Part shown: positions 1 to 63,688 of the stretch, in pieces
How positions within the stretch are numbered: position 1 is the first letter of the stretch
Layout: the number at the start of each line of letters is the position of its first letter
From: Phycisphaerales bacterium
GTDB lineage: Bacteria; Planctomycetota; Phycisphaerae; Tepidisphaerales; Tepidisphaeraceae
Direction of reading: 5' to 3'
Length of the DNA: 63,688 bases
Assembly: GCA_020853095.1 (NCBI GenBank)
Contig: JADYZN010000011.1
Coordinates: 1-63,688, forward strand
Made by a program: the position numbers and the translations under genes
Notes under the pieces: generated by a model
The model's database searches: none
Seen by the model: only the letters and a program-made list of their open reading frames with translations
What the model was told of the DNA's origin: nothing

Positions 1-111
1 CTGGCGGTGAATGCGCGAAGAAATGACGAATCACAGTGGAAAAGTGGAAGTTCGGCGCTTCCACACCTGGCCGCGTGAGTCACGCCGCGCGCCAGGCGGA
101 AAAGCGACTAA

Positions 112-258
112 AACCACGGGCTGCTAGAGGAGAACGTAGGCGGGGCCGCCGTCGAACTCTCGACCGACGACCTCCACGAGATCAACGCCGCAGCGCGAGC
201 GATCACCGTGCAGGGCGAGCGGTATTCCGCGGCGGCGCAAAAAATGATCGACCGGTGA
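112..258 (+). pseudogene. Aldo/keto reductase C-terminal remnant
   Basis: The frame starting at 112 reads about 48 residues and stops with TGA at 256-258. It matches the end of aldo/keto reductases: a LEENVGGAAVELSTDDL stretch, then AAARAITVQGERYS and a short basic tail. Upstream the same frame is closed by stops at 76 and 109, and no start codon or catalytic part is present. The Thr-Lys-Pro segment that normally precedes this stretch may lie in a neighbouring frame near 105-112, which suggests a frameshift. I read it as a decayed or truncated gene rather than an expressed one. A start outside the window is excluded by the in-frame stops unless a frameshift or sequencing error is involved. 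Confidence 0.6.
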
Positions 259-314
259 CCTTCCGTTTGAACGGCGATGGGCCGTCGGTCGTCCAGGGAA
301 GGAGGGAGGAAACC

Positions 315-1451
315 GTGAATGATGAGATCATCGAGAAGGGCGTCGGGCTGCTCCTGCCGTTGCTCGATCTCTTGCCTGATTACTTTTACGTCATCGATTC
401 GGACATGCGGATGGTCTACGCCAACAAGACCGCGGCCGACTATTTTCGCCTGTCGAAGGAAGAGATCGTCGGCAGAGAATGGCAGACCATCGAGCCCAAT
501 CAGACCGTCGCCCGAGCAGTCGTCGAGTTGGGTCGTCAGATCATGACCGACGGTCGACCGCGTGTGTCGGATGGAGAGCCATATCCCGAGCCCGACGGGA
601 CGACCAGTTACTACCGGCGGTACGACATCCCATTCCACCACCCGCAGACCGGCGAGCTGATGCTGTTGGGGCTGGCGCAGGAGGTCACCGCCCAGGTGGA
701 ACGGGAGCGCCAGGAGCGGCGGATTGCGGTGATGGACCGCGAGATGCAGATCGCTCGGGACATCCAACGATCACTCAAACCTCAAGTTTTGGATGCCGAT
801 TGGATCGGGCTTGTCGGCCGAAGCGAACCGGCGGCCTACGCCGGGGGCGACTTCTATGATTGGCTGATCGACGAATCGGGGGCGGTTACCGTAATGCTTG
901 GCGACGTGTCGGGCCATGGTGTGGGGCCCGCGATGGTGGCTGCGGAATGCCGAGCGTTTTGGCGGGTGCTCGCTCCGTCGCTTCCGCTCAGGGATGCAAT
1001 CCTGAAGATGAACCGGTTGATGCTGGATGACCTGCCCGGTGGCCGTTTCGTGACCATGGCCGCTGCGCGATTCCTGCCCAATGGCACCCTCGAAATCTTC
1101 TCGGCAGGTCACGGCCCGATCCTGCTTCGACGTGCCGCAGGCGGCATCGAGTCGATCGCTTCGCAAATGCTTCCTTTGGGCGTGACCGCTGATTCATCTG
1201 CCGACGAAAGCTGGCGGGGCCAGCTTGCTGTCGGCGACGCTCTGTTGTTGGTATCCGACGGCTTGACCGAAACCTTCAACCCTCGACGCGAGCAGTGGGG
1301 CGTCACCGGTCTCCGTGGCAGCTTGGAAATACACCGTGACTTGAATGACATGAAACTGCTCGATGCCATCGACGGTGCAAGCCTCGCTTTTGCCGCTGGG
1401 GAACCACTCGAAGACGACCGCACGCTCGTGTTGGCGAACTACCGGAGCTGA
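315..1451 (+). CDS. PAS-domain SpoIIE/RsbU-type PP2C protein phosphatase
   Basis: A 378-residue soluble sensor phosphatase. Residues about 10-130 form a PAS domain (YFYVIDSDMRMVYANK start). A short helical linker follows (MDREMQIARDIQRSL, typical of RsbU-like proteins). The PP2C/SpoIIE domain has GGDFYDW, GDVSGHG, SAGH and SDGLTE, the acidic metal-binding motifs. Such enzymes dephosphorylate anti-sigma-factor antagonists. I chose GTG at 315 because AAGGAGGGAGG lies just upstream; the same frame is open back to 36, but that part does not look coding and overlaps the reductase remnant. No partner STAS or anti-sigma gene is adjacent, so its target is unknown. Confidence 0.85.
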   Translation: MNDEIIEKGVGLLLPLLDLLPDYFYVIDSDMRMVYANKTAADYFRLSKEEIVGREWQTIEPNQTVARAVVELGRQIMTDGRPRVSDGEPYPEPDGTTSYYRRYDIPFHHPQTGELMLLGLAQEVTAQVERERQERRIAVMDREMQIARDIQRSLKPQVLDADWIGLVGRSEPAAYAGGDFYDWLIDESGAVTVMLGDVSGHGVGPAMVAAECRAFWRVLAPSLPLRDAILKMNRLMLDDLPGGRFVTMAAARFLPNGTLEIFSAGHGPILLRRAAGGIESIASQMLPLGVTADSSADESWRGQLAVGDALLLVSDGLTETFNPRREQWGVTGLRGSLEIHRDLNDMKLLDAIDGASLAFAAGEPLEDDRTLVLANYRS

Positions 1452-1497
1452 AATGGTGTGAAACGGAGCGAAGTCAACTCACACAGGAGTCAATAAT

Positions 1498-2520
1498 ATG
1501 CACGCAACAATCATGTATGGTCCCGGCGAGGTCCGTTACGAACGGGTCGCCGATCCATCAATCGAAAAACCCACCGACGCCATCATCAAACTCTCGGCCA
1601 GTTGCATCTGCGGCTCCGACCTGTGGCCGTATCGCGGCCTGTCGCCGCAGGATGGGCCAGCGCACATGGGCCACGAATACTGCGGCGTGGTGGTCGCGGT
1701 CGGTTCCGAAGTGAAGACGGTAAAGCCCGGCCAGTTCGTGGTCGGGTCGTTCTGCCTGTCCGACAACACCTGCCCGCACTGCCGCTTCGGCTTCCAGTCG
1801 TCGTGCGTCCAGCGTGAGTTCATGACCGGTGCGCAGGCGCCCTATGCGCGCGTGCCGCTGGCCGACGGCACGCTTGTGGCCACTACCGAAATGCCGGATG
1901 CTGATATGATCCCGCACTTGCTGGCGACATCCGACGTGCTGGGCACCGGCTGGTACGCGGCCGATGCGGCGCAAGTGCGCGAAGGGGGCACGGTGGTCGT
2001 CGTCGGAGACGGTGCGGTCGGGTTGATGGGCGTTTTGTCAGCCAGCCAGATGGGAGCCGAGCGCATCATCATCATGAGCCGCCATGCCGATCGTCAGAAA
2101 CTCGCGCGCGAATTTGGAGCGACCCACATCGTGGAAGAGCGCGGCGATGAAGGCGTTGCTCGGATCATGGACATGACCGAGGGTGTTGGCGCGGAGTCGG
2201 TGCTCGAATGCGTCGGCATGGACGAATCCATGAGACAGGCAATCGGTGTCTGCCGTCCGGGCGGCACCATTGGTTACGTGGGTGTGCCGCATGGTGTGAC
2301 TTTCGACGGCCAAAAACTGTTCTTCTGGCAGCGGCGGATGCTGGGTGGCCCCGCGCCCGTGCGCCGCTTTCTGCCCGACCTGATGGATCGCGTACTCAAG
2401 GGCGCGATCCAGCCCGGCAAGGTGTTCGACCTGGTGCTGCCGCTCGCGCAGGTGGCAGAAGGTTACAAGGCGATGGACGAGCGTCGTGCCATCAAGACCC
2501 TGTTGCGCGTGGATGAATGA
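1498..2520 (+). CDS. Zinc-dependent alcohol dehydrogenase (MDR superfamily)
   Basis: A 340-residue medium-chain dehydrogenase. The catalytic zinc residues are visible as CICGSD and GHEYCGVV. The structural-zinc loop is reduced: CPHCRFGFQSSC shows three cysteines rather than four. The NAD(P)-binding Rossmann motif is VVGDGAVGL near residue 170. It should oxidise an alcohol or reduce an aldehyde; the substrate cannot be told. ACAGGAG precedes the ATG. A short-chain dehydrogenase follows 30 bases downstream on the same strand, so the two probably form one redox operon, originally perhaps with the aldo/keto reductase whose remnant lies at 112-258. Confidence 0.85.
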   Translation: MHATIMYGPGEVRYERVADPSIEKPTDAIIKLSASCICGSDLWPYRGLSPQDGPAHMGHEYCGVVVAVGSEVKTVKPGQFVVGSFCLSDNTCPHCRFGFQSSCVQREFMTGAQAPYARVPLADGTLVATTEMPDADMIPHLLATSDVLGTGWYAADAAQVREGGTVVVVGDGAVGLMGVLSASQMGAERIIIMSRHADRQKLAREFGATHIVEERGDEGVARIMDMTEGVGAESVLECVGMDESMRQAIGVCRPGGTIGYVGVPHGVTFDGQKLFFWQRRMLGGPAPVRRFLPDLMDRVLKGAIQPGKVFDLVLPLAQVAEGYKAMDERRAIKTLLRVDE

Positions 2521-2550
2521 TCGATCCGTAACCTCGAAAAGAGTGCTGAT

Positions 2551-3375
2551 ATGAAAGATGTAACCGTGGTTCTCGGTGCAGGCGGCATCGGCCTGGCCAT
2601 CGCCCGCCGCATCAGCAGCGGACGCCATGTCCTGCTGGCCGATCACCGTCAGGAGGCCGCCGACGCGGCTGCGAAATTGCTCGAACTGGCCGGATTCGAG
2701 ACCACGGCCATGCGGGCCGACGTCTCGGATCGCAGCACGATCCAGGCCGTCATCCGCAAGGCGCAGGAACGAGGAGCCATCAAGGCGTTGGTGCAGGCGG
2801 CGGGAGTGTCGCCCTCGCAAGCGCCGATCGAGGCGATCCTCAAGGTCGACCTGTATGGCACCGCGATGCTGCTGGAAGAGTTCGGCAAGGTGATGGCGCA
2901 AGGTGGCTCGGGCGTGGTGATCTCGTCGCAGTCCGGCTACCGCATGCCCGCACTGACCGCTGCACAGGATGCGCTGCTGGCCACCGCGCCGGCGGAAGAC
3001 CTGCTGGCGCTCGATTTCGTCAGGAACGTCACCAGTACGCTGCACGCCTACCAGATGTCCAAGCGCTGCAACTCGCTGCGGGTGCGCGGGGAGGCCATCC
3101 ACTGGGCCAAACGTGGCGCGCGCATCAACGCGATCAGCCCCGGCATCATCGTCACGCCGCTGGCGCACGACGAACTGCATGGCGAACGCGCCGACTTCTA
3201 TCAGGCGATGCTGAAGAAGATGCCCGCCGGACGCGCCGGCACACCGGATGAAATTGCGGCGCTGGCCGCATTGATCATGGGCCCCGAAGGCAGCTTCATC
3301 ACCGGCAGCGACTTTCTGATCGACGGCGGGGCGACCGCCAACTTCTACTACGGCCCTGACGCGGGGCATTCATGA
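2551..3375 (+). CDS. Short-chain dehydrogenase/reductase (SDR)
   Basis: A 274-residue classical SDR. The cofactor motif is GAGGIGLAIARRI at the N-terminus. The catalytic serine lies in SSQSGYR and the catalytic pair in YQMSK (Y-x3-K). The usual ISPGIIVTP segment follows, and the protein ends with FITGSDFLIDGGATANF. It would use NAD(P)H on an unknown carbonyl or hydroxyl substrate. An insertion between the Ser and Tyr motifs (about 30 residues) is longer than in typical family members. Purine-rich AAAAGAG lies ahead of the ATG. It follows the zinc dehydrogenase by 30 bases, suggesting co-transcription. Confidence 0.85.
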   Translation: MKDVTVVLGAGGIGLAIARRISSGRHVLLADHRQEAADAAAKLLELAGFETTAMRADVSDRSTIQAVIRKAQERGAIKALVQAAGVSPSQAPIEAILKVDLYGTAMLLEEFGKVMAQGGSGVVISSQSGYRMPALTAAQDALLATAPAEDLLALDFVRNVTSTLHAYQMSKRCNSLRVRGEAIHWAKRGARINAISPGIIVTPLAHDELHGERADFYQAMLKKMPAGRAGTPDEIAALAALIMGPEGSFITGSDFLIDGGATANFYYGPDAGHS

Positions 3376-3441
3376 CGGTCTATCCCTGCGCTCATCGACT
3401 CGACTGACTAAATGAGTACACACACATAGGAAGAATTAAAG

Positions 3442-3489
3442 GTGACGCAAACCATTAACATTGGCCTGCCATCCCATGGTTGCGCCTAA
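3442..3489 (+). other. 15-codon ORF with good ribosome-binding site, probably a truncated gene start
   Basis: GTG at 3442 follows AGGAAG with normal spacing and encodes MTQTINIGLPSHGCA before TAA at 3487. Its placement directly after the dehydrogenase pair, with the same style of start site, suggests the first codons of a third operon gene cut off by a rearrangement. It could equally be a chance mini-ORF or a leader peptide. The peptide is too short to assign. Confidence 0.3.
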
Positions 3490-3562
3490 ACTCAAATAGA
3501 AAGCGAAACACCCGGGCCGGCAGGTATAAGCCGACGCCGCTATAGAAATTTCCCCGACAGGT

Positions 3563-3581
3563 CCGATAATGGTCTTATCGG
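3563..3581. repeat. Perfect inverted repeat upstream of fliM
   Basis: CCGATAA and TTATCGG form 7-base arms around TGGTC, ending 14 bases before the fliM start. It could be an operator or a small hairpin in the leader; there is no following T run, so it is not a standard terminator. Confidence 0.45.
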
Positions 3582-3595
3582 CATGGAGGCCGGCC

Positions 3596-4651
3596 ATGGG
3601 AGATGTTCTGGAACAATCCGAAGTCGATGCCCTGCTGGCGGCGGTGGATACCGGCGGGGTGGCGGCCAATGCCGGCGCGGACATCGCCCCGGCCCAGCAG
3701 GTGTTTGGCACGCGCGGCCGGACCCAGCTCGATGTGCAGGTGTACGACTTTAAACGCCCCGAACGGGTTTCCAAGGACCAGATGCGGGCGTTGGAGGGGT
3801 TGCACGAAGGCTTTGGCCGAAATTTCGGGGCCGCCCTTTCCGGATACCTTCGCACCATCATCGAAGTCTCCGTCGCCCACATCGAACAACTCACCTATTC
3901 CGAATTCATCCATTCCCTGCCAAACCCGACCTGTTTCAATCTATTAAAAGCCGAACAGTTGGACGGCCAGCTATGTCTTGAAATCAGCCCCCTGATCATT
4001 TATCCGGTCATCGACCGGCTTTTGGGCGGGTCCAATGCGGACCTGTTCATCCCGCAGCGTCCGTTGACGCAGATCGAACAACGGCTGGTTCAGCGCATCA
4101 CCGACCGGGCAACCCATTTTCTATCCGAAGCCTGGTCCAACCTGACGCCGGTCACGTTTTCGGTTCAGGATTTTGAATCCAACCCCCAGCTCGTGCAGAT
4201 CGTGCCCCCCAACGAAACCGTGGTCGTCGTCGGTTTTGAACTGAAAATGGGGAATCGGGCCGGAACCATGTCGTTGTGCATCCCCTACAACGTCATCGAA
4301 CCGATCATGGGCGTTCTGGCCGCCCAGAACTGGTTCAGCTATCAACGAAAAGGTGGCCAGGAAGACCACGTCCGCAAATTGACCCGCAACGTCAACAACG
4401 CCCCGGTTGAGATGAGGGCGTATCTGGCACAAACCACCATCCGCATGGATGACCTGTTGTCGTTGCAGGTGGGCGATGTGATCACCACCGACAAAGCCAG
4501 CAGCCGGGATGTCCTGATTCAAATCGAAGGCCGAAATAAATTCCTGGCCCAGATCGGCCAATTCCGCGGCAACCGCGCCCTGCGCATTACCCGTAAATGC
4601 CAGCAACTGAACGACTTGGGATCGCCGGAGAAGACCGAGGCGGCGATATGA
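3596..4651 (+). CDS. fliM: Flagellar motor switch protein FliM
   Basis: A 351-residue C-ring protein that binds CheY-phosphate and sets flagellar rotation direction. The N-terminus has the CheY-binding helix LEQSEVDALLAAV. The middle domain has the LLGGSNAD turn (the GGxG region of FliM) followed by LTQIEQRLVQRI. The C-terminal SPOA/FliN-like domain runs from about residue 275 (RAYLAQTTIRMDDLLSLQVGD). I chose ATG at 3596 because GGAGG lies just upstream; the frame also allows ATG at 3569. No other flagellar gene is in the window, so this copy sits apart from a flagellar operon. Its stop overlaps the next start by four bases. Confidence 0.93.
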   Translation: MGDVLEQSEVDALLAAVDTGGVAANAGADIAPAQQVFGTRGRTQLDVQVYDFKRPERVSKDQMRALEGLHEGFGRNFGAALSGYLRTIIEVSVAHIEQLTYSEFIHSLPNPTCFNLLKAEQLDGQLCLEISPLIIYPVIDRLLGGSNADLFIPQRPLTQIEQRLVQRITDRATHFLSEAWSNLTPVTFSVQDFESNPQLVQIVPPNETVVVVGFELKMGNRAGTMSLCIPYNVIEPIMGVLAAQNWFSYQRKGGQEDHVRKLTRNVNNAPVEMRAYLAQTTIRMDDLLSLQVGDVITTDKASSRDVLIQIEGRNKFLAQIGQFRGNRALRITRKCQQLNDLGSPEKTEAAI

Positions 4652-5406
4652 CCCGTGCCGCCAGTCGACCCATCGCTTCGTCCCATGCCCCTCTGCCGCT
4701 GCCCAGTGGATATCTCAAACGTTCGGAACTGCCGCTCAACAGCCTGTTGTTCGTCCTGCCATTGATCATTCTGTATGAGATTGGAACCCGGCTTTACACC
4801 TTTGACCCGCTTCATCAGACCGAACAACGGATCATCGCCTTTACGTTGATGCAGCGGTTTTTCGCTTTGTTCGGGGCCAGCGGGCGATATCTGCCGGCCT
4901 TGGCCGTCGTCGGGGTTCTGCTCACCTGGCATATCGCCCGCAACGATCCCTGGACCTTTCGCGGCCGGACGGTGCTGATGATGGGCATCGAAAGCATCCT
5001 GATGGGATTTCCCGTCATCCTGCTCAGCTTTCTGACCGCTCATTATCTCCCGCTGTCCACCGGCCGGGCGGGCTGGCAGGGGTTGATCGTATTGTCTTTA
5101 GGGGCAGGAATTTACGAAGAGTTGGTCTTTCGGTTCATCCTGTTCACTTTATTGAGCTTGCTCCTTCTGGACATTTTGAAGCTCCCCAAAATTTTTTCGA
5201 TGATCTCGATCGTTTTGGTCAGTGCGATCCTATTTTCCTTGTACCATTACCTTGGAAATGAGGCCTTTCAGCCCCGCAGTTTCATCTTTCGCACCCTGGC
5301 GGGCGTCTATTTTGGGGTGGTTTTTTTAATTCGTGGATTTGGCATAACTGCTGGATGCCACGCGGCTTATGACGTGATGATCGTGGCCTGGGCAACCCTT
5401 TCCTAA
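4648..5406 (+). CDS. CPBP-family intramembrane glutamic endopeptidase
   Basis: A 252-residue multi-pass membrane protein of the CAAX-protease/bacteriocin-processing (Abi) family. The family motifs are present in order: YEELVFR (EExxxR), a histidine in SLYHYLG, and HAAYD near the end. About six hydrophobic segments can be seen, the first at LPLNSLLFVLPLIILYE. The ATG overlaps the fliM stop (ATGA), which indicates translational coupling. Whether it processes a flagellar or unrelated membrane substrate is unknown. Confidence 0.85.
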   Translation: MTRAASRPIASSHAPLPLPSGYLKRSELPLNSLLFVLPLIILYEIGTRLYTFDPLHQTEQRIIAFTLMQRFFALFGASGRYLPALAVVGVLLTWHIARNDPWTFRGRTVLMMGIESILMGFPVILLSFLTAHYLPLSTGRAGWQGLIVLSLGAGIYEELVFRFILFTLLSLLLLDILKLPKIFSMISIVLVSAILFSLYHYLGNEAFQPRSFIFRTLAGVYFGVVFLIRGFGITAGCHAAYDVMIVAWATLS

Positions 5407-5418
5407 AGATTTTTCTTT

Positions 5419-5450
5419 GGTTTTGGCCAAAATCCCCTATAATGACCGCA
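5419..5450 (+). promoter_or_regulatory. Promoter with TATAAT -10 box and a quasi-palindrome
   Basis: TATAAT lies at 5438-5443. Directly upstream is a near-perfect palindrome, GGTTTTGG next to CCAAAATCC (5419-5435), where a -35 box would be; no good -35 consensus is seen. Transcription from here would give a leader of roughly 210 nucleotides before the gene at 5662. The palindrome could be an activator or repressor site. Confidence 0.5.
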
Positions 5451-5642
5451 ATGAGGCGTCCGCGTTGTGCGGAGGCCATTTTTTATAGCGGCGGTCGAGA
5501 GGCCTTTAAGGACGAAAGTATCTCTCGCTTTAAGAATATTCCTCGTCAGATGCGAGCATCCAACCCGCCGTAACGTATGACGATAAGGGCTTTGATAGTC
5601 AAACCCTTGTCCGTCACAGGTGAAGAGGCAATCCCCCTCTTC
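5444..5642 (+). promoter_or_regulatory. Long, strongly structured 5' leader RNA (possible cis-regulatory element)
   Basis: Three helices can be drawn by eye. Helix A, 5444-5496: outer GACCGC/GCGGTC, inner TCCGC/GCGGA around loop GTTGT, with GGC/GCC between. Helix C, 5579-5615: GACG/CGTC, AAGGG/CCCTT, one bulged C, TTTGA/TCAAA and loop TAG. Helix D, 5622-5642: GAAGAGG/CCTCTTC, ending 19 bases before the start codon at 5662. A weaker pairing, GACGA/TCGTC, spans 5511-5547. I do not recognise a known riboswitch core. A stand-alone small RNA is also possible. The helices are seen; function is inferred. Confidence 0.5.
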
Positions 5643-5661
5643 GGGAAAGAGCACGGAAGCC

Positions 5662-6213
5662 ATGAGCAACCGTACCAAGCAACGTCGTTCGGGAGGTCTT
5701 ACCCTCCTGTTGTACCAGCGCACGCTTCATCCGGAATTATTTAAGATTCTGGCCAGCGAGCCGGTGAGCCGCCGCGCCTACGATGCCGAAATCTGGCTGA
5801 TCGAAGGTGGTCATGTCATCGCCTTCACGGCCGGCAAGAACACGCTCACCGAAGTGATCATGACCAAAAACGAGCCGCTGACCGACCGCGGCCTGCTGCA
5901 ATCGATCCCCTGCCGGGGCGAAAAGTATCATGAAGAGACCTACGGCGGGACGATTCGCTACATGATCAGCACGCAGGAAGAGCAGTTGACGCAGACGCTC
6001 TACGATGCCACCAAGCACGAGATCGCCAGCTATGCCGCCAAACGCGAGCTGATGACCGCCGACACCCCGGCCACCGCGGAAGCCGCCGGCACGCTCAGCG
6101 TGCTGGACATCGAGCGCCGCAGCCACGAGCTGCTGGTGCAGAGCTTCCATCTCTTCGATGAAACGCAGATGGTCATCAAGACCCAGTCGATCATCGAAGT
6201 GATCAAAAGTTAA
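5662..6213 (+). CDS. DUF2617-like protein
   Basis: A soluble 183-residue protein. The N-terminal half has a LYQRTLHPELFKILAS signature followed by alternating strands that resemble the DUF2617 family (found in actinobacteria and planctomycetes); family membership is from memory and moderate. The C-terminal third is charged and helical. ATG at 5662 is favoured over the in-frame ATG at 5620, which lies inside the folded leader; ACGGAAG serves as ribosome-binding site. It is monocistronic, with its own promoter, structured leader and a strong terminator. Function unknown. Confidence 0.75.
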   Translation: MSNRTKQRRSGGLTLLLYQRTLHPELFKILASEPVSRRAYDAEIWLIEGGHVIAFTAGKNTLTEVIMTKNEPLTDRGLLQSIPCRGEKYHEETYGGTIRYMISTQEEQLTQTLYDATKHEIASYAAKRELMTADTPATAEAAGTLSVLDIERRSHELLVQSFHLFDETQMVIKTQSIIEVIKS

Positions 6214-6244
6214 GCTCGACCCGGGTTGAAATGAACGATCCGAG

Positions 6245-6272
6245 CCAGGCGCACCGCGCGCCTGGTTTTTTT
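6245..6272 (+). terminator. Rho-independent terminator
   Basis: CCAGGCGC and GCGCCTGG form an 8-base-pair GC-rich stem around a 5-base loop, followed by seven T residues. It ends the gene at 5662-6213. Confidence 0.9.
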
Positions 6273-6295
6273 ATGCGCCAGGCAATCAGAACTGA

Positions 6296-6934
6296 TTATC
6301 CAACCTGAGAATCCTGTGGCGACGCGGAGGCCGGTGGCGTGGTCAGGCTTTCGATTTGGGCGAAAATGGCATCCGTCGGCGTTCGCTCGTAGACAAAATC
6401 ATCGAGCTTGATCGTGCCCGATTTTCCATCAGGCAGCTCATAGTCCAGATAGGCGATCCCTTTGCGGTCCCATTTGCGTTTGTCGATCTTGCGGATGGCG
6501 TCGATGGGCACGGGCGGATGGCCGGGAACGGACAACGTCTGGTCGGCCAGGCGATAGGCCCCGCGCGAGTTGAAAAAAGTCCAGAAAAGCATCAACAGCC
6601 CGATCGGGGGCAAGGTAAAGCACAACACTTTCTGGATCAGGATATCCATGTCCGAATGGGCCAGTTCGCCGGAATGACGTTTGAAATTTTTCTGTTGATC
6701 GGACAGCTCGCGGATGCGCTGGCTGTCCTGGTTCTTCTGGGCCTCGGCCAGTTGGGCGTTGATGTCGCGCAACTGCTGGTTCTCCCGCGGGTAGCCAACA
6801 AAACCGTCATACCCAAACCACGCCCCGCCGGCAATCAGCAACAGAGCCATGATGTACCGCGTACGGCGGTAATACGAACCCGCGCGGGCGATGATTTCAG
6901 TGGGTGCGGCATGTGGAGCGTCGGTTTGCGTCAT
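6296..6934 (-). CDS. Two-helix membrane protein with coiled-coil loop
   Basis: A 212-residue protein not recognised as a named family. Transmembrane segments lie at about residues 29-47 (IMALLLIAGGAWFGYDGFV) and 103-122. Between them is a charged coiled coil (QQLRDINAQLAEAQKNQD onward). The C-terminal 80 residues form a PH-like, strand-rich domain (YRLADQTLSVPGHPPVPID). The layout resembles membrane-anchored PH-domain (bPH) proteins, but this is only a structural impression. It is convergent with the preceding gene; a small coiled-coil ORF lies 19 bases upstream and may be co-transcribed. Confidence 0.75.
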   Translation of the reverse strand: MTQTDAPHAAPTEIIARAGSYYRRTRYIMALLLIAGGAWFGYDGFVGYPRENQQLRDINAQLAEAQKNQDSQRIRELSDQQKNFKRHSGELAHSDMDILIQKVLCFTLPPIGLLMLFWTFFNSRGAYRLADQTLSVPGHPPVPIDAIRKIDKRKWDRKGIAYLDYELPDGKSGTIKLDDFVYERTPTDAIFAQIESLTTPPASASPQDSQVG

Positions 6935-6953
6935 CGGTGATCCTGTCTGGTCG

Positions 6954-7139
6954 CTAAGGTTTTGATTCCAGGTGCTTTAACATTCGGTCAAGGGCTTCAA
7001 GGGCCTGATCCAGCTTATCCCGACCGGCGTCAAAATTCCGCAATTCCTGCCGCTGTTTGAGAAGCCTCTGCCGCAGAACCTGAACGCGATCCACGGCCTG
7101 GCACGTCAAAGTCTGAGGGTGCGCATCCGCAGGTAGCAT
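6954..7139 (-). CDS. Small coiled-coil protein
   Basis: A 61-residue ORF with a heptad-like charged helix (VQVLRQRLLKQRQELRNFD then LDQALEALDRMLKHLE). It ends 19 bases before the membrane protein start and runs in the same direction. No strong ribosome-binding site is seen (GGCCG only). It could be real or a chance ORF. Confidence 0.4.
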   Translation of the reverse strand: MLPADAHPQTLTCQAVDRVQVLRQRLLKQRQELRNFDAGRDKLDQALEALDRMLKHLESKP

Positions 7140-7248
7140 CGGCCGGATTTTATCGCCACTGAAGAAAATTCACCATCCAACCGCCTGAAACAACCCTCTA
7201 AAAACTTGTCAGGGGCGCCATGAAGACTAGACTACGCGGAATCCTTGA

Positions 7249-8604
<1,356 letters not shown>

Positions 8605-8615
8605 CAAGAGTTGAT

Positions 8616-9098
8616 ATGCGATGGATCTGGATCGACAAATTCACCGAATTCACCCCACGCCAAAGCGCCACGGCGATTAAAAACGTGTCGCTGGCCGAGG
8701 AACATCTGCACGACCTGCATCCGGCCTTCCCGATCGTCCCGCACAGCCTGATCATCGAAGGGATGGCGCAGACGGCCGGCATCCTGGTGGGCGAGGCCCG
8801 CAATTTCGCGGAAAAGGTGATCCTCGCCAAGGTCGGCCGGGCGACGTTCCATCAACTGGTCCGGCCGGGCCAGACCCTGACCTATCACGCCAAAATCGAC
8901 CAGTTGTCCGAACAAGGCGCCTCGATCACCGGCACGGTCACGGTGGATTCGCAACCCGTGGCCGAGATTGAGCTGATGTTCAGCCACATCGACCAGAACC
9001 TGGCCGGCCTGGAATTCCCGAAACACAATTTCGTCTTCACGGACCAGTTCATGAACCTGCTGAACACCTACCGAACCGGCGGGCAGGTGGCGATTTGA
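8616..9098 (+). CDS. FabZ/FabA-like 3-hydroxyacyl-ACP dehydratase
   Basis: A 160-residue hot-dog-fold protein. The active-site helix region reads LHPAFPIVPHSLIIEGMAQTAG. This corresponds to the FabZ HFPxxPxxPG...EAxAQ signature, with the catalytic His and Glu present and the usual PG replaced by PH. It would dehydrate 3-hydroxyacyl chains on an acyl carrier protein. The gene overlaps or abuts two ketosynthase-type genes, so the three probably act on one acyl chain. No carrier protein or ketoreductase is seen nearby. Confidence 0.82.
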   Translation: MRWIWIDKFTEFTPRQSATAIKNVSLAEEHLHDLHPAFPIVPHSLIIEGMAQTAGILVGEARNFAEKVILAKVGRATFHQLVRPGQTLTYHAKIDQLSEQGASITGTVTVDSQPVAEIELMFSHIDQNLAGLEFPKHNFVFTDQFMNLLNTYRTGGQVAI

Positions 9099-9145
9099 CC
9101 AACGCTCCCCGCGGGCGGTACAAACCCTCTTTTGATTTGGCATTT

Positions 9146-10444
9146 ATGCGACGAGTTGTCATCACCGGCATTGGCGTCATCTCTCCGATCGGCATTGGAA
9201 CCGAAGCCTTCTGGACCAATCTGCTGGCCAAAGAGTGCGGCCTGCGCCGAATCGCATCGTATGATCCGGGCGGCTTTCCCTGTCAGATCGGCGGAGAAGT
9301 GCCCGCCTACAAAATCGGCGATTTTGTCCCCAAGAGCTACCGCAAAGCCACTAAGGTCATGGCTCGCGACATCGAGCTGGCAGTGATTGCCGCCGATCAT
9401 GCTTTTCGCGATTCAGGATTGCAATCCAAAGCCCACACCGACTCCCCCACCATCGACGGCCAGAGGTTTGGATGCAACATCGGCGCCGGGTTGATCAGCG
9501 CCGAGATCGGTGAATTGTCCACGGCCATGGATGCCGCCAGGGATGGCGATCGGCTGGATCTGAAGCAATGGGGCACCACCGGCATGTCGCAGTTGACGCC
9601 GCTGTGGCTTCTGAAATATCTGCCCAACATGCTGGCGTGCCACGTGACGATCATTCACGGACTCAAAGGGCCGTCCAACACCATCACCTGCGCGGACGCC
9701 TCATCCCATCTGGCGGTTGGCGAGGCCTTTCGCACGTTGCAGCGGGGAGATGCCGACCTGGCCATTTGCGGCGGCGCTGAATCAAAGCTGGTTCCGATGG
9801 GATTGTTGCGGCAATGCCTGTTGAAGCGGGTGAATGAAACCGCCAACGATCGCCCCGGACAGGCGGTTCGGCCGTTCGATGTCGATGCGGCCGGATCGGT
9901 GGTGGGCGAAGGGGGCGGATTGTTCATCCTGGAAGAATACGAACACGCAAAAGCCCGCAACGCGAAAATTTACGCCGAGATCGTCGGATTTGGGGCCTCG
10001 CAGGATGCCTATAAAATCACCGAACCCGATCCCACCGGCCACGGCATCGCCAAGTCGATCCTCAATGCCCTGGCGGATGCGCGGTTGACAGCACAAGATG
10101 TGGACCTGCTGGTCCCCAATGGGTTGGGGATTCCCACCCATGATCGGGCCGAGTTGAATGGGTTGAAGACAGTCTTTGGGGATGGATTGTCCAAACCGGC
10201 CATCGCGCCGATCAAGTCGCAGATCGGCAATCTGGCGGCCGGTTCGGGCGTCGATGCGGCGGCGGCGGTGCTGGGGCTGTATCACGGCCGGATACCGGCG
10301 GCCATCAATACTCATAAAGTCATTGACAACCTGAAGTTAAACGTCAGCCCGGAAGTGCGAACGCAGGATGTCAACGTGTCGGTCTCAAACATCTATTCGC
10401 TGGGTGGTCAAAACGCGGCGTTGGTCTTTCGTAAAATCAGTTGA
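9146..10444 (+). CDS. Ketosynthase-like protein lacking the catalytic triad (chain-length-factor-like)
   Basis: A 432-residue thiolase-fold protein of the FabF family starting MRRVVITGIGVISPIG. Aligned by eye to FabF and to the next gene, all three catalytic residues are replaced. The TAC-nucleophile segment reads TCADASS (Cys to Asp), NAHG reads VPNG (His to Asn), and KSxxGH reads KSQIGN (His to Asn). This matches the logic of KS-beta/chain-length factors, which pair with an active KS. ATG at 9146 gives a standard N-terminus; an upstream TTG at 9095 would overlap the dehydratase stop. The partner starts nine bases downstream. Confidence 0.85.
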   Translation: MRRVVITGIGVISPIGIGTEAFWTNLLAKECGLRRIASYDPGGFPCQIGGEVPAYKIGDFVPKSYRKATKVMARDIELAVIAADHAFRDSGLQSKAHTDSPTIDGQRFGCNIGAGLISAEIGELSTAMDAARDGDRLDLKQWGTTGMSQLTPLWLLKYLPNMLACHVTIIHGLKGPSNTITCADASSHLAVGEAFRTLQRGDADLAICGGAESKLVPMGLLRQCLLKRVNETANDRPGQAVRPFDVDAAGSVVGEGGGLFILEEYEHAKARNAKIYAEIVGFGASQDAYKITEPDPTGHGIAKSILNALADARLTAQDVDLLVPNGLGIPTHDRAELNGLKTVFGDGLSKPAIAPIKSQIGNLAAGSGVDAAAAVLGLYHGRIPAAINTHKVIDNLKLNVSPEVRTQDVNVSVSNIYSLGGQNAALVFRKIS

Positions 10445-10453
10445 ATCAAAACC

Positions 10454-11740
10454 ATGAACCGAGTTGTCATTACTGGAATGGGCTGGATCACGCCGATGGG
10501 CCACGACATCGAGTCGGTCTGGAAGCGTTTGTTGGCCGGTGAATCGGGCATTGCGCGCACGACGTTGTTCGACGCCTCGACCTTTCCCACCAGCATCAGC
10601 GCCGAGGTGAAGGATTTTCGGCTGGCCGACCATCTGCGCGATATCGCAGACCACCAGGGTGCGGGGCGAAACACGCATTTTGCGCTGGCGGCCTGTGCGC
10701 AGGCCTGGAAGTCGGCCGGGCTGCAGGCGGCCAAACTGGACCTGGACCGGGTGGGAATTTATCTGGGATCGGGTGAAGGATCGCTGGATTTTGAGGCATT
10801 TACCGGCGCGGCGCTCGCCTCGTGGAAATCCGACGCTTCATCCAACGACATGGTGAAATGGGCGCAGATGGCATTTGAGCACATGAACGTGGTTCGTGAG
10901 CTGGAGCAGGAACCGAACATGCCCCTGTCGCATCTGGCGTTGCTGACGGGGGCGCGCGGGCCGGCGTTCAACTGTTTGACGGCCTGTGCCGCCAGCACGC
11001 AGGCGATCGGCGAGGCGACCGAGATTTTGCGCGCCGGCCGGGCGGATGTGATGATCGGAGGCGGGGCGCATTCGATGATTCATCCGTTCGGCGTGACCGG
11101 CTTTAACCGCCTGACCGCCCTGTCCACGGCCAATGATGAGCCGCCTCGCGCCAGCCGGCCGTTCGATGGCAATCGAGGCGGCTTTGTATTGGGCGAAGGG
11201 GCGGGGATGGTCATTCTGGAAACACTGGACCACGCCCGCAAACGCGACGCGAAGATTCTGGCGGAGGTGGTGGGGTATGGATCAACGGCCGATGCGTTTC
11301 GCATCACCGACCAGGAACCCGATGGACTGGGGGCGGTGGTGGCGATGACCGAGGCGATGCGGGATGCGGGGCTGACGCCGGCGGATATTCATTACATCAA
11401 CGCCCACGGCACGGGTACCAAGGAGAACGACGGCAACGAGACCGGTGCGATTAAAAAAGTCTTCGGCGATCTGGCACAAAAAGTTCCGGTCAGTTCGATC
11501 AAATCCATGATGGGCCATCTGATCGCGGCGGCCGGCGCGGTGGAATTGATCACATGCGTGCTGGCGATCCGCGACCAGGTGCTGCCGCCGACGATGAATT
11601 TGCAGACGCCCGATCCGGATTGCGACCTTGATTACGTCCCCAACAAGGCCCGGCCGGCCAGGGTGGAGGTGGCGCTGAGCAACAGCTTTGGCTTTGGCGG
11701 GCAGAACGACACACTGGTGGTCAGGCGATTCAGCGAATAG
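10454..11740 (+). CDS. Beta-ketoacyl-ACP synthase (FabF-type, active)
   Basis: A 428-residue ketosynthase with an intact triad: Cys in NCLTACAAS, His in INAHGTGT and His in KSMMGHL. It condenses malonyl-ACP with a growing acyl chain. The sequence GFGGQNDTLVVRRF closes the fold. It directly follows the triad-less homologue (9 bases apart), so a KS-alpha/KS-beta heterodimer is likely, with the upstream dehydratase shaping the product. Housekeeping FabF is possible but less likely given this partner. Confidence 0.9.
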   Translation: MNRVVITGMGWITPMGHDIESVWKRLLAGESGIARTTLFDASTFPTSISAEVKDFRLADHLRDIADHQGAGRNTHFALAACAQAWKSAGLQAAKLDLDRVGIYLGSGEGSLDFEAFTGAALASWKSDASSNDMVKWAQMAFEHMNVVRELEQEPNMPLSHLALLTGARGPAFNCLTACAASTQAIGEATEILRAGRADVMIGGGAHSMIHPFGVTGFNRLTALSTANDEPPRASRPFDGNRGGFVLGEGAGMVILETLDHARKRDAKILAEVVGYGSTADAFRITDQEPDGLGAVVAMTEAMRDAGLTPADIHYINAHGTGTKENDGNETGAIKKVFGDLAQKVPVSSIKSMMGHLIAAAGAVELITCVLAIRDQVLPPTMNLQTPDPDCDLDYVPNKARPARVEVALSNSFGFGGQNDTLVVRRFSE

Positions 11741-11763
11741 CCCGCCGGCCAACCAGCGATTGA

Positions 11764-11916
11764 TCATCGCAGCATGAACAGCGCCAACGCCAGCGTGATG
11801 CAGGCCAGCAGACACTCAACCATTTTGCCACGGCTGATGATGAAGATGGCCGCGAACACGCCCAGGGCGCTGGCCAGGAACATTTGCAGGATGGTGGTTT
11901 GAGCCAACAGGAGCAT
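11764..11916 (-). CDS. Small two-segment membrane protein
   Basis: A 50-residue hydrophobic peptide. It has two membrane segments, about residues 8-24 (ILQMFLASALGVFAAIF) and 31-48, separated by SRGKM. ATG at 11916 has GAGAGGC upstream, which favours it over the longer frame from 12015. It lies convergent to the ketosynthase operon. Function unknown. Confidence 0.55.
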   Translation of the reverse strand: MLLLAQTTILQMFLASALGVFAAIFIISRGKMVECLLACITLALALFMLR

Positions 11917-12247
11917 GGGAGCCTCTCGTTTCTTTTGGCGACCGGCGATTCGATGTAAATGTATCACCAATCGCGAGCACGGCCGTTGAAATCCAACCGG
12001 TTGATCCTCCGACACACCGAAAACAGGATGGAATGTACCGACGGTGACGATTAACCGGGGTCACACCACGCCCCAGCCCGGCCGGCGAGGGCATTTTCCC
12101 TACTCCTTTGACGAAATTTTATTGTATGAAGCGGCCCGATGCGGTTTGACGGGGATAGGCTGGGGTTGTACAGTTTCCTGTCTTTTCTGATGAATCGTGC
12201 GTGCGAATCATGGGGGAATCGGTTTGATTTTTGACAAAGGATGAGCC
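11917..12247 (+). other. Gene-free stretch: divergent promoter region upstream of efp
   Basis: No convincing ORF is seen. It holds the efp promoter (12146-12174), a leader of about 67 bases, and presumably the promoter of the small minus-strand membrane protein. Confidence 0.5.
12146..12174 (+). promoter_or_regulatory. Sigma-70-type promoter of efp
   Basis: TTGACG at 12146-12151, a 17-base spacer, and TACAGT at 12169-12174. Transcription would begin near 12181, with AAAGGATG just ahead of the efp start at 12248. Confidence 0.55.
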
Positions 12248-12802
12248 ATGCGAGCCAGTGACATTCGACGGGGGCAGGCGGTGGTGATTGACGGCAAGCT
12301 GTTTGTCGTCACCAACGCCGACCACAACACGCCGGGAAACCTGCGGGCCAAGGTGCAATTCAAGCTGCGGGATGTGATCAAAGGGACGATTCTCGACAAG
12401 CGCGTCGGGGCGACCGATGACATCGACACGGTCAACCTCGACCGCCGGCAGGTGGAATATCTGTACAGCGACAACGATGGGCACGTGCTGATGGATCTTG
12501 AAACCTACGACCAGAACACGATCCCCAAGGAAGTTTTCGGGGATGACATCCTGTTTCTCAAGCCCAACACGCCCCTGAGCGCGCTGTTCCATGATGGCAA
12601 GATCGTCAGTTATGAACTGCCCAAGACGGTGGACCTGAAAGTGACCGACACCCCCCCCGCCATCAAAGGCGCCACCGCCACCAACCAGAACAAGGAAGCC
12701 ACCCTTGAAACAGGCCTGAAAACCCGCGTGCCCCCCTTCATCAACCTCGGCGAAGTCGTCCGCATCAGCACTGAAAACGGAACCTACATGAGCCGGGCGT
12801 AA
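12248..12802 (+). CDS. efp: Translation elongation factor P with atypical tip loop
   Basis: A 184-residue three-domain factor that relieves ribosome stalling at proline runs. The KOW-like domain I contains the tip loop TPGNLRAKVQFKLRD. Against E. coli PGKGQAF, the modified Lys34 is replaced by Asn, with Arg two residues later. Domains II and III are conserved (NTIPKEVFGDDILFLKP; C-terminal VPPFINLGEVVRISTENGTY). Lysine-modifying enzymes (EpmA/B) would have no target at this position; none is in the window. It is monocistronic. Confidence 0.9.
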   Translation: MRASDIRRGQAVVIDGKLFVVTNADHNTPGNLRAKVQFKLRDVIKGTILDKRVGATDDIDTVNLDRRQVEYLYSDNDGHVLMDLETYDQNTIPKEVFGDDILFLKPNTPLSALFHDGKIVSYELPKTVDLKVTDTPPAIKGATATNQNKEATLETGLKTRVPPFINLGEVVRISTENGTYMSRA

Positions 12803-13113
12803 GGGTCTTTGAAAGTTTGGAAATCCAAACAGGGCCGATTGGCATCAGAGCCGACAAGGGCTTCTCCCACCCAATCATACCCCAGCAGGCGCCACTACAG
12901 ACTGATTCCACCCTATCGACGGCACACCAGTTGATTCTGGCAGAAAGGGCCTCTCCGCATGACGTCGAAACAGGCTCTGCATTGGAATCCGGCAGATCGG
13001 GATATTGAAAAAAAACAGAGCGGTAACAAATTTGACCTGATTTCCAACAGATTTTTGTGGCCATTCGCCAAATCTTGGCATATTATAACAGTACACGCTG
13101 TTTAATAAGCACT
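12803..13113 (+). other. Gene-free stretch before the GntR/LacI-type regulator
   Basis: About 310 bases without a convincing ORF. It contains a small hairpin at 12815-12830 (GTTTGG/CCAAAC around AAAT) after efp, without a T run, and an AT-rich end that presumably carries the regulator promoter and the inverted repeat at 13087-13103. Confidence 0.4.
13082..13109. promoter_or_regulatory. Putative operator: AACAG-N6-CTGTT
   Basis: AACAG (13087-13091) and CTGTT (13098-13102) form an inverted repeat inside ATTATAACAG...CTGTTTAATAAG, overlapping TATTAT (13081-13086), a possible -10 box. It lies 4 bases before the regulator start at 13114. Related half-sites occur at 14339-14348 and 14461-14473, so this is a candidate autoregulatory site. 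Confidence 0.45.
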
Positions 13114-14331
13114 ATGGCCACAATATTTCGAAAAATGACGGCATCGCGGCAATTGGCGCAGGAACTCAGGGCGTCAATCCAACAGCGCAAATGGCTGGCA
13201 GGAGCGCAACTCCCGACCGTACGGCAACTTGCGAACGAATACAAAGTCAGCGTCAAGACGGTTCACGACTCGATTCAGGAATTGGTGGCCGACGAGCTGA
13301 TCGAATGTCGTCCAAGGCAGGGAGCCTACGTCAAGGCCGTGTCGCAATGGGCGGAACACGCCGCCGCCGGCACCCCGCGACAGATTGCGGTCATCCGTCC
13401 GATAAGTCCAGGCGAAGATCCCAGGGTGGATGAGACCCAGCAAACCAATCTTGTCATTCATGGCATTGAACTTCAATTACAACAGCACGAACTTCATCCG
13501 GTCCTGTTGTCGTTTGACCTGATGGATGAAGACCCGGTGCCTACGCTGGTCAAGCAAATTGATCGACTGCGCGGCCAGTTGGCGGGCGTGATTGCTTTCG
13601 CGGCCGGCGGAATCCACAACGAGCTTTTCGACGCATTGGACTCGCGCGGCCTGCCCTGGGTAACGATCAATCGTCTGGGCAATACGGTTCTGGAAAATTT
13701 CGTCTCAGGCGACAGCGTCGAATGCGGCGATCAGATCGGCCAGTGCCTGGCGATCGGAGGCGTGAAACGAGCGCTGATCCTTGGCCAGCGGACACCGACG
13801 GATGTGGATCGAATTGCTGGAATTATCAAGGGATATTGGTTGCATTCCCAGGATCTCCTGAGCGTTGAATATCTTTATCTTCATGATTGGCGACAAGGCC
13901 CGGCATCCGATGCCGTCCTCAAATACATGGAAAACCACCGTGATTTCCCGCAGGTTCTTGTCTGCCTGGGGGATATGATCGCGGCCGGTGCGTTGCACGC
14001 CTTGAAACAATTGAACATCCGCGTGCCCGATGACATCAGCGTCATCAGCACAACCGGCCTTCAGATTTCGGAATACACCTCCCCCCCGCTGACCACCTAT
14101 TGCTGCCTGATCCACGAGATGGGAATCACCGCCGCACAAATGCTGATGGAAATGCTGCACACCGGCATACGGCGGATGAAAGGCCGGTTTGTTTCCAATG
14201 GCAACATGCTCTTTCGACAGAGCTTTCAATTACATCCATCACTTCGGAATCGAATGCGATCCTCTCGGATTATTCCTAGTAACGCAGCCTCGATGCCTGA
14301 TGTCCAATTGACAATAAAAGAATTGTCGTGA
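13114..14331 (+). CDS. GntR-family HTH / LacI-type sugar-binding transcription regulator
   Basis: A 405-residue regulator. Residues about 1-75 are a GntR winged helix (LPTVRQLANEYKVSVKTVHDS, then ECRPRQGAYVK). The rest is a periplasmic-binding-protein-like effector domain as in AraR/LacI (GVIAFAAGG, RALILGQRTPT, QVLVCLGDMIAAGALHALK, VPDDISVISTTG). Such proteins usually repress carbohydrate genes until a sugar binds. It sits directly upstream of a strong promoter driving an exported-protein cluster, the likely target. ATG at 13114 places the start just before the DNA-binding domain; ATG at 13135 is an alternative. Confidence 0.88.
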   Translation: MATIFRKMTASRQLAQELRASIQQRKWLAGAQLPTVRQLANEYKVSVKTVHDSIQELVADELIECRPRQGAYVKAVSQWAEHAAAGTPRQIAVIRPISPGEDPRVDETQQTNLVIHGIELQLQQHELHPVLLSFDLMDEDPVPTLVKQIDRLRGQLAGVIAFAAGGIHNELFDALDSRGLPWVTINRLGNTVLENFVSGDSVECGDQIGQCLAIGGVKRALILGQRTPTDVDRIAGIIKGYWLHSQDLLSVEYLYLHDWRQGPASDAVLKYMENHRDFPQVLVCLGDMIAAGALHALKQLNIRVPDDISVISTTGLQISEYTSPPLTTYCCLIHEMGITAAQMLMEMLHTGIRRMKGRFVSNGNMLFRQSFQLHPSLRNRMRSSRIIPSNAASMPDVQLTIKELS

Positions 14332-14648
14332 TTTCCAAAATATAACAGGCGACAGCCGCTCTATTTACCCATAATATCTCCTGATAATCGCAGGATAAAT
14401 GCTTCATTTAAAAAAAATCTTGACACATGGAAAACAGCATGATATATTAAACCATCGGTCCTGTTTATTAAACTTGAATCAGATGATGGAGGCTCTATTC
14501 AAGAAACACCTGTTCGCATGGATATTGAAAATTACATTTGTCCAAGAGTTGTCAAAATTGCCGTATGTCAGGTTCGCATGTGAAAGCTGAAGGTACTTTT
14601 AGCCAGCAATAACAAGTAACAGGGGGCACACGTTTTCGGAGGTTCGAC
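14332..14648 (+). other. Gene-free stretch: promoter and leader of the PEP-CTERM gene
   Basis: About 315 AT-rich bases. It contains AATATAACAG at 14339-14348, the strong promoter at 14420-14448, the CTGTTTATTAAAC element, and a leader of roughly 190 bases. A short ORF covering the promoter is not credible. Confidence 0.5.
14420..14473 (+). promoter_or_regulatory. Near-consensus sigma-70 promoter with overlapping CTGTTT element
   Basis: TTGACA at 14420-14425, exactly 17 bases, then TATATT at 14443-14448. AAAACAG (14431-14437) lies between the boxes and CTGTTTATTAAAC (14461-14473) just past the expected start point. Together they form spaced inverted half-sites like those before the regulator at 13114. 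Repression of a strong promoter by that regulator is a reasonable inference. Confidence 0.75.
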
Positions 14649-15539
14649 ATGAGATCGTTTGCGTCTTTATTGGTGGCAGCCGGAGCGGTTGCCTTGTTTT
14701 CGGTCGGCGCATCAGCGGCCAGCATTACCTATCAGGAAGGGTCCAATGACCCATTTACGGGTAATCCGTACTACGGAACGGACAATACCTACGTCAACAG
14801 TTGGGGTGATTGGCCTGATTCGGGCATTTATGAACATTGGACCAACTACGGCAGTAGCCAGATCACACAGGTTGGAGCCGGCAATTCCAATGGGCATGCT
14901 TTTGTCAAGCGCGCGTTGTTCCGCTTTGACATCTCATCTTTGAACGGGAATGTGAATCCGGCCGACATCACCGGCGGCACGTTGACACTGTATCTCGATT
15001 ACAACGGGTATGATGCCGGTACCGGCCACCCAGCCAACAGCGTGGTGGTCAACCCGATCACTGACGCGAATAATGAATGGATACAGGGTAATAACAACGG
15101 TATCGGTATCGGCGGCCAAACAACATGGGACTATAAAAACCAGAATTGGCCGACAGACGGCAGCACCCCCTGGGCCGGTTCGCAAGGCCTGATGACGGCC
15201 GGCACAGACTACGACAACGCCAACCCATTGGGGTCATATGCCCTGCCAGGCACCTTTGTAGGAAATACGCCCATTCCGATGACTTTCAATGTTCCGGCAT
15301 CGCTGCTGCAACACTGGCTCGGTGGAAACAACGCCGGCGTATTGGCAAGATTGGGCACGGAAACCATGTCCGGCAACGATTATGATCAGATCCAGATTGT
15401 CCGCACTGAAAATACATCCTGGCCTGTGATGTACAATCCGAAACTGGAGATCACTTACACGCAAGTGCCTGAACCGGCCGGCGCGATGATTGCGTTGGCC
15501 GTCGGCGGGTTGCTGTCAACATGGCGATGCCGGCCGTGA
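14649..15539 (+). CDS. Exported DNRLRE-like protein with PEP-CTERM sorting signal
   Basis: A 296-residue secreted protein. A signal peptide covers about residues 1-23 (cleavage after ASA). The body is a strand-rich, Asn/Gly/Trp-rich domain. Its [16 protein letters not shown] and [10 protein letters not shown] segments are typical of DNRLRE/carbohydrate-binding-like beta sandwiches. It ends with [18 protein letters not shown] followed by WRCRP: the PEP motif, hydrophobic helix and short basic tail of PEP-CTERM proteins, which are sorted by exosortase and linked to exopolysaccharide. No exosortase gene is in the window. Confidence 0.8.
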
Positions 15540-15549
15540 CTACGATGTC

Positions 15550-15587
15550 GATCTGGAGCGCGGAGGTTCAATTCCGCGCTCCAGATC
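15550..15587. repeat. Perfect 15-bp hairpin between two cluster genes
   Basis: GATCTGGAGCGCGGA and its exact complement TCCGCGCTCCAGATC flank the loop GGTTCAAT. No T run follows, so it is more likely an RNA processing or stability hairpin, or a partial terminator, between the PEP-CTERM and pseudopilin genes. Confidence 0.85.
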
Positions 15588-15606
15588 CTCTTGTCAGGAG
15601 AATGAC

Positions 15607-16482
15607 ATGCCCAAAAAATCAGCCTTCACGCTGGTAGAGTTGCTGGTCGTCATAGGCATCATAGCGCTTCTGATCAGCATCCTTCTGCCATCGTTGAACA
15701 AGGCCCGTGAATCCGCAAAAAGCGTGCAATGCATGAGCAATCTGCGTCAGATCGCCCAAGCGATTCTGATGTATTCGAATGAAAACCGCGGTTTTTTTCC
15801 GCCGGCCGGCCCGATCAAAGCGGATGGAACGCAGGCATTCAGCGGCAGCGATCAGATTGGCATGTATTTTAACGGCAACACCAACTACTGGCACACCCTC
15901 CTGGCGCTGAAGGGATTCATCCCTCCCAAAGCCAATGCGTGGCCGGACAACACCCCACAGGCGGATTGGCGGATTTTCGCCTGTCCCAACGCGGAAAACA
16001 TCGACAGCTCCTCCCCGTTCAACATTCCCGGATGGTACAATCAGTTCATTTCCTATGGGTATAACTGGTGTTTCCTCGGCGGGCGCATGTTCGACGACGA
16101 AGGCCAGGGGTTCATCGGATTCATCGGCGGCGTTCCGGCGGCGGCCGTGGTGGCGAAAACCACTCAGATCCGCCATCCCACGGAGACGGTCATGCTGGCC
16201 GACACCGTCTCGCGCAGCAGCATACTGGCCGATGCCGGAGCGCCGTGGCCTTCGGGCGTTTTCGGTTATTTTCTGCTGTCACCCAGACAGTCCAATTATG
16301 GGTCCGGGTTCGGCGCGCCTCCCGATCCGCGTCACGGCGGCTATGTGAACGTGGCATGGGTTGACGGCCATGTCACCAGCGCCGGGCGAATCTCCAGCAT
16401 CAGCCAGATCGGTCATGTTTATGACGAAACCGCGCCGCTGCGCAGCCAGGATTTCCCCGGCAACCCATGGGATCGCAAGTAA
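15607..16482 (+). CDS. Type II pseudopilin-like protein with H-X9-DG motif
   Basis: A 291-residue protein with a type IV pilin-like N-terminus: [20 protein letters not shown], where prepilin peptidase would cut before Phe. The helix continues into [27 protein letters not shown]. The C-terminus carries [14 protein letters not shown], the H-X9-DG signature of the large planctomycete/verrucomicrobial pseudopilin families. These are exported by type II secretion-like machinery. ATG at 15607 has AGGAG upstream; the longer frame is not pilin-like. It follows the PEP-CTERM gene and the hairpin. Confidence 0.88.
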
Positions 16483-16577
16483 ATCGTGCGCCATGCCGTT
16501 CGGGCCTGCCCGCGCGTGTTGTTCATTGTGATCACTTGAAATATTGGTCCCGCATTCCGTCTTTGCTCCATCACGCC

Positions 16578-17897
16578 ATGAAACCAAAAAATCTGATGCC
16601 AACCGTCTTATGGATCGCCCTGGTTCTACTGCCATTGTGCGCATGGGCCGGCGACCCGACAGAATCCACCTCCGGAACAACAACCAATGCGTTTGATCGA
16701 TTTGGCGACCATTATCCCGTCATCCTGATGGCCGTGCCGGCCACGGATGATGATTTTGCACGGGTCAAAGAAATCGGGGCGGATTATGTTCATTTGTATG
16801 GGATGAGTTCCGATGCCTCGCAAAAAGGGATGGACTGGATGCGGGCGTATCTTGACATGGCCCAAAAGTACGGATTGAAAGTGATGTTCGATCTCGATGG
16901 TCAGTCCCGCATGGAAAAAGGTGACATCGGCATTGAGGAGATGCGCCGGATCGTCACCGAGTTCAAAGATCATCCGGCCATGGGGTTCTGGTATCTGGAC
17001 GATGAACCGGATTACAACCAGCGGGTCAAGCCCGCCACGGTGAAGCAGTTTTACGAGGCGGTCAAGCAGGCGTCGCCCAACATCCCCGTCTGCATCGTGA
17101 TGACAACCGGCCCGTATTGGAAGGATTATCAGCAGGGATACGATATCTTTTCCTTCGATACGTATCCCGTCAGCGACCAGCCGTTCCCGTCGGCAAACCT
17201 TCAGGTCGTTACGGACTTCAACCGCCAGGCGGTCAAGCTTGGCAAGCCCGTGATCCCATGTCTTCAGGCGTTCAACTGGGTCTTCATGTGGACCGGACAG
17301 GAGGTTGCGGCAGGACAGTACGACAGCAAGAATCCCAGCCCGCGGTTGAAAGCGATGCGTTATCCGACGCTGGCCGAGATGCGATATTGGAATTTCACCA
17401 CGCTGTTACAAGGTTCGCGGGGCGTGATGTATTACTCCTATCTGCGCGGCATACAAAGTGAACTGGAAAGCCAGCTTCTGGCAAAAGTTGAACCCGACTG
17501 GACCAGGGACAAACAGATCGATCCGCATTGGGTGGACACGACGCTCAGGCAGTCGATCCATGAACTATCGGCCTTCACTGAACTTGTGAAACCCGCATGG
17601 AAACTGCAGTTGATCCGGCCCGGCAGAAATTCCAACCTGCTGGAAGGGGTCTGGGGCCGCGATGGCAAACGTTACGTCGTGATGATCAATACATTCCCGC
17701 TGAAGCGCACCGTCTACTTGAATGATGCGATGAAAGCGCCTTTCGAAAATGCAACGGTGACACCGTGGAATTTCAGCCGTCAGGTCACCCCTCATGTGGG
17801 GTCTGATCATCAGACAGTGATTGATGAGATGCATCCATGGGAGGTTCTTGTTTGGGAAATCAATCCCGTGGGAACCACCGGCCTTCCCCGCAAATAG
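16578..17897 (+). CDS. Secreted TIM-barrel glycoside-hydrolase-like protein
   Basis: A 439-residue exported protein. The signal peptide runs to about AWA (residue 21). The barrel has KVMFDLDGQ, GFWYLDDEPDYNQR (with an Asp-Glu pair where clan-A hydrolases place the acid/base Glu), DIFSFDTYPV and a late YYSYLRG. The end has a strand-rich domain (RYVVMINTFPLKRTVYL). It probably acts on a glycan outside the cytoplasm; the exact family and substrate are not identifiable. ATG at 16578 puts the signal peptide at the N-terminus. It completes the regulator-PEP-CTERM-pseudopilin cluster. Confidence 0.78.
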   Translation: MKPKNLMPTVLWIALVLLPLCAWAGDPTESTSGTTTNAFDRFGDHYPVILMAVPATDDDFARVKEIGADYVHLYGMSSDASQKGMDWMRAYLDMAQKYGLKVMFDLDGQSRMEKGDIGIEEMRRIVTEFKDHPAMGFWYLDDEPDYNQRVKPATVKQFYEAVKQASPNIPVCIVMTTGPYWKDYQQGYDIFSFDTYPVSDQPFPSANLQVVTDFNRQAVKLGKPVIPCLQAFNWVFMWTGQEVAAGQYDSKNPSPRLKAMRYPTLAEMRYWNFTTLLQGSRGVMYYSYLRGIQSELESQLLAKVEPDWTRDKQIDPHWVDTTLRQSIHELSAFTELVKPAWKLQLIRPGRNSNLLEGVWGRDGKRYVVMINTFPLKRTVYLNDAMKAPFENATVTPWNFSRQVTPHVGSDHQTVIDEMHPWEVLVWEINPVGTTGLPRK

Positions 17898-17975
17898 CAT
17901 CCAAACGCCGTGGTTGGCCGGTCACCCATTCATCGCCTTGGATGATGGGAAAGCTCAAACCTTCGCTTCATCAAA

Positions 17976-19181
17976 TCATGAAACAGCCACCGGGTCTTCG
18001 CCGTGCTGGCCGTGGATTTCCTGGAGCAGCGCGATGCCACGGGCGATGGCGAATTCGAGGTCGGGGGTGACGTTTTCGGCGTCGAGGGTTTGGATGATCC
18101 CCAGGGCGTCCATCTTTTTATATTGCTTGGTGGTCATGCCGCAGAGAATCAGCCGGCGATGGGAGATGCGCAGCCGCATGACGGCCTCCTGAAGGTCCAT
18201 CATCGCGTTGTCGTCCAGGTGGGTCAGCGGGCTGAGGGCCATGATGATTACGCGCCAATGGCCCGGCAGCCGGTCGGCCCATTGCTGAAAATTGGGGGCG
18301 CGATGGGTGGAATTGCGATGGCACAGCAACCGGTAGATGCCCAGTTCGGCCGGCAGCAGCGTCTTGACGATGCCCTGGCCCTTGAGTTCGGGATCGCTGA
18401 GCAGATCCAGCTCGCGGACGTCCGCTATGGGCTGGTGATAATCGACAAAGACGATCCAGAGCAAAAACGCCACGGGCATGATCAACGCATAGTCCGGCCA
18501 GTGCAGATAGACGTACGTTCCCGCCAACACGCCGAATAAAAACGATCCGTAGATGCTCCCCAGCAGTAGCACGCGCAAAAAAGTGGGATGTCGTTGCGAC
18601 ACCCGCCAGACCCGTCCCATTCGCGCCCAGCGCCGGCCGCGCAGTTTGTCGCGATACCAGAGCCACAACTGCACCGATTCAAGGCCCAGGTCGGTGACGA
18701 CGCCGGTCAGGTGCGTGGTGCGGATGACCGCGCCGGAGATTTTGGTGATGGTGGCGTTCTGCAATCCCATCGCGAACGCCGCCATGCCGGACAGGGCGAA
18801 CAATGGAACCGTCGGACCAAGGGGAACCGGGTGCGATTGTCGGACCAGGCCGACGGCGAACAAGGCGATCAGCACCGCCTCGGCCAGCATCGGCAGAATG
18901 TACTTGGACCGCCAACCCCGTCTTTCGGCCCCCTCGGTCATGAACGCGCTGGCCACCGCCCCCATGAAAAACAGCAGCACCAGGAACCCGAAATGCCACG
19001 TCTCCCAACTGCCCGGCTCCTTGACCAGCAACTCGGCGAACCGGGTGGAATTGCCTGAATGATGGCTCACCAGCGAAGCGCACGCCAGAAACGCCACCGT
19101 GTTGGTGTATCCGCCAATCCATGACAGAGAGATGGCCAGACGGGACTTCTGGCGAAACGAATAGGCGCGGGCGGATAACAT
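17976..19181 (-). CDS. YoaK/DUF1275 membrane protein fused to a STAS-like domain
   Basis: A 401-residue protein. Residues about 1-265 contain seven or so membrane segments with YoaK/DUF1275 signatures (WIGGYTNTVAFLACASLVSHHSGN, GLQNATITKISGAVIRTTHLTG). The last 110 residues form a STAS-like alpha/beta domain (HWRVIIMALSPLTHLDDNAMMDL, RRLILCGMTTKQYKKM), as in sulfate transporters and anti-sigma antagonists. A cytoplasmic regulatory role for the STAS part is inferred. I prefer ATG at 19181, with GGGGTGG upstream, over the in-frame GTG at 19193. Confidence 0.8.
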   Translation of the reverse strand: MLSARAYSFRQKSRLAISLSWIGGYTNTVAFLACASLVSHHSGNSTRFAELLVKEPGSWETWHFGFLVLLFFMGAVASAFMTEGAERRGWRSKYILPMLAEAVLIALFAVGLVRQSHPVPLGPTVPLFALSGMAAFAMGLQNATITKISGAVIRTTHLTGVVTDLGLESVQLWLWYRDKLRGRRWARMGRVWRVSQRHPTFLRVLLLGSIYGSFLFGVLAGTYVYLHWPDYALIMPVAFLLWIVFVDYHQPIADVRELDLLSDPELKGQGIVKTLLPAELGIYRLLCHRNSTHRAPNFQQWADRLPGHWRVIIMALSPLTHLDDNAMMDLQEAVMRLRISHRRLILCGMTTKQYKKMDALGIIQTLDAENVTPDLEFAIARGIALLQEIHGQHGEDPVAVS

Positions 19182-19264
19182 AAACGAAACCACCCCGATC
19201 GGGGATCATCGATCGGGTGAGGGCATTAACACAATCGTCTCAAGCACGATGGATGGTTGAAAAC

Positions 19265-19660
19265 TTATCGAGCCAATCGAGGCCCGACCGGCGCGGGGCC
19301 GGTGGCGGATTGCCTGGGGGCTTCGGACAATGGCGCCTGAATCGTTTGCGTCACTTTGCGGAGCAGGTCCACAAATTCCACCTGCGCCATGTTCAACGCT
19401 TTGATCTTGATGTGGGAGATGATCTGCGATTGCAGCGTTTCAAGCTGCTGACGCTGGGCATCGGTGACGCCCATCCCCGATTGTTCCTGGCGGGCCAGGG
19501 ATTCCAGTTGCCGGTCAAAATCGGACAGCAAACGGGCGGCATCCGGATCATCGGCAATGGCTTTCTGTGCCTGCTTGTACTTGGCGATGGCCGGGTGCTG
19601 GGCGACCAGTTGGCCGACCTTGGCGGCCTCTTCCAGAATCTGTTCAGTGGTAACGGGCAT
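19265..19660 (-). CDS. YlbF/YmcA-family protein
   Basis: A 131-residue helical protein starting MPVTTEQILEEAAKVGQLVAQHP. It matches the YlbF/YmcA pattern: paired helices HPAIAKYKQAQKAIADDPDAA and a Gln-rich second helical hairpin. In Bacillus these proteins steer RNase Y; in planctomycetes the role is unknown. ATG at 19660 has AGAGGA upstream. It has its own promoter facing the divergent ThiF gene. Confidence 0.75.
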   Translation of the reverse strand: MPVTTEQILEEAAKVGQLVAQHPAIAKYKQAQKAIADDPDAARLLSDFDRQLESLARQEQSGMGVTDAQRQQLETLQSQIISHIKIKALNMAQVEFVDLLRKVTQTIQAPLSEAPRQSATGPAPVGPRLAR

Positions 19661-19682
19661 GGGATTCCTCTCTGTCGAGGCT

Positions 19683-19711
19683 ACTATAGTCAAGATGGAC
19701 CCCTCGTCCAA
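19683..19711 (-). promoter_or_regulatory. Sigma-70-type promoter for the YlbF-like gene
   Basis: On the minus strand TTGGAC (19711-19706), 17 bases, TATAGT (19688-19683). A start near 19676 would give a leader of about 15 bases before the ATG at 19660. Confidence 0.6.
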
Positions 19712-19721
19712 TGAGTCAAAC

Positions 19722-20774
19722 ATGAAAGTCGACCGCTATCATCGTCAAAGCCGCGTCGCCGTCATCGGGCAGGCAGGCCAGAATCGCCTCGCCGCCTCCC
19801 GCGTGCTGTTGATCGGATGTGGGGCGCTGGGGACGGTCATCGCGGAACAACTGGTACGCGGCGGCGTGGGTTGGCTGCGGATCGCCGATCGGGATCTGGT
19901 GGAACTGACCAACCTGCAACGCCAGGTCCTGTTCGATGAGGCCGACGCGGCGGAATCAATCCCCAAAGCCATCGCGGCCAAACGCCGGCTGTCTGTGATC
20001 AATTCCACCCTCCCGATCGACCCCCAGGTGCTGGATGTCAACGCAACCAACATCGAAATGCTATGTGGTTTGACCGATCGGCAAACGCCTGTTGATTTGA
20101 TTTTGGATGGAACCGACAACGCGGCGATTCGCTACCTGATCAACGATGTGTCCGTAAAGCATGGCATACCATGGGTTTATGGCGCGTGCGTCGGGACCGA
20201 AGGGCGTGTGGCGGCTGTTGTTCCAGGGGTGGGACCCTGTTTGCGTTGTCTGTTTGAAGCCCCCCCGCCGGCCGGCTCGTTGGCGACCTGCGACACGGCC
20301 GGCGTTCTGGCATCCGTGGCGGCGATGGTGGCGTCGATGCAGGTGGTGTATGCGCTCAAATTCCTGATGGGAGAAGCCAAAAAAGGCCATCTCCCGCTCT
20401 GGTCATTGGATCCGTGGGCCGGTCGAATTCGGGCGGTTTCAACCGAGGGTGGCCGTCGGGAGGATTGTCCGTGTTGTGGGAAAAAACAATTTGAATTTCT
20501 CGAAGCAAACCAGATCGATCTGATGGCTCGATTGTGCGGGCGGCAATCGGTGCAAATCCTGCCTGCAAAAAAGGTTACGCTTAATTTGATGGACGTTGGA
20601 CAACAGCTTGAATTGGTGGGAAAAGTGGAGCGAAAGCCTTATTTTTTACGCTGCCAGTTGACCGACCCCGCGGGGATCGGCCTGACGGTTTTTCCGGATG
20701 GACGGGTGCTGGTGCATGGGATGGAAGACACCGCGCGGGCCAAGTCGATTTGTGCGAGATTTCTGGCGATTTAA
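19722..20774 (+). CDS. E1-like ThiF/MoeB adenylyltransferase
   Basis: A 350-residue E1-like enzyme. The ATP-binding motif is LLIGCGALGTVIAEQL, followed by DRDLVELTNLQRQVLF and DGTDNAAIRYLINDVSVK. Zinc cysteines are in PCLRCLF and CPCCGKK. A C-terminal extension of about 85 residues ends in VFPDGRVLVHGMED. Family members adenylate the C-terminal glycine of ubiquitin-like sulfur carriers (ThiS, MoaD, CysO). It stands just before a cysteine synthase, a JAMM protease and a rhodanese, so activation of a sulfur carrier for cysteine synthesis is the best inference. ATG at 19695 is an alternative start. Confidence 0.85.
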   Translation: MKVDRYHRQSRVAVIGQAGQNRLAASRVLLIGCGALGTVIAEQLVRGGVGWLRIADRDLVELTNLQRQVLFDEADAAESIPKAIAAKRRLSVINSTLPIDPQVLDVNATNIEMLCGLTDRQTPVDLILDGTDNAAIRYLINDVSVKHGIPWVYGACVGTEGRVAAVVPGVGPCLRCLFEAPPPAGSLATCDTAGVLASVAAMVASMQVVYALKFLMGEAKKGHLPLWSLDPWAGRIRAVSTEGGRREDCPCCGKKQFEFLEANQIDLMARLCGRQSVQILPAKKVTLNLMDVGQQLELVGKVERKPYFLRCQLTDPAGIGLTVFPDGRVLVHGMEDTARAKSICARFLAI

Positions 20775-20783
20775 TTCAGGGGT

Positions 20784-20821
20784 TTGACTTTTACCTACTT
20801 TCCTGTAGTATTAGTAGGAAA
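20784..20821 (+). promoter_or_regulatory. Promoter with inverted repeat, candidate sulfur-regulator operator
   Basis: TTGACT (20784-20789), 16 bases, TAGTAT (20806-20811). TTTCCT (20799-20804) and AGGAAA (20816-20821) form an 11-base-spaced inverted repeat spanning the -10 box. CCTACT and AGTAGG form a second, wider pair. The AGGAAA half also serves as ribosome-binding site for the GTG at 20827. Control by an Rrf2-type (CymR/IscR-like) regulator is possible but unproven. Confidence 0.55.
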
Positions 20822-20826
20822 TAGCC

Positions 20827-21783
20827 GTGGAAATGGTTTCGACACAACATAGGCTGCATTCGCAGTCGGTATTGGAGCTGATTGGCAACACGCCGATGTT
20901 GTCGTTTGCGCGGGTGGTGGAAGGGGTTGGGAACGCGAAGGTTCTGGCCAAGGCGGAGTGGTACAACCCCGGCGGAAGCGTCAAGGACCGGGCGGCGTTG
21001 AGCATGATCCTGGACGGGGAACGCCGGGGATTGTTGAAGCGAAACAAAATCATCATCGACGCCACCAGCGGCAACACGGGCATCGCGTATGCGATGATCG
21101 GTGCTCAGCGGGGGTACAAGGTGATGCTGGCGCTGCCGAAAAATGCGAGCCACGAACGCAAACAGAGCCTGCTGGCGTATGGGGCCGAGTTGGTATTGAC
21201 CGACCCGACCGAGTCGACCGATGGGGCACAGCGGGTGGTTCGCCAGATGGTGGACCAGCATCCCGATCGGTATTTTTATCCGGATCAGTACAACAACGAC
21301 GCCAACTGGAAGGCCCATTACCAGACCACGGCGATGGAGATCTGGAACCAGACCGGGGGAAGGGTGACGCATTTTGTCACAGGGTTGGGGACTTCCGGGA
21401 CGTTCATGGGGGTGACGCGGCGGTTGAAGGAATTGAATCCGGCCATCCGGTGTTATGCGATGCAGCCGGATGGGCCGCTGCACGGGCTGGAGGGGTTAAA
21501 ACACATGCCGACGGCGATGGTTCCGGGGATTTACGACCCGGAATTGCCCGATGGTCAGGTGGAAGTAGCGACCGAGGATGCGCACAAGATGGTGTTGCGA
21601 TTGGCGCGCGAGGAGGGGTTGCTGGTGGGCGTGTCATCCGGGGCGAACCTGGTGGCGGCGATGCGAATCGCCGAACAGGCGCAGGATGGAGTGGTGGTGA
21701 CGATCTTCGCGGACTCGGCGTCGAAGTATTTGTCGGAGAGTTTCTGGACGGATGCGGCGCAGGAGGCGGAGGTTTGGCCGTGA
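20827..21783 (+). CDS. cysM: Cysteine synthase (CysM-like)
   Basis: A 318-residue PLP enzyme of the cysteine synthase/CBS family. The PLP lysine is K53 in NPGGSVKDRA, the SGNTG phosphate-binding loop is at 81-85, and the glycine-rich GLGTSGTFMG loop is near residue 190. The pairing with a downstream JAMM protease resembles mycobacterial CysM, which uses O-phosphoserine and a thiocarboxylated carrier protein. GTG at 20827 is preceded by AGGAAA; ATG two codons later is possible. Its stop overlaps the JAMM start. Confidence 0.85.
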   Translation: MEMVSTQHRLHSQSVLELIGNTPMLSFARVVEGVGNAKVLAKAEWYNPGGSVKDRAALSMILDGERRGLLKRNKIIIDATSGNTGIAYAMIGAQRGYKVMLALPKNASHERKQSLLAYGAELVLTDPTESTDGAQRVVRQMVDQHPDRYFYPDQYNNDANWKAHYQTTAMEIWNQTGGRVTHFVTGLGTSGTFMGVTRRLKELNPAIRCYAMQPDGPLHGLEGLKHMPTAMVPGIYDPELPDGQVEVATEDAHKMVLRLAREEGLLVGVSSGANLVAAMRIAEQAQDGVVVTIFADSASKYLSESFWTDAAQEAEVWP

Positions 21784-22208
21784 AAGTGCTGACGTTGACC
21801 AAAATTCAGGCCGAACAGATCGAGCAAGAAGGCGTCGCGGCGTATCCGAACGAATGTTGTGGCATTCTGATCGGACGGGAGGAAGGCGAACGACGGATTG
21901 TTGAACGATTGAAACCGGCGGGCAATGCGTTCGCGGAGGATGAGAAATACCATCGATTTTCGATTTCGCCGGCGGAATTGATGGAAGCGGACAAGGAGGC
22001 CGGCGCGGCCGGCAAGCTGGTGCTGGGATTTTATCACAGCCACCCGGATCATCCGGCCCGGCCAAGCGAATACGACCGTCAGCACGCCTGGCCATTTTAC
22101 AGTTACGTCATCGTGGCCATCGCCAAACGCGAGGCGAAACAGATGACCAGTTGGGTGTTGAACGAAGTCAGTGAACAGTTTGAAGAGCAGTTTATCGAAA
22201 GAGGTTGA
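21780..22208 (+). CDS. JAMM/MPN+ metalloprotease (Mec-like)
   Basis: A 142-residue JAB1/MPN domain with the full JAMM set: Glu in PNECCGILIG near residue 24, and HSHPDHPARPSEYD giving H-x-H and the distant Asp. In Mycobacterium the homologue Mec cleaves the CysO-cysteine adduct to release cysteine. Here the GTG start overlaps the cysteine synthase stop (GTGA), which strongly supports the same job. The frame upstream of 21780 is antisense-like noise and not part of the protein. Confidence 0.88.
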   Translation: MKVLTLTKIQAEQIEQEGVAAYPNECCGILIGREEGERRIVERLKPAGNAFAEDEKYHRFSISPAELMEADKEAGAAGKLVLGFYHSHPDHPARPSEYDRQHAWPFYSYVIVAIAKREAKQMTSWVLNEVSEQFEEQFIERG

Positions 22209-22210
22209 TT

Positions 22211-23092
22211 ATGGGTCAGGCGTATGCGCATCCGGAAGTGTTGGTATCGACCCAGTGGGTGGCGGATCATTTGAACGATCCGAAGGTGAAGGTTCTGGAG
22301 GTGGATGTGGACACCTCCAGTTATGATCGAGGTCACATCCGCAACGCGATCGGATGGAACTGGCAGACCGATTTGCAGGATCGAATCAGAAGGGACGTGG
22401 TGGATGGGCGGACGTTCGCGGAATTGTGCCGGCGCAGCGGCGTGCGGACGGATGACACGGTCATCATTTATGGCGACAACAACAACTGGTTCGCGGCGTG
22501 GGCGCTGTGGCAGTTTAAGTATTACAACCACAAGGATGTCCGGCTGATGAACGGCGGCCGCAAGAAATGGGAATTGGAAAAGCGCGAATTGACCACCGAA
22601 CGTCCCAAGGTAAATCGCAGCGATTACCCCATTCCGGCGACCGATGAGAGCATTCGCGCGTATCGCAAGGAAGTGATGGCCACCCTGGGTCAGAACCAGA
22701 TCAACCTGGTGGATGTGCGCTCGCCGGATGAATACACCGGCAAGGTCATCGCCCCGCCGGGAATGAGCGAGACGGCCCAGCGGGCCGGGCATATTCCGGG
22801 AGCGAAAAACATCCCCTGGTCCAAGGCGACCAACGAGGATGGCTCGTTCAAAAGCGTTGAAGAATTGAAAAAGCTGTACGGTGACGCGGGCGTGGACCCG
22901 GCCAAGCCGACGATCGCCTATTGCCGCATCGGCGAGCGATCGAGCCATACGTGGTTCGTGCTGCGATATCTTCTGGGCCGGCAGAACGTCAAAAATTATG
23001 ACGGAAGCTGGACGGAATGGGGCAATCTGGTCGGCGCGCCGATCGAGGTGGGTGAGGGTCGAACCGCATTGCCTGAAGTGAAATGCCAGTGA
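22211..23092 (+). CDS. Two-domain rhodanese sulfurtransferase
   Basis: A 293-residue thiosulfate/3-mercaptopyruvate sulfurtransferase-type protein. The N-terminal rhodanese domain (residues about 10-130) lacks the catalytic cysteine (IIYGDNNNW). The C-terminal domain has the active loop YCRIGERSSHTW, with the persulfide-carrying cysteine. It can pass sulfane sulfur onto adenylated carrier proteins. ATG at 22211 has AAAGAGG upstream and lies two bases after the JAMM stop, so it is in the same transcript. Confidence 0.88.
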   Translation: MGQAYAHPEVLVSTQWVADHLNDPKVKVLEVDVDTSSYDRGHIRNAIGWNWQTDLQDRIRRDVVDGRTFAELCRRSGVRTDDTVIIYGDNNNWFAAWALWQFKYYNHKDVRLMNGGRKKWELEKRELTTERPKVNRSDYPIPATDESIRAYRKEVMATLGQNQINLVDVRSPDEYTGKVIAPPGMSETAQRAGHIPGAKNIPWSKATNEDGSFKSVEELKKLYGDAGVDPAKPTIAYCRIGERSSHTWFVLRYLLGRQNVKNYDGSWTEWGNLVGAPIEVGEGRTALPEVKCQ

Positions 23093-23236
23093 AGATGATT
23101 AAAATAAACCGTTGAATACGTTCCGCTTCCGTGCCATTGGGTCGGATCGTCCACTGGACGAAATTGGCGGCAGGCTGATGATTGTCAATACGGGATCGTT
23201 CAATAGATTTGGAAACTTTAACCCAGGGAGTAGCTC

Positions 23237-24199
23237 ATGCCTCTGAAACCACAAGGTCGGATTTTTAATGACATCACCGAAACCATCGGCGGAACGCCGC
23301 TGGTACGACTGAACCGGGTGATTCCCAAAGGTCAGGCGACGGTGTTGGCCAAATGCGAATACTTCAACCCGCTGAGCAGCGTCAAGGACCGCATCGGCCT
23401 GGCGATGATCGAGGCCGGCGAACGCGCCGGGAAGGTGGACGCCGAAACGGTGATCGTGGAGCCGACCAGCGGCAACACGGGGATCGCGCTGGCGTTCGTC
23501 TGCGCGGCCAGGGGATACCGGCTGATTTTGACGATGCCCGAATCGATGAGCATCGAGCGGCGGCGGTTGTTAAAAGCCCTGGGCGCGCAGGTGGTGTTGA
23601 CGCCGGCGGCCGAAGGGATGAAAGGGGCGATCGCCAGGGCGCAGCAGATTCTGACCGAGCACAAAAAGAGCTTCATGCCGCAGCAGTTTGAAAATCCGGC
23701 CAACCCGGAGATTCATCGCAAGACCACGGCCGAGGAGATCTGGCAGGACACCGAAGGCAAGGTGGACATCCTGATTTCGGGCGTGGGGACCGGCGGGACG
23801 TTGACCGGCGTGTCGGAGGTCATCAAGGCGCGCAAGCCCAGCTTCAAGGCGATCGCGGTCGAGCCGGTGGCTTCGCCGGTGATCATGCAGACCAAGGCGG
23901 GCCAGCCGGTCAAGCCGGGACGGCACAAGATCCAGGGTCTGGGCGCGGGATTCGTCCCGGACAACCTGCACATGGACGCGGTGGACGACGTGGTCACGGT
24001 GACCGACGAGGAGTCGTTCGAGTGGGCGAGGCGGCTGCACAAGGAGGAGGGATTGTTCGCCGGCATCAGCTCCGGCGGCGCGGTGGCGGCGGCGGCCAAG
24101 GTGGCTGCGCGGCCGGAAAACAAGGGGAAAATGATCGTGGTGATCCTGCCGAGCATCGGCGAGCGGTATTTGAGCACGCCGTTGTTCGAGGAAGAATAA
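23237..24199 (+). CDS. cysK: Cysteine synthase A (O-acetylserine sulfhydrylase)
   Basis: A 320-residue PLP enzyme that makes cysteine from O-acetylserine and sulfide. PLP lysine K50 is in [11 protein letters not shown], the substrate loop is [10 protein letters not shown], the phosphate cradle is [11 protein letters not shown], and the C-terminal [14 protein letters not shown] is diagnostic of CysK. CAGGGAG precedes the ATG. A 144-base gap from the rhodanese gene may hold its own promoter, though no good boxes are seen. It is the second cysteine synthase in this cluster. Confidence 0.93.
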
Positions 24200-24257
24200 T
24201 CGAGTTTTTTGATCTTCAAACCTGGGCACAATTTTACGGAAGGATTGGAACGGTTTT

Positions 24258-24869
24258 ATGGCGGAACAGAAGGCGACGAACATTACCTGGCACGAAGGAT
24301 CGGTTTCGCGTCAGGAACGGCAGAAGCTGTTGAATCAGAAAGGCGTGACGGTCTGGATGACGGGCCTGAGCGCATCGGGCAAGAGCACGATCGCGTGCAT
24401 TCTGGAGCAGATGCTGCTGAATCGAAAGAAACAGGCGTACCGGCTGGATGGAGACAACATCCGTCACGGCCTGAACAAGAACCTGGGATTCAGCGCCGAA
24501 GACCGGGCGGAGAACATCCGTCGGATCGGCGAAGTGGCGAAGCTGTTCGCCGACGCGGGGGTGATCGCCATCACCAGTTTCATCAGCCCGTATCTGAAGG
24601 ACCGCGACGCGGTGCGGGCCGGCGCCGGGGCGGGCGAATTCGTCGAGGTGTACGTCAAGGTGAGCCTCGAAGCGGCCGAACAGCGCGATCCCAAGGGCTT
24701 GTACAAAAAAGCGCGGGCCGGCCAGATCAAGGGATTCACCGGCATCGACGACCCCTACGAAGCGCCGACCAAGGCCGAAATCGTGATCGACACGGAAACC
24801 ACCAAGCCGGATGTGGCGGCCAAACAGATATTGGATTATCTGGAACGCGGCGGATACCTGTCGGCCTGA
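24258..24869 (+). CDS. cysC: Adenylylsulfate (APS) kinase
   Basis: A 203-residue kinase converting APS to PAPS. The P-loop GLSASGKST is near residue 38. [33 protein letters not shown] is split over the APS-binding and lid regions, and [14 protein letters not shown] and [12 protein letters not shown] follow in the usual order. AAGGA lies upstream. It stands with the phosphatase and CysH genes, in a compact run with gaps of 21 and 9 bases. No ATP sulfurylase gene is in the window. Confidence 0.95.
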
Positions 24870-24890
24870 TCGCGCCGGAGAATCGACCAG

Positions 24891-25784
24891 ATGTCGTTCG
24901 TGGATTTACATTGTCACTCGACCGCCTCGGATGGGACGTTGCCGCCGGCACAGGTGGTGCGGCTGGCCGGGGAGTCGGGTTTGTCGGCGCTGGCGCTGAC
25001 GGACCATGACACCGTGGGGGGCATCTCCGAGGCGCAGGCCCAGGCCCGGCGGATCGGGCTGGATTTTCTGGCCGGCATCGAGATATCAGCGGAATATCCA
25101 CAACCGGGAACGTTGCACATCCTGGGATATGGGATCGACCCCCTGTCGCCACAACTCAACGAGATGATGCGAACGCTGCTGGAAGGCCGCGACAATCGCA
25201 ATCCGAGAATCGTCGAAAAGCTGCGGTCGCTGGGCGTGGCGATCACGATGGCGGAGGTGGAACAGGAGGCGCGGGCCGGATCGGATGAATTGAAGCACAA
25301 GCCGATCGGCCGGCCGCACATCGCGGCGATTTTGCTGCGAAAAGGGTACGTCACGAGCATCAAGCAGGCTTTTGACAAGTATCTCGCCCCCGGCGGGCTG
25401 GCCTATTTTGACAAGGAACGACTGACGCCACGGCAGGCGATCGAGCGGATCGGCCAGGCCGGCGGCGTGGCGGTGCTGGCCCATCCCGTGCAACTGCGCG
25501 CCGAAAACGACGCCCAACTGGAACGGACGGTCAAGGACCTGGTTGATCTGGGACTGGAAGGGATCGAGGTGATTCATTCGGATCACGATGAGGCGATGGT
25601 GGAGAAGTGTTCGCATCTGGCGGATCGGTTCGGTTTGTTGAAGACCGGCGGGTCGGATTTTCACGGCTCCAACAAGAAGGACATCCAACTGGGCCGGGCC
25701 GCCGGAAGAAGGATTCCGAGGGATTTTTTTGATGCGCTGCGTCTACGGCTGAACCAGACGCGCGAACGGGCGATTGCCAGATGA
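24891..25784 (+). CDS. PHP-domain phosphatase (YciV/TrpH-like)
   Basis: A 297-residue PHP hydrolase with all metal motifs: DLHCHSTASDGT, LTDHDT, the Glu in AGIEISAEY, LAHPVQ, HSDHD and GSDFHG. Characterised relatives remove the 3'-phosphate from 3',5'-bisphosphonucleotides such as pAp, and trim 5S/23S rRNA ends (RNase AM). Between cysC and cysH, disposal of pAp formed by PAPS reduction is the most sensible role (inference from position). Confidence 0.88.
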   Translation: MSFVDLHCHSTASDGTLPPAQVVRLAGESGLSALALTDHDTVGGISEAQAQARRIGLDFLAGIEISAEYPQPGTLHILGYGIDPLSPQLNEMMRTLLEGRDNRNPRIVEKLRSLGVAITMAEVEQEARAGSDELKHKPIGRPHIAAILLRKGYVTSIKQAFDKYLAPGGLAYFDKERLTPRQAIERIGQAGGVAVLAHPVQLRAENDAQLERTVKDLVDLGLEGIEVIHSDHDEAMVEKCSHLADRFGLLKTGGSDFHGSNKKDIQLGRAAGRRIPRDFFDALRLRLNQTRERAIAR

Positions 25785-25793
25785 GATGGTTCG

Positions 25794-26540
25794 ATGACCC
25801 TGACGGACACGGCCAACGCGATGGACCTGCCGGCGATCAACGCCTCCATGGAGGATGCGCCGCCGGAACGGATCATCCAATGGGCGGCCGAACGATTCGG
25901 CAACGACCTGGTGATGTGGTCCAGTTTCGGGGCCGAATCGGCGCTGCTGATCCACCTGGCCACGCGGGTCATGCCGGACATTCGCATCATCATGATCGAT
26001 ACGGGGTATTTGTTTCCCGAAACCCACCAGTTCATGGAGCAGTTGCGGCGGCGGTTTGATCTGAACGTCTGGACGTACCGGACGAAGAACGACCCCATCG
26101 CCTATCTGCATCAATCGGGCGAGGACAACCCCACCTGGCGCAAGGATGTGGAGGCGTGCTGCGCGATCAACAAGAACGAACCGACCGAACGGGCGATGCG
26201 CGAATTGGCGCCCAAGGCGTGGCTGCGCGGCATTCGGCGAAACCAGGCCGATACGCGGCGAAACCGCACGTTCGTGGAATGGTCGGGGCGATATTCCGCG
26301 TATGGGATCTCGCCGCTGCTGAACTGGACCGGGCGGGAGATTTTCGCCTACATGAAGGCCCACGACCTGCCCTATCACCCGCTGTATGAAAAGGGATACG
26401 CCTCGATTGGGTGCAATCCGCTTTCCTGCACGCGACCGATCCAACCGGGGGAAGACCCGCGCGCCGGCCGATGGTCGGGCAAGGACAAGGTCGAGTGCGG
26501 GATCAATCTCAACTCCTCGCTGGATTCCTCCCAGTTGTAA
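25794..26540 (+). CDS. cysH: APS/PAPS reductase CysH
   Basis: A 248-residue sulfonucleotide reductase producing sulfite. The nucleotide loop is WSSFGAESALLIHL, followed by MIDTGYLFPETHQF. Cluster-type cysteines are present: EACCAIN, GCNPLSCTRPI and the terminal KVECGIN. APS-type enzymes normally show GCxPCT (C-x2-C); here the spacing is C-x4-C through a two-residue insertion. The nucleophilic Cys in ECG is kept. The gene ends at a 22-base palindrome. Confidence 0.9.
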   Translation: MTLTDTANAMDLPAINASMEDAPPERIIQWAAERFGNDLVMWSSFGAESALLIHLATRVMPDIRIIMIDTGYLFPETHQFMEQLRRRFDLNVWTYRTKNDPIAYLHQSGEDNPTWRKDVEACCAINKNEPTERAMRELAPKAWLRGIRRNQADTRRNRTFVEWSGRYSAYGISPLLNWTGREIFAYMKAHDLPYHPLYEKGYASIGCNPLSCTRPIQPGEDPRAGRWSGKDKVECGINLNSSLDSSQL

Positions 26541-26561
26541 GAGCCTATCCGGATAGGCTCT
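26540..26561. repeat. Perfect 22-bp palindrome after cysH
   Basis: AGAGCCTATCC is followed immediately by its complement GGATAGGCTCT, beginning at the last base of cysH. It has no loop bases and no T run. It lies between convergent genes (cysH and the minus-strand DUF4159 protein), so it may be an RNA end-protecting hairpin for both or a DNA-protein site. Confidence 0.8.
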
Positions 26562-26584
26562 AAGCCCGCCGCGGTTCATCAACC

Positions 26585-28195
26585 CTACCCTTTTGAGGAA
26601 GGGATGCGGTGATGAACGCTGTAAAGATAAACATTGGCCATCAATTGCCACAGTTCTTCGTGGCCACCAACCGACTGGGTCTGCCAATATCGAGCCGGGT
26701 CGGCCGCGGGGATCAGGATCATCAACTCGCGTTTGCCATCGCTCAAGGCCAGGACCGAAGGTTTGTTTTTCCATCGGTCGCGGTGAAACTGCGCCCGGTA
26801 GATGGGATGATCGGGAGGCAATTCGCGAAATTCGTAACCCGGAAACAACGTTTGGCCCAGCCGGCGGAAACTGTCGGCGAAGCGCGCATCGCCACAGTCG
26901 GCATTGGCGAGGATCAGGCCGCCGGTTTGGAGGTAGGTCTTGAGCGTGCGAAGATCATCCGGCGAAAAATCCAGTTTCTGGTTGCCCGAAAGGTACAAAA
27001 TCGGGGCATCGTGCAGATCCTGGGGTGAGACGTTGAGGTTGACGATCTGCCAGTTCAGCGGACGTTCGATCTGCCTGCCGATCCAGCGGGTGAGGTTGGC
27101 GACGTCGCGTGGACGCTGGTTCCAATGGGCTTCGCGGGGATGGCCTTCATCGGAGAGTTGATAGATCAATTTATTGATGGCGACCGGCGCGCGGCCGCGG
27201 CTGAGGAACAAAATGCAGAAGGATGTTTCAACCAGAGGATCGAACTGGTTGATCCATGAGCCATCGGCGCGCTGGCGTTCCAACAGATAGTCGGACCCGA
27301 TTTTGAACCAGTCCAGATCGCCGAAGTATTTGTAACCGCTGGCGGCGCCGATCCGCTCCACGCCATAGAGAAGATACGGCCAGGGAATGCCCGATGGGTC
27401 GTCGTCGGGCAGCTTGAAATGATCGACCATCCAGGCAAGGCCGCGGTCGATGGCGTCGTTGGAGACGTTGCCCTGGCATTGGGCGCCCCGGGCGGCGGAA
27501 AGATAATCCTGGGTGACAAAAAGCGTGGCGACGCCGGCGGCGGTCATGGTCTGCGTGCAGGAATCGGCCGAAAATGGCGGCCCGGCCGCATAGGCCCAGC
27601 CACCCGATTCGTGCTGGTCGGCTTTCCAGCCGGCATCGACCGTGCGCCAATACTCCAATGGCACTTCGTAACCCGCCTGGGCGGCGGCCCACATCCCCAG
27701 GACGCCGTATTGGCTGGCGCTGTGGTCATAGCGTGAGCCAGGGTTGGGCAGGTAGTCATAAAACCCTCTGGACCCATCCTTTTTTTTGGTGGAAGCGAAG
27801 ATCAACCGCCCATCGCCAAAGGCGGCCTGTCGAATATCGGGATTGGGAGGCAACAGATTCCAGACCTGCGCCCGCAGGCCCAGCGCGTAGATTCCTTCGA
27901 TTCGGGCCTGTTTGAGAAAGGCGATGGAAGGAGCGAGGCGCGGATTTTGCGGGCTTTGGCCTGCCGAAAGCAGGGCATAGACGGCCAGGCTGGTCAGGCC
28001 GCCCCATTGAGTCGTCACCGATGGATCGCCCGACTGTTGACGAAAGGCAGATTGTTCCCAGTTGTCCTCTTTCTGGCGGGAATAGAGATATTCAACCCCT
28101 TTGTCGAGCATCAATTCGACCTGCCGGGGATTGGCGGCATGTGAACAAACGGACCCGATCAAAACAATCGCGAAGGTGATTCGACACAGCCGCAT
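26585..28195 (-). CDS. Secreted terpene-cyclase-fold repeat protein with DUF4159-like domain
   Basis: A 536-residue exported protein with a signal peptide to about AANP (residue 22). Residues about 25-350 show alpha-toroid repeats typical of squalene-cyclase/prenyltransferase folds (WGGLTSLAVYALLSAG, ASQYGVLGMWAAAQAGYEVP, GGWAYA, ADGSW). From about 380 a DUF4159-like alpha/beta domain follows (APILYLSGNQKLDFSPDDL, YLQTGGLILANADCG). No QW-rich active site DXDD is seen, so this is not a cyclase. It starts 7 bases after the sppA stop and is co-directional. Confidence 0.8.
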   Translation of the reverse strand: MRLCRITFAIVLIGSVCSHAANPRQVELMLDKGVEYLYSRQKEDNWEQSAFRQQSGDPSVTTQWGGLTSLAVYALLSAGQSPQNPRLAPSIAFLKQARIEGIYALGLRAQVWNLLPPNPDIRQAAFGDGRLIFASTKKKDGSRGFYDYLPNPGSRYDHSASQYGVLGMWAAAQAGYEVPLEYWRTVDAGWKADQHESGGWAYAAGPPFSADSCTQTMTAAGVATLFVTQDYLSAARGAQCQGNVSNDAIDRGLAWMVDHFKLPDDDPSGIPWPYLLYGVERIGAASGYKYFGDLDWFKIGSDYLLERQRADGSWINQFDPLVETSFCILFLSRGRAPVAINKLIYQLSDEGHPREAHWNQRPRDVANLTRWIGRQIERPLNWQIVNLNVSPQDLHDAPILYLSGNQKLDFSPDDLRTLKTYLQTGGLILANADCGDARFADSFRRLGQTLFPGYEFRELPPDHPIYRAQFHRDRWKNKPSVLALSDGKRELMILIPAADPARYWQTQSVGGHEELWQLMANVYLYSVHHRIPSSKG

Positions 28196-28202
28196 CGGAA
28201 TC

Positions 28203-29336
28203 CTATTGGCCGCGCCAATGATACATCATCCGAGGGGTGGAGATTTCATCGAGCAGTTTCCGGTCGATGTGCAGGTTCAGCTCGCGGGATTGGGGAGAAT
28301 TCAAAGGCGAATGGGCGGTGAGCAACTGGAACAACGAAGGGGTTTGCTGATACAGCACCACGGTCATGTTGGTCAGGCCGGCCTGTTTGGCGGCATGGGC
28401 ATAGGCATCCTCCGCATAGCCGACCTGGTCGATCAGGCCCAGCTTCAGGGCGGTGTCTCCCATGTAGACCATGCCGTTGGCGATCTGGTCGAGGGGCTGG
28501 TTGAGCTTGTTGCCCCGGCCGGCGCGGATGACCGATTTGAACTGCACAAAGGCCTGGTCGATCAGGGATTGCATGTAGGCGACATCCTCGGGTTTTTCTG
28601 GAGAGAACATCGAACCGGCGTTTTTGAAATCCGCGCCGGTGGCATGGAGCGTGGTCTCTTCGACGCCCCACTTGCTCATCAGGCCGCTGATGTTGAATCG
28701 CGGCATCAACACGCCGATGCTGCCCGTGATCGTGGAACGTTCGGCAAAAAGATAGTCCCCCGCGCAGGCGATGTAATATCCGCCGCTGGCTGCGACCGAT
28801 CCCATGGTCACGATGATCGGCACTTCGGGACGGGTGGCCTTGAATCGTCGAACCTGGTGGTACATCTGGTCGGCGGATGTGACCGCCCCGCCGGGGGAAT
28901 CGATGGCCAGGACCAGCGCTTTGACCTGCGAATCCTGTGCGACGGCATGGATCAGTTGGCGAAATTGCTCGGCCGATTCATCGGCGATGACGCCATTGAC
29001 CTGCACGACCGCGATCTTCTGGTTTGCATCCCCTTTGACGAGGATGGTCTGACGGGCGTCGACGCCGCCGGAACCGATCGCCGAACCGATCAGCAGCAGC
29101 ACGTTCAAACCGACCGAAACAATCAGCACGACCACCAGCGCGATGACAAACAGCGCGCCCCAGATGGATCGACGACGTGGCACAGGCCAGGGCATGGGGG
29201 GTGGATAATAACCCGGCGGCGGGCCGGCCGGCGGCATGGGCATCGGTCTGGGAGGTTGTCCCAGCGGAGGAGGCGGCGGGGAAAACGCGCCACGGGGATC
29301 GATCGGACCTTGGCCGGGAGGAAGCGCTGAACTCAT
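28203..29336 (-). CDS. sppA: Signal peptide peptidase SppA (short, single-domain type)
   Basis: A 377-residue membrane serine protease that degrades leftover signal peptides. The N-terminus is a proline-rich tail (residues about 5-55) before one membrane helix (GALFVIALVVVLIVSVGLNVLLL). Catalytic parts are VLAIDSPGGAVTSA, the nucleophile Ser in GSVAASGGYYIA, TGSIGVLM and the general-base Lys in DFKNAGSMFS. The proline-rich cytoplasmic extension is unusual compared with Bacillus SppA. ATG at 29336 is chosen over upstream alternatives (29372) that lack a ribosome-binding site. Confidence 0.88.
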   Translation of the reverse strand: MSSALPPGQGPIDPRGAFSPPPPPLGQPPRPMPMPPAGPPPGYYPPPMPWPVPRRRSIWGALFVIALVVVLIVSVGLNVLLLIGSAIGSGGVDARQTILVKGDANQKIAVVQVNGVIADESAEQFRQLIHAVAQDSQVKALVLAIDSPGGAVTSADQMYHQVRRFKATRPEVPIIVTMGSVAASGGYYIACAGDYLFAERSTITGSIGVLMPRFNISGLMSKWGVEETTLHATGADFKNAGSMFSPEKPEDVAYMQSLIDQAFVQFKSVIRAGRGNKLNQPLDQIANGMVYMGDTALKLGLIDQVGYAEDAYAHAAKQAGLTNMTVVLYQQTPSLFQLLTAHSPLNSPQSRELNLHIDRKLLDEISTPRMMYHWRGQ

Positions 29337-29387
29337 GGGAGAAAGTATCCCATCTTCCGCCATTTGGAGCAAAGCGTCCGCGCGGGG

Positions 29388-29795
29388 TTATTTGCGTTTA
29401 TTATAATTCACGGTCACGGTTCCGGCCGTGCCGCCGCGTACGGCAAACTGGCCGATGACGCTCATCCGGCGGGGCCGAAGGGTATGAACGAGATCGTCGA
29501 GGATCTGATTGGTGACGGCCTCGTAGAAGATCCCCTTGTTGCGAAAGGAGAGGAAATACAACTTGAGGCTCTTCATCTCAACGCACAGGCGATCGGGGAT
29601 GTAGCGGAGGGTGATGGTGGCGAAATCCGGCTGGCCGGTGACGGGACATACGCTGGTGAATTCGGGAAAGACAAACTCGATCTCGTAATCGCGATTCGGG
29701 CAGGGATTGGCGAACGCTTCAAGGATGGTGCGCGGGGATGCGATCTGCCGGTCGGTCAGGATCGAACGGGCGCCGAGTTGGGTGAGTTTGGCCAT
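29388..29795 (-). CDS. queF: NADPH-dependent preQ0 reductase QueF (type I)
   Basis: A 135-residue T-fold enzyme reducing 7-cyano-7-deazaguanine to preQ1 in queuosine synthesis. The catalytic Cys is in TSVCPVTGQPDFA and the NADPH motif is EMKSLKLYFLSFRNKG. The length fits the unimodular Bacillus type. The ATG shares a base with the stop of the DUF4340 gene upstream (TAATG), so translation is coupled, although the ABC operon has no known link to queuosine. Confidence 0.95.
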   Translation of the reverse strand: MAKLTQLGARSILTDRQIASPRTILEAFANPCPNRDYEIEFVFPEFTSVCPVTGQPDFATITLRYIPDRLCVEMKSLKLYFLSFRNKGIFYEAVTNQILDDLVHTLRPRRMSVIGQFAVRGGTAGTVTVNYNKRK

Positions 29796-31294
29796 TAGTG
29801 TGCCGCCTGTGTTGTCGCGGGAACCGGTGCGGGCGGGGCGTTAAAATCCGCCTGCAACTTCGAGAGCAGCTCGCGATCCACCTCGAACTTCAGGTCATTG
29901 TACGACCCGATCAACGGGCCGGTCGAATCGGGTTCAACCAGATGCAGCGTATAAGTGCCTTGACCCGCCCCGCCGGCCTCGGTGGTCTGGATGGTGAGCG
30001 TAAACGCATCGGCCGGCTGGGTGGTGGGAGATTCTTCGAGATACCGTTCCACCTTCAGCGGATGCAGTGCCGACAGCAGGGCATCGACATGGGCGTCGTC
30101 GGCCGGTACATCGGCATCGGACCTCACGAACCATCGTGAAACCGGCTGCGTGGTCGACTGGGTGGCCGCCGGCTGTGTGGCAGGTTGGGGTCGGCGTTGA
30201 AAGGCAATGGTGCGATGTTCGGCCGGCCGGGTGGCAGGTTGGGTGGTGGCGATCCGGTCGATGGTCAACGACCATTGGCTGACCTTGGCGGGGTCGATCT
30301 CCACCACGTTCTTGTCACGCAATTCCAGTGGTTTTTTCGACAGCGATGCCAGCGCGGAAGCGGGGACTTTGGCGATGGCGCCGGAATCGGAAATTTTGAC
30401 GTAAACCTTGTCGCGCAGGGAATTTTCATATGCGCCAAAGATGATGCTCACGCCGGCCGGCGCGGTGGCGGGCTGTGTGGCGGGTGGTGTCGTGCTGAAA
30501 AAAACCGTGGCCTGGGGATGATCAAACCGGGCGCGGGCCGCTTCGGGAGAATCGGCGGCGACAAACCCATCCGCTCGCAGGCCGGTGATGTCAAAAAGCA
30601 GGTCGGAAACGGCCGACGTCTCGGCCGGCATGTCGGCCGGCGCGGTCAATCGCCACCGCTCCCCCTCCTTTTGCAATCGCAGTTCGGCTTTGGGCGTGTG
30701 GATTTGAAGCTGGTGGATGTCGGTGGCGCTGGCGGTGACCAGCCGTTTGTCGCGCAAATGGTCGGCAGGGTTTTGCAGCTTGGTCCACAGGTCGGCCGGG
30801 ACGATCTGGGCCTGCTGTTGGCCTTGCACCTGAACGTACATGACATCGCCGATGGCGGCACGCTGGCCGATGGCGAATTGAATCACCTTCCCCGAATCCA
30901 ACGTCAATTCCACGCGATATCCGGGCTGATCCAACCCCGTGGCGGCGGCCTTGTCGCCGGTGGTCTGAACCTGGCCGCGGGTGCGCAGTTCAACCAGCGA
31001 GCGGACAAAATCATCGGCTTCAAATGAATCGGCCGGCGCGGAAACCGGCTCGGTCAATCGCCATTGCCCCTCGATCTTCTGCAACACCAGTTTTGGACCG
31101 TTGGCGGGGGTGATCTGAACCTTGGTGACATCCTTGGCCTGGGCCTCGAACAGCCGCGTGCCCTCGCCGGCCAGGCCGGTTTGTCCGTCGGATTGCCCGG
31201 TGGGTTGGCTTGGCGCAACCCAATGATCCACCAGCAGATACGCGCCCACGGCCGCCAGCAGCACAATCAGGATCACGGTGGTTTTGAAATTCAT
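29795..31294 (-). CDS. DUF4340 membrane-anchored protein of GldG-type ABC operon
   Basis: A 499-residue protein with one N-terminal membrane helix (TTVILIVLLAAVGAYLLVDHW), the rest outside. Two or three DUF4340-like units follow (VTKVQITPANGPKLVLQKIEGQWRL; IHQLQIHTPKAELRLQKEGERWRL). Low-complexity Thr/Gln/Pro/Ala linkers (ATQPAT type) separate units around residues 280-400. DUF4340 genes regularly follow GldG-like genes in bacteria, as here. The function of this auxiliary component is not established. ATG at 31294 begins at the membrane anchor. Confidence 0.85.
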   Translation of the reverse strand: MNFKTTVILIVLLAAVGAYLLVDHWVAPSQPTGQSDGQTGLAGEGTRLFEAQAKDVTKVQITPANGPKLVLQKIEGQWRLTEPVSAPADSFEADDFVRSLVELRTRGQVQTTGDKAAATGLDQPGYRVELTLDSGKVIQFAIGQRAAIGDVMYVQVQGQQQAQIVPADLWTKLQNPADHLRDKRLVTASATDIHQLQIHTPKAELRLQKEGERWRLTAPADMPAETSAVSDLLFDITGLRADGFVAADSPEAARARFDHPQATVFFSTTPPATQPATAPAGVSIIFGAYENSLRDKVYVKISDSGAIAKVPASALASLSKKPLELRDKNVVEIDPAKVSQWSLTIDRIATTQPATRPAEHRTIAFQRRPQPATQPAATQSTTQPVSRWFVRSDADVPADDAHVDALLSALHPLKVERYLEESPTTQPADAFTLTIQTTEAGGAGQGTYTLHLVEPDSTGPLIGSYNDLKFEVDRELLSKLQADFNAPPAPVPATTQAAH

Positions 31295-31310
31295 GGCAGT
31301 AAATGAAAGG

Positions 31311-33455
31311 TTAATCCCGTCGTTTGAGGTACATGACAATTCCCGCGATGATCACCAGCCCCGGCAGGCCAACCGTCAAAACCCCCACGCGCCAGGCCGT
31401 CAACACTCCCGCCGACATCGGCTTGATGCGGCTGACCTCCATCGCGGTGGGGGATATCGCGATCATGGTGTCCATCTTTGAGAGCCAGAAGATGCAATTC
31501 TGAAACAACTCGGCGTTTCCGGGGAAACGCGACACCACGATTCCCTTGCGCAGCAAATCCTGGTCGGGAATGTTGAGCATCTGGTTGGTGACAAATTCGA
31601 GGCTCCCCAGCGCCACGACCCGCCCGCCGTCCGGTTTTTCAGAGACCGCGCCGCCAAAGATGGGAGGCGGGATGTCGCCGCCGGTTTCGCCGGCCTTGGG
31701 CGGGTTGAATTCCACCGCTCCATTTTGCAGCACCGACTGAATGTCGCTTTCACCCCATGATTTGATGTCGGTCGGGACCGGCAGGATCGGGGTGACGGTG
31801 TGCCCCTCGACAGGGTTGGTTTGAACCACCAGCAACGGAACCAGCAGCGATTCCAGCGATTGCAGCGGCCGGGTCAGGATGTGCTGTCCATATTGTTTTA
31901 GGACAAAAATAAACGGCACGCGCAGGGCCTGTTCCAGCGGATCGGCCCCCGGGGCGGCGTTTTTGATCGGCTCATGGACGGCGATGATATTTGTGTGGAC
32001 ATTGATGCCCCAGTCTTTGAGCACCGGCTCCAGATTGTCCGCCTGCGGGGTGAACAAAACCAGGGCCGAGCCACCCTGCTTGAGATGTTCGGCCACCTTG
32101 GCCCCCAGCGGATTAGGCCCCATCTGCGTCATGCCGGGCATGTAGGAAAGCACCACCCAGACCGCATCCTTGATCTGCTCATCCGTCGGTTCCGGCTCGG
32201 CCGGTCGGCCGCGCATCTGCGACTGCATGGCCCACTGGCCGGAGAGGTCCTTTTCCATGACCTGAAAATTGTATTCGCGAAGTCTTTCGGCAATCTGTGA
32301 CAGCGGGCCGCCCTGGTCAAAAGGCGTTTCGCTGGTGGTCAGCGGCGGGCCGCCGGGACGAACGAAGACAACCTTGGGTTTGGTCGGATGGGTCAACGAC
32401 ACCAGCGCGGTGCTGATGCGCTGTTCACCGGCGAACCGCCTGCGCGGGGATTCGTCGGTGTTGAACATCCGCGAGTTCTGCGGCAACGGCCAAACCTCGT
32501 CAAACCCCAGCACGCGCATGTCGGTCGGCCCCATCACCAGGATCGAGCCGCTTTTGAGCTTCGGTCGCAACTCATCGAGTTTCAGTTCGCCCAGCCCGTC
32601 GATGCGCTTGATCTGCTCGTCGGCCAGCTTTTTGATCGCCTCAAATCGCGGCTGCGACCCGGCGGCGTAGTCGCGGATTTCCTTGGGCGCTTTTTCGTTC
32701 CCCTTGACGGCCGCGAAATCGGTGGCCACCCGCTCCACCAGCCGGGAGAGCGAATCGAGATTGCTCCGGACGGTCTGGGTGGCCCCTTTGTAATCGGGAA
32801 TTTTCTGCTTCAATTCCCGGTCGATCAAATCCTGCGTGCGCTGAAGGATTTCGGGGAATCCCTGCACCGTCGCCATCGCCAGCACCATCGTCTGCTGAAG
32901 ATTCTCATCGGTGATTTTGTCCAGCGGCAGTTTCTGTTGAATCGCCTCCTCCCGCTCGGCGAATTGCTTGATCTGCTCCAGTGTTTTGGGGAAATCGACC
33001 AGAAAATCCTTGTACAGCTTGATCTCGCCGCCGTATTTTTTGGAAACCCTGTCGATCAACTGATCGACGCGGGTCGGCTCGTCGGCCGGGTCGATCATCT
33101 CGGCGGTGATTTTGCCGTTCAGGCTGTGATATTCATCCAGAAGATCCGAAACCGCCTGGCGGTAATTCTGCGCGTCGGCCTCACCTTTCTGGCGGGGATA
33201 AAGCCCCACGATCTCCACCGGCTGGCCGATGCCGGCCAGGATGTTGGCCGTCTGCGGTTGCAGACTCATCGACCGGCCCAGGGTCGTGTCCAGGCGGACG
33301 TTGTGCTTCTGGACCAGGTAGACCACCGCCACCGCCAGCACGATCACCACGATGACGCTCAAGGCGACGTTCAGGCCGTATTTCAACCAGCGGTCCTTTT
33401 GCGATTCGGGCCGCGATGATTTTTGCGGAACGTCGGTTTTTTTCGCTTTGCTCAT
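31311..33455 (-). CDS. GldG-like ABC transporter auxiliary protein
   Basis: A 714-residue membrane protein. A cytoplasmic basic start and one helix (NVALSVIVVIVLAVAVVYLV, about 30-49) lead into a long extracytoplasmic region. This has the GldG pattern: TLGRSMSLQPQTANILAGIGQPVEIVG split across its start, then KITAEMIDPADEP and a ThuA/GATase-like domain (VVLSYMPGMTQMGPNPLG, LVLFTPQADN). A final helix (VGVLTVGLPGLVIIAGIVMYL) precedes the RRD end. The ATG overlaps the permease stop by four bases. In Bacteroidetes GldG works with GldA and GldF; in planctomycetes the substrate is unknown. Confidence 0.85.
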   Translation of the reverse strand: MSKAKKTDVPQKSSRPESQKDRWLKYGLNVALSVIVVIVLAVAVVYLVQKHNVRLDTTLGRSMSLQPQTANILAGIGQPVEIVGLYPRQKGEADAQNYRQAVSDLLDEYHSLNGKITAEMIDPADEPTRVDQLIDRVSKKYGGEIKLYKDFLVDFPKTLEQIKQFAEREEAIQQKLPLDKITDENLQQTMVLAMATVQGFPEILQRTQDLIDRELKQKIPDYKGATQTVRSNLDSLSRLVERVATDFAAVKGNEKAPKEIRDYAAGSQPRFEAIKKLADEQIKRIDGLGELKLDELRPKLKSGSILVMGPTDMRVLGFDEVWPLPQNSRMFNTDESPRRRFAGEQRISTALVSLTHPTKPKVVFVRPGGPPLTTSETPFDQGGPLSQIAERLREYNFQVMEKDLSGQWAMQSQMRGRPAEPEPTDEQIKDAVWVVLSYMPGMTQMGPNPLGAKVAEHLKQGGSALVLFTPQADNLEPVLKDWGINVHTNIIAVHEPIKNAAPGADPLEQALRVPFIFVLKQYGQHILTRPLQSLESLLVPLLVVQTNPVEGHTVTPILPVPTDIKSWGESDIQSVLQNGAVEFNPPKAGETGGDIPPPIFGGAVSEKPDGGRVVALGSLEFVTNQMLNIPDQDLLRKGIVVSRFPGNAELFQNCIFWLSKMDTMIAISPTAMEVSRIKPMSAGVLTAWRVGVLTVGLPGLVIIAGIVMYLKRRD

Positions 33456-34168
33456 TTCCACCGCCGCGATTCCAATACTTTGATCGTCACAAACAAAAAG
33501 ACCGCCGTGGCGACCAGGAAAAAGATGATGTTCCCCAGGTCCAGCACCCCCTTGCTGAAGTCGGTGTACCGGGTGAAGACCCCCTGATCGACCACTTTCC
33601 TCCAGAACGTCGGCAGCGCCGTCTGCTGGCCGGCCCACCAGGGGGCGATGGTGACGGTGAACAAAATCGCCGCCGCCGCCACGGCCGCCACCACCTGACT
33701 GCGCGTCCACGAGGAACAAAACAGCCCGATCGCGATGAACAATCCCCCCACCAGCACCACCCCTAGGTATCCGCTGAAAATCGGCCCGTAATCCGGCCGG
33801 CCATACAGCGCCAGCATCCCCACGTACACCAGCGTCGGGATCAACAGCACCACGAAAAATCCCAGCGAACCCAGAAATTTTCCCAGCACCACCTCGGTCT
33901 CATCCACCGGCGCGGTCATCAGCGTCTCGATGGTTCCCGTCGCCCATTCCTGGGCCAGCAATCCCATGCACAACACCGGCACGATGAAAACCAGCAGCCA
34001 GACCATCCAGTCAAAAATGGTGCGCATCGCCACCGGCTTGCCCGGCTGAAAATCCCGCCAGAACAAAAATCCCGCCACCAGCAAAAAGAGCGTCATCGCC
34101 ACGTACGCGATCGGCGAATAAAAATAACTGCTCAGTTCCCTGCGGGCGATCACGATCGACCGGCTCAT
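33452..34168 (-). CDS. ABC-2 type permease (GldF-like)
   Basis: A 238-residue permease with six membrane segments (for example YVAMTLFLLVAGFLFW, WLLVFIVPVLCMGLLAQEW and the last, GNIIFFLVATAVFLFVTI). EWATGTIETLMTAPV is the conserved ABC-2 cytoplasmic motif. It is overlapped by the GldG-like gene and follows the ATPase by 25 bases, giving a three-part exporter operon. Confidence 0.9.
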   Translation of the reverse strand: MSRSIVIARRELSSYFYSPIAYVAMTLFLLVAGFLFWRDFQPGKPVAMRTIFDWMVWLLVFIVPVLCMGLLAQEWATGTIETLMTAPVDETEVVLGKFLGSLGFFVVLLIPTLVYVGMLALYGRPDYGPIFSGYLGVVLVGGLFIAIGLFCSSWTRSQVVAAVAAAAILFTVTIAPWWAGQQTALPTFWRKVVDQGVFTRYTDFSKGVLDLGNIIFFLVATAVFLFVTIKVLESRRWK

Positions 34169-34193
34169 CGTCGCTCCTGAATTAAAACCCCGT

Positions 34194-35147
34194 TCATACC
34201 CGCCCCATCGCCTGGTTGGCCGTCACCTGCACGAAAAATTCCTCCAACGTCGCGTGTTCCAGCCGAATCTCCCGCAACGGCCAGCCGTGCTGGATGATCG
34301 TCCGGGCCACTTCTTCACGGATGTCATACCCTTCCCTGGGACGCAGCGCGGCCGTCACCATGGATCGATCCGCCTGCCCATCCAGCAATTCGACCGCCCC
34401 CACCCCGCTGACCCGTGTCAGCGCCTGTTCCACCTCCTTGGCCGGGCCGCGACACTCCACCAGCACGCGGGCCGACAACTTCCGGCTGTTGCGCAATTCT
34501 TCCGGAGACCCCTGCGCCACGATTTTCCCCCCTGAAATTACGATCACCCGCCCGCAGACCGCCTCCACCTCCGGCAGAATGTGCGTCGAAAGCAGCAGCG
34601 TGTGGTCACCCCCCAGGTCGGCGATCAATTTCCTCGTCTCGCGGATCTGCGTCGGGTCCAACCCCACCGTCGGCTCATCGAGAATCAGCACCTTGGGATC
34701 GTGCAGCAGCGCATCGGCCAGCCCCACGCGCTGGCGATAACCCTTGCTCAAATGACCGATCGTCTTGTGTTCCACCCCTTTGAGCCAGCAGCGGTCCATC
34801 ACGTATCCCATCCGCCGAACCCGGGTGGCCCGGTCCATCTTCCGCAACCGGCCGCGAAAATCGAGATATTCGCGGACTTTCATCTCCGTGTACAACGGCA
34901 CGTTTTCCGGCAGATATCCCATGTTCCGCCGCACCTGTTCGGATTGGTGAAAAATGTCAAATCCATCCACCGTCGCCCCGCCGCTGGTGGGGGGCAGATA
35001 GCACGTCAGCATCCGCAATGTCGTCGATTTGCCCGCGCCATTTGGCCCCAGAAAGCCGACAATCTGCCCCTGGGCCACTTCAAAACTGATATGATCCACC
35101 GCCAGGGCCTGACCATAGACCTTGGTCAATTGCGACACCGATATCAC
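34194..35147 (-). CDS. ABC transporter ATPase (GldA-like)
   Basis: A 317-residue ATP-binding subunit. Walker A is FLGPNGAGKSTTLR, the Q-loop is MGYLPENVPLY, the signature is LSKGYRQRVGLADALLH, Walker B is VLILDEPTVGLDP and the H-loop is LLSTHILPEV. The C-terminal extension of about 95 residues has the MSV-type domain seen in GldA-like subunits. It is the first gene of the minus-strand run, with its promoter expected in 35148-35300. Confidence 0.93.
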   Translation of the reverse strand: MISVSQLTKVYGQALAVDHISFEVAQGQIVGFLGPNGAGKSTTLRMLTCYLPPTSGGATVDGFDIFHQSEQVRRNMGYLPENVPLYTEMKVREYLDFRGRLRKMDRATRVRRMGYVMDRCWLKGVEHKTIGHLSKGYRQRVGLADALLHDPKVLILDEPTVGLDPTQIRETRKLIADLGGDHTLLLSTHILPEVEAVCGRVIVISGGKIVAQGSPEELRNSRKLSARVLVECRGPAKEVEQALTRVSGVGAVELLDGQADRSMVTAALRPREGYDIREEVARTIIQHGWPLREIRLEHATLEEFFVQVTANQAMGRV

Positions 35148-35300
35148 GCGGTTACCTCGGTTGTGATTTGCCCGCCACCGGCGGGCCGGACAATGCTCTA
35201 TGACAACGCCTGAACCTTGTCAATCCAACATCCCTTGCATCCATCCATGCGCCACCTCATGGAAAGTTTCGGAATTTTCCTCACCGACTCAAATCGAAGG

Positions 35301-35741
35301 TCATCCGATAAATTGTTGTGCCACCGCGACATAGCGCATGCGGGCCTCGTACAATGCCGTGTCGATCAGCCGTTGTTCATCGGCCGACAGGTTCCCTTTG
35401 CATTTTTCCTCCAAAATCACCAGCGTGTCGATCTGGTGCTTGGCCATGTCGAGGTTGAGAACCGGTTCCCCGCTCCGATTCGGCAGATCGCCCAGGTGAA
35501 ATAAAACCTGCATCAAAATCGACTGCACCAATGAGCCAAAGCTCGCCGGCGGGACTTCCCTTTGACTCCGCGAATCCCCGGCCGCCGCTTTTCGTCCGGC
35601 GGGAGGGGCTTTCGCATCGGCCGGCGCCGATGCGGCCGCCTTGGCCGCTTCCTGCTCAGCCAGCTTGCGCTTTTCCTCCTGGGCCTGCTTTTTCCAGTCG
35701 GTGTCGATGTGCAACGAGGGTTGATTGTCTTCTTCTGCCAT
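35301..35741 (-). CDS. DUF1844 protein
   Basis: A 146-residue protein. The N-terminal half is charged and Ala/Lys-rich with a predicted helix (WKKQAQEEKRKLAEQEAAKA). The C-terminal DUF1844 domain begins FGSLVQSILMQVLFHLGDLPN and continues VLNLDMAKHQIDTLVILEEKCKG split over two helices. DUF1844 is common in planctomycetes and deltaproteobacteria; its function is unknown. ATG at 35741 follows GGGGGG and is preferred to the long upstream frame that opposes ribE. Confidence 0.85.
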   Translation of the reverse strand: MAEEDNQPSLHIDTDWKKQAQEEKRKLAEQEAAKAAASAPADAKAPPAGRKAAAGDSRSQREVPPASFGSLVQSILMQVLFHLGDLPNRSGEPVLNLDMAKHQIDTLVILEEKCKGNLSADEQRLIDTALYEARMRYVAVAQQFIG

Positions 35742-35811
35742 GATGCCCCCCATCATACACGCCCTCTTTCTCATTGACATCCCCCCGACCGGCGGCGACA
35801 ACCCATCCATC

Positions 35812-36402
35812 ATGTTTACCGGCATCATTGAAAAAAGAACCACCGTGCTGGGCGCGGCCGACGGGCCGATGTTCCGGCGTCTGACGATCCGCGGCGACTG
35901 GACCGACGTGGCCGCCGGCGAATCGATCGCGGTCAACGGCTGTTGCCTGACCGTGGCCGAAATCCAGCCCGGTCAACTGGGCTTCGACGTGATTCAGGAG
36001 ACGTTGAACAAGACCAATCTCCGGCTGCTGCAAGGCGGCGATGAGATCAACGTCGAGCGTTCTCTGCGCGTGGGGGACCGGATCGACGGCCATTTCGTCC
36101 AGGGACACGTCGATGGAACCGGCCCGCTGGTGGAACTTCTGACCACCGACCGCGAATATCGCCTGCGCATCGCCGCGCCCGATCATCTGGTCAAATATCT
36201 GGCGCCCAAGGGGTCGATCGCCGTCGACGGCGTCTCCCTCACCATCGCCAAGGTGGAGGGAAACGAATTTGAAATCGCGCTGATCCCCACGACCTTGAAC
36301 CTGACCACCCTCGGCGGCCGCCAGCCGGGATGGTTGTTCAATCTCGAAGCCGACATTCTCAGCAAAACCATCGTTCATTATCTGGAACAACAAAGGGGGT
36401 GA
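35812..36402 (+). CDS. ribE: Riboflavin synthase alpha subunit
   Basis: A 196-residue two-barrel enzyme that dismutates 6,7-dimethyl-8-ribityllumazine to riboflavin. It starts with the family signature MFTGIIE. Each half carries the substrate motif: VNGCCLTV in the first, VDGVSLTI in the second, with GHFVQGHVDGTG between. Its start is 70 bases from the divergent DUF1844 start. No other rib gene is adjacent and no FMN riboswitch is seen. Confidence 0.95.
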   Translation: MFTGIIEKRTTVLGAADGPMFRRLTIRGDWTDVAAGESIAVNGCCLTVAEIQPGQLGFDVIQETLNKTNLRLLQGGDEINVERSLRVGDRIDGHFVQGHVDGTGPLVELLTTDREYRLRIAAPDHLVKYLAPKGSIAVDGVSLTIAKVEGNEFEIALIPTTLNLTTLGGRQPGWLFNLEADILSKTIVHYLEQQRG

Positions 36403-36412
36403 ATGCTTCAAT

Positions 36413-38482
36413 TCATCCATTGCCACCGGCTCCGAACTCATCCAGGACCGTTTCGTCAGGATCAGGCTCGACCGGATCAGGCTCGACCGGATCAGGCTCG
36501 TCCATGTTGCACCCTGTTTCCGGAGGCAATTCCGCCGACATTGCGGAAATATGAGATGGATCCAACGGCGACTTGATCCGCAGGGCGTCCATCCGGCAAA
36601 GCACCTGCTGGTGTGAACATTTTAACACCCCTCCAAAATAACAGTTGTAATACTCCGTAATCGTGGCATTTCGTACGATTAATTCCTCATACAGTCGCAA
36701 CAGCCGGTGATCGCCCCTCCCACAAGTTCGTTCCACATCCTCCCACCACTGCCGGACTTCAATGCCAGCGGCCTCCCAGCCGACGCGCAGTTTGGCTTCG
36801 GCGTTGTGTTTCTCGATCATTTTGGGCCGTAACTTTTTGCCGTCCGTGAAAAGATTTTTATCAACCGTCAACCAGTTGGCAGAGGGTTTATCCGCAAGCG
36901 ACTCCAGATTGAAAGCGGGATCGAGCAAGGGCACATTCCGTCGATCATCGCTGGCGGATGAGTCGGTGACACTTTCCAGGATGTCCTGCATTTGCCCGAC
37001 ATCATACACCGGCGTCAGATACGCCTGAAAAGGAGGCGTTCGTCGGTCGCCCAGGAACAATGTTGCCGGCGGTCCGTAGTGCGGATGGCCGGCGGGTGAG
37101 GCAATGTCACTGGGAAGCAACAGCGGTCGGGCGGCCAACGACCAGCTGCGCGCGGTCGGGACGGTGCTACCCTCTTCGCTGCCCACTTCCAGCACGGCCG
37201 GCACTGCGATCGTCGCGGTGCCGCTTTTGACCGAATAGTAGTCGGCGCTTTCCCGGTCGAGGCCCGGCATGACCACATGGGTCTGGAAACCGTCCAGGAT
37301 CGTTTTGGCGGCATTGCCGTAGACGGAAAGCTGGGCCAGCGACTGGATCGCCGCAATGAAACAAAACCCCATCTCGCGGCACAAATGCAGCGCATTGGCC
37401 ATGCCGGGCACTGGCCCCGCGGCAGCGAACTCATCGATGGCGAACAAGACCTTTCTTTCCAGCGACCCGGTCGGCGAGTTGCAGGCCTGACGCTGCAGTG
37501 CGGCCAGCAGTCCCGAAAGCAGCAGCGACGTCACCATGGACAATGGCTCGACATCCTGTGGGTCCAGCTCCAGGATCAATATCCCGCCTTCTGAGGCAAA
37601 CCGGCTCAGCGATACCTCGTGCCCGGAAAGAAAGGCGGCGACCTCGTCAACAAACCTCGTTACACCGCGCAGGACACCGGCGATGGTGGCGGCGTTGTTG
37701 TTCCCGTTTTGATGATAATTCGCAAAAGCCCGCAGCCCGGGGAACGCCGGATGCCGATCGGCGATGCCGCAAAAATCGCCTTCAATCAACAACTTGCGAA
37801 TGGTATACAGCGTCCGCTGCCGGGGAGGCAGGTCGGTGCAAACTGCCAGAATCAGATGTTGTAAATAATCCTGGCCATCCCGTTCCGCCCAATCCGTAGC
37901 CCTCCCCAATGAGGTTGACATTCTCATCAGGCTGGTCGCCAGCGTCGACGCACATGCGGCGTCGGTGCAGCCTTCCAGCGGGTTCCAGCTCATGGAGCGA
38001 TCGGGTTTGCGCGGCGCCAGCAACATCAACTCATCAGCGCGGCCCGCTCGCCGAACGACCTCACGGATAAACCGCGTCTGCCGCACACCCTTGGCGTTGA
38101 TCACCACCAATCCCAGCCCCGACTGAATGGCGTGTACAATGGCAGGCAGGATGCCGCGCATGGTCTTTTCAGAACCGCTGCATCCCACAAACAGGGCGTT
38201 GGGCGATGTCACGCCCATCGGTAATGGCACGGCCGGCATTTCGATCACTCCGACTTTCGGATCGTGATAGATGGCAAAACCATCCAACAGACGGATATAT
38301 CGCTCGGGGTGTGCCTCGACATCCTGGCGCAGTGCCTTCAGGTCCGCCTGGGAAGCCAGTCGACTGCGGCCGTAAGGCCCTTGCGGGGCAAACACCACCC
38401 CTGGCGAGGCGATTTCGTTGTCGGTGTTAAAATGCAGACTTTTCCAATCCCAACCCTGCTCGCTTTTTTTGCTGCTCTTCAT
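36413..38482 (-). CDS. Orphan VirD4/TraG-like coupling ATPase with altered Walker A
   Basis: A 689-residue protein resembling type IV coupling proteins. Walker A reads VGCSGSEKTMRG, where the consensus GxxxxGKT has Glu instead of Gly. The following VVINAKGVRQTRFIREVVRR stands where VirD4 has its DPKGE segment. Walker B is VLFAIDEFAAAGPV, and FCFIAAIQSLAQLSVYG follows as in TraG. No N-terminal membrane helices are seen, unlike classic coupling proteins. The acidic C-terminus has EPDPV repeats. No relaxase, VirB or oriT-like genes are nearby. ATG at 38482 has GAAAGGA upstream. Confidence 0.75.
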   Translation of the reverse strand: MKSSKKSEQGWDWKSLHFNTDNEIASPGVVFAPQGPYGRSRLASQADLKALRQDVEAHPERYIRLLDGFAIYHDPKVGVIEMPAVPLPMGVTSPNALFVGCSGSEKTMRGILPAIVHAIQSGLGLVVINAKGVRQTRFIREVVRRAGRADELMLLAPRKPDRSMSWNPLEGCTDAACASTLATSLMRMSTSLGRATDWAERDGQDYLQHLILAVCTDLPPRQRTLYTIRKLLIEGDFCGIADRHPAFPGLRAFANYHQNGNNNAATIAGVLRGVTRFVDEVAAFLSGHEVSLSRFASEGGILILELDPQDVEPLSMVTSLLLSGLLAALQRQACNSPTGSLERKVLFAIDEFAAAGPVPGMANALHLCREMGFCFIAAIQSLAQLSVYGNAAKTILDGFQTHVVMPGLDRESADYYSVKSGTATIAVPAVLEVGSEEGSTVPTARSWSLAARPLLLPSDIASPAGHPHYGPPATLFLGDRRTPPFQAYLTPVYDVGQMQDILESVTDSSASDDRRNVPLLDPAFNLESLADKPSANWLTVDKNLFTDGKKLRPKMIEKHNAEAKLRVGWEAAGIEVRQWWEDVERTCGRGDHRLLRLYEELIVRNATITEYYNCYFGGVLKCSHQQVLCRMDALRIKSPLDPSHISAMSAELPPETGCNMDEPDPVEPDPVEPDPDETVLDEFGAGGNG
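36459..36503. repeat. Three tandem 15-bp repeats in the coupling-ATPase gene
   Basis: The unit GGATCAGGCTCGACC occurs three times end to end, the last with one change. On the minus strand it encodes repeated EPDPV in the acidic C-terminal tail of the coupling-type ATPase. The in-frame 15-base unit can change copy number without a frameshift. Confidence 0.9.
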
Positions 38483-38701
38483 GGGGTCCTTTCGTTGTGA
38501 TAAATCATTGGTCCGATCACTTCCCCTTCGCCTTAAACGACACAAAGACGCAAATCAGGGGAGGCCGACCGAAGAATACTACACCCCCGTTTTCACTATT
38601 GTTTTGCAAATCCCCTCACCATTGGGTCGCAGGCGTGTCCGTGATAGCATGGTGATGTCACCCGACTTTTTTATTACCATTAACCTTTGAAGAAGCATGT
38701 G
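38483..38701. promoter_or_regulatory. Divergent promoter region
   Basis: 219 bases between the divergent ATPase and phospholipase-D-like genes must hold both promoters. The strip is AT-richer than the neighbours. I do not see a clear consensus pair or a conspicuous repeat. Confidence 0.35.
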
Positions 38702-39595
38702 ATGGAACCGATTCGGGACATGACGATGCAATGGTCAAAGCAGGGCCTGGAAAAATTCCTCAGGGAACTGCAAAACCGGGTCAATGACCCCGACGCCAAG
38801 GGAAGACGACTGTTGGCGGCGCGCCAGGTGCTTGATCGTTTTCAGGTCATCAAATGCGATGGCCACTGGGAACTGGATGTCCTTAACTGGAAAAAAAGCG
38901 GCAAGGATCACGACAGCCAGGCGATTTCCGCCATCAACGATTCACATCTGGACATGGAATTTACGCTACCCGGCGGCCCGAAAATACAAATCGTCCGTCT
39001 GGAGCGGGTTCATCAAAATACTGACGGCCAAAAACACTGGCATCATTTTCTACCCGTGACCCATTCCTCGGACATGCGGGCGACGGTCTGCCCTGCCGAT
39101 GACTATGCGAGACTGATGGAACTGATCAATCAGTTGCCGACAGTGAAACAGGCCGTCCTGATTCAGCACAGCGGCGACTCGGCCAAAAGTATTGTCTCCC
39201 GCCTGCTGAGAAAGGGCGCCGATGTGCAATTGTTTGTCCAGGCTGCCGACTCCGCACAGCCTCCGTTTCACAAAAATCGGCTGGCGTCGCTGTATGAAGA
39301 CATCCCAAATAGATATCTGCACGACGGGGGCAGCCTGCGTGTCTATTACTATCCATCTCCCGCTTCCCTGCGCGCGGTGCTGGTGGACGACCAGGTGCTG
39401 GCCATCGGGTGGTATAACTATTTCAGTAAGGAAAACCGACAGTTTATCCTCTATGGTCACAACCAGCCTTATCTGCATTTAAAAAAAGGGCAGGGAGCGT
39501 TCCAGGCTCTGCGCGACATGATGTTGAATGTGACCCGTTCCATCGAAAAACATGCCCAACCGGCAATCGTGCTTCCCAGAAACCGCATCCGTTGA
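38702..39595 (+). CDS. Degenerate phospholipase-D-like protein
   Basis: A 297-residue soluble protein. The last 160 residues resemble a PLD/Tyr-DNA-phosphodiesterase-like fold: KQAVLIQHSGDSAKSIVSRLL, KGADVQLFVQAADSAQ, then SLRAVLVDDQVLAIGWYNYFSKENRQ. The final stretch aligns by eye with the HxK...D...GSxN motif, but His and Lys appear as Ser and Arg, so catalysis is doubtful. The N-terminal half is unassigned. ATG at 38702 follows GAAGAAG; TTG at 38687 is less likely. Its divergent neighbour is the coupling-type ATPase, suggesting one module. Confidence 0.55.
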   Translation: MEPIRDMTMQWSKQGLEKFLRELQNRVNDPDAKGRRLLAARQVLDRFQVIKCDGHWELDVLNWKKSGKDHDSQAISAINDSHLDMEFTLPGGPKIQIVRLERVHQNTDGQKHWHHFLPVTHSSDMRATVCPADDYARLMELINQLPTVKQAVLIQHSGDSAKSIVSRLLRKGADVQLFVQAADSAQPPFHKNRLASLYEDIPNRYLHDGGSLRVYYYPSPASLRAVLVDDQVLAIGWYNYFSKENRQFILYGHNQPYLHLKKGQGAFQALRDMMLNVTRSIEKHAQPAIVLPRNRIR

Positions 39596-39691
39596 AGTGA
39601 ATCTGACTGCACTGACCGATGGCATCGAATCACCTTGATGGAATAAAAAGATATTTTCCATCGCGGATGCGACAGTTATGCTGTTTGCCGC

Positions 39692-42190
39692 ATGTCCACG
39701 GGCAACCATTCGAGAAAACTGACCGGCATGACCAGACGGCCGTTGGTGGGGGTGGCGGCTTGCCTGATCCTGGGGATCTTCGCTCACGACCACGTCCTGA
39801 TCCAACCCGCACTTTATCTTTCGCTGGCGGGACTCTGCGCCGCCGCGAGCCTGGTGGCGTTGCGGTGGGAACGCATCGGTTCCATCCTGCTGGCGGTGGG
39901 ATTGTTCTTCGCCGGAATCGCCGGCGGGCAGCTTCGGCATTTTTATTTTTCCACCCACGAGATCGGATCGTACACCCGCGCCGAACCCCGGCTGGTTCGG
40001 GTGGTGCTGCGAGTTGATAATCCGCCGCAAATCACGGCCAATTCACAACCATCGCACAACGCCTCAACGCCCAAACAGACGTTTTCCGCCACCGCGCTGT
40101 GGATTTTGCACCGGGATGGATGGTCCGCCTGCGATGGCACGGTGCGCGTGCGACTCAACAAACCCCACCCCCGCCTGACGGCCGGCCAGACGATCCAGGC
40201 CCTTGGATTTCTCTCCTCCCCCCTGCCACCCGCCAACCCCGGCCAATACGACTGGGCAACCCATTACCGCCTTCAACGCGCCCTGGCCACCCTTTCCGTG
40301 GCCGAGGTGGACAACGTGCAAATCCTCTCCGATGGCCGATTTTCAATCCTGCGATGGTTGCGGCAACTTGTGCGAAGCGCCCTGTCGAAAGGGTTTTCAG
40401 CCGACCGATCTCTGGATCACGCGCTGTTGCGGGTGCTGGTCCTGGGGGATGGCGATCCGGAATTGCGCGACATTCAGGATGATTTTCTCCGCACCGGAAC
40501 CAGCCATCATCTGAGCATCAGCGGCATGCACGTCGCGGTGCTGGGTGGATTTGTCTTTCTGCTCTGCCGGCTCCTCTTTTTCCCACCCGGCCGCAGCGCG
40601 TGGATCGGGATGGGATTTGTCATCCTATACGGCCTGGTGACGATCCCTTCACCTCCGGTGGTCCGGTCGGTGCTGCTTTGCCTGGCATTCGGGATCGGCG
40701 TCGTCGCCGGAAGAAGGCTCGATTCCATCCAACTATTGGCCGCCAGCATCCTGATCATGCTCATCTGGCAACCGATGGACCTTTTCAACGCCGGGTTTCA
40801 ACTCAGCTTCGGCACCGTTCTGGGATTGATGATCTTCACCACTCCCCTCACGGGCTGGATGGCCCGCAAACACCTGCTGGAGGAGATCGCCGCCCCGCTA
40901 CAACCTCCCCGCACGCCCGCGGAACAACTGATCCAAACCGCCCGGCATCATCTTCGCGCCGCCCTGTCGGCCGGGTTGGTCGCCTGGGCCGTCTCCCTCC
41001 CGTTGATCGCATGGCATTTTCGCCAATTAAACCCATGGGCCATCGCCGCCAGCATCCTTCTGGCCCTTCCCGTCTTCGCCGCCATGGTGGGCGGTTTGCT
41101 CAAAATCGTGCTGACGATGATGTTGCCCGGCATGGCCGGCCTCTGGGCGGCGATCGCCGCCGGCCCGGTGTTCCTGATGCGCCAGATGGTTCATCTCTTG
41201 TCCCAACTTCCCGGCAGCGACGTCGTCCTGCCGACGATCCCGATCTGGCTGATCCTCCTCTATTACATCCTGATCCTGTTGCCATTGCTGGTGCGCGACA
41301 TCCAACCCCTGAAGAAAATCAAAAGATGGTCCCCCATCGCCGCCCTGTTGCTGATCCTGATCCTGCCCCTCAGTGGCCTGTCATCCCCCCATCCGCCCGG
41401 CAAACATCTTCGGATGACCCTGCTGTCGGTCGGCGCGGGCCAATGTGCGGTGCTGGAGCTTCCCGGCGGCAAAGTCATCCTGATCGATGCCGGCTCCAGT
41501 TCCATCGCCGATCTGTATCGCGACTGCCTCGACCCTTTTCTTCGCCATCGCCGGATCGGCCGAATCGACCAGGTCTTCATCAGCCATGCCAACGGCGATC
41601 ATTTCAGCGCCGTCGAGGATTTATGCCAACGCCGCGCGGTCGGCGAGGTTCTCATGACGACACAATTTCGCCGCCAATCCCACGGCAACGGCCCGGCCGA
41701 ATCCATGTTGCAATCTTTGTGGCAAAATCGCATCTCAACGGGCATGGTGCGCGCCGGCGATCAAATCCAACTCGAACCGGATGTCACACTCGAATCGTTC
41801 TGGCCGCCGGATGATCCCACATTGGATGAAAACGAATCGTCCATGGTTCTTCAGCTCCATTACGCCGGCAAAACCATCCTCTTCACCGGCGACATCCAAT
41901 CCGCCGCCCAGCAACAACTGCTGCTTAATCCCCTGCCGCTGGCCAGCGACCTGCTCATCGCCCCCCACCACGGCAGCGCCGAACCCACCACCGTCGATTT
42001 GCTGTCCGCCATCCACCCCCTGGCCATCCTCAGTTCCAACGACCACACCCTCACCCGCAAACAACGCCGATTCGACCAGCTCGCCAACCCCATCCCCCTC
42101 TATCGCACCAACGACCGGGGCGCGATCACCGTCACGATCCTCGACACAGGCGAATTACGGATCGAATCATTTCTCAACCCCCAACCCTGA
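39692..42190 (+). CDS. comEC: ComEC/Rec2 DNA-uptake channel
   Basis: An 832-residue inner-membrane protein for passage of single-stranded DNA in natural transformation. The N-terminal DUF4131/OB-like region (residues about 50-230) precedes the Competence domain with its TSHHLSISGMHVAVLGG signature, then about ten membrane segments. A C-terminal metallo-beta-lactamase-like domain starts near 575 (GAGQCAVLELPGGKVILIDAG in part). Its metal motif reads SHANGDH, with Asn where many relatives have Asp, then FTGDIQ and APHHGS. ATG at 39728 (MTRRPLVG) is an alternative start. Confidence 0.9.
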   Translation: MSTGNHSRKLTGMTRRPLVGVAACLILGIFAHDHVLIQPALYLSLAGLCAAASLVALRWERIGSILLAVGLFFAGIAGGQLRHFYFSTHEIGSYTRAEPRLVRVVLRVDNPPQITANSQPSHNASTPKQTFSATALWILHRDGWSACDGTVRVRLNKPHPRLTAGQTIQALGFLSSPLPPANPGQYDWATHYRLQRALATLSVAEVDNVQILSDGRFSILRWLRQLVRSALSKGFSADRSLDHALLRVLVLGDGDPELRDIQDDFLRTGTSHHLSISGMHVAVLGGFVFLLCRLLFFPPGRSAWIGMGFVILYGLVTIPSPPVVRSVLLCLAFGIGVVAGRRLDSIQLLAASILIMLIWQPMDLFNAGFQLSFGTVLGLMIFTTPLTGWMARKHLLEEIAAPLQPPRTPAEQLIQTARHHLRAALSAGLVAWAVSLPLIAWHFRQLNPWAIAASILLALPVFAAMVGGLLKIVLTMMLPGMAGLWAAIAAGPVFLMRQMVHLLSQLPGSDVVLPTIPIWLILLYYILILLPLLVRDIQPLKKIKRWSPIAALLLILILPLSGLSSPHPPGKHLRMTLLSVGAGQCAVLELPGGKVILIDAGSSSIADLYRDCLDPFLRHRRIGRIDQVFISHANGDHFSAVEDLCQRRAVGEVLMTTQFRRQSHGNGPAESMLQSLWQNRISTGMVRAGDQIQLEPDVTLESFWPPDDPTLDENESSMVLQLHYAGKTILFTGDIQSAAQQQLLLNPLPLASDLLIAPHHGSAEPTTVDLLSAIHPLAILSSNDHTLTRKQRRFDQLANPIPLYRTNDRGAITVTILDTGELRIESFLNPQP

Positions 42191-42226
42191 TCCACGACTC
42201 ACCGATTTCCGCAGTCCGCGTACCCA

Positions 42227-43480
42227 TCAATTGTTGAATTCGTTGCGGGTTTCCAGCATCGCCACCAGGTTTTCGATCGGGGTTTTGGCCTGAATGTTGT
42301 GGATGGTGTTGAAGACATACCCGCCACCCTTCGAGAAGACCTCCAGACGTTCCCTGACCTGCCGGCGGACTTCATCGGGTGTGCCGAACGGCAGCACGCG
42401 CTGGGTGTCCACGCCCCCACCCCAAAACGTGATCCGCCCGCCGAATCGGTCCTTGAGAACCTGCGGATCCATGCCGCTGGCCGAACACTGCACGGGATTG
42501 AGGATGTCAAAACCGGCGTCGATGAAGCTGTCCACCAGCGAGACGACCGCGCCGCACGAATGTTTGAAGGTTTTCCACTCCGTATTCTCATGAATCCAGT
42601 CGTTCATCTTCCGATAATGCGGCAGCCACAACTCACGGAACGTCTGGTTTGAACAAAACGTCGAGCTTTGCGTCCCAAAATCCGTGCCGCACAGCATCAC
42701 CACGTCCAAATCCCGGCCGCAGGCGTCGTTGATCGTTTTGAAATTTTTCAGAGCGATCTCCGTCTGCCGGGCGTAAATCTCGTTGACGTATTCACGCCGG
42801 GCGCTCAATGACATGTACCATTCACTGATGTCGCGAATCCCCTTGGGATGGACCATGAACGGCCCGGGAACCAGCGCGATGTCACCCAGCGCAGCGCCCG
42901 GCAGCGTGGCGATCACGCATCGCCCCGTCCTCCGCGCATCGGCCGCCATTTTGGCGAATCGACGCAAATCCGCCTCCGAAATCAGTTCAAACTCCTCGAG
43001 ATTGTCCTCCACATTCAGATGATCCTCATCAATTTCATCCTGCCGGATGATCGTGTCAAAAAAGAAACTCGTCGAAGGCATGTGGCCGCTGGGGCCGACG
43101 CTCCGGTTGCCCTTGGGATAAATAAACACATCCCCCTGCTCATCGGTCGTGGTATGAAAATCCGCGGGGACCAGAACCTCCTGCCCCCAGGGGGTGGACC
43201 ACGGCTTATAATTTTCCGGTGGAAATCCGAAAATCGTGTTGGGAGCGGGAACCCCTTCAACGTCAATGCCCATCGCGGTCTTCAGATCATCCTCCACCAT
43301 CCCAAGCATCTGGTATGGCTCATGCACCTTGACCGGCCGGCGCTCCAACCCGTAATGGTTTCGCAGCTTTTCGATAATCGAACAGTGAATGCCGGTCACG
43401 GGCGTCCCACCAAAATCCATCGGCGTCAGATCCGGTTGACGATGTTCGACGGCCGCCAGAACCCGTTGACGAGAAGTCAT
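42227..43480 (-). CDS. Uroporphyrinogen decarboxylase-family (methyltransferase-like) protein
   Basis: A 417-residue TIM-barrel protein of the URO-D/MtaA/CmuA superfamily: TSRQRVLAAVEHRQPDLTPMDF at the start, KHSCGAVVSLVDSFIDAGFDILNPVQ with the cysteine used for zinc in corrinoid methyltransferases, and GGGVDTQRVLPFG. The Arg-rich porphyrin-binding N-terminus of true HemE is absent. Planctomycetes carry many such paralogues of unknown substrate, often linked to methyl or methoxy transfer. It is monocistronic; TATAAT on the minus strand at 43592-43587 may be its -10 box. Confidence 0.85.
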   Translation of the reverse strand: MTSRQRVLAAVEHRQPDLTPMDFGGTPVTGIHCSIIEKLRNHYGLERRPVKVHEPYQMLGMVEDDLKTAMGIDVEGVPAPNTIFGFPPENYKPWSTPWGQEVLVPADFHTTTDEQGDVFIYPKGNRSVGPSGHMPSTSFFFDTIIRQDEIDEDHLNVEDNLEEFELISEADLRRFAKMAADARRTGRCVIATLPGAALGDIALVPGPFMVHPKGIRDISEWYMSLSARREYVNEIYARQTEIALKNFKTINDACGRDLDVVMLCGTDFGTQSSTFCSNQTFRELWLPHYRKMNDWIHENTEWKTFKHSCGAVVSLVDSFIDAGFDILNPVQCSASGMDPQVLKDRFGGRITFWGGGVDTQRVLPFGTPDEVRRQVRERLEVFSKGGGYVFNTIHNIQAKTPIENLVAMLETRNEFNN

Positions 43481-43709
43481 GATTAGTCTCCTGTTTTTCC
43501 CTCTCCATTGCCGCTCGAATCACAGACACAAACGTTTGCACGATCTTACATCCGCGCAATATTAGATCAAAGGATGCGAATGGATTATTATATCCGCCAT
43601 CTTCCAAAATCGCATATTTTTGACATCTTTACGATACGTTGTGCGTCCGGGGTTGCAGTTTTACAATCGCTCCCGGCGCTATGGGGCGCGCGGGAAAGGA
43701 ATGGTCGGT

Positions 43710-44120
43710 ATGTCGCACTGGGTGCGTGGGATGGTGGTGTTGTTGATCATGGCCGGGGTCTGTTTTGCGCAAAATGCGCCCAATCCCGAACAACTGAAAA
43801 AAATGTACGATGATGCGCTGGACCAGCTCAAGGCGGCCCAGGATCGCAAGAACGAACTGGCCGCCGAAAACGAAAAACTGCACGCGCAACTCGCCGAACT
43901 GCAAAAACAAGCAACCATCCTCAGCGCGCAACTGGAGTCCCATCAACGGGATGCGGCCACCCAGGCGAGCAAAACCTTTTTTCTGCGTTCCTATTTCGCC
44001 TCTTGGCAGCGGTTTATTGATCGTTATCCGGATTTGAAAGTCCGATGGGAGGCATTTTTGAACGCCGACGTGCTGGCGGTCCCCTATTCCGTGCCGCTGC
44101 CGGAAAACCCGACCTGGTAG
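43710..44120 (+). CDS. Secreted coiled-coil protein
   Basis: A 136-residue protein. A signal peptide covers residues about 1-20 (GMVVLLIMAGVCFAQ, cleavage near AQN). A coiled coil follows from about 25 to 80 (LAAENEKLHAQLAELQKQA). A short conserved-looking C-terminus (FASWQRFIDRYPDLKVRWEAF) closes it. ATG at 43710 has GGAAAGGA about ten bases upstream; ATG at 43701 is also possible. No family recognised. Confidence 0.6.
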   Translation: MSHWVRGMVVLLIMAGVCFAQNAPNPEQLKKMYDDALDQLKAAQDRKNELAAENEKLHAQLAELQKQATILSAQLESHQRDAATQASKTFFLRSYFASWQRFIDRYPDLKVRWEAFLNADVLAVPYSVPLPENPTW

Positions 44121-44240
44121 TTGGCCGCCTCCACTCCCCTTGATCCGCCGGCCGTCCAATCCAACCCAGGCCCCTTCCCCGCGCTTCACGGTTGCATACA
44201 ATCCATCCTCTGGAACATCTTACCCAAGGAATCCGCTTTC

Positions 44241-45095
44241 ATGGACACTCAACTGTTGCGACTGGGCCATTCCCCCGACCCGGATGATGCTTTCATGTTT
44301 TACGGCCTGGCCAAAGACCTGATCCCCACCGGCCGGTATCGCTTTGAACACATCCTGCAGGACATTCAAACCCTCAACCAGCGCGCGATGAAAGGGGAAT
44401 TGGAAATCACCGCCATTTCCATCCACGCCTACCCCTATGTCGCCGACCAATACGCCCTGACCAGTTGCGGCAGCTCCATGGGCGACCAATACGGCCCCAT
44501 GGTGGTGGCCCGCCAACCCATGAAACTCGAAGAACTGCGCGGCAAGAAAATCGCCATCCCCGGCAAACTGACCACCGCATTCCTCGCCTTGCAACTGTGC
44601 ATCGGCAAGGCGGGTGAGGCGTTTGACTTCGAGGTGGTTCATTTTGACCAGATCCCCGCCTTCGTCCGCGACGGCAAGGCCGATGCGGGATTGATCATCC
44701 ACGAGGGACAATTGACCTACGCCCAGTCCGGCCTGCACCTGCTGGTGGACCTGGGCGTCTGGTGGCACCAACAGACCGCACTGCCACTGCCCCTGGGGGG
44801 CAACTGCATCCGACGAAATCTGGGCCAAAGCGTGATGCAGGAGGTGACGGACATATTGAAAACATCCATTCAATTCAGCCTCGACCACCGCAAGGAGGCG
44901 GTCGATTACGCCCTGCAATTCGGCCGCGACCTGAACCGCAAGCTGGCCGATGAATTTGTCGGCATGTACGTCAATCAATGGACGCTGGATTACGGACCGC
45001 GCGGCCGCGAAGCGATCACAAAACTGTTGCAACTTGGCGCCAAGGCTGGACTTGTGCCGGAGATCGGCCCGATCGATTACGTCGTCGCCCGATAG
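44241..45095 (+). CDS. mqnD: 1,4-dihydroxy-6-naphthoate synthase (futalosine pathway)
   Basis: A 284-residue periplasmic-binding-protein-fold enzyme making 1,4-dihydroxy-6-naphthoate in futalosine-dependent menaquinone synthesis. It starts with the family signature LRLGHSPDPDDAFMFYGL. SCGSSMGDQYGPMVVAR and the GKLTTAFLALQL segment match MqnD, and HEGQLTY is present. ATG at 44241 follows AAGGA; the frame upstream opposes no gene but lacks a start site. Other mqn genes are not in the window. Confidence 0.88.
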   Translation: MDTQLLRLGHSPDPDDAFMFYGLAKDLIPTGRYRFEHILQDIQTLNQRAMKGELEITAISIHAYPYVADQYALTSCGSSMGDQYGPMVVARQPMKLEELRGKKIAIPGKLTTAFLALQLCIGKAGEAFDFEVVHFDQIPAFVRDGKADAGLIIHEGQLTYAQSGLHLLVDLGVWWHQQTALPLPLGGNCIRRNLGQSVMQEVTDILKTSIQFSLDHRKEAVDYALQFGRDLNRKLADEFVGMYVNQWTLDYGPRGREAITKLLQLGAKAGLVPEIGPIDYVVAR

Positions 45096-45098
45096 GGC

Positions 45099-46148
45099 TT
45101 ATCGCGGCCGGTTGACTTCAGGCTTGGGATCGCGGGTCATCAGATCGCTCAATGCGGCGATGGGGTCTTTGGATTCAAACAAGACCTCATAAACCGCCTG
45201 CGTGATGGGCATCTCCACGTTGAATCGACGGGCCAGTTGGACCACCGATTGAGTCGTGGGAACCCCCTCGGCCACGCTGTCCATGTCGGCCAGCACTTCC
45301 TTGAGCTTCCTCCCCTTGCCCACCTGTTCGCCCACCCGGCGGTTGCGCCCTTCGGGGCTGACGCAGGTGGTGATCAGATCGCCCAGGCCGGCCAACCCCT
45401 GAAACGTCTGCTCCTGCGCCCCCATCGCCACCCCCAGCCGGGTGATCTCCACCAGCCCGCGCGTGACCAGCGCCGCCTTGGCGTTGTTGCCCGCCCCCAG
45501 ACCATCCAGCGCGCCGGCCGCGATGGCGATGACGTTCTTGGTCGCGCCGGCCAGTTCCACCCCCGTCATATCACCGTTCGTATAAACCCGGAAATACTGG
45601 GTGGAAAATGCCGCCTGCACCCGCCGGGCAAGCTCGCCATCGGCGGATGCCGCGACGGCCGTGGCCGGCAGATATCGCGCGATCTCGGCCGCGATGTTCG
45701 GCCCGCTCAGCGCCAACAGCGGCCGGTCACACGCCGGTTCGGTCCATTGTCCATCGCGCATTGTCCGCCCACCCAACACGTCCGCGATGACCTGCGTGGG
45801 CCGCAGCAAGGTCTGGTTTTCCACCCCCTTGGCGACCGAAACCACAGAAATCCCGGCGGGAACGTGCGATTTGAGCCGATTCCAGACCCCGCGCATGTAT
45901 TGCGTCGGGATGGCCGACAAAATCAGCGTGCAGCCGTCGAACGCATCGGCATCGTTGGCCGTCAACCGCACATCCGGCGGTATCTTCGCCCCCGGCAGCA
46001 ATCGCATGTTTTCGCGGTTCTGGATCAGACGGTCGATCGACTCTTCAAACGCCCCCCACATGGTGACCCGGTGGCCGCCCTGGGACAATAAAATCGAGCA
46101 GATGGTGGCCATCGCCCCATCGCCCAGAATTGTCACGTGTTCCGGCAT
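45099..46148 (-). CDS. gpsA: Glycerol-3-phosphate dehydrogenase [NAD(P)+]
   Basis: A 349-residue enzyme making sn-glycerol-3-phosphate for phospholipids. The N-terminal Rossmann motif is TILGDGAMATICSILL. The substrate signatures are VVSVAKGVE, ALSGPNIAAEIA, ATKNVIAIAAGALDGLGAGNNAKA (split) and TCVSPEGRNRRVG. I chose ATG at 46148; ATG at 46184 overlaps the stop of the upstream four-helix gene and has GATGGGG upstream, so a 12-residue longer form is possible. Convergent with mqnD, three bases apart. Confidence 0.92.
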   Translation of the reverse strand: MPEHVTILGDGAMATICSILLSQGGHRVTMWGAFEESIDRLIQNRENMRLLPGAKIPPDVRLTANDADAFDGCTLILSAIPTQYMRGVWNRLKSHVPAGISVVSVAKGVENQTLLRPTQVIADVLGGRTMRDGQWTEPACDRPLLALSGPNIAAEIARYLPATAVAASADGELARRVQAAFSTQYFRVYTNGDMTGVELAGATKNVIAIAAGALDGLGAGNNAKAALVTRGLVEITRLGVAMGAQEQTFQGLAGLGDLITTCVSPEGRNRRVGEQVGKGRKLKEVLADMDSVAEGVPTTQSVVQLARRFNVEMPITQAVYEVLFESKDPIAALSDLMTRDPKPEVNRPR

Positions 46149-46173
46149 GGCTGGTGATCCGATGGCATTCAAT

Positions 46174-46671
46174 TCAATCATCCCCATCGTCGTCGCCGGC
46201 ATCGGATTCATCAAAATCCGCCTCGCGCGGCTCGGGGCCATCCTCGCGATTGCGTCCACCCCGGCCGCCGTGTCCTCCACGACCTCCCCGGCCGCCTTGA
46301 TCGCGGTTGGATCGGCCCATCGAACGAACCAGCCCATCCAACATGCGGGACACCTGGTCGCCGCGATAGGATAAATCCTCAAAATTGATCGAAAAATTCA
46401 AATCCCGGCAGAGGATGAAATAATACCGCAATCCCTCCAGGGCGCTTTGAGCAAGATTGTAATAATGCGCCTTGTTTCGCGGCCCCCGGCGCTTAAACCC
46501 TTCGGCGATGTTTCTGGGAACCTCCACCGCCGCCCGCTCCATCTGCAACGCCAGCCCCTCCTGCTGTTCCGGCGGAAGCTGCGGCGTCGCCTGAAAAACC
46601 TTCAACACCAGCGCATGCGCCTCCTGCCAGACTTTCATCTGCTCAAAACTGCCAACGCGTTCCTTGTCCAC
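46174..46671 (-). CDS. Four-helix-bundle (S23/Avd-like) protein with Gly/Arg and acidic tail
   Basis: A 165-residue protein. Residues about 8-120 match the four-helix-bundle family named after the 23S rRNA intervening-sequence protein (FEQMKVWQEAHALVLKVF, RAAVEVPRNIAEGFKRRG, YYNLAQSALEGLRYYFILC). The tail is unusual: GGRGGRGGHGGRGGR at about 127-141, then a purely acidic end (DESDAGDDDGDD). RGG-like runs often bind RNA. No rRNA gene or diversity-generating retroelement is nearby. It precedes gpsA on the same strand. Confidence 0.8.
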   Translation of the reverse strand: MDKERVGSFEQMKVWQEAHALVLKVFQATPQLPPEQQEGLALQMERAAVEVPRNIAEGFKRRGPRNKAHYYNLAQSALEGLRYYFILCRDLNFSINFEDLSYRGDQVSRMLDGLVRSMGRSNRDQGGRGGRGGHGGRGGRNREDGPEPREADFDESDAGDDDGDD

Positions 46672-46932
46672 GCCTTACCTCGCGGTTGAATTCGGGTTTT
46701 TTCGGATGGGGCCGGTCCAACTGGCCCATACCCAAACTGTATCCGAGTTTCATCGGAAACAAAACATATCCCCACACATACAGGTTCAACTGGTGGCAAA
46801 ATGTCACCTGTCAGGCCATTGTGCGGCTTTTGCTCAACCAATCGTATTTGTGGACTGTTTTATCATGCTGACCGGCCGCAATCTTGTCGCCGCGCGGCTT
46901 TATGGGGATAATCATGTCACGGAACCCTCATC

Positions 46933-47445
46933 ATGCCATGGATTGAAAATCGATTTGAAGAAGGCCTGATCGTCACCAGCCTCGATTTTTTCATCAACTG
47001 GGGACGCAAAAACAGCCTCTGGCCCATGACTTTCGGGCTGGCGTGCTGTGCGATTGAAATGATGGCCGTGGGGGCTTCCCGATTTGATCTGGATCGTTTC
47101 GGCGCCGGGGCTTTTCGTGCCACACCCCGTCAGGCCGACCTGATGATCGTCGCCGGAACCGTCAATTACAAAATGGCCAGCCGGGTCAAACGCCTCTATC
47201 ATCAGATGCCCGACCCCAAATACGTCATCGCCATGGGCGCCTGCACCGTCGGCGGCGGCCCATATTTCAAATACGGCTACAACGTCGTCAAAGGCGTTGA
47301 CCTGGTCGTGCCGGTCGATGTTTACGTCCCCGGCTGCCCTCCGCGGCCCGAAGCGCTCATGGAAGGGATCATGCGGCTCCAGGACAAAATCGCCGGTCGA
47401 ACCATCGGCCGGACGCCCGATGCCGTTCCCCCCTCGCTCCGATAA
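46933..47445 (+). CDS. nuoB: NADH-quinone oxidoreductase subunit B (solitary)
   Basis: A 170-residue complex I subunit carrying cluster N2. Ligand cysteines are seen in [20 protein letters not shown] and PGCPPRP. It retains [14 protein letters not shown]. It lacks the short N-terminal membrane-proximal tail of some homologues. No other nuo gene is adjacent; panC follows 24 bases downstream. Either the complex I genes are scattered in this genome or this is an extra copy. Confidence 0.92.
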
Positions 47446-47469
47446 ACCATTCCCGTTATCCTCCCTCTC

Positions 47470-48306
47470 ATGCAGGTTTTGACCACGATTGATTCCTGTC
47501 GGGATGCCCGCTCCCGGCTCGGCCGGCTGGCGCTGGTCCCCACGATGGGCGCGCTGCACGCGGGTCATCTGTCCCTCATCGAGCTGGCCCATCAACACGC
47601 CGAGACCGTCGCGGTCTCCATTTTCGTCAATCCCACCCAATTCGGCCCCAAGGAGGATTTCAAAAAATACCCCCGACCCATCGAGTCAGATCTTCGACTC
47701 TGCGAACAGGCGGGCGTCGATATGGTGTTTCAACCCGCCGTCGAACAGATGTACCCCGCCGAACCGGCCGACCTGATGATCGACCTGCCCTCCCTATCCA
47801 CCGTCCTGGAAGGAAAACACCGCCCCGGACATTTTCGCGGCGTCTGCCAGGTCGTCGCCAAGCTCTTTAACATCATCCAGCCGCAGGCCGCCTGTTTTGG
47901 CGAAAAGGACTACCAGCAACTGCGCATCCTCTCCGCCATGACCGAGGCGATGAATTTCCCCATCCGGATCATCCCCGGCCCCACATTGCGTGACCCCGAT
48001 GGCTTGGCGATGTCCTCCCGCAACCGGTATCTCTCCCCCGAAGAACGCACCAAGGCCCTGTCCATCTCGCGCGGACTGTTCGCCGCACGCGATCAGTTCG
48101 CCTCCGGCATCGACCAGACCAACCGCCTGCTGACCACCATCCAACACGCCCTGCTCGAACAACACCTCGCCATCGATTATGTGGCCGCAGTCGATGCCAA
48201 AACCCTCAAACCGGTCGAACGGGTCGCCTCCCCCACCCTCTTGGCCGTCGCGGCCCGTGTGGGATCAACCCGGCTGATCGACAACGTCATCCTGTCACCC
48301 CAATAA
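47470..48306 (+). CDS. panC: Pantothenate synthetase
   Basis: A 278-residue enzyme joining pantoate and beta-alanine at the expense of ATP. The nucleotide signature VPTMGALHAGHLSLI, SIFVNPTQFGPKEDF, PGHFRGVCQVVAKLFN, FGEKDYQQL and MSSRNRYLSPEER are all in place. It follows nuoB closely, so it is probably read from the same promoter. Confidence 0.95.
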   Translation: MQVLTTIDSCRDARSRLGRLALVPTMGALHAGHLSLIELAHQHAETVAVSIFVNPTQFGPKEDFKKYPRPIESDLRLCEQAGVDMVFQPAVEQMYPAEPADLMIDLPSLSTVLEGKHRPGHFRGVCQVVAKLFNIIQPQAACFGEKDYQQLRILSAMTEAMNFPIRIIPGPTLRDPDGLAMSSRNRYLSPEERTKALSISRGLFAARDQFASGIDQTNRLLTTIQHALLEQHLAIDYVAAVDAKTLKPVERVASPTLLAVAARVGSTRLIDNVILSPQ

Positions 48307-48381
48307 AACAGCCCTTCCATCCGCTTGCTTCCGGCAGGGCAACTGCTATACTCCTTCCCCTTTACGACTCGGAGAATCCGT

Positions 48382-48684
48382 ATGGCCATTAATCTCAAAG
48401 CGGGCAGCAACGTCCGACTCACCATCAGCAAGTCCATTAATCGGGATTCCGCCCGAAAAACCATCGAACGGCTGTTCATGCAGGACAAGACCATCAGCCT
48501 GCCGCTGGAAATCCGCAGCCGGAATTTCAAGGAATTGCCCAAACGCCGCGGCGGCCAAATCTGGACCAAGCGGCCCAATAAGCTTCACCCCGGCCTGAAT
48601 CGGGGCGATTCCGCCACCGTCAAAGCCACCCCACAGACCATTCGCGATCTGAACAGCATCGCGGAATTTGTGACCATCGCCTAA
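48382..48684 (+). CDS. Small basic protein of unknown function
   Basis: A 100-residue, Arg/Lys-rich protein (start AINLKAGSNVRLTISKS; middle LEIRSRNFKELPKRRGGQIW; end VKATPQTIRDLNSIAEFVTIA). It has its own ribosome-binding site (CGGAGAA) and a Rho-independent terminator, which supports expression. The charge suggests RNA or DNA binding, but no family is recognised. Confidence 0.7.
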   Translation: MAINLKAGSNVRLTISKSINRDSARKTIERLFMQDKTISLPLEIRSRNFKELPKRRGGQIWTKRPNKLHPGLNRGDSATVKATPQTIRDLNSIAEFVTIA

Positions 48685-48710
48685 ATATCGTAATCTTGCT
48701 AAAACACTTA

Positions 48711-48738
48711 AAGCGGCTCCCATCCGGGGCCGCTTTTT
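48711..48738 (+). terminator. Rho-independent terminator
   Basis: AAGCGGC and GCCGCTT flank TCCCATCCGGG, followed by TTT. It ends the small basic protein gene and touches the stop of the convergent response regulator, so it may serve both strands. Confidence 0.8.
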
Positions 48739-49138
48739 AGTTGGGCTTGCCCCCCAGCATGTCCAGCAAGGCATGTATATCAAAGGGTTTGGCGATGAAT
48801 TGCACCGGCTGGCCATGCAAGACGCCGGCGTCGTATTCGCCGCTGATGGCGATGATCCGGCCAGGCCGTTGCGTATCGGGCAGTTTCATTGTGTGATGCA
48901 ACAATTCCATGCCATCCATCACCGGCATTCGCAGGTCGGTCAACAGCACATCAAACCGCTGGGTCAATAGATAACCCAGCGCCTCCTCGCCATCGCGCGC
49001 GGTGATGACCTCGGAGCCGGCCAGTCGAATCAGCCGGCTGATGGCCATCCGCGTGGGGGCATGATCCTCAACCACCAGAACGCGGAGTTTTTTATGAGCC
49101 GAGGATGTGGTCGCTGACAAGGGGCTGAGCATATTCAT
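48737..49138 (-). CDS. Single-domain response regulator (CheY-like)
   Basis: A 133-residue receiver domain: RVLVVEDHAPTRMAISRL with the acidic pocket, phospho-acceptor Asp in DVLLTDLRMPVMDGMELL, the Ser/Thr switch in IIAISGE, and Lys in FIAKPFD. No output domain is attached and no kinase is adjacent. A short 15-residue N-terminal extension (SPLSATTSSAHKK) precedes the fold; ATG at 49132 is an alternative start. Confidence 0.92.
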   Translation of the reverse strand: MNMLSPLSATTSSAHKKLRVLVVEDHAPTRMAISRLIRLAGSEVITARDGEEALGYLLTQRFDVLLTDLRMPVMDGMELLHHTMKLPDTQRPGRIIAISGEYDAGVLHGQPVQFIAKPFDIHALLDMLGGKPN

Positions 49139-49239
49139 CTTCTTGCGCCTTCTTCAACCCTTCCCATCACCCATCCATAACAAAGCATATAGAGGTTTTG
49201 GATGCCGGTCCACGGATGAAGTTTTCATCCGCAACTGAA

Positions 49240-50010
49240 TTATTCCAACCCCTGTGCGGCCTCAAAATCACGCCATACCCCATCGGAACACAGCAACTGA
49301 CACGGGCGAAACGCTGCCTTGTAATCCATTGTCCGGCAACCTCGCACCCAATACCCCAGGTAATAGTAGGGAATCAAATTCTCTGCGGCGAATTGGATTT
49401 CGTGCAGGATGCCAAACGTGCCCAGACTCCGCCGGGATTCGTTCGGATCGTAAAAGAAATAGACGCTGCTGAGCGATTCCGTGCATCGGTCGCAGATTCC
49501 AACCGCCAGCAACCGGCCGGCCGGGTCGCGATATTCAAATTCAAGCGTGTCGATGGGCGATTCATACAAAAACGACTCGAAGGCCTGTCGATCTTCGGTT
49601 GTGCTTTGATGCCACCCTTCCTGGTATCGTCGATACAGTTCGTATTTTTCATCACTGGGTTGTGGCGGGCCGGCTGTGATGGACAGGTCCGCGTTATGAC
49701 GCAGACACCGGCGATGGGATTTGGAGGTTTTGAAATCACCCACGCGAAGACGGACCGGTACGCACAACCGACAAGCCGGGCAGGCCGGCTGATAGATGAC
49801 CCGGCCGCTGCGTCGAAAGCCGGCGTCCATGAATTGATGGTACAGCAGAGGCGGCATCCGGCTGACAAGCACAGCGCGGTTGCGGGCCGTGCGATCGGGC
49901 AGATAGGGGCACGGATGATCGGCCGATACGACCAGCGGGATGCGTACCGGCGACTTGAGCGACGGATAGGCCGCGGGGGTGGCTCGGTCGGCTGATGAAG
50001 GATTGTCCAT
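49240..50010 (-). CDS. bpt: Aspartate/glutamate leucyl-tRNA-protein transferase
   Basis: A 256-residue arginyltransferase-like enzyme. It adds leucine from Leu-tRNA to N-terminal Asp or Glu for N-degron degradation. Signatures: CPYLPDRTARNRAVL, GFRRSGRVIYQPACPACRLCVPVRL in two parts, SVYFFYDPNESRRSLGTFGILHEI in two parts, and YYYLGYWVRGCRTMDYKAAFRP in two parts. It follows glyA with a 23-base gap, so both may be one transcript. Confidence 0.9.
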   Translation of the reverse strand: MDNPSSADRATPAAYPSLKSPVRIPLVVSADHPCPYLPDRTARNRAVLVSRMPPLLYHQFMDAGFRRSGRVIYQPACPACRLCVPVRLRVGDFKTSKSHRRCLRHNADLSITAGPPQPSDEKYELYRRYQEGWHQSTTEDRQAFESFLYESPIDTLEFEYRDPAGRLLAVGICDRCTESLSSVYFFYDPNESRRSLGTFGILHEIQFAAENLIPYYYLGYWVRGCRTMDYKAAFRPCQLLCSDGVWRDFEAAQGLE

Positions 50011-50033
50011 CGCGCCGGCAACCTCCGTGTCGA

Positions 50034-51278
50034 TCAGTGCGGCATCGGGAAGCGATTGCAGAAGTCGGCCACTTCGCCGCGAATTTTGGCCAGTTCGGCC
50101 GGGTTTTCCTTGGCATGCAGCGCGCGGTCGATGAAAGTGGCGACCGTTTTCAGATCGTTTTCCTTTAACCCGCGCGTGGTGACCGCCGGCGTGCCCAGAC
50201 GCAGGCCGCTGGTGATTTTGGGTGGCCGGGGATCGTTCAGGATGGCGTTTTTGTTGGTGATGATGCCGGCGGCCTCGAGCGCCTTTTCGGCATCCGCGCC
50301 GGTGAAATTTTCGTTGCGGGCGCGTAAGTCCACCAGCATCAAGTGGTTATCAGTGCCTCCACTTTGCAGGCGATAACCGTGTTCTTTCAGTGCGTCGGCC
50401 AGAGCCTTGGCGTTGGCAACAATCTGGCGGGCGTAGTCGCGAAATTGAGGTTGAAGGTCTTCCTGAAACGCCACCGCCTTGGCGGCGATGATGTGCATCA
50501 GCGGGCCGCCCTGGCTGCCGGGGAAGACGCTGCGGTTGATGGATTTGGCCAGTTCCTCGTCGTTGGTCAGGATCAGGCCGCCGCGCGGGCCGCGCAGGGT
50601 TTTGTGGGTCGTCGTGGTGACGATGTGGCAATGAGGAAACGGGCTGGGATGAGCGCCGCCGGCGACAAGCCCCGCGATGTGGGCGATGTCGGCCATGAGC
50701 AGCGCCCCCGCTTCGTCGGCGATCTGGCGGAACTTCGCGAAATCGACGATGCGGGGATAGGCCGAATAGCCGCAGAGGATCATTTTCGGCCGATTTTGCA
50801 GGGCTTTGTGGCGAACCGATTCAAAATCGATGGTCTGGGTTTCCGGGTCGAGGCGGTAGAAGTCGGGTTTGTAAAAAATCGCGGAGGTGTTCAGCTTCAT
50901 ACCGTGGCTGAGATGGCCGCCGCTGGACAGATCGAGCGCCAGAAACGAATCGCCCGGCTTCATGATCGCCATGAACGCGGCCAGATTGGCGTTGGCGCCG
51001 CTGTGGGGCTGAACGTTGGCGAATTTGCAATTAAACAGTTGTTTGGCGCGCTCGATGGCGAGGGTTTCAATCTGGTCATAATACTCGCAGCCGCCGTAAT
51101 ACCGGGCGCTGGGATACCCTTCGGCATATTTGTTGGTCAACACACTTCCGGCCGCCTCCATGACGGCGGCCGAAACGTGGTTTTCGCTGGCGATCAACTC
51201 CAGGGTCGATTGCTGACGAAGCTGCTCCTGCTTAATGAGATTGGCGACCTGCGGGTCCGTTTTTTCCATGTGCTGCAT
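50034..51278 (-). CDS. glyA: Serine hydroxymethyltransferase
   Basis: A 414-residue PLP enzyme interconverting serine and glycine with tetrahydrofolate. Motifs: [44 protein letters not shown], and the PLP lysine in [15 protein letters not shown] near residue 226. The last stretch, [15 protein letters not shown], is also typical. A 176-base gap upstream (51279-51454) should hold the promoter. Confidence 0.97.
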
Positions 51279-51454
51279 GATTGCGATCCTTCAATGACAA
51301 AAAACTGAAGGATCAGATTGTACCGTGCCACGGCGAGAGGGCCAAATGGTCAAAGGGGATATCTGCATGCAAATCCAAGAGATGCTCAGTCAATGCTGAT
51401 GCATGAACACGTTCTGGCGGTCGATGGCTTACCTCATCATACGCATGTCGCGCA

Positions 51455-53263
51455 TCACTTGTTCATCTCACCCGGTTGTTGCTCCGCCGGTTGGGATTGG
51501 GCGGTGGGGAGTTTCCAGAGTTCGCGCATGGCGCGGTAGACGCCGTCGGTTTTGCCGGCGCGTTTTTCGGCAAGGTCAAGCCAGGCGGCGGCCTGTCGTT
51601 CGTTGCCGGTGTTGTAGGCGATGTAGGCCAGAAGGAAGACCGGCGTGGTCTGGTTTGGCTCGTTGACTGAAATGTTTTTCAGTTCCTTGACGACCTCCTG
51701 AAGGCGGTCGTTGCCGATGAACACCCGCAGGTCGTATTGGCCCACGAGGACGGCCGGGTCTTTGGTGACGGCTTCGCGGATGTGTGCCTCAGCACGGGCA
51801 TAATATCCCGCCCCCAGTTCCGCGTGCGCCCGGCCCAGCACGATCAGCGGGTTGTTGGGCGCGATCTGCTGGGCGATGTCATACTGGTCCAGCGCCGATG
51901 CGAATTTCCCATCCTTCATCAACTCCTCGGCCTTGCGAAGCACATCCGCCAGGCCCTTGGCCTGCACGCCGTTGGCCAGCGTGTCCACCTTGATCGGCTC
52001 GGGCTTTTCAGGTTGACCCTTGTTGGCGTTGGCTTCCTGGGATTCCTTGTTCTCGGCGTTATCCTGCGGAGCCGCCGGTTGCTGAGGCGTCGCCGGCTGG
52101 CCCGGCGTCGCCACCTGGCCCGGTTGACCCGATTGGCCGGGCTGGGCCGGCTGATTTGGCAGAATCGGCTGGTTTGGCTGATTTTGCTGATTCTGTTGGC
52201 CGGCCGAATTTGCGTTGGCTTCCTCCTGTGCTTTTTTCTGCCGAAGTTGCGCCTGATATTCGCGGTTGTATTCCGCGTCGGTCTTGGCCTTTTCATCCTT
52301 GAACCGATCATACCGGTTGTGCATTTCCGCAAACTGCTGGCTCTGCTGCGTGGGTGGCGTCAGGAGTCGATTGCGCAGGCTCTGATCCGTCCCGACGTTC
52401 CCGGCCAATCCCTGATCGCCCCCCACCTGTCCGCGGTTCACGCTGCTATCCAGCGCCTGGTTTTCGGGCGTCTGGGGCAGATTCATCGCGGGGTTGTTCA
52501 ACTGATTGGGATTGGCATTCCCATCCGTCGGCGGCTGATTGCCGGAATTGCGAAGCTCCTGACGATATCGCTCCAGGGTCTGCGCATCCAACGGCCCGCG
52601 CCCCTGGCCGCCCATGCTCGTATAGTTGTTCAGAAAATAGGCGTCGTTGGGATTGTTCACATCCCACTGGCGAATCCCATACAAAGGCGATGCGGTCAAA
52701 ATTGAATTGGCATCGGTCCCCGGCCCGGGCAAAATCATCTCGCCCGGCATCGGCGGCCCGGACATCGTTGGATTGTTCACCGTCCCCACCGGCGGCTGCC
52801 CGGCAGTCGTGTCCGTCACCAACGGCGCCGGCGCATACGTTCCATTGGTCGTCTGCACATACCCCGGCGGCGGCGTGATCGTCCGATTGCCATAAAACGG
52901 CCTCGGCTGGGTCATGTCCACCTGGGTTGAATATTCCGGCGCACCACTCGAACCACGGATGAATCGATCGGTTGAATCCGTCCCGCTCGGTCCGGCAAAA
53001 ACATTGGGATCGCTGTATGGAACCGGACCGCGAAACTCCCGGCCGGCCGTTACGTTCCCCGTCACGATCTGGTTGCCGCTGGGTTGTACGATGTCACGGC
53101 CTTCGTTGTACCCGCCCGAACCAACCCGATTGTTGGCGTCCAATGCCCGCCCATCCTGATTGTTCGCTCGAAACTGGGCCTGTGAAACTCCAGGCAAAAA
53201 GACCGCCGGCAAGGCGGCAATCACGGCCAACGACAATCGGCGAACGGCGGTTTTATTTCTCAT
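51455..53263 (-). CDS. Secreted TPR protein with long Asn/Gln/Pro-rich region
   Basis: A 602-residue exported protein. The signal peptide covers about residues 1-29 (LAVIAALPAVFLPGVSQA). Residues 30-430 are low-complexity Asn/Gln/Pro/Gly-rich, with QNQQNQPNQPILPNQPAQPG-type runs and a charged coiled coil (FKDEKAKTDAEYNREYQ) near 330. From about 440 there are three or four TPR units (ADVLRKAEELMKDGKFASAL, HAELGAGYYARAEAHIREAV). It may be an envelope-associated scaffold. ATG at 53263 is preceded by AAAGAGG. Confidence 0.78.
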   Translation of the reverse strand: MRNKTAVRRLSLAVIAALPAVFLPGVSQAQFRANNQDGRALDANNRVGSGGYNEGRDIVQPSGNQIVTGNVTAGREFRGPVPYSDPNVFAGPSGTDSTDRFIRGSSGAPEYSTQVDMTQPRPFYGNRTITPPPGYVQTTNGTYAPAPLVTDTTAGQPPVGTVNNPTMSGPPMPGEMILPGPGTDANSILTASPLYGIRQWDVNNPNDAYFLNNYTSMGGQGRGPLDAQTLERYRQELRNSGNQPPTDGNANPNQLNNPAMNLPQTPENQALDSSVNRGQVGGDQGLAGNVGTDQSLRNRLLTPPTQQSQQFAEMHNRYDRFKDEKAKTDAEYNREYQAQLRQKKAQEEANANSAGQQNQQNQPNQPILPNQPAQPGQSGQPGQVATPGQPATPQQPAAPQDNAENKESQEANANKGQPEKPEPIKVDTLANGVQAKGLADVLRKAEELMKDGKFASALDQYDIAQQIAPNNPLIVLGRAHAELGAGYYARAEAHIREAVTKDPAVLVGQYDLRVFIGNDRLQEVVKELKNISVNEPNQTTPVFLLAYIAYNTGNERQAAAWLDLAEKRAGKTDGVYRAMRELWKLPTAQSQPAEQQPGEMNK

Positions 53264-53306
53264 GATGTCCTCTTTATCGGCCCGCCCGCCCCCACAACCG
53301 GACCCG

Positions 53307-53329
53307 TAATACACTATTATAGTGTATTA
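53307..53329. promoter_or_regulatory. 23-bp palindrome overlapping a -10 box and a stop codon
   Basis: TAATACACTA and its complement TAGTGTATTA flank TTA. On the minus strand the palindrome contains TATAAT, placed suitably as -10 box for the TPR gene starting at 53263. It also contains the TAA stop of the upstream alpha/beta hydrolase. It is a good candidate operator (inference). Confidence 0.65.
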
Positions 53330-54351
53330 GACACCACGGAAGGATGAAAGTTGCCATTGAGGTGCCGATGCAAAAATAAACTGATCTGCTCGACCGTCAA
53401 ATCCCGGGATAAAGCGTTGTAAATTCCGGGCTTGTCTAAAGTTAGCACTTTCCCTGTGCTGAATATTTCAGAAAATCGATCCGGCCGCAAATCGTCCATG
53501 TTGACCCCATAAGCAACCTCAAATGCCCATCGGTAAAGGGGTTGCATGAATTTCAATGCAGGGGTGCGAAGGATGAACCGATCCATCAACTGTTGCGGGT
53601 CGCAGGCCGGCCGCTCCAGCACCAAGGCGGCGATGGCCGGGTCGTTCAACGATGCCAGCAAGGCGGCATTGGCGCCCGTACCTGAACCGATGATCGCGAT
53701 CCGATCCGGATCGATGTATGACCTTCGACGCAACATCTGCACCGCGGCTTGGACATCTTTGGATTCATTCAGCCCAAATGTCTGCCCCCCGGGCGCGCTG
53801 TTGCCACAGCCCCGCAAATCAAGCACCAGCACCACCAGCCCTGCGTTGTGCAAGGGTTTGACCAATGGCAACATCTGCTCGCTCGATCCGCCCAGGTCGT
53901 GTACCAACACCACGGCCGGGAAGCGTTTTCGCAAGATTTTGTCTTTTTCTTCCAGGACTCGACGGGCATCCAAGGCCGGGATCAACACCCCTTCCAGTCG
54001 GGTCTGATCCTCGCTGAGCATCGTGACCGGTTCGTAATAAATCCCCAAATCCTGTGGCGTCAATCCGGCCTTGACCTGCTGCGGATGGGTGGTGATCGCC
54101 ACCGACAGCCCCACCAGCAGGCCGATGCACAACTGCCAAAACGCCAGCCGATAGAGAACCCCGCGAAAGATCCGGGTGGGCAGCGTTCCTTCTTCAATTC
54201 GTAAGTGCTTATGCCTTCGTGGGATAACATCCATCAACAGCAAAGACGTTGTGCGTCGGAACAGACGCCGGGCCACCAGTCCCCATCGCCGCCGTGGCGC
54301 GGGAGCGATGGGGTCGGGGGCAAAATCGGGATTCATCACCGGCCGCTGCAT
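53317..54351 (-). CDS. Membrane-anchored alpha/beta hydrolase
   Basis: A 344-residue protein. One membrane helix lies near residues 71-90 (FWQLCIGLLVGLSVAITTHP) after a basic N-terminus. The hydrolase fold follows: AVVLVHDLGGSSEQM (oxyanion side), VVLVLDLRGCGNSAPGG and the nucleophile elbow IGSGTGANAALLAS (G-x-S-x-G). A catalytic Asp/His pair is less certain (LFLHRHLNGNFHPS at the end). Substrate unknown. The gene overlaps the palindrome that precedes the TPR gene. Confidence 0.78.
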   Translation of the reverse strand: MQRPVMNPDFAPDPIAPAPRRRWGLVARRLFRRTTSLLLMDVIPRRHKHLRIEEGTLPTRIFRGVLYRLAFWQLCIGLLVGLSVAITTHPQQVKAGLTPQDLGIYYEPVTMLSEDQTRLEGVLIPALDARRVLEEKDKILRKRFPAVVLVHDLGGSSEQMLPLVKPLHNAGLVVLVLDLRGCGNSAPGGQTFGLNESKDVQAAVQMLRRRSYIDPDRIAIIGSGTGANAALLASLNDPAIAALVLERPACDPQQLMDRFILRTPALKFMQPLYRWAFEVAYGVNMDDLRPDRFSEIFSTGKVLTLDKPGIYNALSRDLTVEQISLFLHRHLNGNFHPSVVSNTL

Positions 54352-54517
54352 CTGGACGCCTTTTCTCCACTGCTACATCCATCAGATACAATATGTTGGG
54401 GTATCAAAGCCAATCGATAAAAAAATTCCGCATCTCGCGGGCAATGGGGTCTGAGGTTATGTTATGGGTCCTGGTCAGGGATGGCCGGGAGGATGTTTAC
54501 GGAAGAATCGGATTGCC

Positions 54518-55372
54518 ATGTCTTTGTCGCCGCGCATGACCGTTGATACGCCCAATTCGGCAAAACCCCCTGTGATTCGCCTGGTGGCGGTGGATTTGGA
54601 TGGGACGTTGTTGAACGACACCAAACAGGTGACCCGGCAGACGGCCGAGGCGCTGGCTGGGTTGCCGGAGCGCGGGGTGAAGCTGGTGATCGCATCGGCC
54701 CGGCCGCCGCGGTCGGTTCGGCATATTTATCAGAAGCTGGGGTTGGACACCTGGCAGATCAATTACAACGGGGCATTGATCTGGGATGAGCCGGGTCATC
54801 AGGCGGTCTTTCATCGTCCGATGAACTGCCGGTTGGTTCGGCAGATGATCGATGTGTCGCGGGATATGTTCGATGAGGTGCTGGTCACCTGTGAGATCAT
54901 GGACCGATGGTTTACCGACCGGCTGGACGACCGGTTCAACACCGAGACCGGCAAGCTCTTTAAGCCGGATGTGGTGGCTTCAATTGATGAATTTTGCAAT
55001 CAGCCGATCACCAAACTGTTGCTTTTGGGAGAGCCAAGGATGATCGGCCGATTGGAGCCGATGCTGACGCAGCGGTTTGGCGAGCAATTCACGTTTGTGC
55101 AGACCGATGATCACATGCTTCAGATCATGGACAAGCGGGTCTCCAAGGCGGTGGCACTGGAGAAGGTGGCGCGGCATTACCGCACGCCGATGGAACAGGT
55201 GATGGCGATTGGCGATGCGCCCAACGATGTGGGGATGTTGCAGTCGGCCGGCGTGGCGGTGGCGATGGACAACGCATCGGCGGTGGTCAAGGAGGTGGCG
55301 GATTGGGTGGCGCCGTCGAACAACGACCATGGGGTGTTCGCGGCGTTGAAGCGATATGGGTTGTGCGGATGA
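54518..55372 (+). CDS. Cof-type HAD-superfamily phosphatase
   Basis: A 284-residue HAD hydrolase of type IIB. Motif I is VAVDLDGTLLND, motif II VIASARPP, motif III Lys is in VSKAVALEKVARHY, and motif IV is MAIGDAPNDVGMLQSAG. Cap domain lies between residues about 90 and 200. These enzymes dephosphorylate sugar phosphates or FMN-like compounds; the substrate is not predictable. ATG at 54518 follows CGGAAG. Confidence 0.92.
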   Translation: MSLSPRMTVDTPNSAKPPVIRLVAVDLDGTLLNDTKQVTRQTAEALAGLPERGVKLVIASARPPRSVRHIYQKLGLDTWQINYNGALIWDEPGHQAVFHRPMNCRLVRQMIDVSRDMFDEVLVTCEIMDRWFTDRLDDRFNTETGKLFKPDVVASIDEFCNQPITKLLLLGEPRMIGRLEPMLTQRFGEQFTFVQTDDHMLQIMDKRVSKAVALEKVARHYRTPMEQVMAIGDAPNDVGMLQSAGVAVAMDNASAVVKEVADWVAPSNNDHGVFAALKRYGLCG

Positions 55373-55409
55373 TTGATCTTTTTTTGACTTTTGATTCGGG
55401 AATGGCCGG

Positions 55410-56501
55410 ATGATTCGCATTGCGCATCTGATTGGACGGGATGCCTGTTTTGAGCAGCGCCGGGGGGTCGATGCGCTGGTGCGGGGGTTGGGCGAAGGGT
55501 TTGAATCGGAGGTGGTGCGGATCGGCCAAGGGGAAAAGTGCCGGTCGTGGCTGGCGGCGATGAGACATTTGCGCCGGCGTGCCGGGCAAATCGACCTGAT
55601 TCATGCGTGGGATGGAGTGGGATTGGCGGCGGGGGTTGGGGCGGGCGTGCCGATGGTGGTCGGCCTGGCCGTGCCGCCGGGGCGGGGGTTGTCGGGTTGG
55701 TTGCGGGCGGTGATGGCATATCGACCGGTGCAGATCGTGGCGGCGACGGCGACGACCCGTCGGATTTGCGTGGAACGGGGAATGGCGCTGGAGCGATGTC
55801 ATTTGATCCGGCCGGCGGTTGATTTTGGAAAAATCGCATCGCGGCGTGATGCGGGATTGCGGCGGGAGCTGGGTTTTACGGATGAGGATTTCGTCATCCT
55901 GGCGGCCGGTGAATCGACCCGGCCGGCCAATCACGAGCTGGCGGTCTGGACGAGCGGAATATTGAACGTGCTGGATCGGAGTTACAAACTGCTGGCATGG
56001 GGACGGGGCGGACACAGCGGAAAATTGGTGCGGTTTGCAAAAAGTTTGAAGCAAGGCGAGATGATCCGGCTGGCCGAACCGACACTGGGGCGTGCGGTGG
56101 ATTTTGAAGAATTGCCGGCGGCGGCGGATCTGCTGCTGGTCACCAGCAATGGCGCACAACCGACGTTGCCGCTGGCGATGGGCATGGCGGCGGGATTGCC
56201 GATTGTTTCAACGGTCACTTATACCAACGGCGAATTGCTGGAGGATCACCACAACGCCCTGATGACCCCAAAAACCACGGCCCGCATGTTGGCCCAGCGG
56301 GTGATGGCGCTGCGATACGATTCAGGATTGCAATGGGAATTGTCCGATCGGGCGAGGGTGGAGGCGTTTGAATATTTCTCGACCAGCCGGTTTCTGGTGC
56401 AATATCGAACGTTGTATCGGCAGATCAACGAAGGAACAGAAGTCCAAATCCCACAATCAGCGCCGGGAGCGGGGTTGCGGTTTCATGGGCGGGCGGGGTG
56501 A
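55410..56501 (+). CDS. GT-B glycosyltransferase (GT4-like)
   Basis: A 363-residue glycosyltransferase. The N-terminal domain starts MIRIAHLIGRDACFEQRRGVD and has DLIHAWDGVGLAAG. The C-terminal domain has FVILAAGESTRPANHELA and a donor-site segment AMGMAAGLPIVSTVTYTNGELL (split), in the position of the family's E-x7-E motif, with only one clear Glu. Acceptor and sugar are unknown. It follows the HAD gene by 37 bases. Confidence 0.8.
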   Translation: MIRIAHLIGRDACFEQRRGVDALVRGLGEGFESEVVRIGQGEKCRSWLAAMRHLRRRAGQIDLIHAWDGVGLAAGVGAGVPMVVGLAVPPGRGLSGWLRAVMAYRPVQIVAATATTRRICVERGMALERCHLIRPAVDFGKIASRRDAGLRRELGFTDEDFVILAAGESTRPANHELAVWTSGILNVLDRSYKLLAWGRGGHSGKLVRFAKSLKQGEMIRLAEPTLGRAVDFEELPAAADLLLVTSNGAQPTLPLAMGMAAGLPIVSTVTYTNGELLEDHHNALMTPKTTARMLAQRVMALRYDSGLQWELSDRARVEAFEYFSTSRFLVQYRTLYRQINEGTEVQIPQSAPGAGLRFHGRAG

Positions 56502-56666
56502 ACCTCTGTGCATCCAGATATACCGGAGGAACTCTCCGGCCGGGGTCGGGCCTGCATGAAAACATTCTCATCTCATTCGGAACACCCGCGATGATGCAAG
56601 TGATACTGACAGTGTATCAAACAGGACAAACGAAGCTGAACATGAGTTGAAGCCCCCACCGTTTGT

Positions 56667-56912
56667 TCAACTTGCCCGCCGTTCGGTCTGCGGCCGCAAG
56701 GTTTCCACATGGGCGACGTGAAGATACGAACAGAATGCGAGGCGTTCGCCTTCCGATGCGGATGAATCGGGCAACGCCAGGATCAAGGCTTTGGCGGTGA
56801 CAAACGCCATTTCAGGATGCAGGATGTTGTAACTTTCGTCGCTGCTCAGCACGACACGGAATGGTTCAAAAGGGGTGCGGCGAAGAATTTCCCGAAATGT
56901 ATCGGCCGTCAT
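56667..56912 (-). CDS. Small conserved-type protein (FRxxLxRxPFEPFR)
   Basis: An 81-residue protein beginning TADTFREILRRTPFEPFRVVLSS with NILHPEMAFVTAKALIL next. Proteins with this PFEPF/HPEMA pattern recur in planctomycete genomes (from memory); no function is known. It stands alone, with an AT-rich upstream region on its own strand. Confidence 0.65.
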   Translation of the reverse strand: MTADTFREILRRTPFEPFRVVLSSDESYNILHPEMAFVTAKALILALPDSSASEGERLAFCSYLHVAHVETLRPQTERRAS

Positions 56913-57044
56913 AATTGAATATTATAACGTCAATCCGGCTATATTTGTAGAAAAATTCCACCGCGGCGTTGGAGTATATCACAGCGCGCCGCCGGTTCGC
57001 CCTTTCTGGTCATCTATTCACGAGCAGGGCATCCGCCCCGCCGC

Positions 57045-58322
57045 TTACGCCGCAAGCCCGATATATCGCTTCAACTCCGCCGCGAACGGCGTTGGATGAA
57101 ATTCCGCGTTCTCCAGGAGGTCTTCCTCCGCCAGTGTGAAGAGCTGCCCGCAGCCGCATTCGCTGAAAAGCTCGCGCAGCTCGGCGTCGTCTTTCAGGTC
57201 GGTCCGCGTGTATCGGCTCAGTTCGTGCAGCCGCAGGTAGTCGATCTCGTCGCGGGTCAGTTTCAGCCGCCGCTCCAGCATCCTGCCTTCGGGCGTGCGG
57301 CTCATCGTCAGGAACAAAAACGTCCGCACCGCCACCAGGTCGCGCATGGGCGTCACGACCAGGTAGCCCACCCGCCGATCCGCGATCTTCATCGCCACCA
57401 ACAGGTCGCCGTCGGGCTGCATTTGCACAATGGTCGGCTTGTTCAGCGATTCGTGCATCCAATGCTGCGCCCAGTCCGCGTAGCAATGCATATCCAGCCG
57501 CGAACGCAGTTGCTCCAGCGCGTGGCTCTGCACATAGACCGGCCGCACCTCGCCGGACGCATACCCCAGCACCTCGGCCCAGTGCGGGCCGAGTGATTCG
57601 GGCGTCCAGGAGGCATAGTCGACGCCGTACCACGTGTTCGACGTTCCCACACGATGCATCGGTCGCGATCCGTTCTCCAGCCGAACGTATTTCATCGGAG
57701 TCTGCTCGGCATGGAGCGTCAGCGTGACCTGCCGGCATCCTCGCGGCCCCGGCGGCGCGGAAAGCCTGCCGTACAGCATTCTCCCATCCAATCGGCTCCG
57801 CGCCACCAATGGCGCCAATACCTCGCGGTGCAGCGATTCAAATGTCATATTTTGGCACGTCGTGGTGGCGATCGCCTCCAGCACGGGTCCGGCCTGTTCC
57901 AGGAACGAGATCAACGACGCCGGAGACTTTGAATTATCCCCCGTTGGATAATGGCTTCGATTGTACTCCACGAATTTCCGCAAGGGGACCGCCAGCGCGT
58001 AAAAGTCGCGGACCGACATCGCGAACTCCCCCACGTCGATTGCCGCGCGATTGAATCCCTCCTTCACCGTCCGCCGGATCGGCGCATACGCGCCGCCATG
58101 CGCCTGGGCACAAGGGAAAGAAGGATCAAACCTCAACACCGGGTCCGGCCAGCGGGCATCGAAAATCTGCCCGCGGATCGCCGCCGGAATGCGCTCATAC
58201 GACGCCAACATCCCCAGCGAAGAAAGCAACGACTTGAACCGTCGCCGAAACTCCAGCAGCGGATCCACGTTGCGGACGTGCTTCGGACCCTTGCGATTTC
58301 GATCGTTACGGGCTTTCGACAT
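57045..58322 (-). CDS. Hypothetical protein, 425 aa
   Basis: A soluble 425-residue protein not recognised. The N-terminus is basic (SKARNDRNRKGPKHVRNVDP) and followed by helices. The middle is strand-rich (RQVTLTLHAEQTPMKYVRLENG; TWYGVDYASWTPESLGPHWAEV). The C-terminal part is helical (TRDEIDYLRLHELSRYTRTDL). The segment ERRLKLTRDEIDYLRLHEL resembles a helix-turn-helix-like stretch, though not convincingly. It is monocistronic and lies between small genes of unknown role. Confidence 0.7.
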   Translation of the reverse strand: MSKARNDRNRKGPKHVRNVDPLLEFRRRFKSLLSSLGMLASYERIPAAIRGQIFDARWPDPVLRFDPSFPCAQAHGGAYAPIRRTVKEGFNRAAIDVGEFAMSVRDFYALAVPLRKFVEYNRSHYPTGDNSKSPASLISFLEQAGPVLEAIATTTCQNMTFESLHREVLAPLVARSRLDGRMLYGRLSAPPGPRGCRQVTLTLHAEQTPMKYVRLENGSRPMHRVGTSNTWYGVDYASWTPESLGPHWAEVLGYASGEVRPVYVQSHALEQLRSRLDMHCYADWAQHWMHESLNKPTIVQMQPDGDLLVAMKIADRRVGYLVVTPMRDLVAVRTFLFLTMSRTPEGRMLERRLKLTRDEIDYLRLHELSRYTRTDLKDDAELRELFSECGCGQLFTLAEEDLLENAEFHPTPFAAELKRYIGLAA

Positions 58323-58439
58323 AAACAGTTACATCGGCCACCAAGACGCATTTACTGCACGCCGACGCTGTTGCTGTTTGCCTGAAGTCCGATAGTGCCC
58401 AATGGATGTCAGGGCCGACAATCGCCATGGTCCAAAGGG

Positions 58440-58871
58440 CTATCCGACCGTTTCCAGCAGATGCAGCGTTTTGTCATCGCGGTGGGATTGGAAATATTTT
58501 TCCAGCAATTGCTCGAACACCGAACCGGCCGGTGAAACGCAGGCGAACAACGTCGCACAGGATCGCAATTTCAAGTCATCGGAGGAACCAAAGATATCGT
58601 AAGCCGAGCGCCCATCGACCGACAATGCCGCTTCAACACATTCAATCAGTCGCGGCCCCAGCAATGGATGTCGCAGGTAGGCTCGAACCTCCGCGAGATT
58701 TTGAATGGCAAAATGCCGCGAGGTTGAACTGAAACCCAGGCCGGCAACCTGCGGGAAGATGAACCACATCCAGTGCGAACGTTTGCGACCAGCTTTGATT
58801 TCGGCCAGTGCCTGCGCGTAGGCCGGCTCCTGTGCCCGTACAAACCGGTCCAGGTCGTGCGGATCAGTCAT
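58440..58871 (-). CDS. DUF1810 protein
   Basis: A 143-residue protein with the DUF1810 pattern: DLDRFVRAQEPAYAQALAEIKAGRKRSHWMWFIFPQ (in two stretches), then GLGFSSTSRHFAI and HPLLGPRLIEC. Function unknown; structures in the family are helical. ATG at 58871 lies inside the last codons of the YdeI-like gene (8-base overlap), so the two are translationally coupled. Confidence 0.88.
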   Translation of the reverse strand: MTDPHDLDRFVRAQEPAYAQALAEIKAGRKRSHWMWFIFPQVAGLGFSSTSRHFAIQNLAEVRAYLRHPLLGPRLIECVEAALSVDGRSAYDIFGSSDDLKLRSCATLFACVSPAGSVFEQLLEKYFQSHRDDKTLHLLETVG

Positions 58872-59451
58872 GCAATCCTTTCCCTTCAAGGATTTTCGGC
58901 ACCCATTTTTCAACCCGTGCGGTTCGGGTTTTGGATTGTTTGGCGGCGGAGAAATAGAGCAGATATGCCCGCCTCCGGCCGGGCGTGAGGAGGTTGAAAG
59001 TAACTTTCAAGTCGGGATGCCGATCCAATTTGATCTGCAATTCTTCAGGGATGGCCATGGGGGCGCTGTTTTGGAAATCAAACTTTTGACCGGCCATTTC
59101 CAGTTCGATAGCCTGGTCAACGTAATCTTTGATCAGGGTTTCCCGCGATCGTATTTGTTCGGCGTCGGTAAATCGAATCACCCGGACCGATCGCGTATTT
59201 TCGCCCGGTTTAACCAGAACATGGTCAGGGTCTTTGAGCAGCGCGCCTTTGACAAAACTCAGAACGCAATACTCCTTGAACGCGCCCAGCAATGCGACGT
59301 TGCCCGATTCAAACGTGTAACAGGGAACGCGCCATTTGATCTGCTCGATCAGCGGGGTGTCGAGGAGAATCATCCTCAATAGCCGGAGTTCCGCCTGCCA
59401 TTTTTTGTTTTTGCGGATGTATCCATCGACTTTGGGGTTGGGTGTATTCAT
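58864..59451 (-). CDS. YdeI/DUF1801-type protein
   Basis: A 195-residue protein. The DUF1801 domain starts near residue 15 (KWQAELRLLRMILLDTPLIEQIKWRVPCYTF in parts; VALLGAFKEYCVLSFVKGALL). The C-terminal YdeI/OmdA-like helical motif is LTPGRRRAYLLYFSAAKQSKTR, split around FNLL. YdeI-type proteins are associated with stress and peptide resistance in Bacillus and Salmonella; the role here is unknown. Co-transcribed with DUF1810. Confidence 0.85.
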   Translation of the reverse strand: MNTPNPKVDGYIRKNKKWQAELRLLRMILLDTPLIEQIKWRVPCYTFESGNVALLGAFKEYCVLSFVKGALLKDPDHVLVKPGENTRSVRVIRFTDAEQIRSRETLIKDYVDQAIELEMAGQKFDFQNSAPMAIPEELQIKLDRHPDLKVTFNLLTPGRRRAYLLYFSAAKQSKTRTARVEKWVPKILEGKGLHD

Positions 59452-59485
59452 GGACGATACGGGTCAAAGCCCGCCTTGGGGAAGA

Positions 59486-60622
59486 TCAGTTTCGCATTCG
59501 ATCCGTGCCCCTGCTGGTCAGGGTTGCCTGTTCAAGAGTGCATTGCACAAGCATCTGTTCATCCGGCACAACACCGATGCCCGGGCCGTCAACCGCACTG
59601 ATCTGCGATGGGCCGCAAAGATCGATGGTCCGGCGGCCCAGGTCGCGGTGGTAAAAACGGCTTGTCGGGAAGATGTCGGCCGGATAATGGATGTTCGAGA
59701 GGCTCGCCAGGGCGATGGCGAACGACTGCCCCACCGACGATTCAAGCATCCCGCCGACCCAGCAACCGACGCCGGCGGCCCGGGCGATGTCGTGGATTTT
59801 CAGGGCGTTGGTAATCCCGCCGACACGGCCATGCTTGATGTTGATCCACCTGCAGGCGCCGATCTCAACCGCCTGGCGGGCCTTTTCCGGCGACGTGATG
59901 CTCTCATCGAGGCAGATCGGCGTATCCAGCGCCTTGGCCAGCGTGGCATGGTCGATCAGATCATCGTGCATCAGGGGCTGCTCGATCATCGCCAGATTAA
60001 AGTCATCCAGTTTTTTCAGCATCGGAAGATCGGCCAGCGTGTAGGCGCTGTTGCAATCGACGTGAAAAACCGTTGTGGGGAATGCTTTGCGCACGGCCGC
60101 GATCACGTCGATCTCCCAGCCGGGACGATACTTGAGCTTGATTCGTTGAAAGCCTTCTTCAATGGCTTTGCCGATCTCGGACAACAGCGCATCGATCGAT
60201 TCCATGACGCCCAGGTCCGCGCCGACGGCGACAACCGGCCCCGCTCCGCCGAGCGTTTTCCAAAGAGGTTGATTTCGACTGCGAGCATTGAGATCCCACC
60301 AGGCGAGGTCGATGACGGCTTTGGAAAACCGATTGTCCCTGATGGGCAGCAGCAGACGTTGCAGCTCATCCCCCGATTCGATCGTTTGTCCGATCATCAG
60401 CGGCGCCAGACGCTCGCGGATCAGCAAAAACATCCCCCGCGCCCATTCGGCACAGTAGGCGGGATTGCGCCAGGCGGCCGATTCGCCCCACCCGCACAAG
60501 CCATCATCACTGGTCAATTTCACCAGCACCGATTCAATGCACTCATCGTTGCCGAAAGCCGTTCGGAACGGATAGATCAGTGGCATCGCAACGCGGTGGA
60601 TGTCGATCCGGTCAATGGTCAT
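59486..60622 (-). CDS. Enolase-superfamily enzyme (N-succinylamino-acid racemase / OSBS-like)
   Basis: A 378-residue muconate-lactonizing-subgroup enzyme. The KxK catalytic pair is in FQRIKLKYRPGW. Metal ligands are DCNSAY, EQPL and DESI, and the second base Lys is in NIKHGRVGG. This pattern fits the NSAR/OSBS family. Since mqnD in this window points to the futalosine route, o-succinylbenzoate synthesis is less likely than racemisation. It ends 93 bases before the DeoR gene and runs in the same direction. Confidence 0.85.
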   Translation of the reverse strand: MTIDRIDIHRVAMPLIYPFRTAFGNDECIESVLVKLTSDDGLCGWGESAAWRNPAYCAEWARGMFLLIRERLAPLMIGQTIESGDELQRLLLPIRDNRFSKAVIDLAWWDLNARSRNQPLWKTLGGAGPVVAVGADLGVMESIDALLSEIGKAIEEGFQRIKLKYRPGWEIDVIAAVRKAFPTTVFHVDCNSAYTLADLPMLKKLDDFNLAMIEQPLMHDDLIDHATLAKALDTPICLDESITSPEKARQAVEIGACRWINIKHGRVGGITNALKIHDIARAAGVGCWVGGMLESSVGQSFAIALASLSNIHYPADIFPTSRFYHRDLGRRTIDLCGPSQISAVDGPGIGVVPDEQMLVQCTLEQATLTSRGTDRMRN

Positions 60623-60715
60623 TTGGGTTTCTCAGTCCTTGCGGTTTGGGCTTTGTTTGAATTTGCGGATATCGCCATCGATGTTGGGATTGGACGGATT
60701 CATGGCCGAGGGCAA

Positions 60716-61519
60716 TTATCCCCTGACGGCGGTGGCGGTGGAAGCGGCCGGGTCGGCCAGAAGCAACTGACAGCCGGCGGCGCGGGTCTGCTCCTGGTGG
60801 ATCGATTCAAGGTTGGAGTCGCTGACGACGGTATGAATGTCACCCAGGTCGCACAACCGGGCGAGGGCCTGCTGGCCAAATTTGCTGGAATCGGCCAGCA
60901 AAACGACCTGCTGGGTCTGCCGCATCATGGTCTTTTCGGCCTGCACCAGCAGCATGTTCTGGTTGTAAAGCGAACCATCGTGAATCCCGGCGACGGAGAA
61001 AAACATGCGTTTGACGTGGATGGTGGCCAGCACGTTTTCGAGGATGGGGCCAAGCAGCACGCCATAGCGCGGGTAGGCGATGCCGCCGGTCAGGACCAGC
61101 TCGACGTTTTCATCGTTGAGAAACAAATTGGCGATGGGCAGTGAATTGGTGACGATCTGCAACGGGATGCCAAGCAGTTCCTGTGCGAGATAAAACGTGG
61201 TGGTGCCACCGTCGATCAGGACGGTTTCGCCGGGTTGGATCAACCCGGCGGCGGCGCGGGCGATCTGTCGTTTGGCATCGAGCTGATATCCCATCCGCTG
61301 GTCAAAGGCGTAGGGGCGCGTTCCCGATGAGATGCGATCCCCCACCCAGATGACCCCGCCGTGGGTGCGTGTGACCAGGCCGCGCTGAACCATGGCGTCG
61401 ATGTCGCGGCGGATGGTTGATTGCGAGACGTTCAGCTCGCCGGCGAGGGTCTCCAGATTGGCCATCCCCCGGCGGGAAAGCAGGTCTTGCAGGCGGGATT
61501 GGCGCTGGGGAATGAGCAT
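60716..61519 (-). CDS. DeoR-family transcription regulator
   Basis: A 267-residue repressor-type regulator. The N-terminal HTH (RQSRLQDLLSRRGMANLETLAGELNVSQSTIRRDI in two parts, then THGGVIW) is followed by the sugar-phosphate sensing DeoRC domain (ILIDGGTTTFYLAQEL-like stretch, VTNSLPIANLF, LADSSKFG). It is the last gene of a run with an aldolase-like and a dehydrogenase gene, which it probably controls. Confidence 0.92.
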   Translation of the reverse strand: MLIPQRQSRLQDLLSRRGMANLETLAGELNVSQSTIRRDIDAMVQRGLVTRTHGGVIWVGDRISSGTRPYAFDQRMGYQLDAKRQIARAAAGLIQPGETVLIDGGTTTFYLAQELLGIPLQIVTNSLPIANLFLNDENVELVLTGGIAYPRYGVLLGPILENVLATIHVKRMFFSVAGIHDGSLYNQNMLLVQAEKTMMRQTQQVVLLADSSKFGQQALARLCDLGDIHTVVSDSNLESIHQEQTRAAGCQLLLADPAASTATAVRG

Positions 61520-61538
61520 TGATCAGGGTCGCAAAGGG

Positions 61539-62753
61539 TCATGCTCCGCTGCGGGACAGGTCCGCCCGGATGCGCTGGCGTGAATAGGCGACTTTCTGGG
61601 CCGGGGTCATTTTTGAAAAATCCGTTGAACCATCCGATTTTTTGGGCAATGCCGCCGGTTGGGCGATGACGGCGGTGGCGGCCTTCTGCGCGGGTTTTGG
61701 GGTGCTGGTTCCGGACAGCGAGATGGTGCTGCCGCCGCCGCTGTAGCTGGTGGCGGTGTCGGTCAACTGCATGTCATCCTTCAAGGGGCGGTACGGCGGG
61801 ATCTTGAGCTTTTCCAGTTCGCCATGATACGCCGGGACGGCCTCCTCGGGTGTGATCTGGGCATCGGCGATGGCCCGCAAATATTTGACAAAGGTCAGTT
61901 GGTGTTCGCTGTTGTTGATTTTTCGGCCGTACAAGCCGGCCCGCGCGCCATATTTTTTGGCTTGTTCCAGCAACTTGAAGGCGTCATAGGTCGTTCCGCT
62001 GGAACCGCCCAGGATGCCCGGGATCAGCAGCGGATCGTAGCTGGCGAGTTCTTCCATCGCCTTGGGGCCGTGGTAGGCGATTTTGAGAAAGACCGGCCGG
62101 CCGGAACTGGGAACGCCGGCCAGCAAACGGACGATCAGGTCGTTGATAAACCGCCCCAGGTCGGCCGGGCAGGCGCTGCCACAGGCGTTGGGGTCGAAGA
62201 CTTCGAGAAAATGCCGGAATCCCTTCAATTCGGCCTCGATGCGGAATTCCTTGTACGCTTCGAGGGTGGGATAATCGAATTCGATGTTGTTGTTGGGCGT
62301 GATCGAATAAAGGCCCAGGTTGGCGCCCAATCGGCGCTGTTCGGGGGTGGGATTGACCCGGCCGCTTTGAATCTGCTCGATGGTGGCGGTGCGGAATGGG
62401 CGCGACGGGGAGGTCGGGTAGGTTCCGCCGGCCATCAGGTGAATGTCGGTGGTGTCATTGGCCCGGCACGCGGGGGTCACGTGCGAGTTTTCAAACAGCT
62501 TTTCCTGGATGGTGAGCACCTCGCTTGAGCTGGCCGACATCAGCAGGATGTCCACCAGCCCCTGCCGAAGCACCTGTCGCATCTGGTCGCGATATTCGGC
62601 CAGCGAGCGCACCTTGCGCGTCAGGGCATCAATGCCCGGCGCGGCCAGGCCGGCGGCCATGTCGGCGTCCTTGGCGTCGGCGAGAATGAAATCCTTGGCG
62701 CCGGAGGGATTGGCGCGAATGTTGGCGATTTTCTGATCGAGTGATTTAATCAT
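61539..62753 (-). CDS. TIM-barrel aldolase-like protein
   Basis: A 404-residue protein. The barrel core shows ANLGLYSITPNNNIEFDYP, KGFRHFLEVFDPNACG, and VFLKIAYHGPKAMEELASY with a lysine placed like a Schiff-base residue, then PGILGGSSGTTYDAFKLL and GARAGLYGRKIN. It resembles DeoC/LacD-like class I aldolases found in planctomycete sugar loci, but the exact family is uncertain. The last 60 residues are low-complexity and Ser/Thr/Pro-rich. It starts 15 bases after the dehydrogenase stop. Confidence 0.75.
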   Translation of the reverse strand: MIKSLDQKIANIRANPSGAKDFILADAKDADMAAGLAAPGIDALTRKVRSLAEYRDQMRQVLRQGLVDILLMSASSSEVLTIQEKLFENSHVTPACRANDTTDIHLMAGGTYPTSPSRPFRTATIEQIQSGRVNPTPEQRRLGANLGLYSITPNNNIEFDYPTLEAYKEFRIEAELKGFRHFLEVFDPNACGSACPADLGRFINDLIVRLLAGVPSSGRPVFLKIAYHGPKAMEELASYDPLLIPGILGGSSGTTYDAFKLLEQAKKYGARAGLYGRKINNSEHQLTFVKYLRAIADAQITPEEAVPAYHGELEKLKIPPYRPLKDDMQLTDTATSYSGGGSTISLSGTSTPKPAQKAATAVIAQPAALPKKSDGSTDFSKMTPAQKVAYSRQRIRADLSRSGA

Positions 62754-62768
62754 GGTACGACTTTCCAA

Positions 62769-63688
62769 TTACTTTTGAACTTGTGCGTAGGTGGCATCCA
62801 GTTGCCTGGCCCCGGCGACCAGCGCGGCCGCTTCGCGGGGCCACAATTCAACCTCGTAACGCTGCACGACGCCGGATCGGTTGATCAACGTCGGCAGGCT
62901 GGTGCAGGTGCCCCGAATACCGTATTCGCCGGTCAACTGGGATGAAACGGGCAGAACCTTGGGTTGATTCAAGGCAATCGTGTGGACGACCTCGGCGATG
63001 GTCAGGCCGACGGCCCAGCCGGCACCACCTTTGAGCTTGATGGCCTCGGCCCCGCTGGTCTTGGTCCGCTCAAAGATGCGTTGTTGGACGGCGGCGCCGA
63101 AGTTGGGCATCTTCACCAGCGAGACGCCGGCGGCCGTGGCGCTGGACCAGATCGGGACCATGCTGTCGCCATGTTCGCCCAGGATCAGTGCCTTGATCTG
63201 CGTGGGGGGCAGGCCGGTTTCCAGGGCGATCAGCGAGCGAAAACGGGCGGTGTCCAGTTGCGTGCCCAGGCCGATGACCTTGCGGGGGTCCAGCTTCAGG
63301 TGGTCGATCGCCAGTCGGGTGAGAATGTCCACCGGGTTGGAGACGACAAAGACGATGGCGTCTTTTTTCAATCCCGCGGTCTTGATCGAATCGAGAATCT
63401 GCTTGAACAGCGAGACGTTGCGGTTGATCAGGTCCAGCCGAGATTCATCGGGCTTGCGCCGCAGTCCGGCGGTGATGACGATCACGTCGCTGTCGGCGCA
63501 CTGGTCGTAGTTGCCGGCGTAAATTTTCTGGTCGCCCGCGACGCTGGTGCCGTGAATCAAATCCAGCGCCTCCCCCGCCGCCATCTGTTCGTTGGCGTCC
63601 AGCAGGTGCATTTCGGAGATGATGCCGGCGCATTGCATGGCGAACGCCGCGTTTGAGCCGACCCGTCCGCCGCCGCCGATGATGCTGA
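62769..63688 (-). CDS. Lactate/malate dehydrogenase, N-terminus outside the window
   Basis: The visible 306 residues start in the Rossmann motif (SIIGGGGRVGSNAAFAMQ), so only a few residues are missing. Substrate loop ITAGLRRKPDESRLDL has Arg at the position that favours malate-like dicarboxylates, whereas LDH has Gln. SNPVDILTRLA, IGLGTQLDTARFRSL and the catalytic His in LGEHGDSMVP are complete. It leads an operon with the aldolase-like and DeoR genes; the genes upstream are beyond the edge. Confidence 0.88.
   Translation of the reverse strand, partial: SIIGGGGRVGSNAAFAMQCAGIISEMHLLDANEQMAAGEALDLIHGTSVAGDQKIYAGNYDQCADSDVIVITAGLRRKPDESRLDLINRNVSLFKQILDSIKTAGLKKDAIVFVVSNPVDILTRLAIDHLKLDPRKVIGLGTQLDTARFRSLIALETGLPPTQIKALILGEHGDSMVPIWSSATAAGVSLVKMPNFGAAVQQRIFERTKTSGAEAIKLKGGAGWAVGLTIAEVVHTIALNQPKVLPVSSQLTGEYGIRGTCTSLPTLINRSGVVQRYEVELWPREAAALVAGARQLDATYAQVQK

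Follow-up and report, generated by a model that had tools for sequence, protein, structure and literature searches.

The closest described relatives of the ATPase studied here are the coupling proteins of the TrwB/VirD4 type (T4CPs), which combine a nucleotide-binding core and an all-alpha domain region with an N-terminal membrane anchor and are encoded next to relaxase and channel genes. T4CPs that have no membrane domain can still transfer their cognate plasmids, and mutation of Walker A abolishes conjugation by coupling proteins (reviewed in PMC7434980). HerA/FtsK-type DNA translocases, including the SIR2-HerA and HerA-DUF4297 defence complexes, belong to the same ATPase superfamily. The CD1115 family of VirD4-like conjugal transfer proteins (NF045973) supplies the best NCBIfam match, and the phospholipase D (PLD) superfamily, with members such as PLD3, NucT, TrmBL2 and polyphosphate kinase, is the nearest reference for the gene next to the ATPase gene.

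The locus lies in a stretch of 63,688 nucleotides of a Phycisphaerales genome (77 contigs, 96% completeness), which is probably a metagenome assembly; the term window denotes this whole stretch. The pair and its surroundings comprise the following features:

35725-36402, plus strand: riboflavin synthase, left flank (ORF with an MFTGIIE N-terminus, identified by sequence)
36413-38482, minus strand: anchorless VirD4/TrwB-type coupling-protein-like ATPase, 689 aa (Pfam, PDB profile search, predicted structure)
38702-39595, plus strand: PLD-like gene, an orphan of 297 aa with a degenerate HKD-like motif and without detectable homologue
39692-42190, plus strand: ComEC/Rec2-type DNA uptake protein, right flank (PF03772, E 6e-47)
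36393-39675, strand not applicable: apparent lineage-specific insertion of about 3.3 kb that holds both genes (alignment with the same-genus genome G009)

Both ORFs were confirmed as real, divergent genes, separated by a gap of 219 bp: their codon-position GC is of the coding type and every other frame contains 5 to 22 stops. The ATPase most likely starts at the ATG at 38482, behind an AAGGA ribosome-binding site, and not at the upstream TTG, and the start of the PLD-like protein is most likely the ATG at 38702 (297 aa) rather than the TTG at 38687. The ten genes neighbouring the pair include no relaxase and no secretion gene, as an earlier note on this DNA had observed, and are housekeeping genes. 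On balance, we favour the view that the ATPase is an anchorless T4CP-like motor which was stranded by a mobile element and is probably inactive here, and that the PLD-like gene is separate cargo.

The VirD4/TraG features that the earlier note had recognised in the ATPase were borne out by three Pfam models, all above cut-off: PF10412 (TrwB_AAD_bind, E 3e-19), PF12696 (TraG-D_C, E 1e-17) and PF02534 (T4SS-DNA_transf, E 2e-15). A profile built from five relatives matched TrwB in the PDB at 7e-14. The predicted model of the ATPase is mostly confident at residues 110-390. Of the structural comparison that had been proposed for the pair, the part run on the ATPase placed TrwB at the top (Z 26.3, rmsd 3.3, 329 residues aligned), followed by DotL (Z 23.5), Cag-beta (21.2), DndH (18.3) and VirB4 (17.1), with HerA at Z 15.4 and lower. 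Because the Pfam and PDB profile matches agree and TrwB leads the structural ranking, the core of the ATPase is, as judged from the predicted model, a complete VirD4/TrwB coupling-protein core; both the T4CP nucleotide-binding domain and the all-alpha domain are present according to Pfam and the structural match to TrwB. Compared with HerA/FtsK-type translocases, the core is clearly nearer to TrwB and there is no nuclease or SIR2 partner nearby. NF045973 aligns with residues 94-461 at E 5e-33 and about 23% identity, but its score of 114.7 bits is far below the family cut-off of 250 and the ATPase is not a member of this family, which also supplies its nearest plasmid matches. The phage and plasmid matches are generic VirD4-like proteins of 21-26% identity.

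In contrast to TrwB/VirD4-type proteins, the ATPase carries no N-terminal anchor, has no adjacent relaxase or channel genes, contains a glutamate in its Walker A motif and ends in a different C-terminal domain. Ahead of Walker A, the hydropathy of 19-residue segments does not exceed 1.03, in agreement with the missing membrane anchor reported previously, and no hydrophobic segment precedes Walker A in either the window ATPase or four relatives. A scan of genome contigs with profile A1 brought up nothing closer than distant VirD4 proteins, for the most part of the Firmicutes type (19-29% identity), and viral contigs scanned with A2 and A3 contained no relative of the ATPase.

Within the order of the window genome, the ATPase was found in two of 26 genomes, the window's own included. 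A profile search of the 397 genomes of the class, which scored two candidates per genome and thus gives minimum counts, detected at least five members of the group, namely the window protein and one each in G012, G276, G688 and G691. When 25 coupling-protein-like sequences were placed in a maximum-likelihood tree, these five fell on one side of a branch with support 91/92, and the window ATPase paired with the G691 protein (support 100/99). From these sequences, the ATPase appears to be a member of a sparse and patchy group of anchorless coupling-protein-like ATPases, a group of which literature searches returned no description. No conjugation genes were seen near the relatives in G012, G276 and G691 in ORF lists, a minority of whose ORFs were compared with Pfam. 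The G688 copy lies in an element (L130:5189-18664) that encodes AbiEi/AbiEii, an HTH protein, the anchorless coupling-protein-like ATPase, ParA and an ArdC-type protein; ParA, ArdC and AbiE surroundings of this kind are typical of mobile elements.

Another genome of the class, G566, contains a candidate mobilisation cassette (L132:5745-10546). It encodes a TrwC-type relaxase that includes a helicase domain, a small membrane protein, and a coupling protein of 537 aa in which no anchor is evident. The TrwC gene precedes that of the coupling protein, which shows that relaxases of this class do occur together with short coupling proteins. One may ask whether the ATPase is itself a functional mobilisation remnant. 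It would then act as coupling protein for a mobilisable element which relies on the secretion channel of another element, in the manner of CloDF13-type plasmids. The G566 arrangement and the position of one relative beside ParA and ArdC speak for this possibility, as do described mobilisable plasmids with a coupling protein of their own (PMC7434980). However, the G566 protein falls outside the five-member group in the tree, no relaxase is present among the neighbouring genes, and a search of the window genome for the relaxase family PF03432 found none. Together with the glutamate in Walker A, these findings make a working mobilisation protein unlikely. A genome-wide search for PF03135 likewise found no VirB4, and the genome has no TraG-D_C match besides the ATPase gene; both results fit the stranded, probably inactive motor, to which we return.

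The nucleotide-binding motifs of the ATPase are located as follows:

38162-38185, minus strand: Walker A, GCSGSEKT (translation, codon comparison with four relatives)
37430-37450, minus strand: Walker B region, VLFAIDE, with the Asp-Glu pair intact (alignment A2)

The acidic residues of Walker B are present (AIDEF, residues 348-352). Walker A is not intact: the last glycine of the P-loop is replaced by glutamate, as the earlier note had read it, encoded by GAA at 38168-38170. The four closest relatives carry GRSGSGKT, GGAGAGKT, GATGSGKT and GAMGSGKT, that is, an intact motif with glycine at this position in each case. The glutamate, the conservation of which had been raised as a question, thus occurs in one of the five members only, and an adaptation of the whole family was rejected. 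In P-loop enzymes a glutamate side chain at this position should disturb phosphate binding, and the window ATPase is probably unable to hydrolyse ATP. Against such a loss stands its reading frame, which is fully open across 689 codons and suggests that the protein was under selection until recently. In the G012 relative (L072:11666-13948) Walker A is intact and the Walker B aspartate is changed to cysteine, apparently an independent sign of decay in a second member of the group and at another site.

Alternatively, the glutamate could be an assembly or sequencing error that conceals an intact motor, in which case the protein would not stand out from the rest of the anchorless group. GAA is a single base away from a glycine codon (GGA, GGC or GGG in the four relatives), and the fragmentation of the assembly described above would be compatible with an error. 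The remainder of the frame is undamaged, however, and at normal coverage a lone substitution is seldom an error; we regard this explanation as very unlikely and take the replacement as probably a genuine feature of a motor that is probably inactive.

The second gene of the pair offers less to compare. Its product contains one degenerate motif:

39365-39418, plus strand: SLRAVLVDDQVLAIGWYN (sequence and pattern scan)

In the 297-aa form, residues 222-239 read S.R....D......G..N (SLRAVLVD...GWYN) in place of H.K....D......GS.N, which bears out the earlier description of a PLD-like motif with Ser and Arg for His and Lys. The pattern, which was picked after sight of the motif, was found in 76 of 100,000 composition shuffles. 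The canonical H.K....D (HxKxxxxD) is absent, only S.R....D being present, and there is no second HKD motif. None of the HMM or family libraries searched gave the protein a name, and no relatives were found in genome contigs, plasmids, viral contigs or the searched genomes. A search of 392 genomes of the phylum, taken to be Planctomycetota, gave a single further match below E 0.001, in G080 (5e-4), which was rejected as an unrelated, glycosidase-like ORF by eye.

The single-sequence model of the PLD-like protein (pLDDT 46) is too weak for a fold call. In a Foldseek search with this low-confidence model, entries of the PLD superfamily ranked high, at E 0.004 and weaker; the top matches include polyphosphate kinase, TrmBL2, PLD3, PLD2, NucT, Zucchini and MITD1, all of which we take to be members of the superfamily. 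VIA-align gave generic alpha/beta matches of the GTPase or flavoprotein type, none above Z 6.0, and its best 50 rows contained no PLD entry; a structure search of the viral library returned nothing significant. The protein resembles the PLD superfamily in the predicted order of strands and helices and in the G..N behind the aspartate, but differs from it by the Ser and Arg substitutions, by the presence of a single motif and by the lack of a sequence match to any PLD model. A PLD fold is therefore suggested by the model but not proven, and since His and Lys are absent we treat the protein as putatively non-catalytic.

Do the two genes form a system? The earlier note had considered a linked defence or transfer module and had named co-occurrence beforehand as the test of the pair. 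The PLD-like gene is missing from all four genomes with an ATPase relative (G012, G276, G688 and G691) and from another 20 genomes of the order to which the window belongs. The pair thus does not recur where the ATPase has a relative, and a conserved gene pair was rejected. PADLOC-DB 2023 had no model that matches the ATPase or the PLD-like protein, and a linked module is thus unsupported; a defence role of the pair has no support. A two-gene module for defence or DNA handling outside conjugation, in which an ATPase ring would bind or move DNA with the PLD-like protein as a DNA-binding or regulatory partner, could be proposed from the divergent arrangement across 219 bp and from the shared insertion. 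Genuine defence systems also exist in which a HerA-type ring is paired with an effector protein, and such rings appear lower in the structure list. Nevertheless, such a module is quite unlikely in view of the non-recurrence, the missing PADLOC match, the housekeeping neighbours, a core that resembles TrwB (Z 26) more than HerA (Z at most 15), and the alteration of catalytic residues in both proteins. Most likely, the two genes are cargo of a mobile element and do not constitute a conserved system.

The flanking genes are consistent with this assignment. In G009, the sole same-genus genome searched, the matches to riboflavin synthase (89% identical) and comEC (77% identical) are 61 bp apart and the pair is absent. 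Since the flanking genes are adjacent there, the pair is best read as a lineage-specific insertion, for which, as opposed to a loss in G009, the patchy distribution argues. A functional tie of the pair to comEC was rejected on the grounds that riboflavin synthase and comEC are neighbours in G009, which lacks the pair. No integrase, transposase or target duplication was found at the insertion, repeat scans gave no convincing terminal repeats, there is no convincing tRNA, and the insert has no room for any recombinase gene. The mobile origin that we infer for the pair therefore derives from presence and absence and from the context of one relative. Two suggestions of the earlier note, that the genes are adapted away from conjugation and that they may be a mobile-element relic, fit the insertion, the patchy relatives, the one relative on a parA/ardC/abiE element and the lack of VirB4 and a PF03432 relaxase in the genome.

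According to this reading, a mobile element would have brought in the ATPase and left it stranded between riboflavin synthase and comEC. The intact relatives would assemble into a ring of subunits like TrwB/VirD4, in which ATP hydrolysis pumps or hands over DNA or nucleoprotein, and their C-terminal helical domain would be the likely docking site for a substrate or partner. In the window copy, the motor is probably dead, a decaying relic, or may serve only as a scaffold, because glutamate replaces the last P-loop glycine and the genome searches yielded neither VirB4 nor a relaxase of family PF03432. The PLD-like gene would be independent cargo that codes for a non-catalytic orphan protein, not a conserved partner. 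Considered alone, the window genome would thus hold ordinary stranded mobile-element genes, and it cautions against reading divergent neighbours as a system.

The C-terminal part of the ATPase leads beyond this genome. Two features were recognised:

36569-36865, minus strand: C-terminal helical domain, aa 540-638 (HMM from four ClpX-like proteins, 1e-12)
36453-36503, minus strand: three 15-bp tandem repeats (repeat scan) that encode an acidic EPDPV C-terminal tail of the ATPase, EPDPVEPDPVEPDPDE

The domain of about 100 residues, with the pattern WW ... LRL.EEL.VR.ATITE, has no model in Pfam. When four ClpX-like proteins from other genomes of the phylum were made into an HMM, it matched the ATPases of G276 (3e-52), the window (1e-12), G688 (2e-9) and G012 (4e-6), compared with 0.41 for the best of 2000 shuffled sequences; the G691 relative gave no match. 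Four of the five anchorless coupling-protein-like ATPases thus have this domain in common with ClpX-like AAA+ proteins, the motor of which is an AAA_2/ClpX-type domain and not a coupling-protein core. The ClpX-like carriers are encoded at L075:8934-10754, L077:1312-3084, L078:5551-7188 and L082:9217-9903. A contig of the viral collection, IMGVR_UViG_3300044610_000678, opens with a ClpX-like protein bearing the same domain (L141:1-1524), and an ORF at 5016 behind this gene looks portal-like by eye only.

Coupling proteins often dock substrates through C-terminal domains, and for this reason our guess, by analogy, is that the domain could be a docking site for a substrate or partner. That two unrelated kinds of ring motor carry this domain is the most interesting side result and the most original part of this analysis. 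We consider it doubtful, if conceivable, that the anchorless ATPases of the phylum constitute a distinct, non-conjugative family of motors that handle DNA or nucleoprotein in the cytosol, recruited through a docking domain common to them and to ClpX-like unfoldases, so that two unrelated ring motors would serve one and the same partner. If the group does have a real cytosolic function, coupling-protein motors would have been reused outside secretion, and the domain held in common with ClpX-like proteins would, through its binding target, provide a direct handle on that function.
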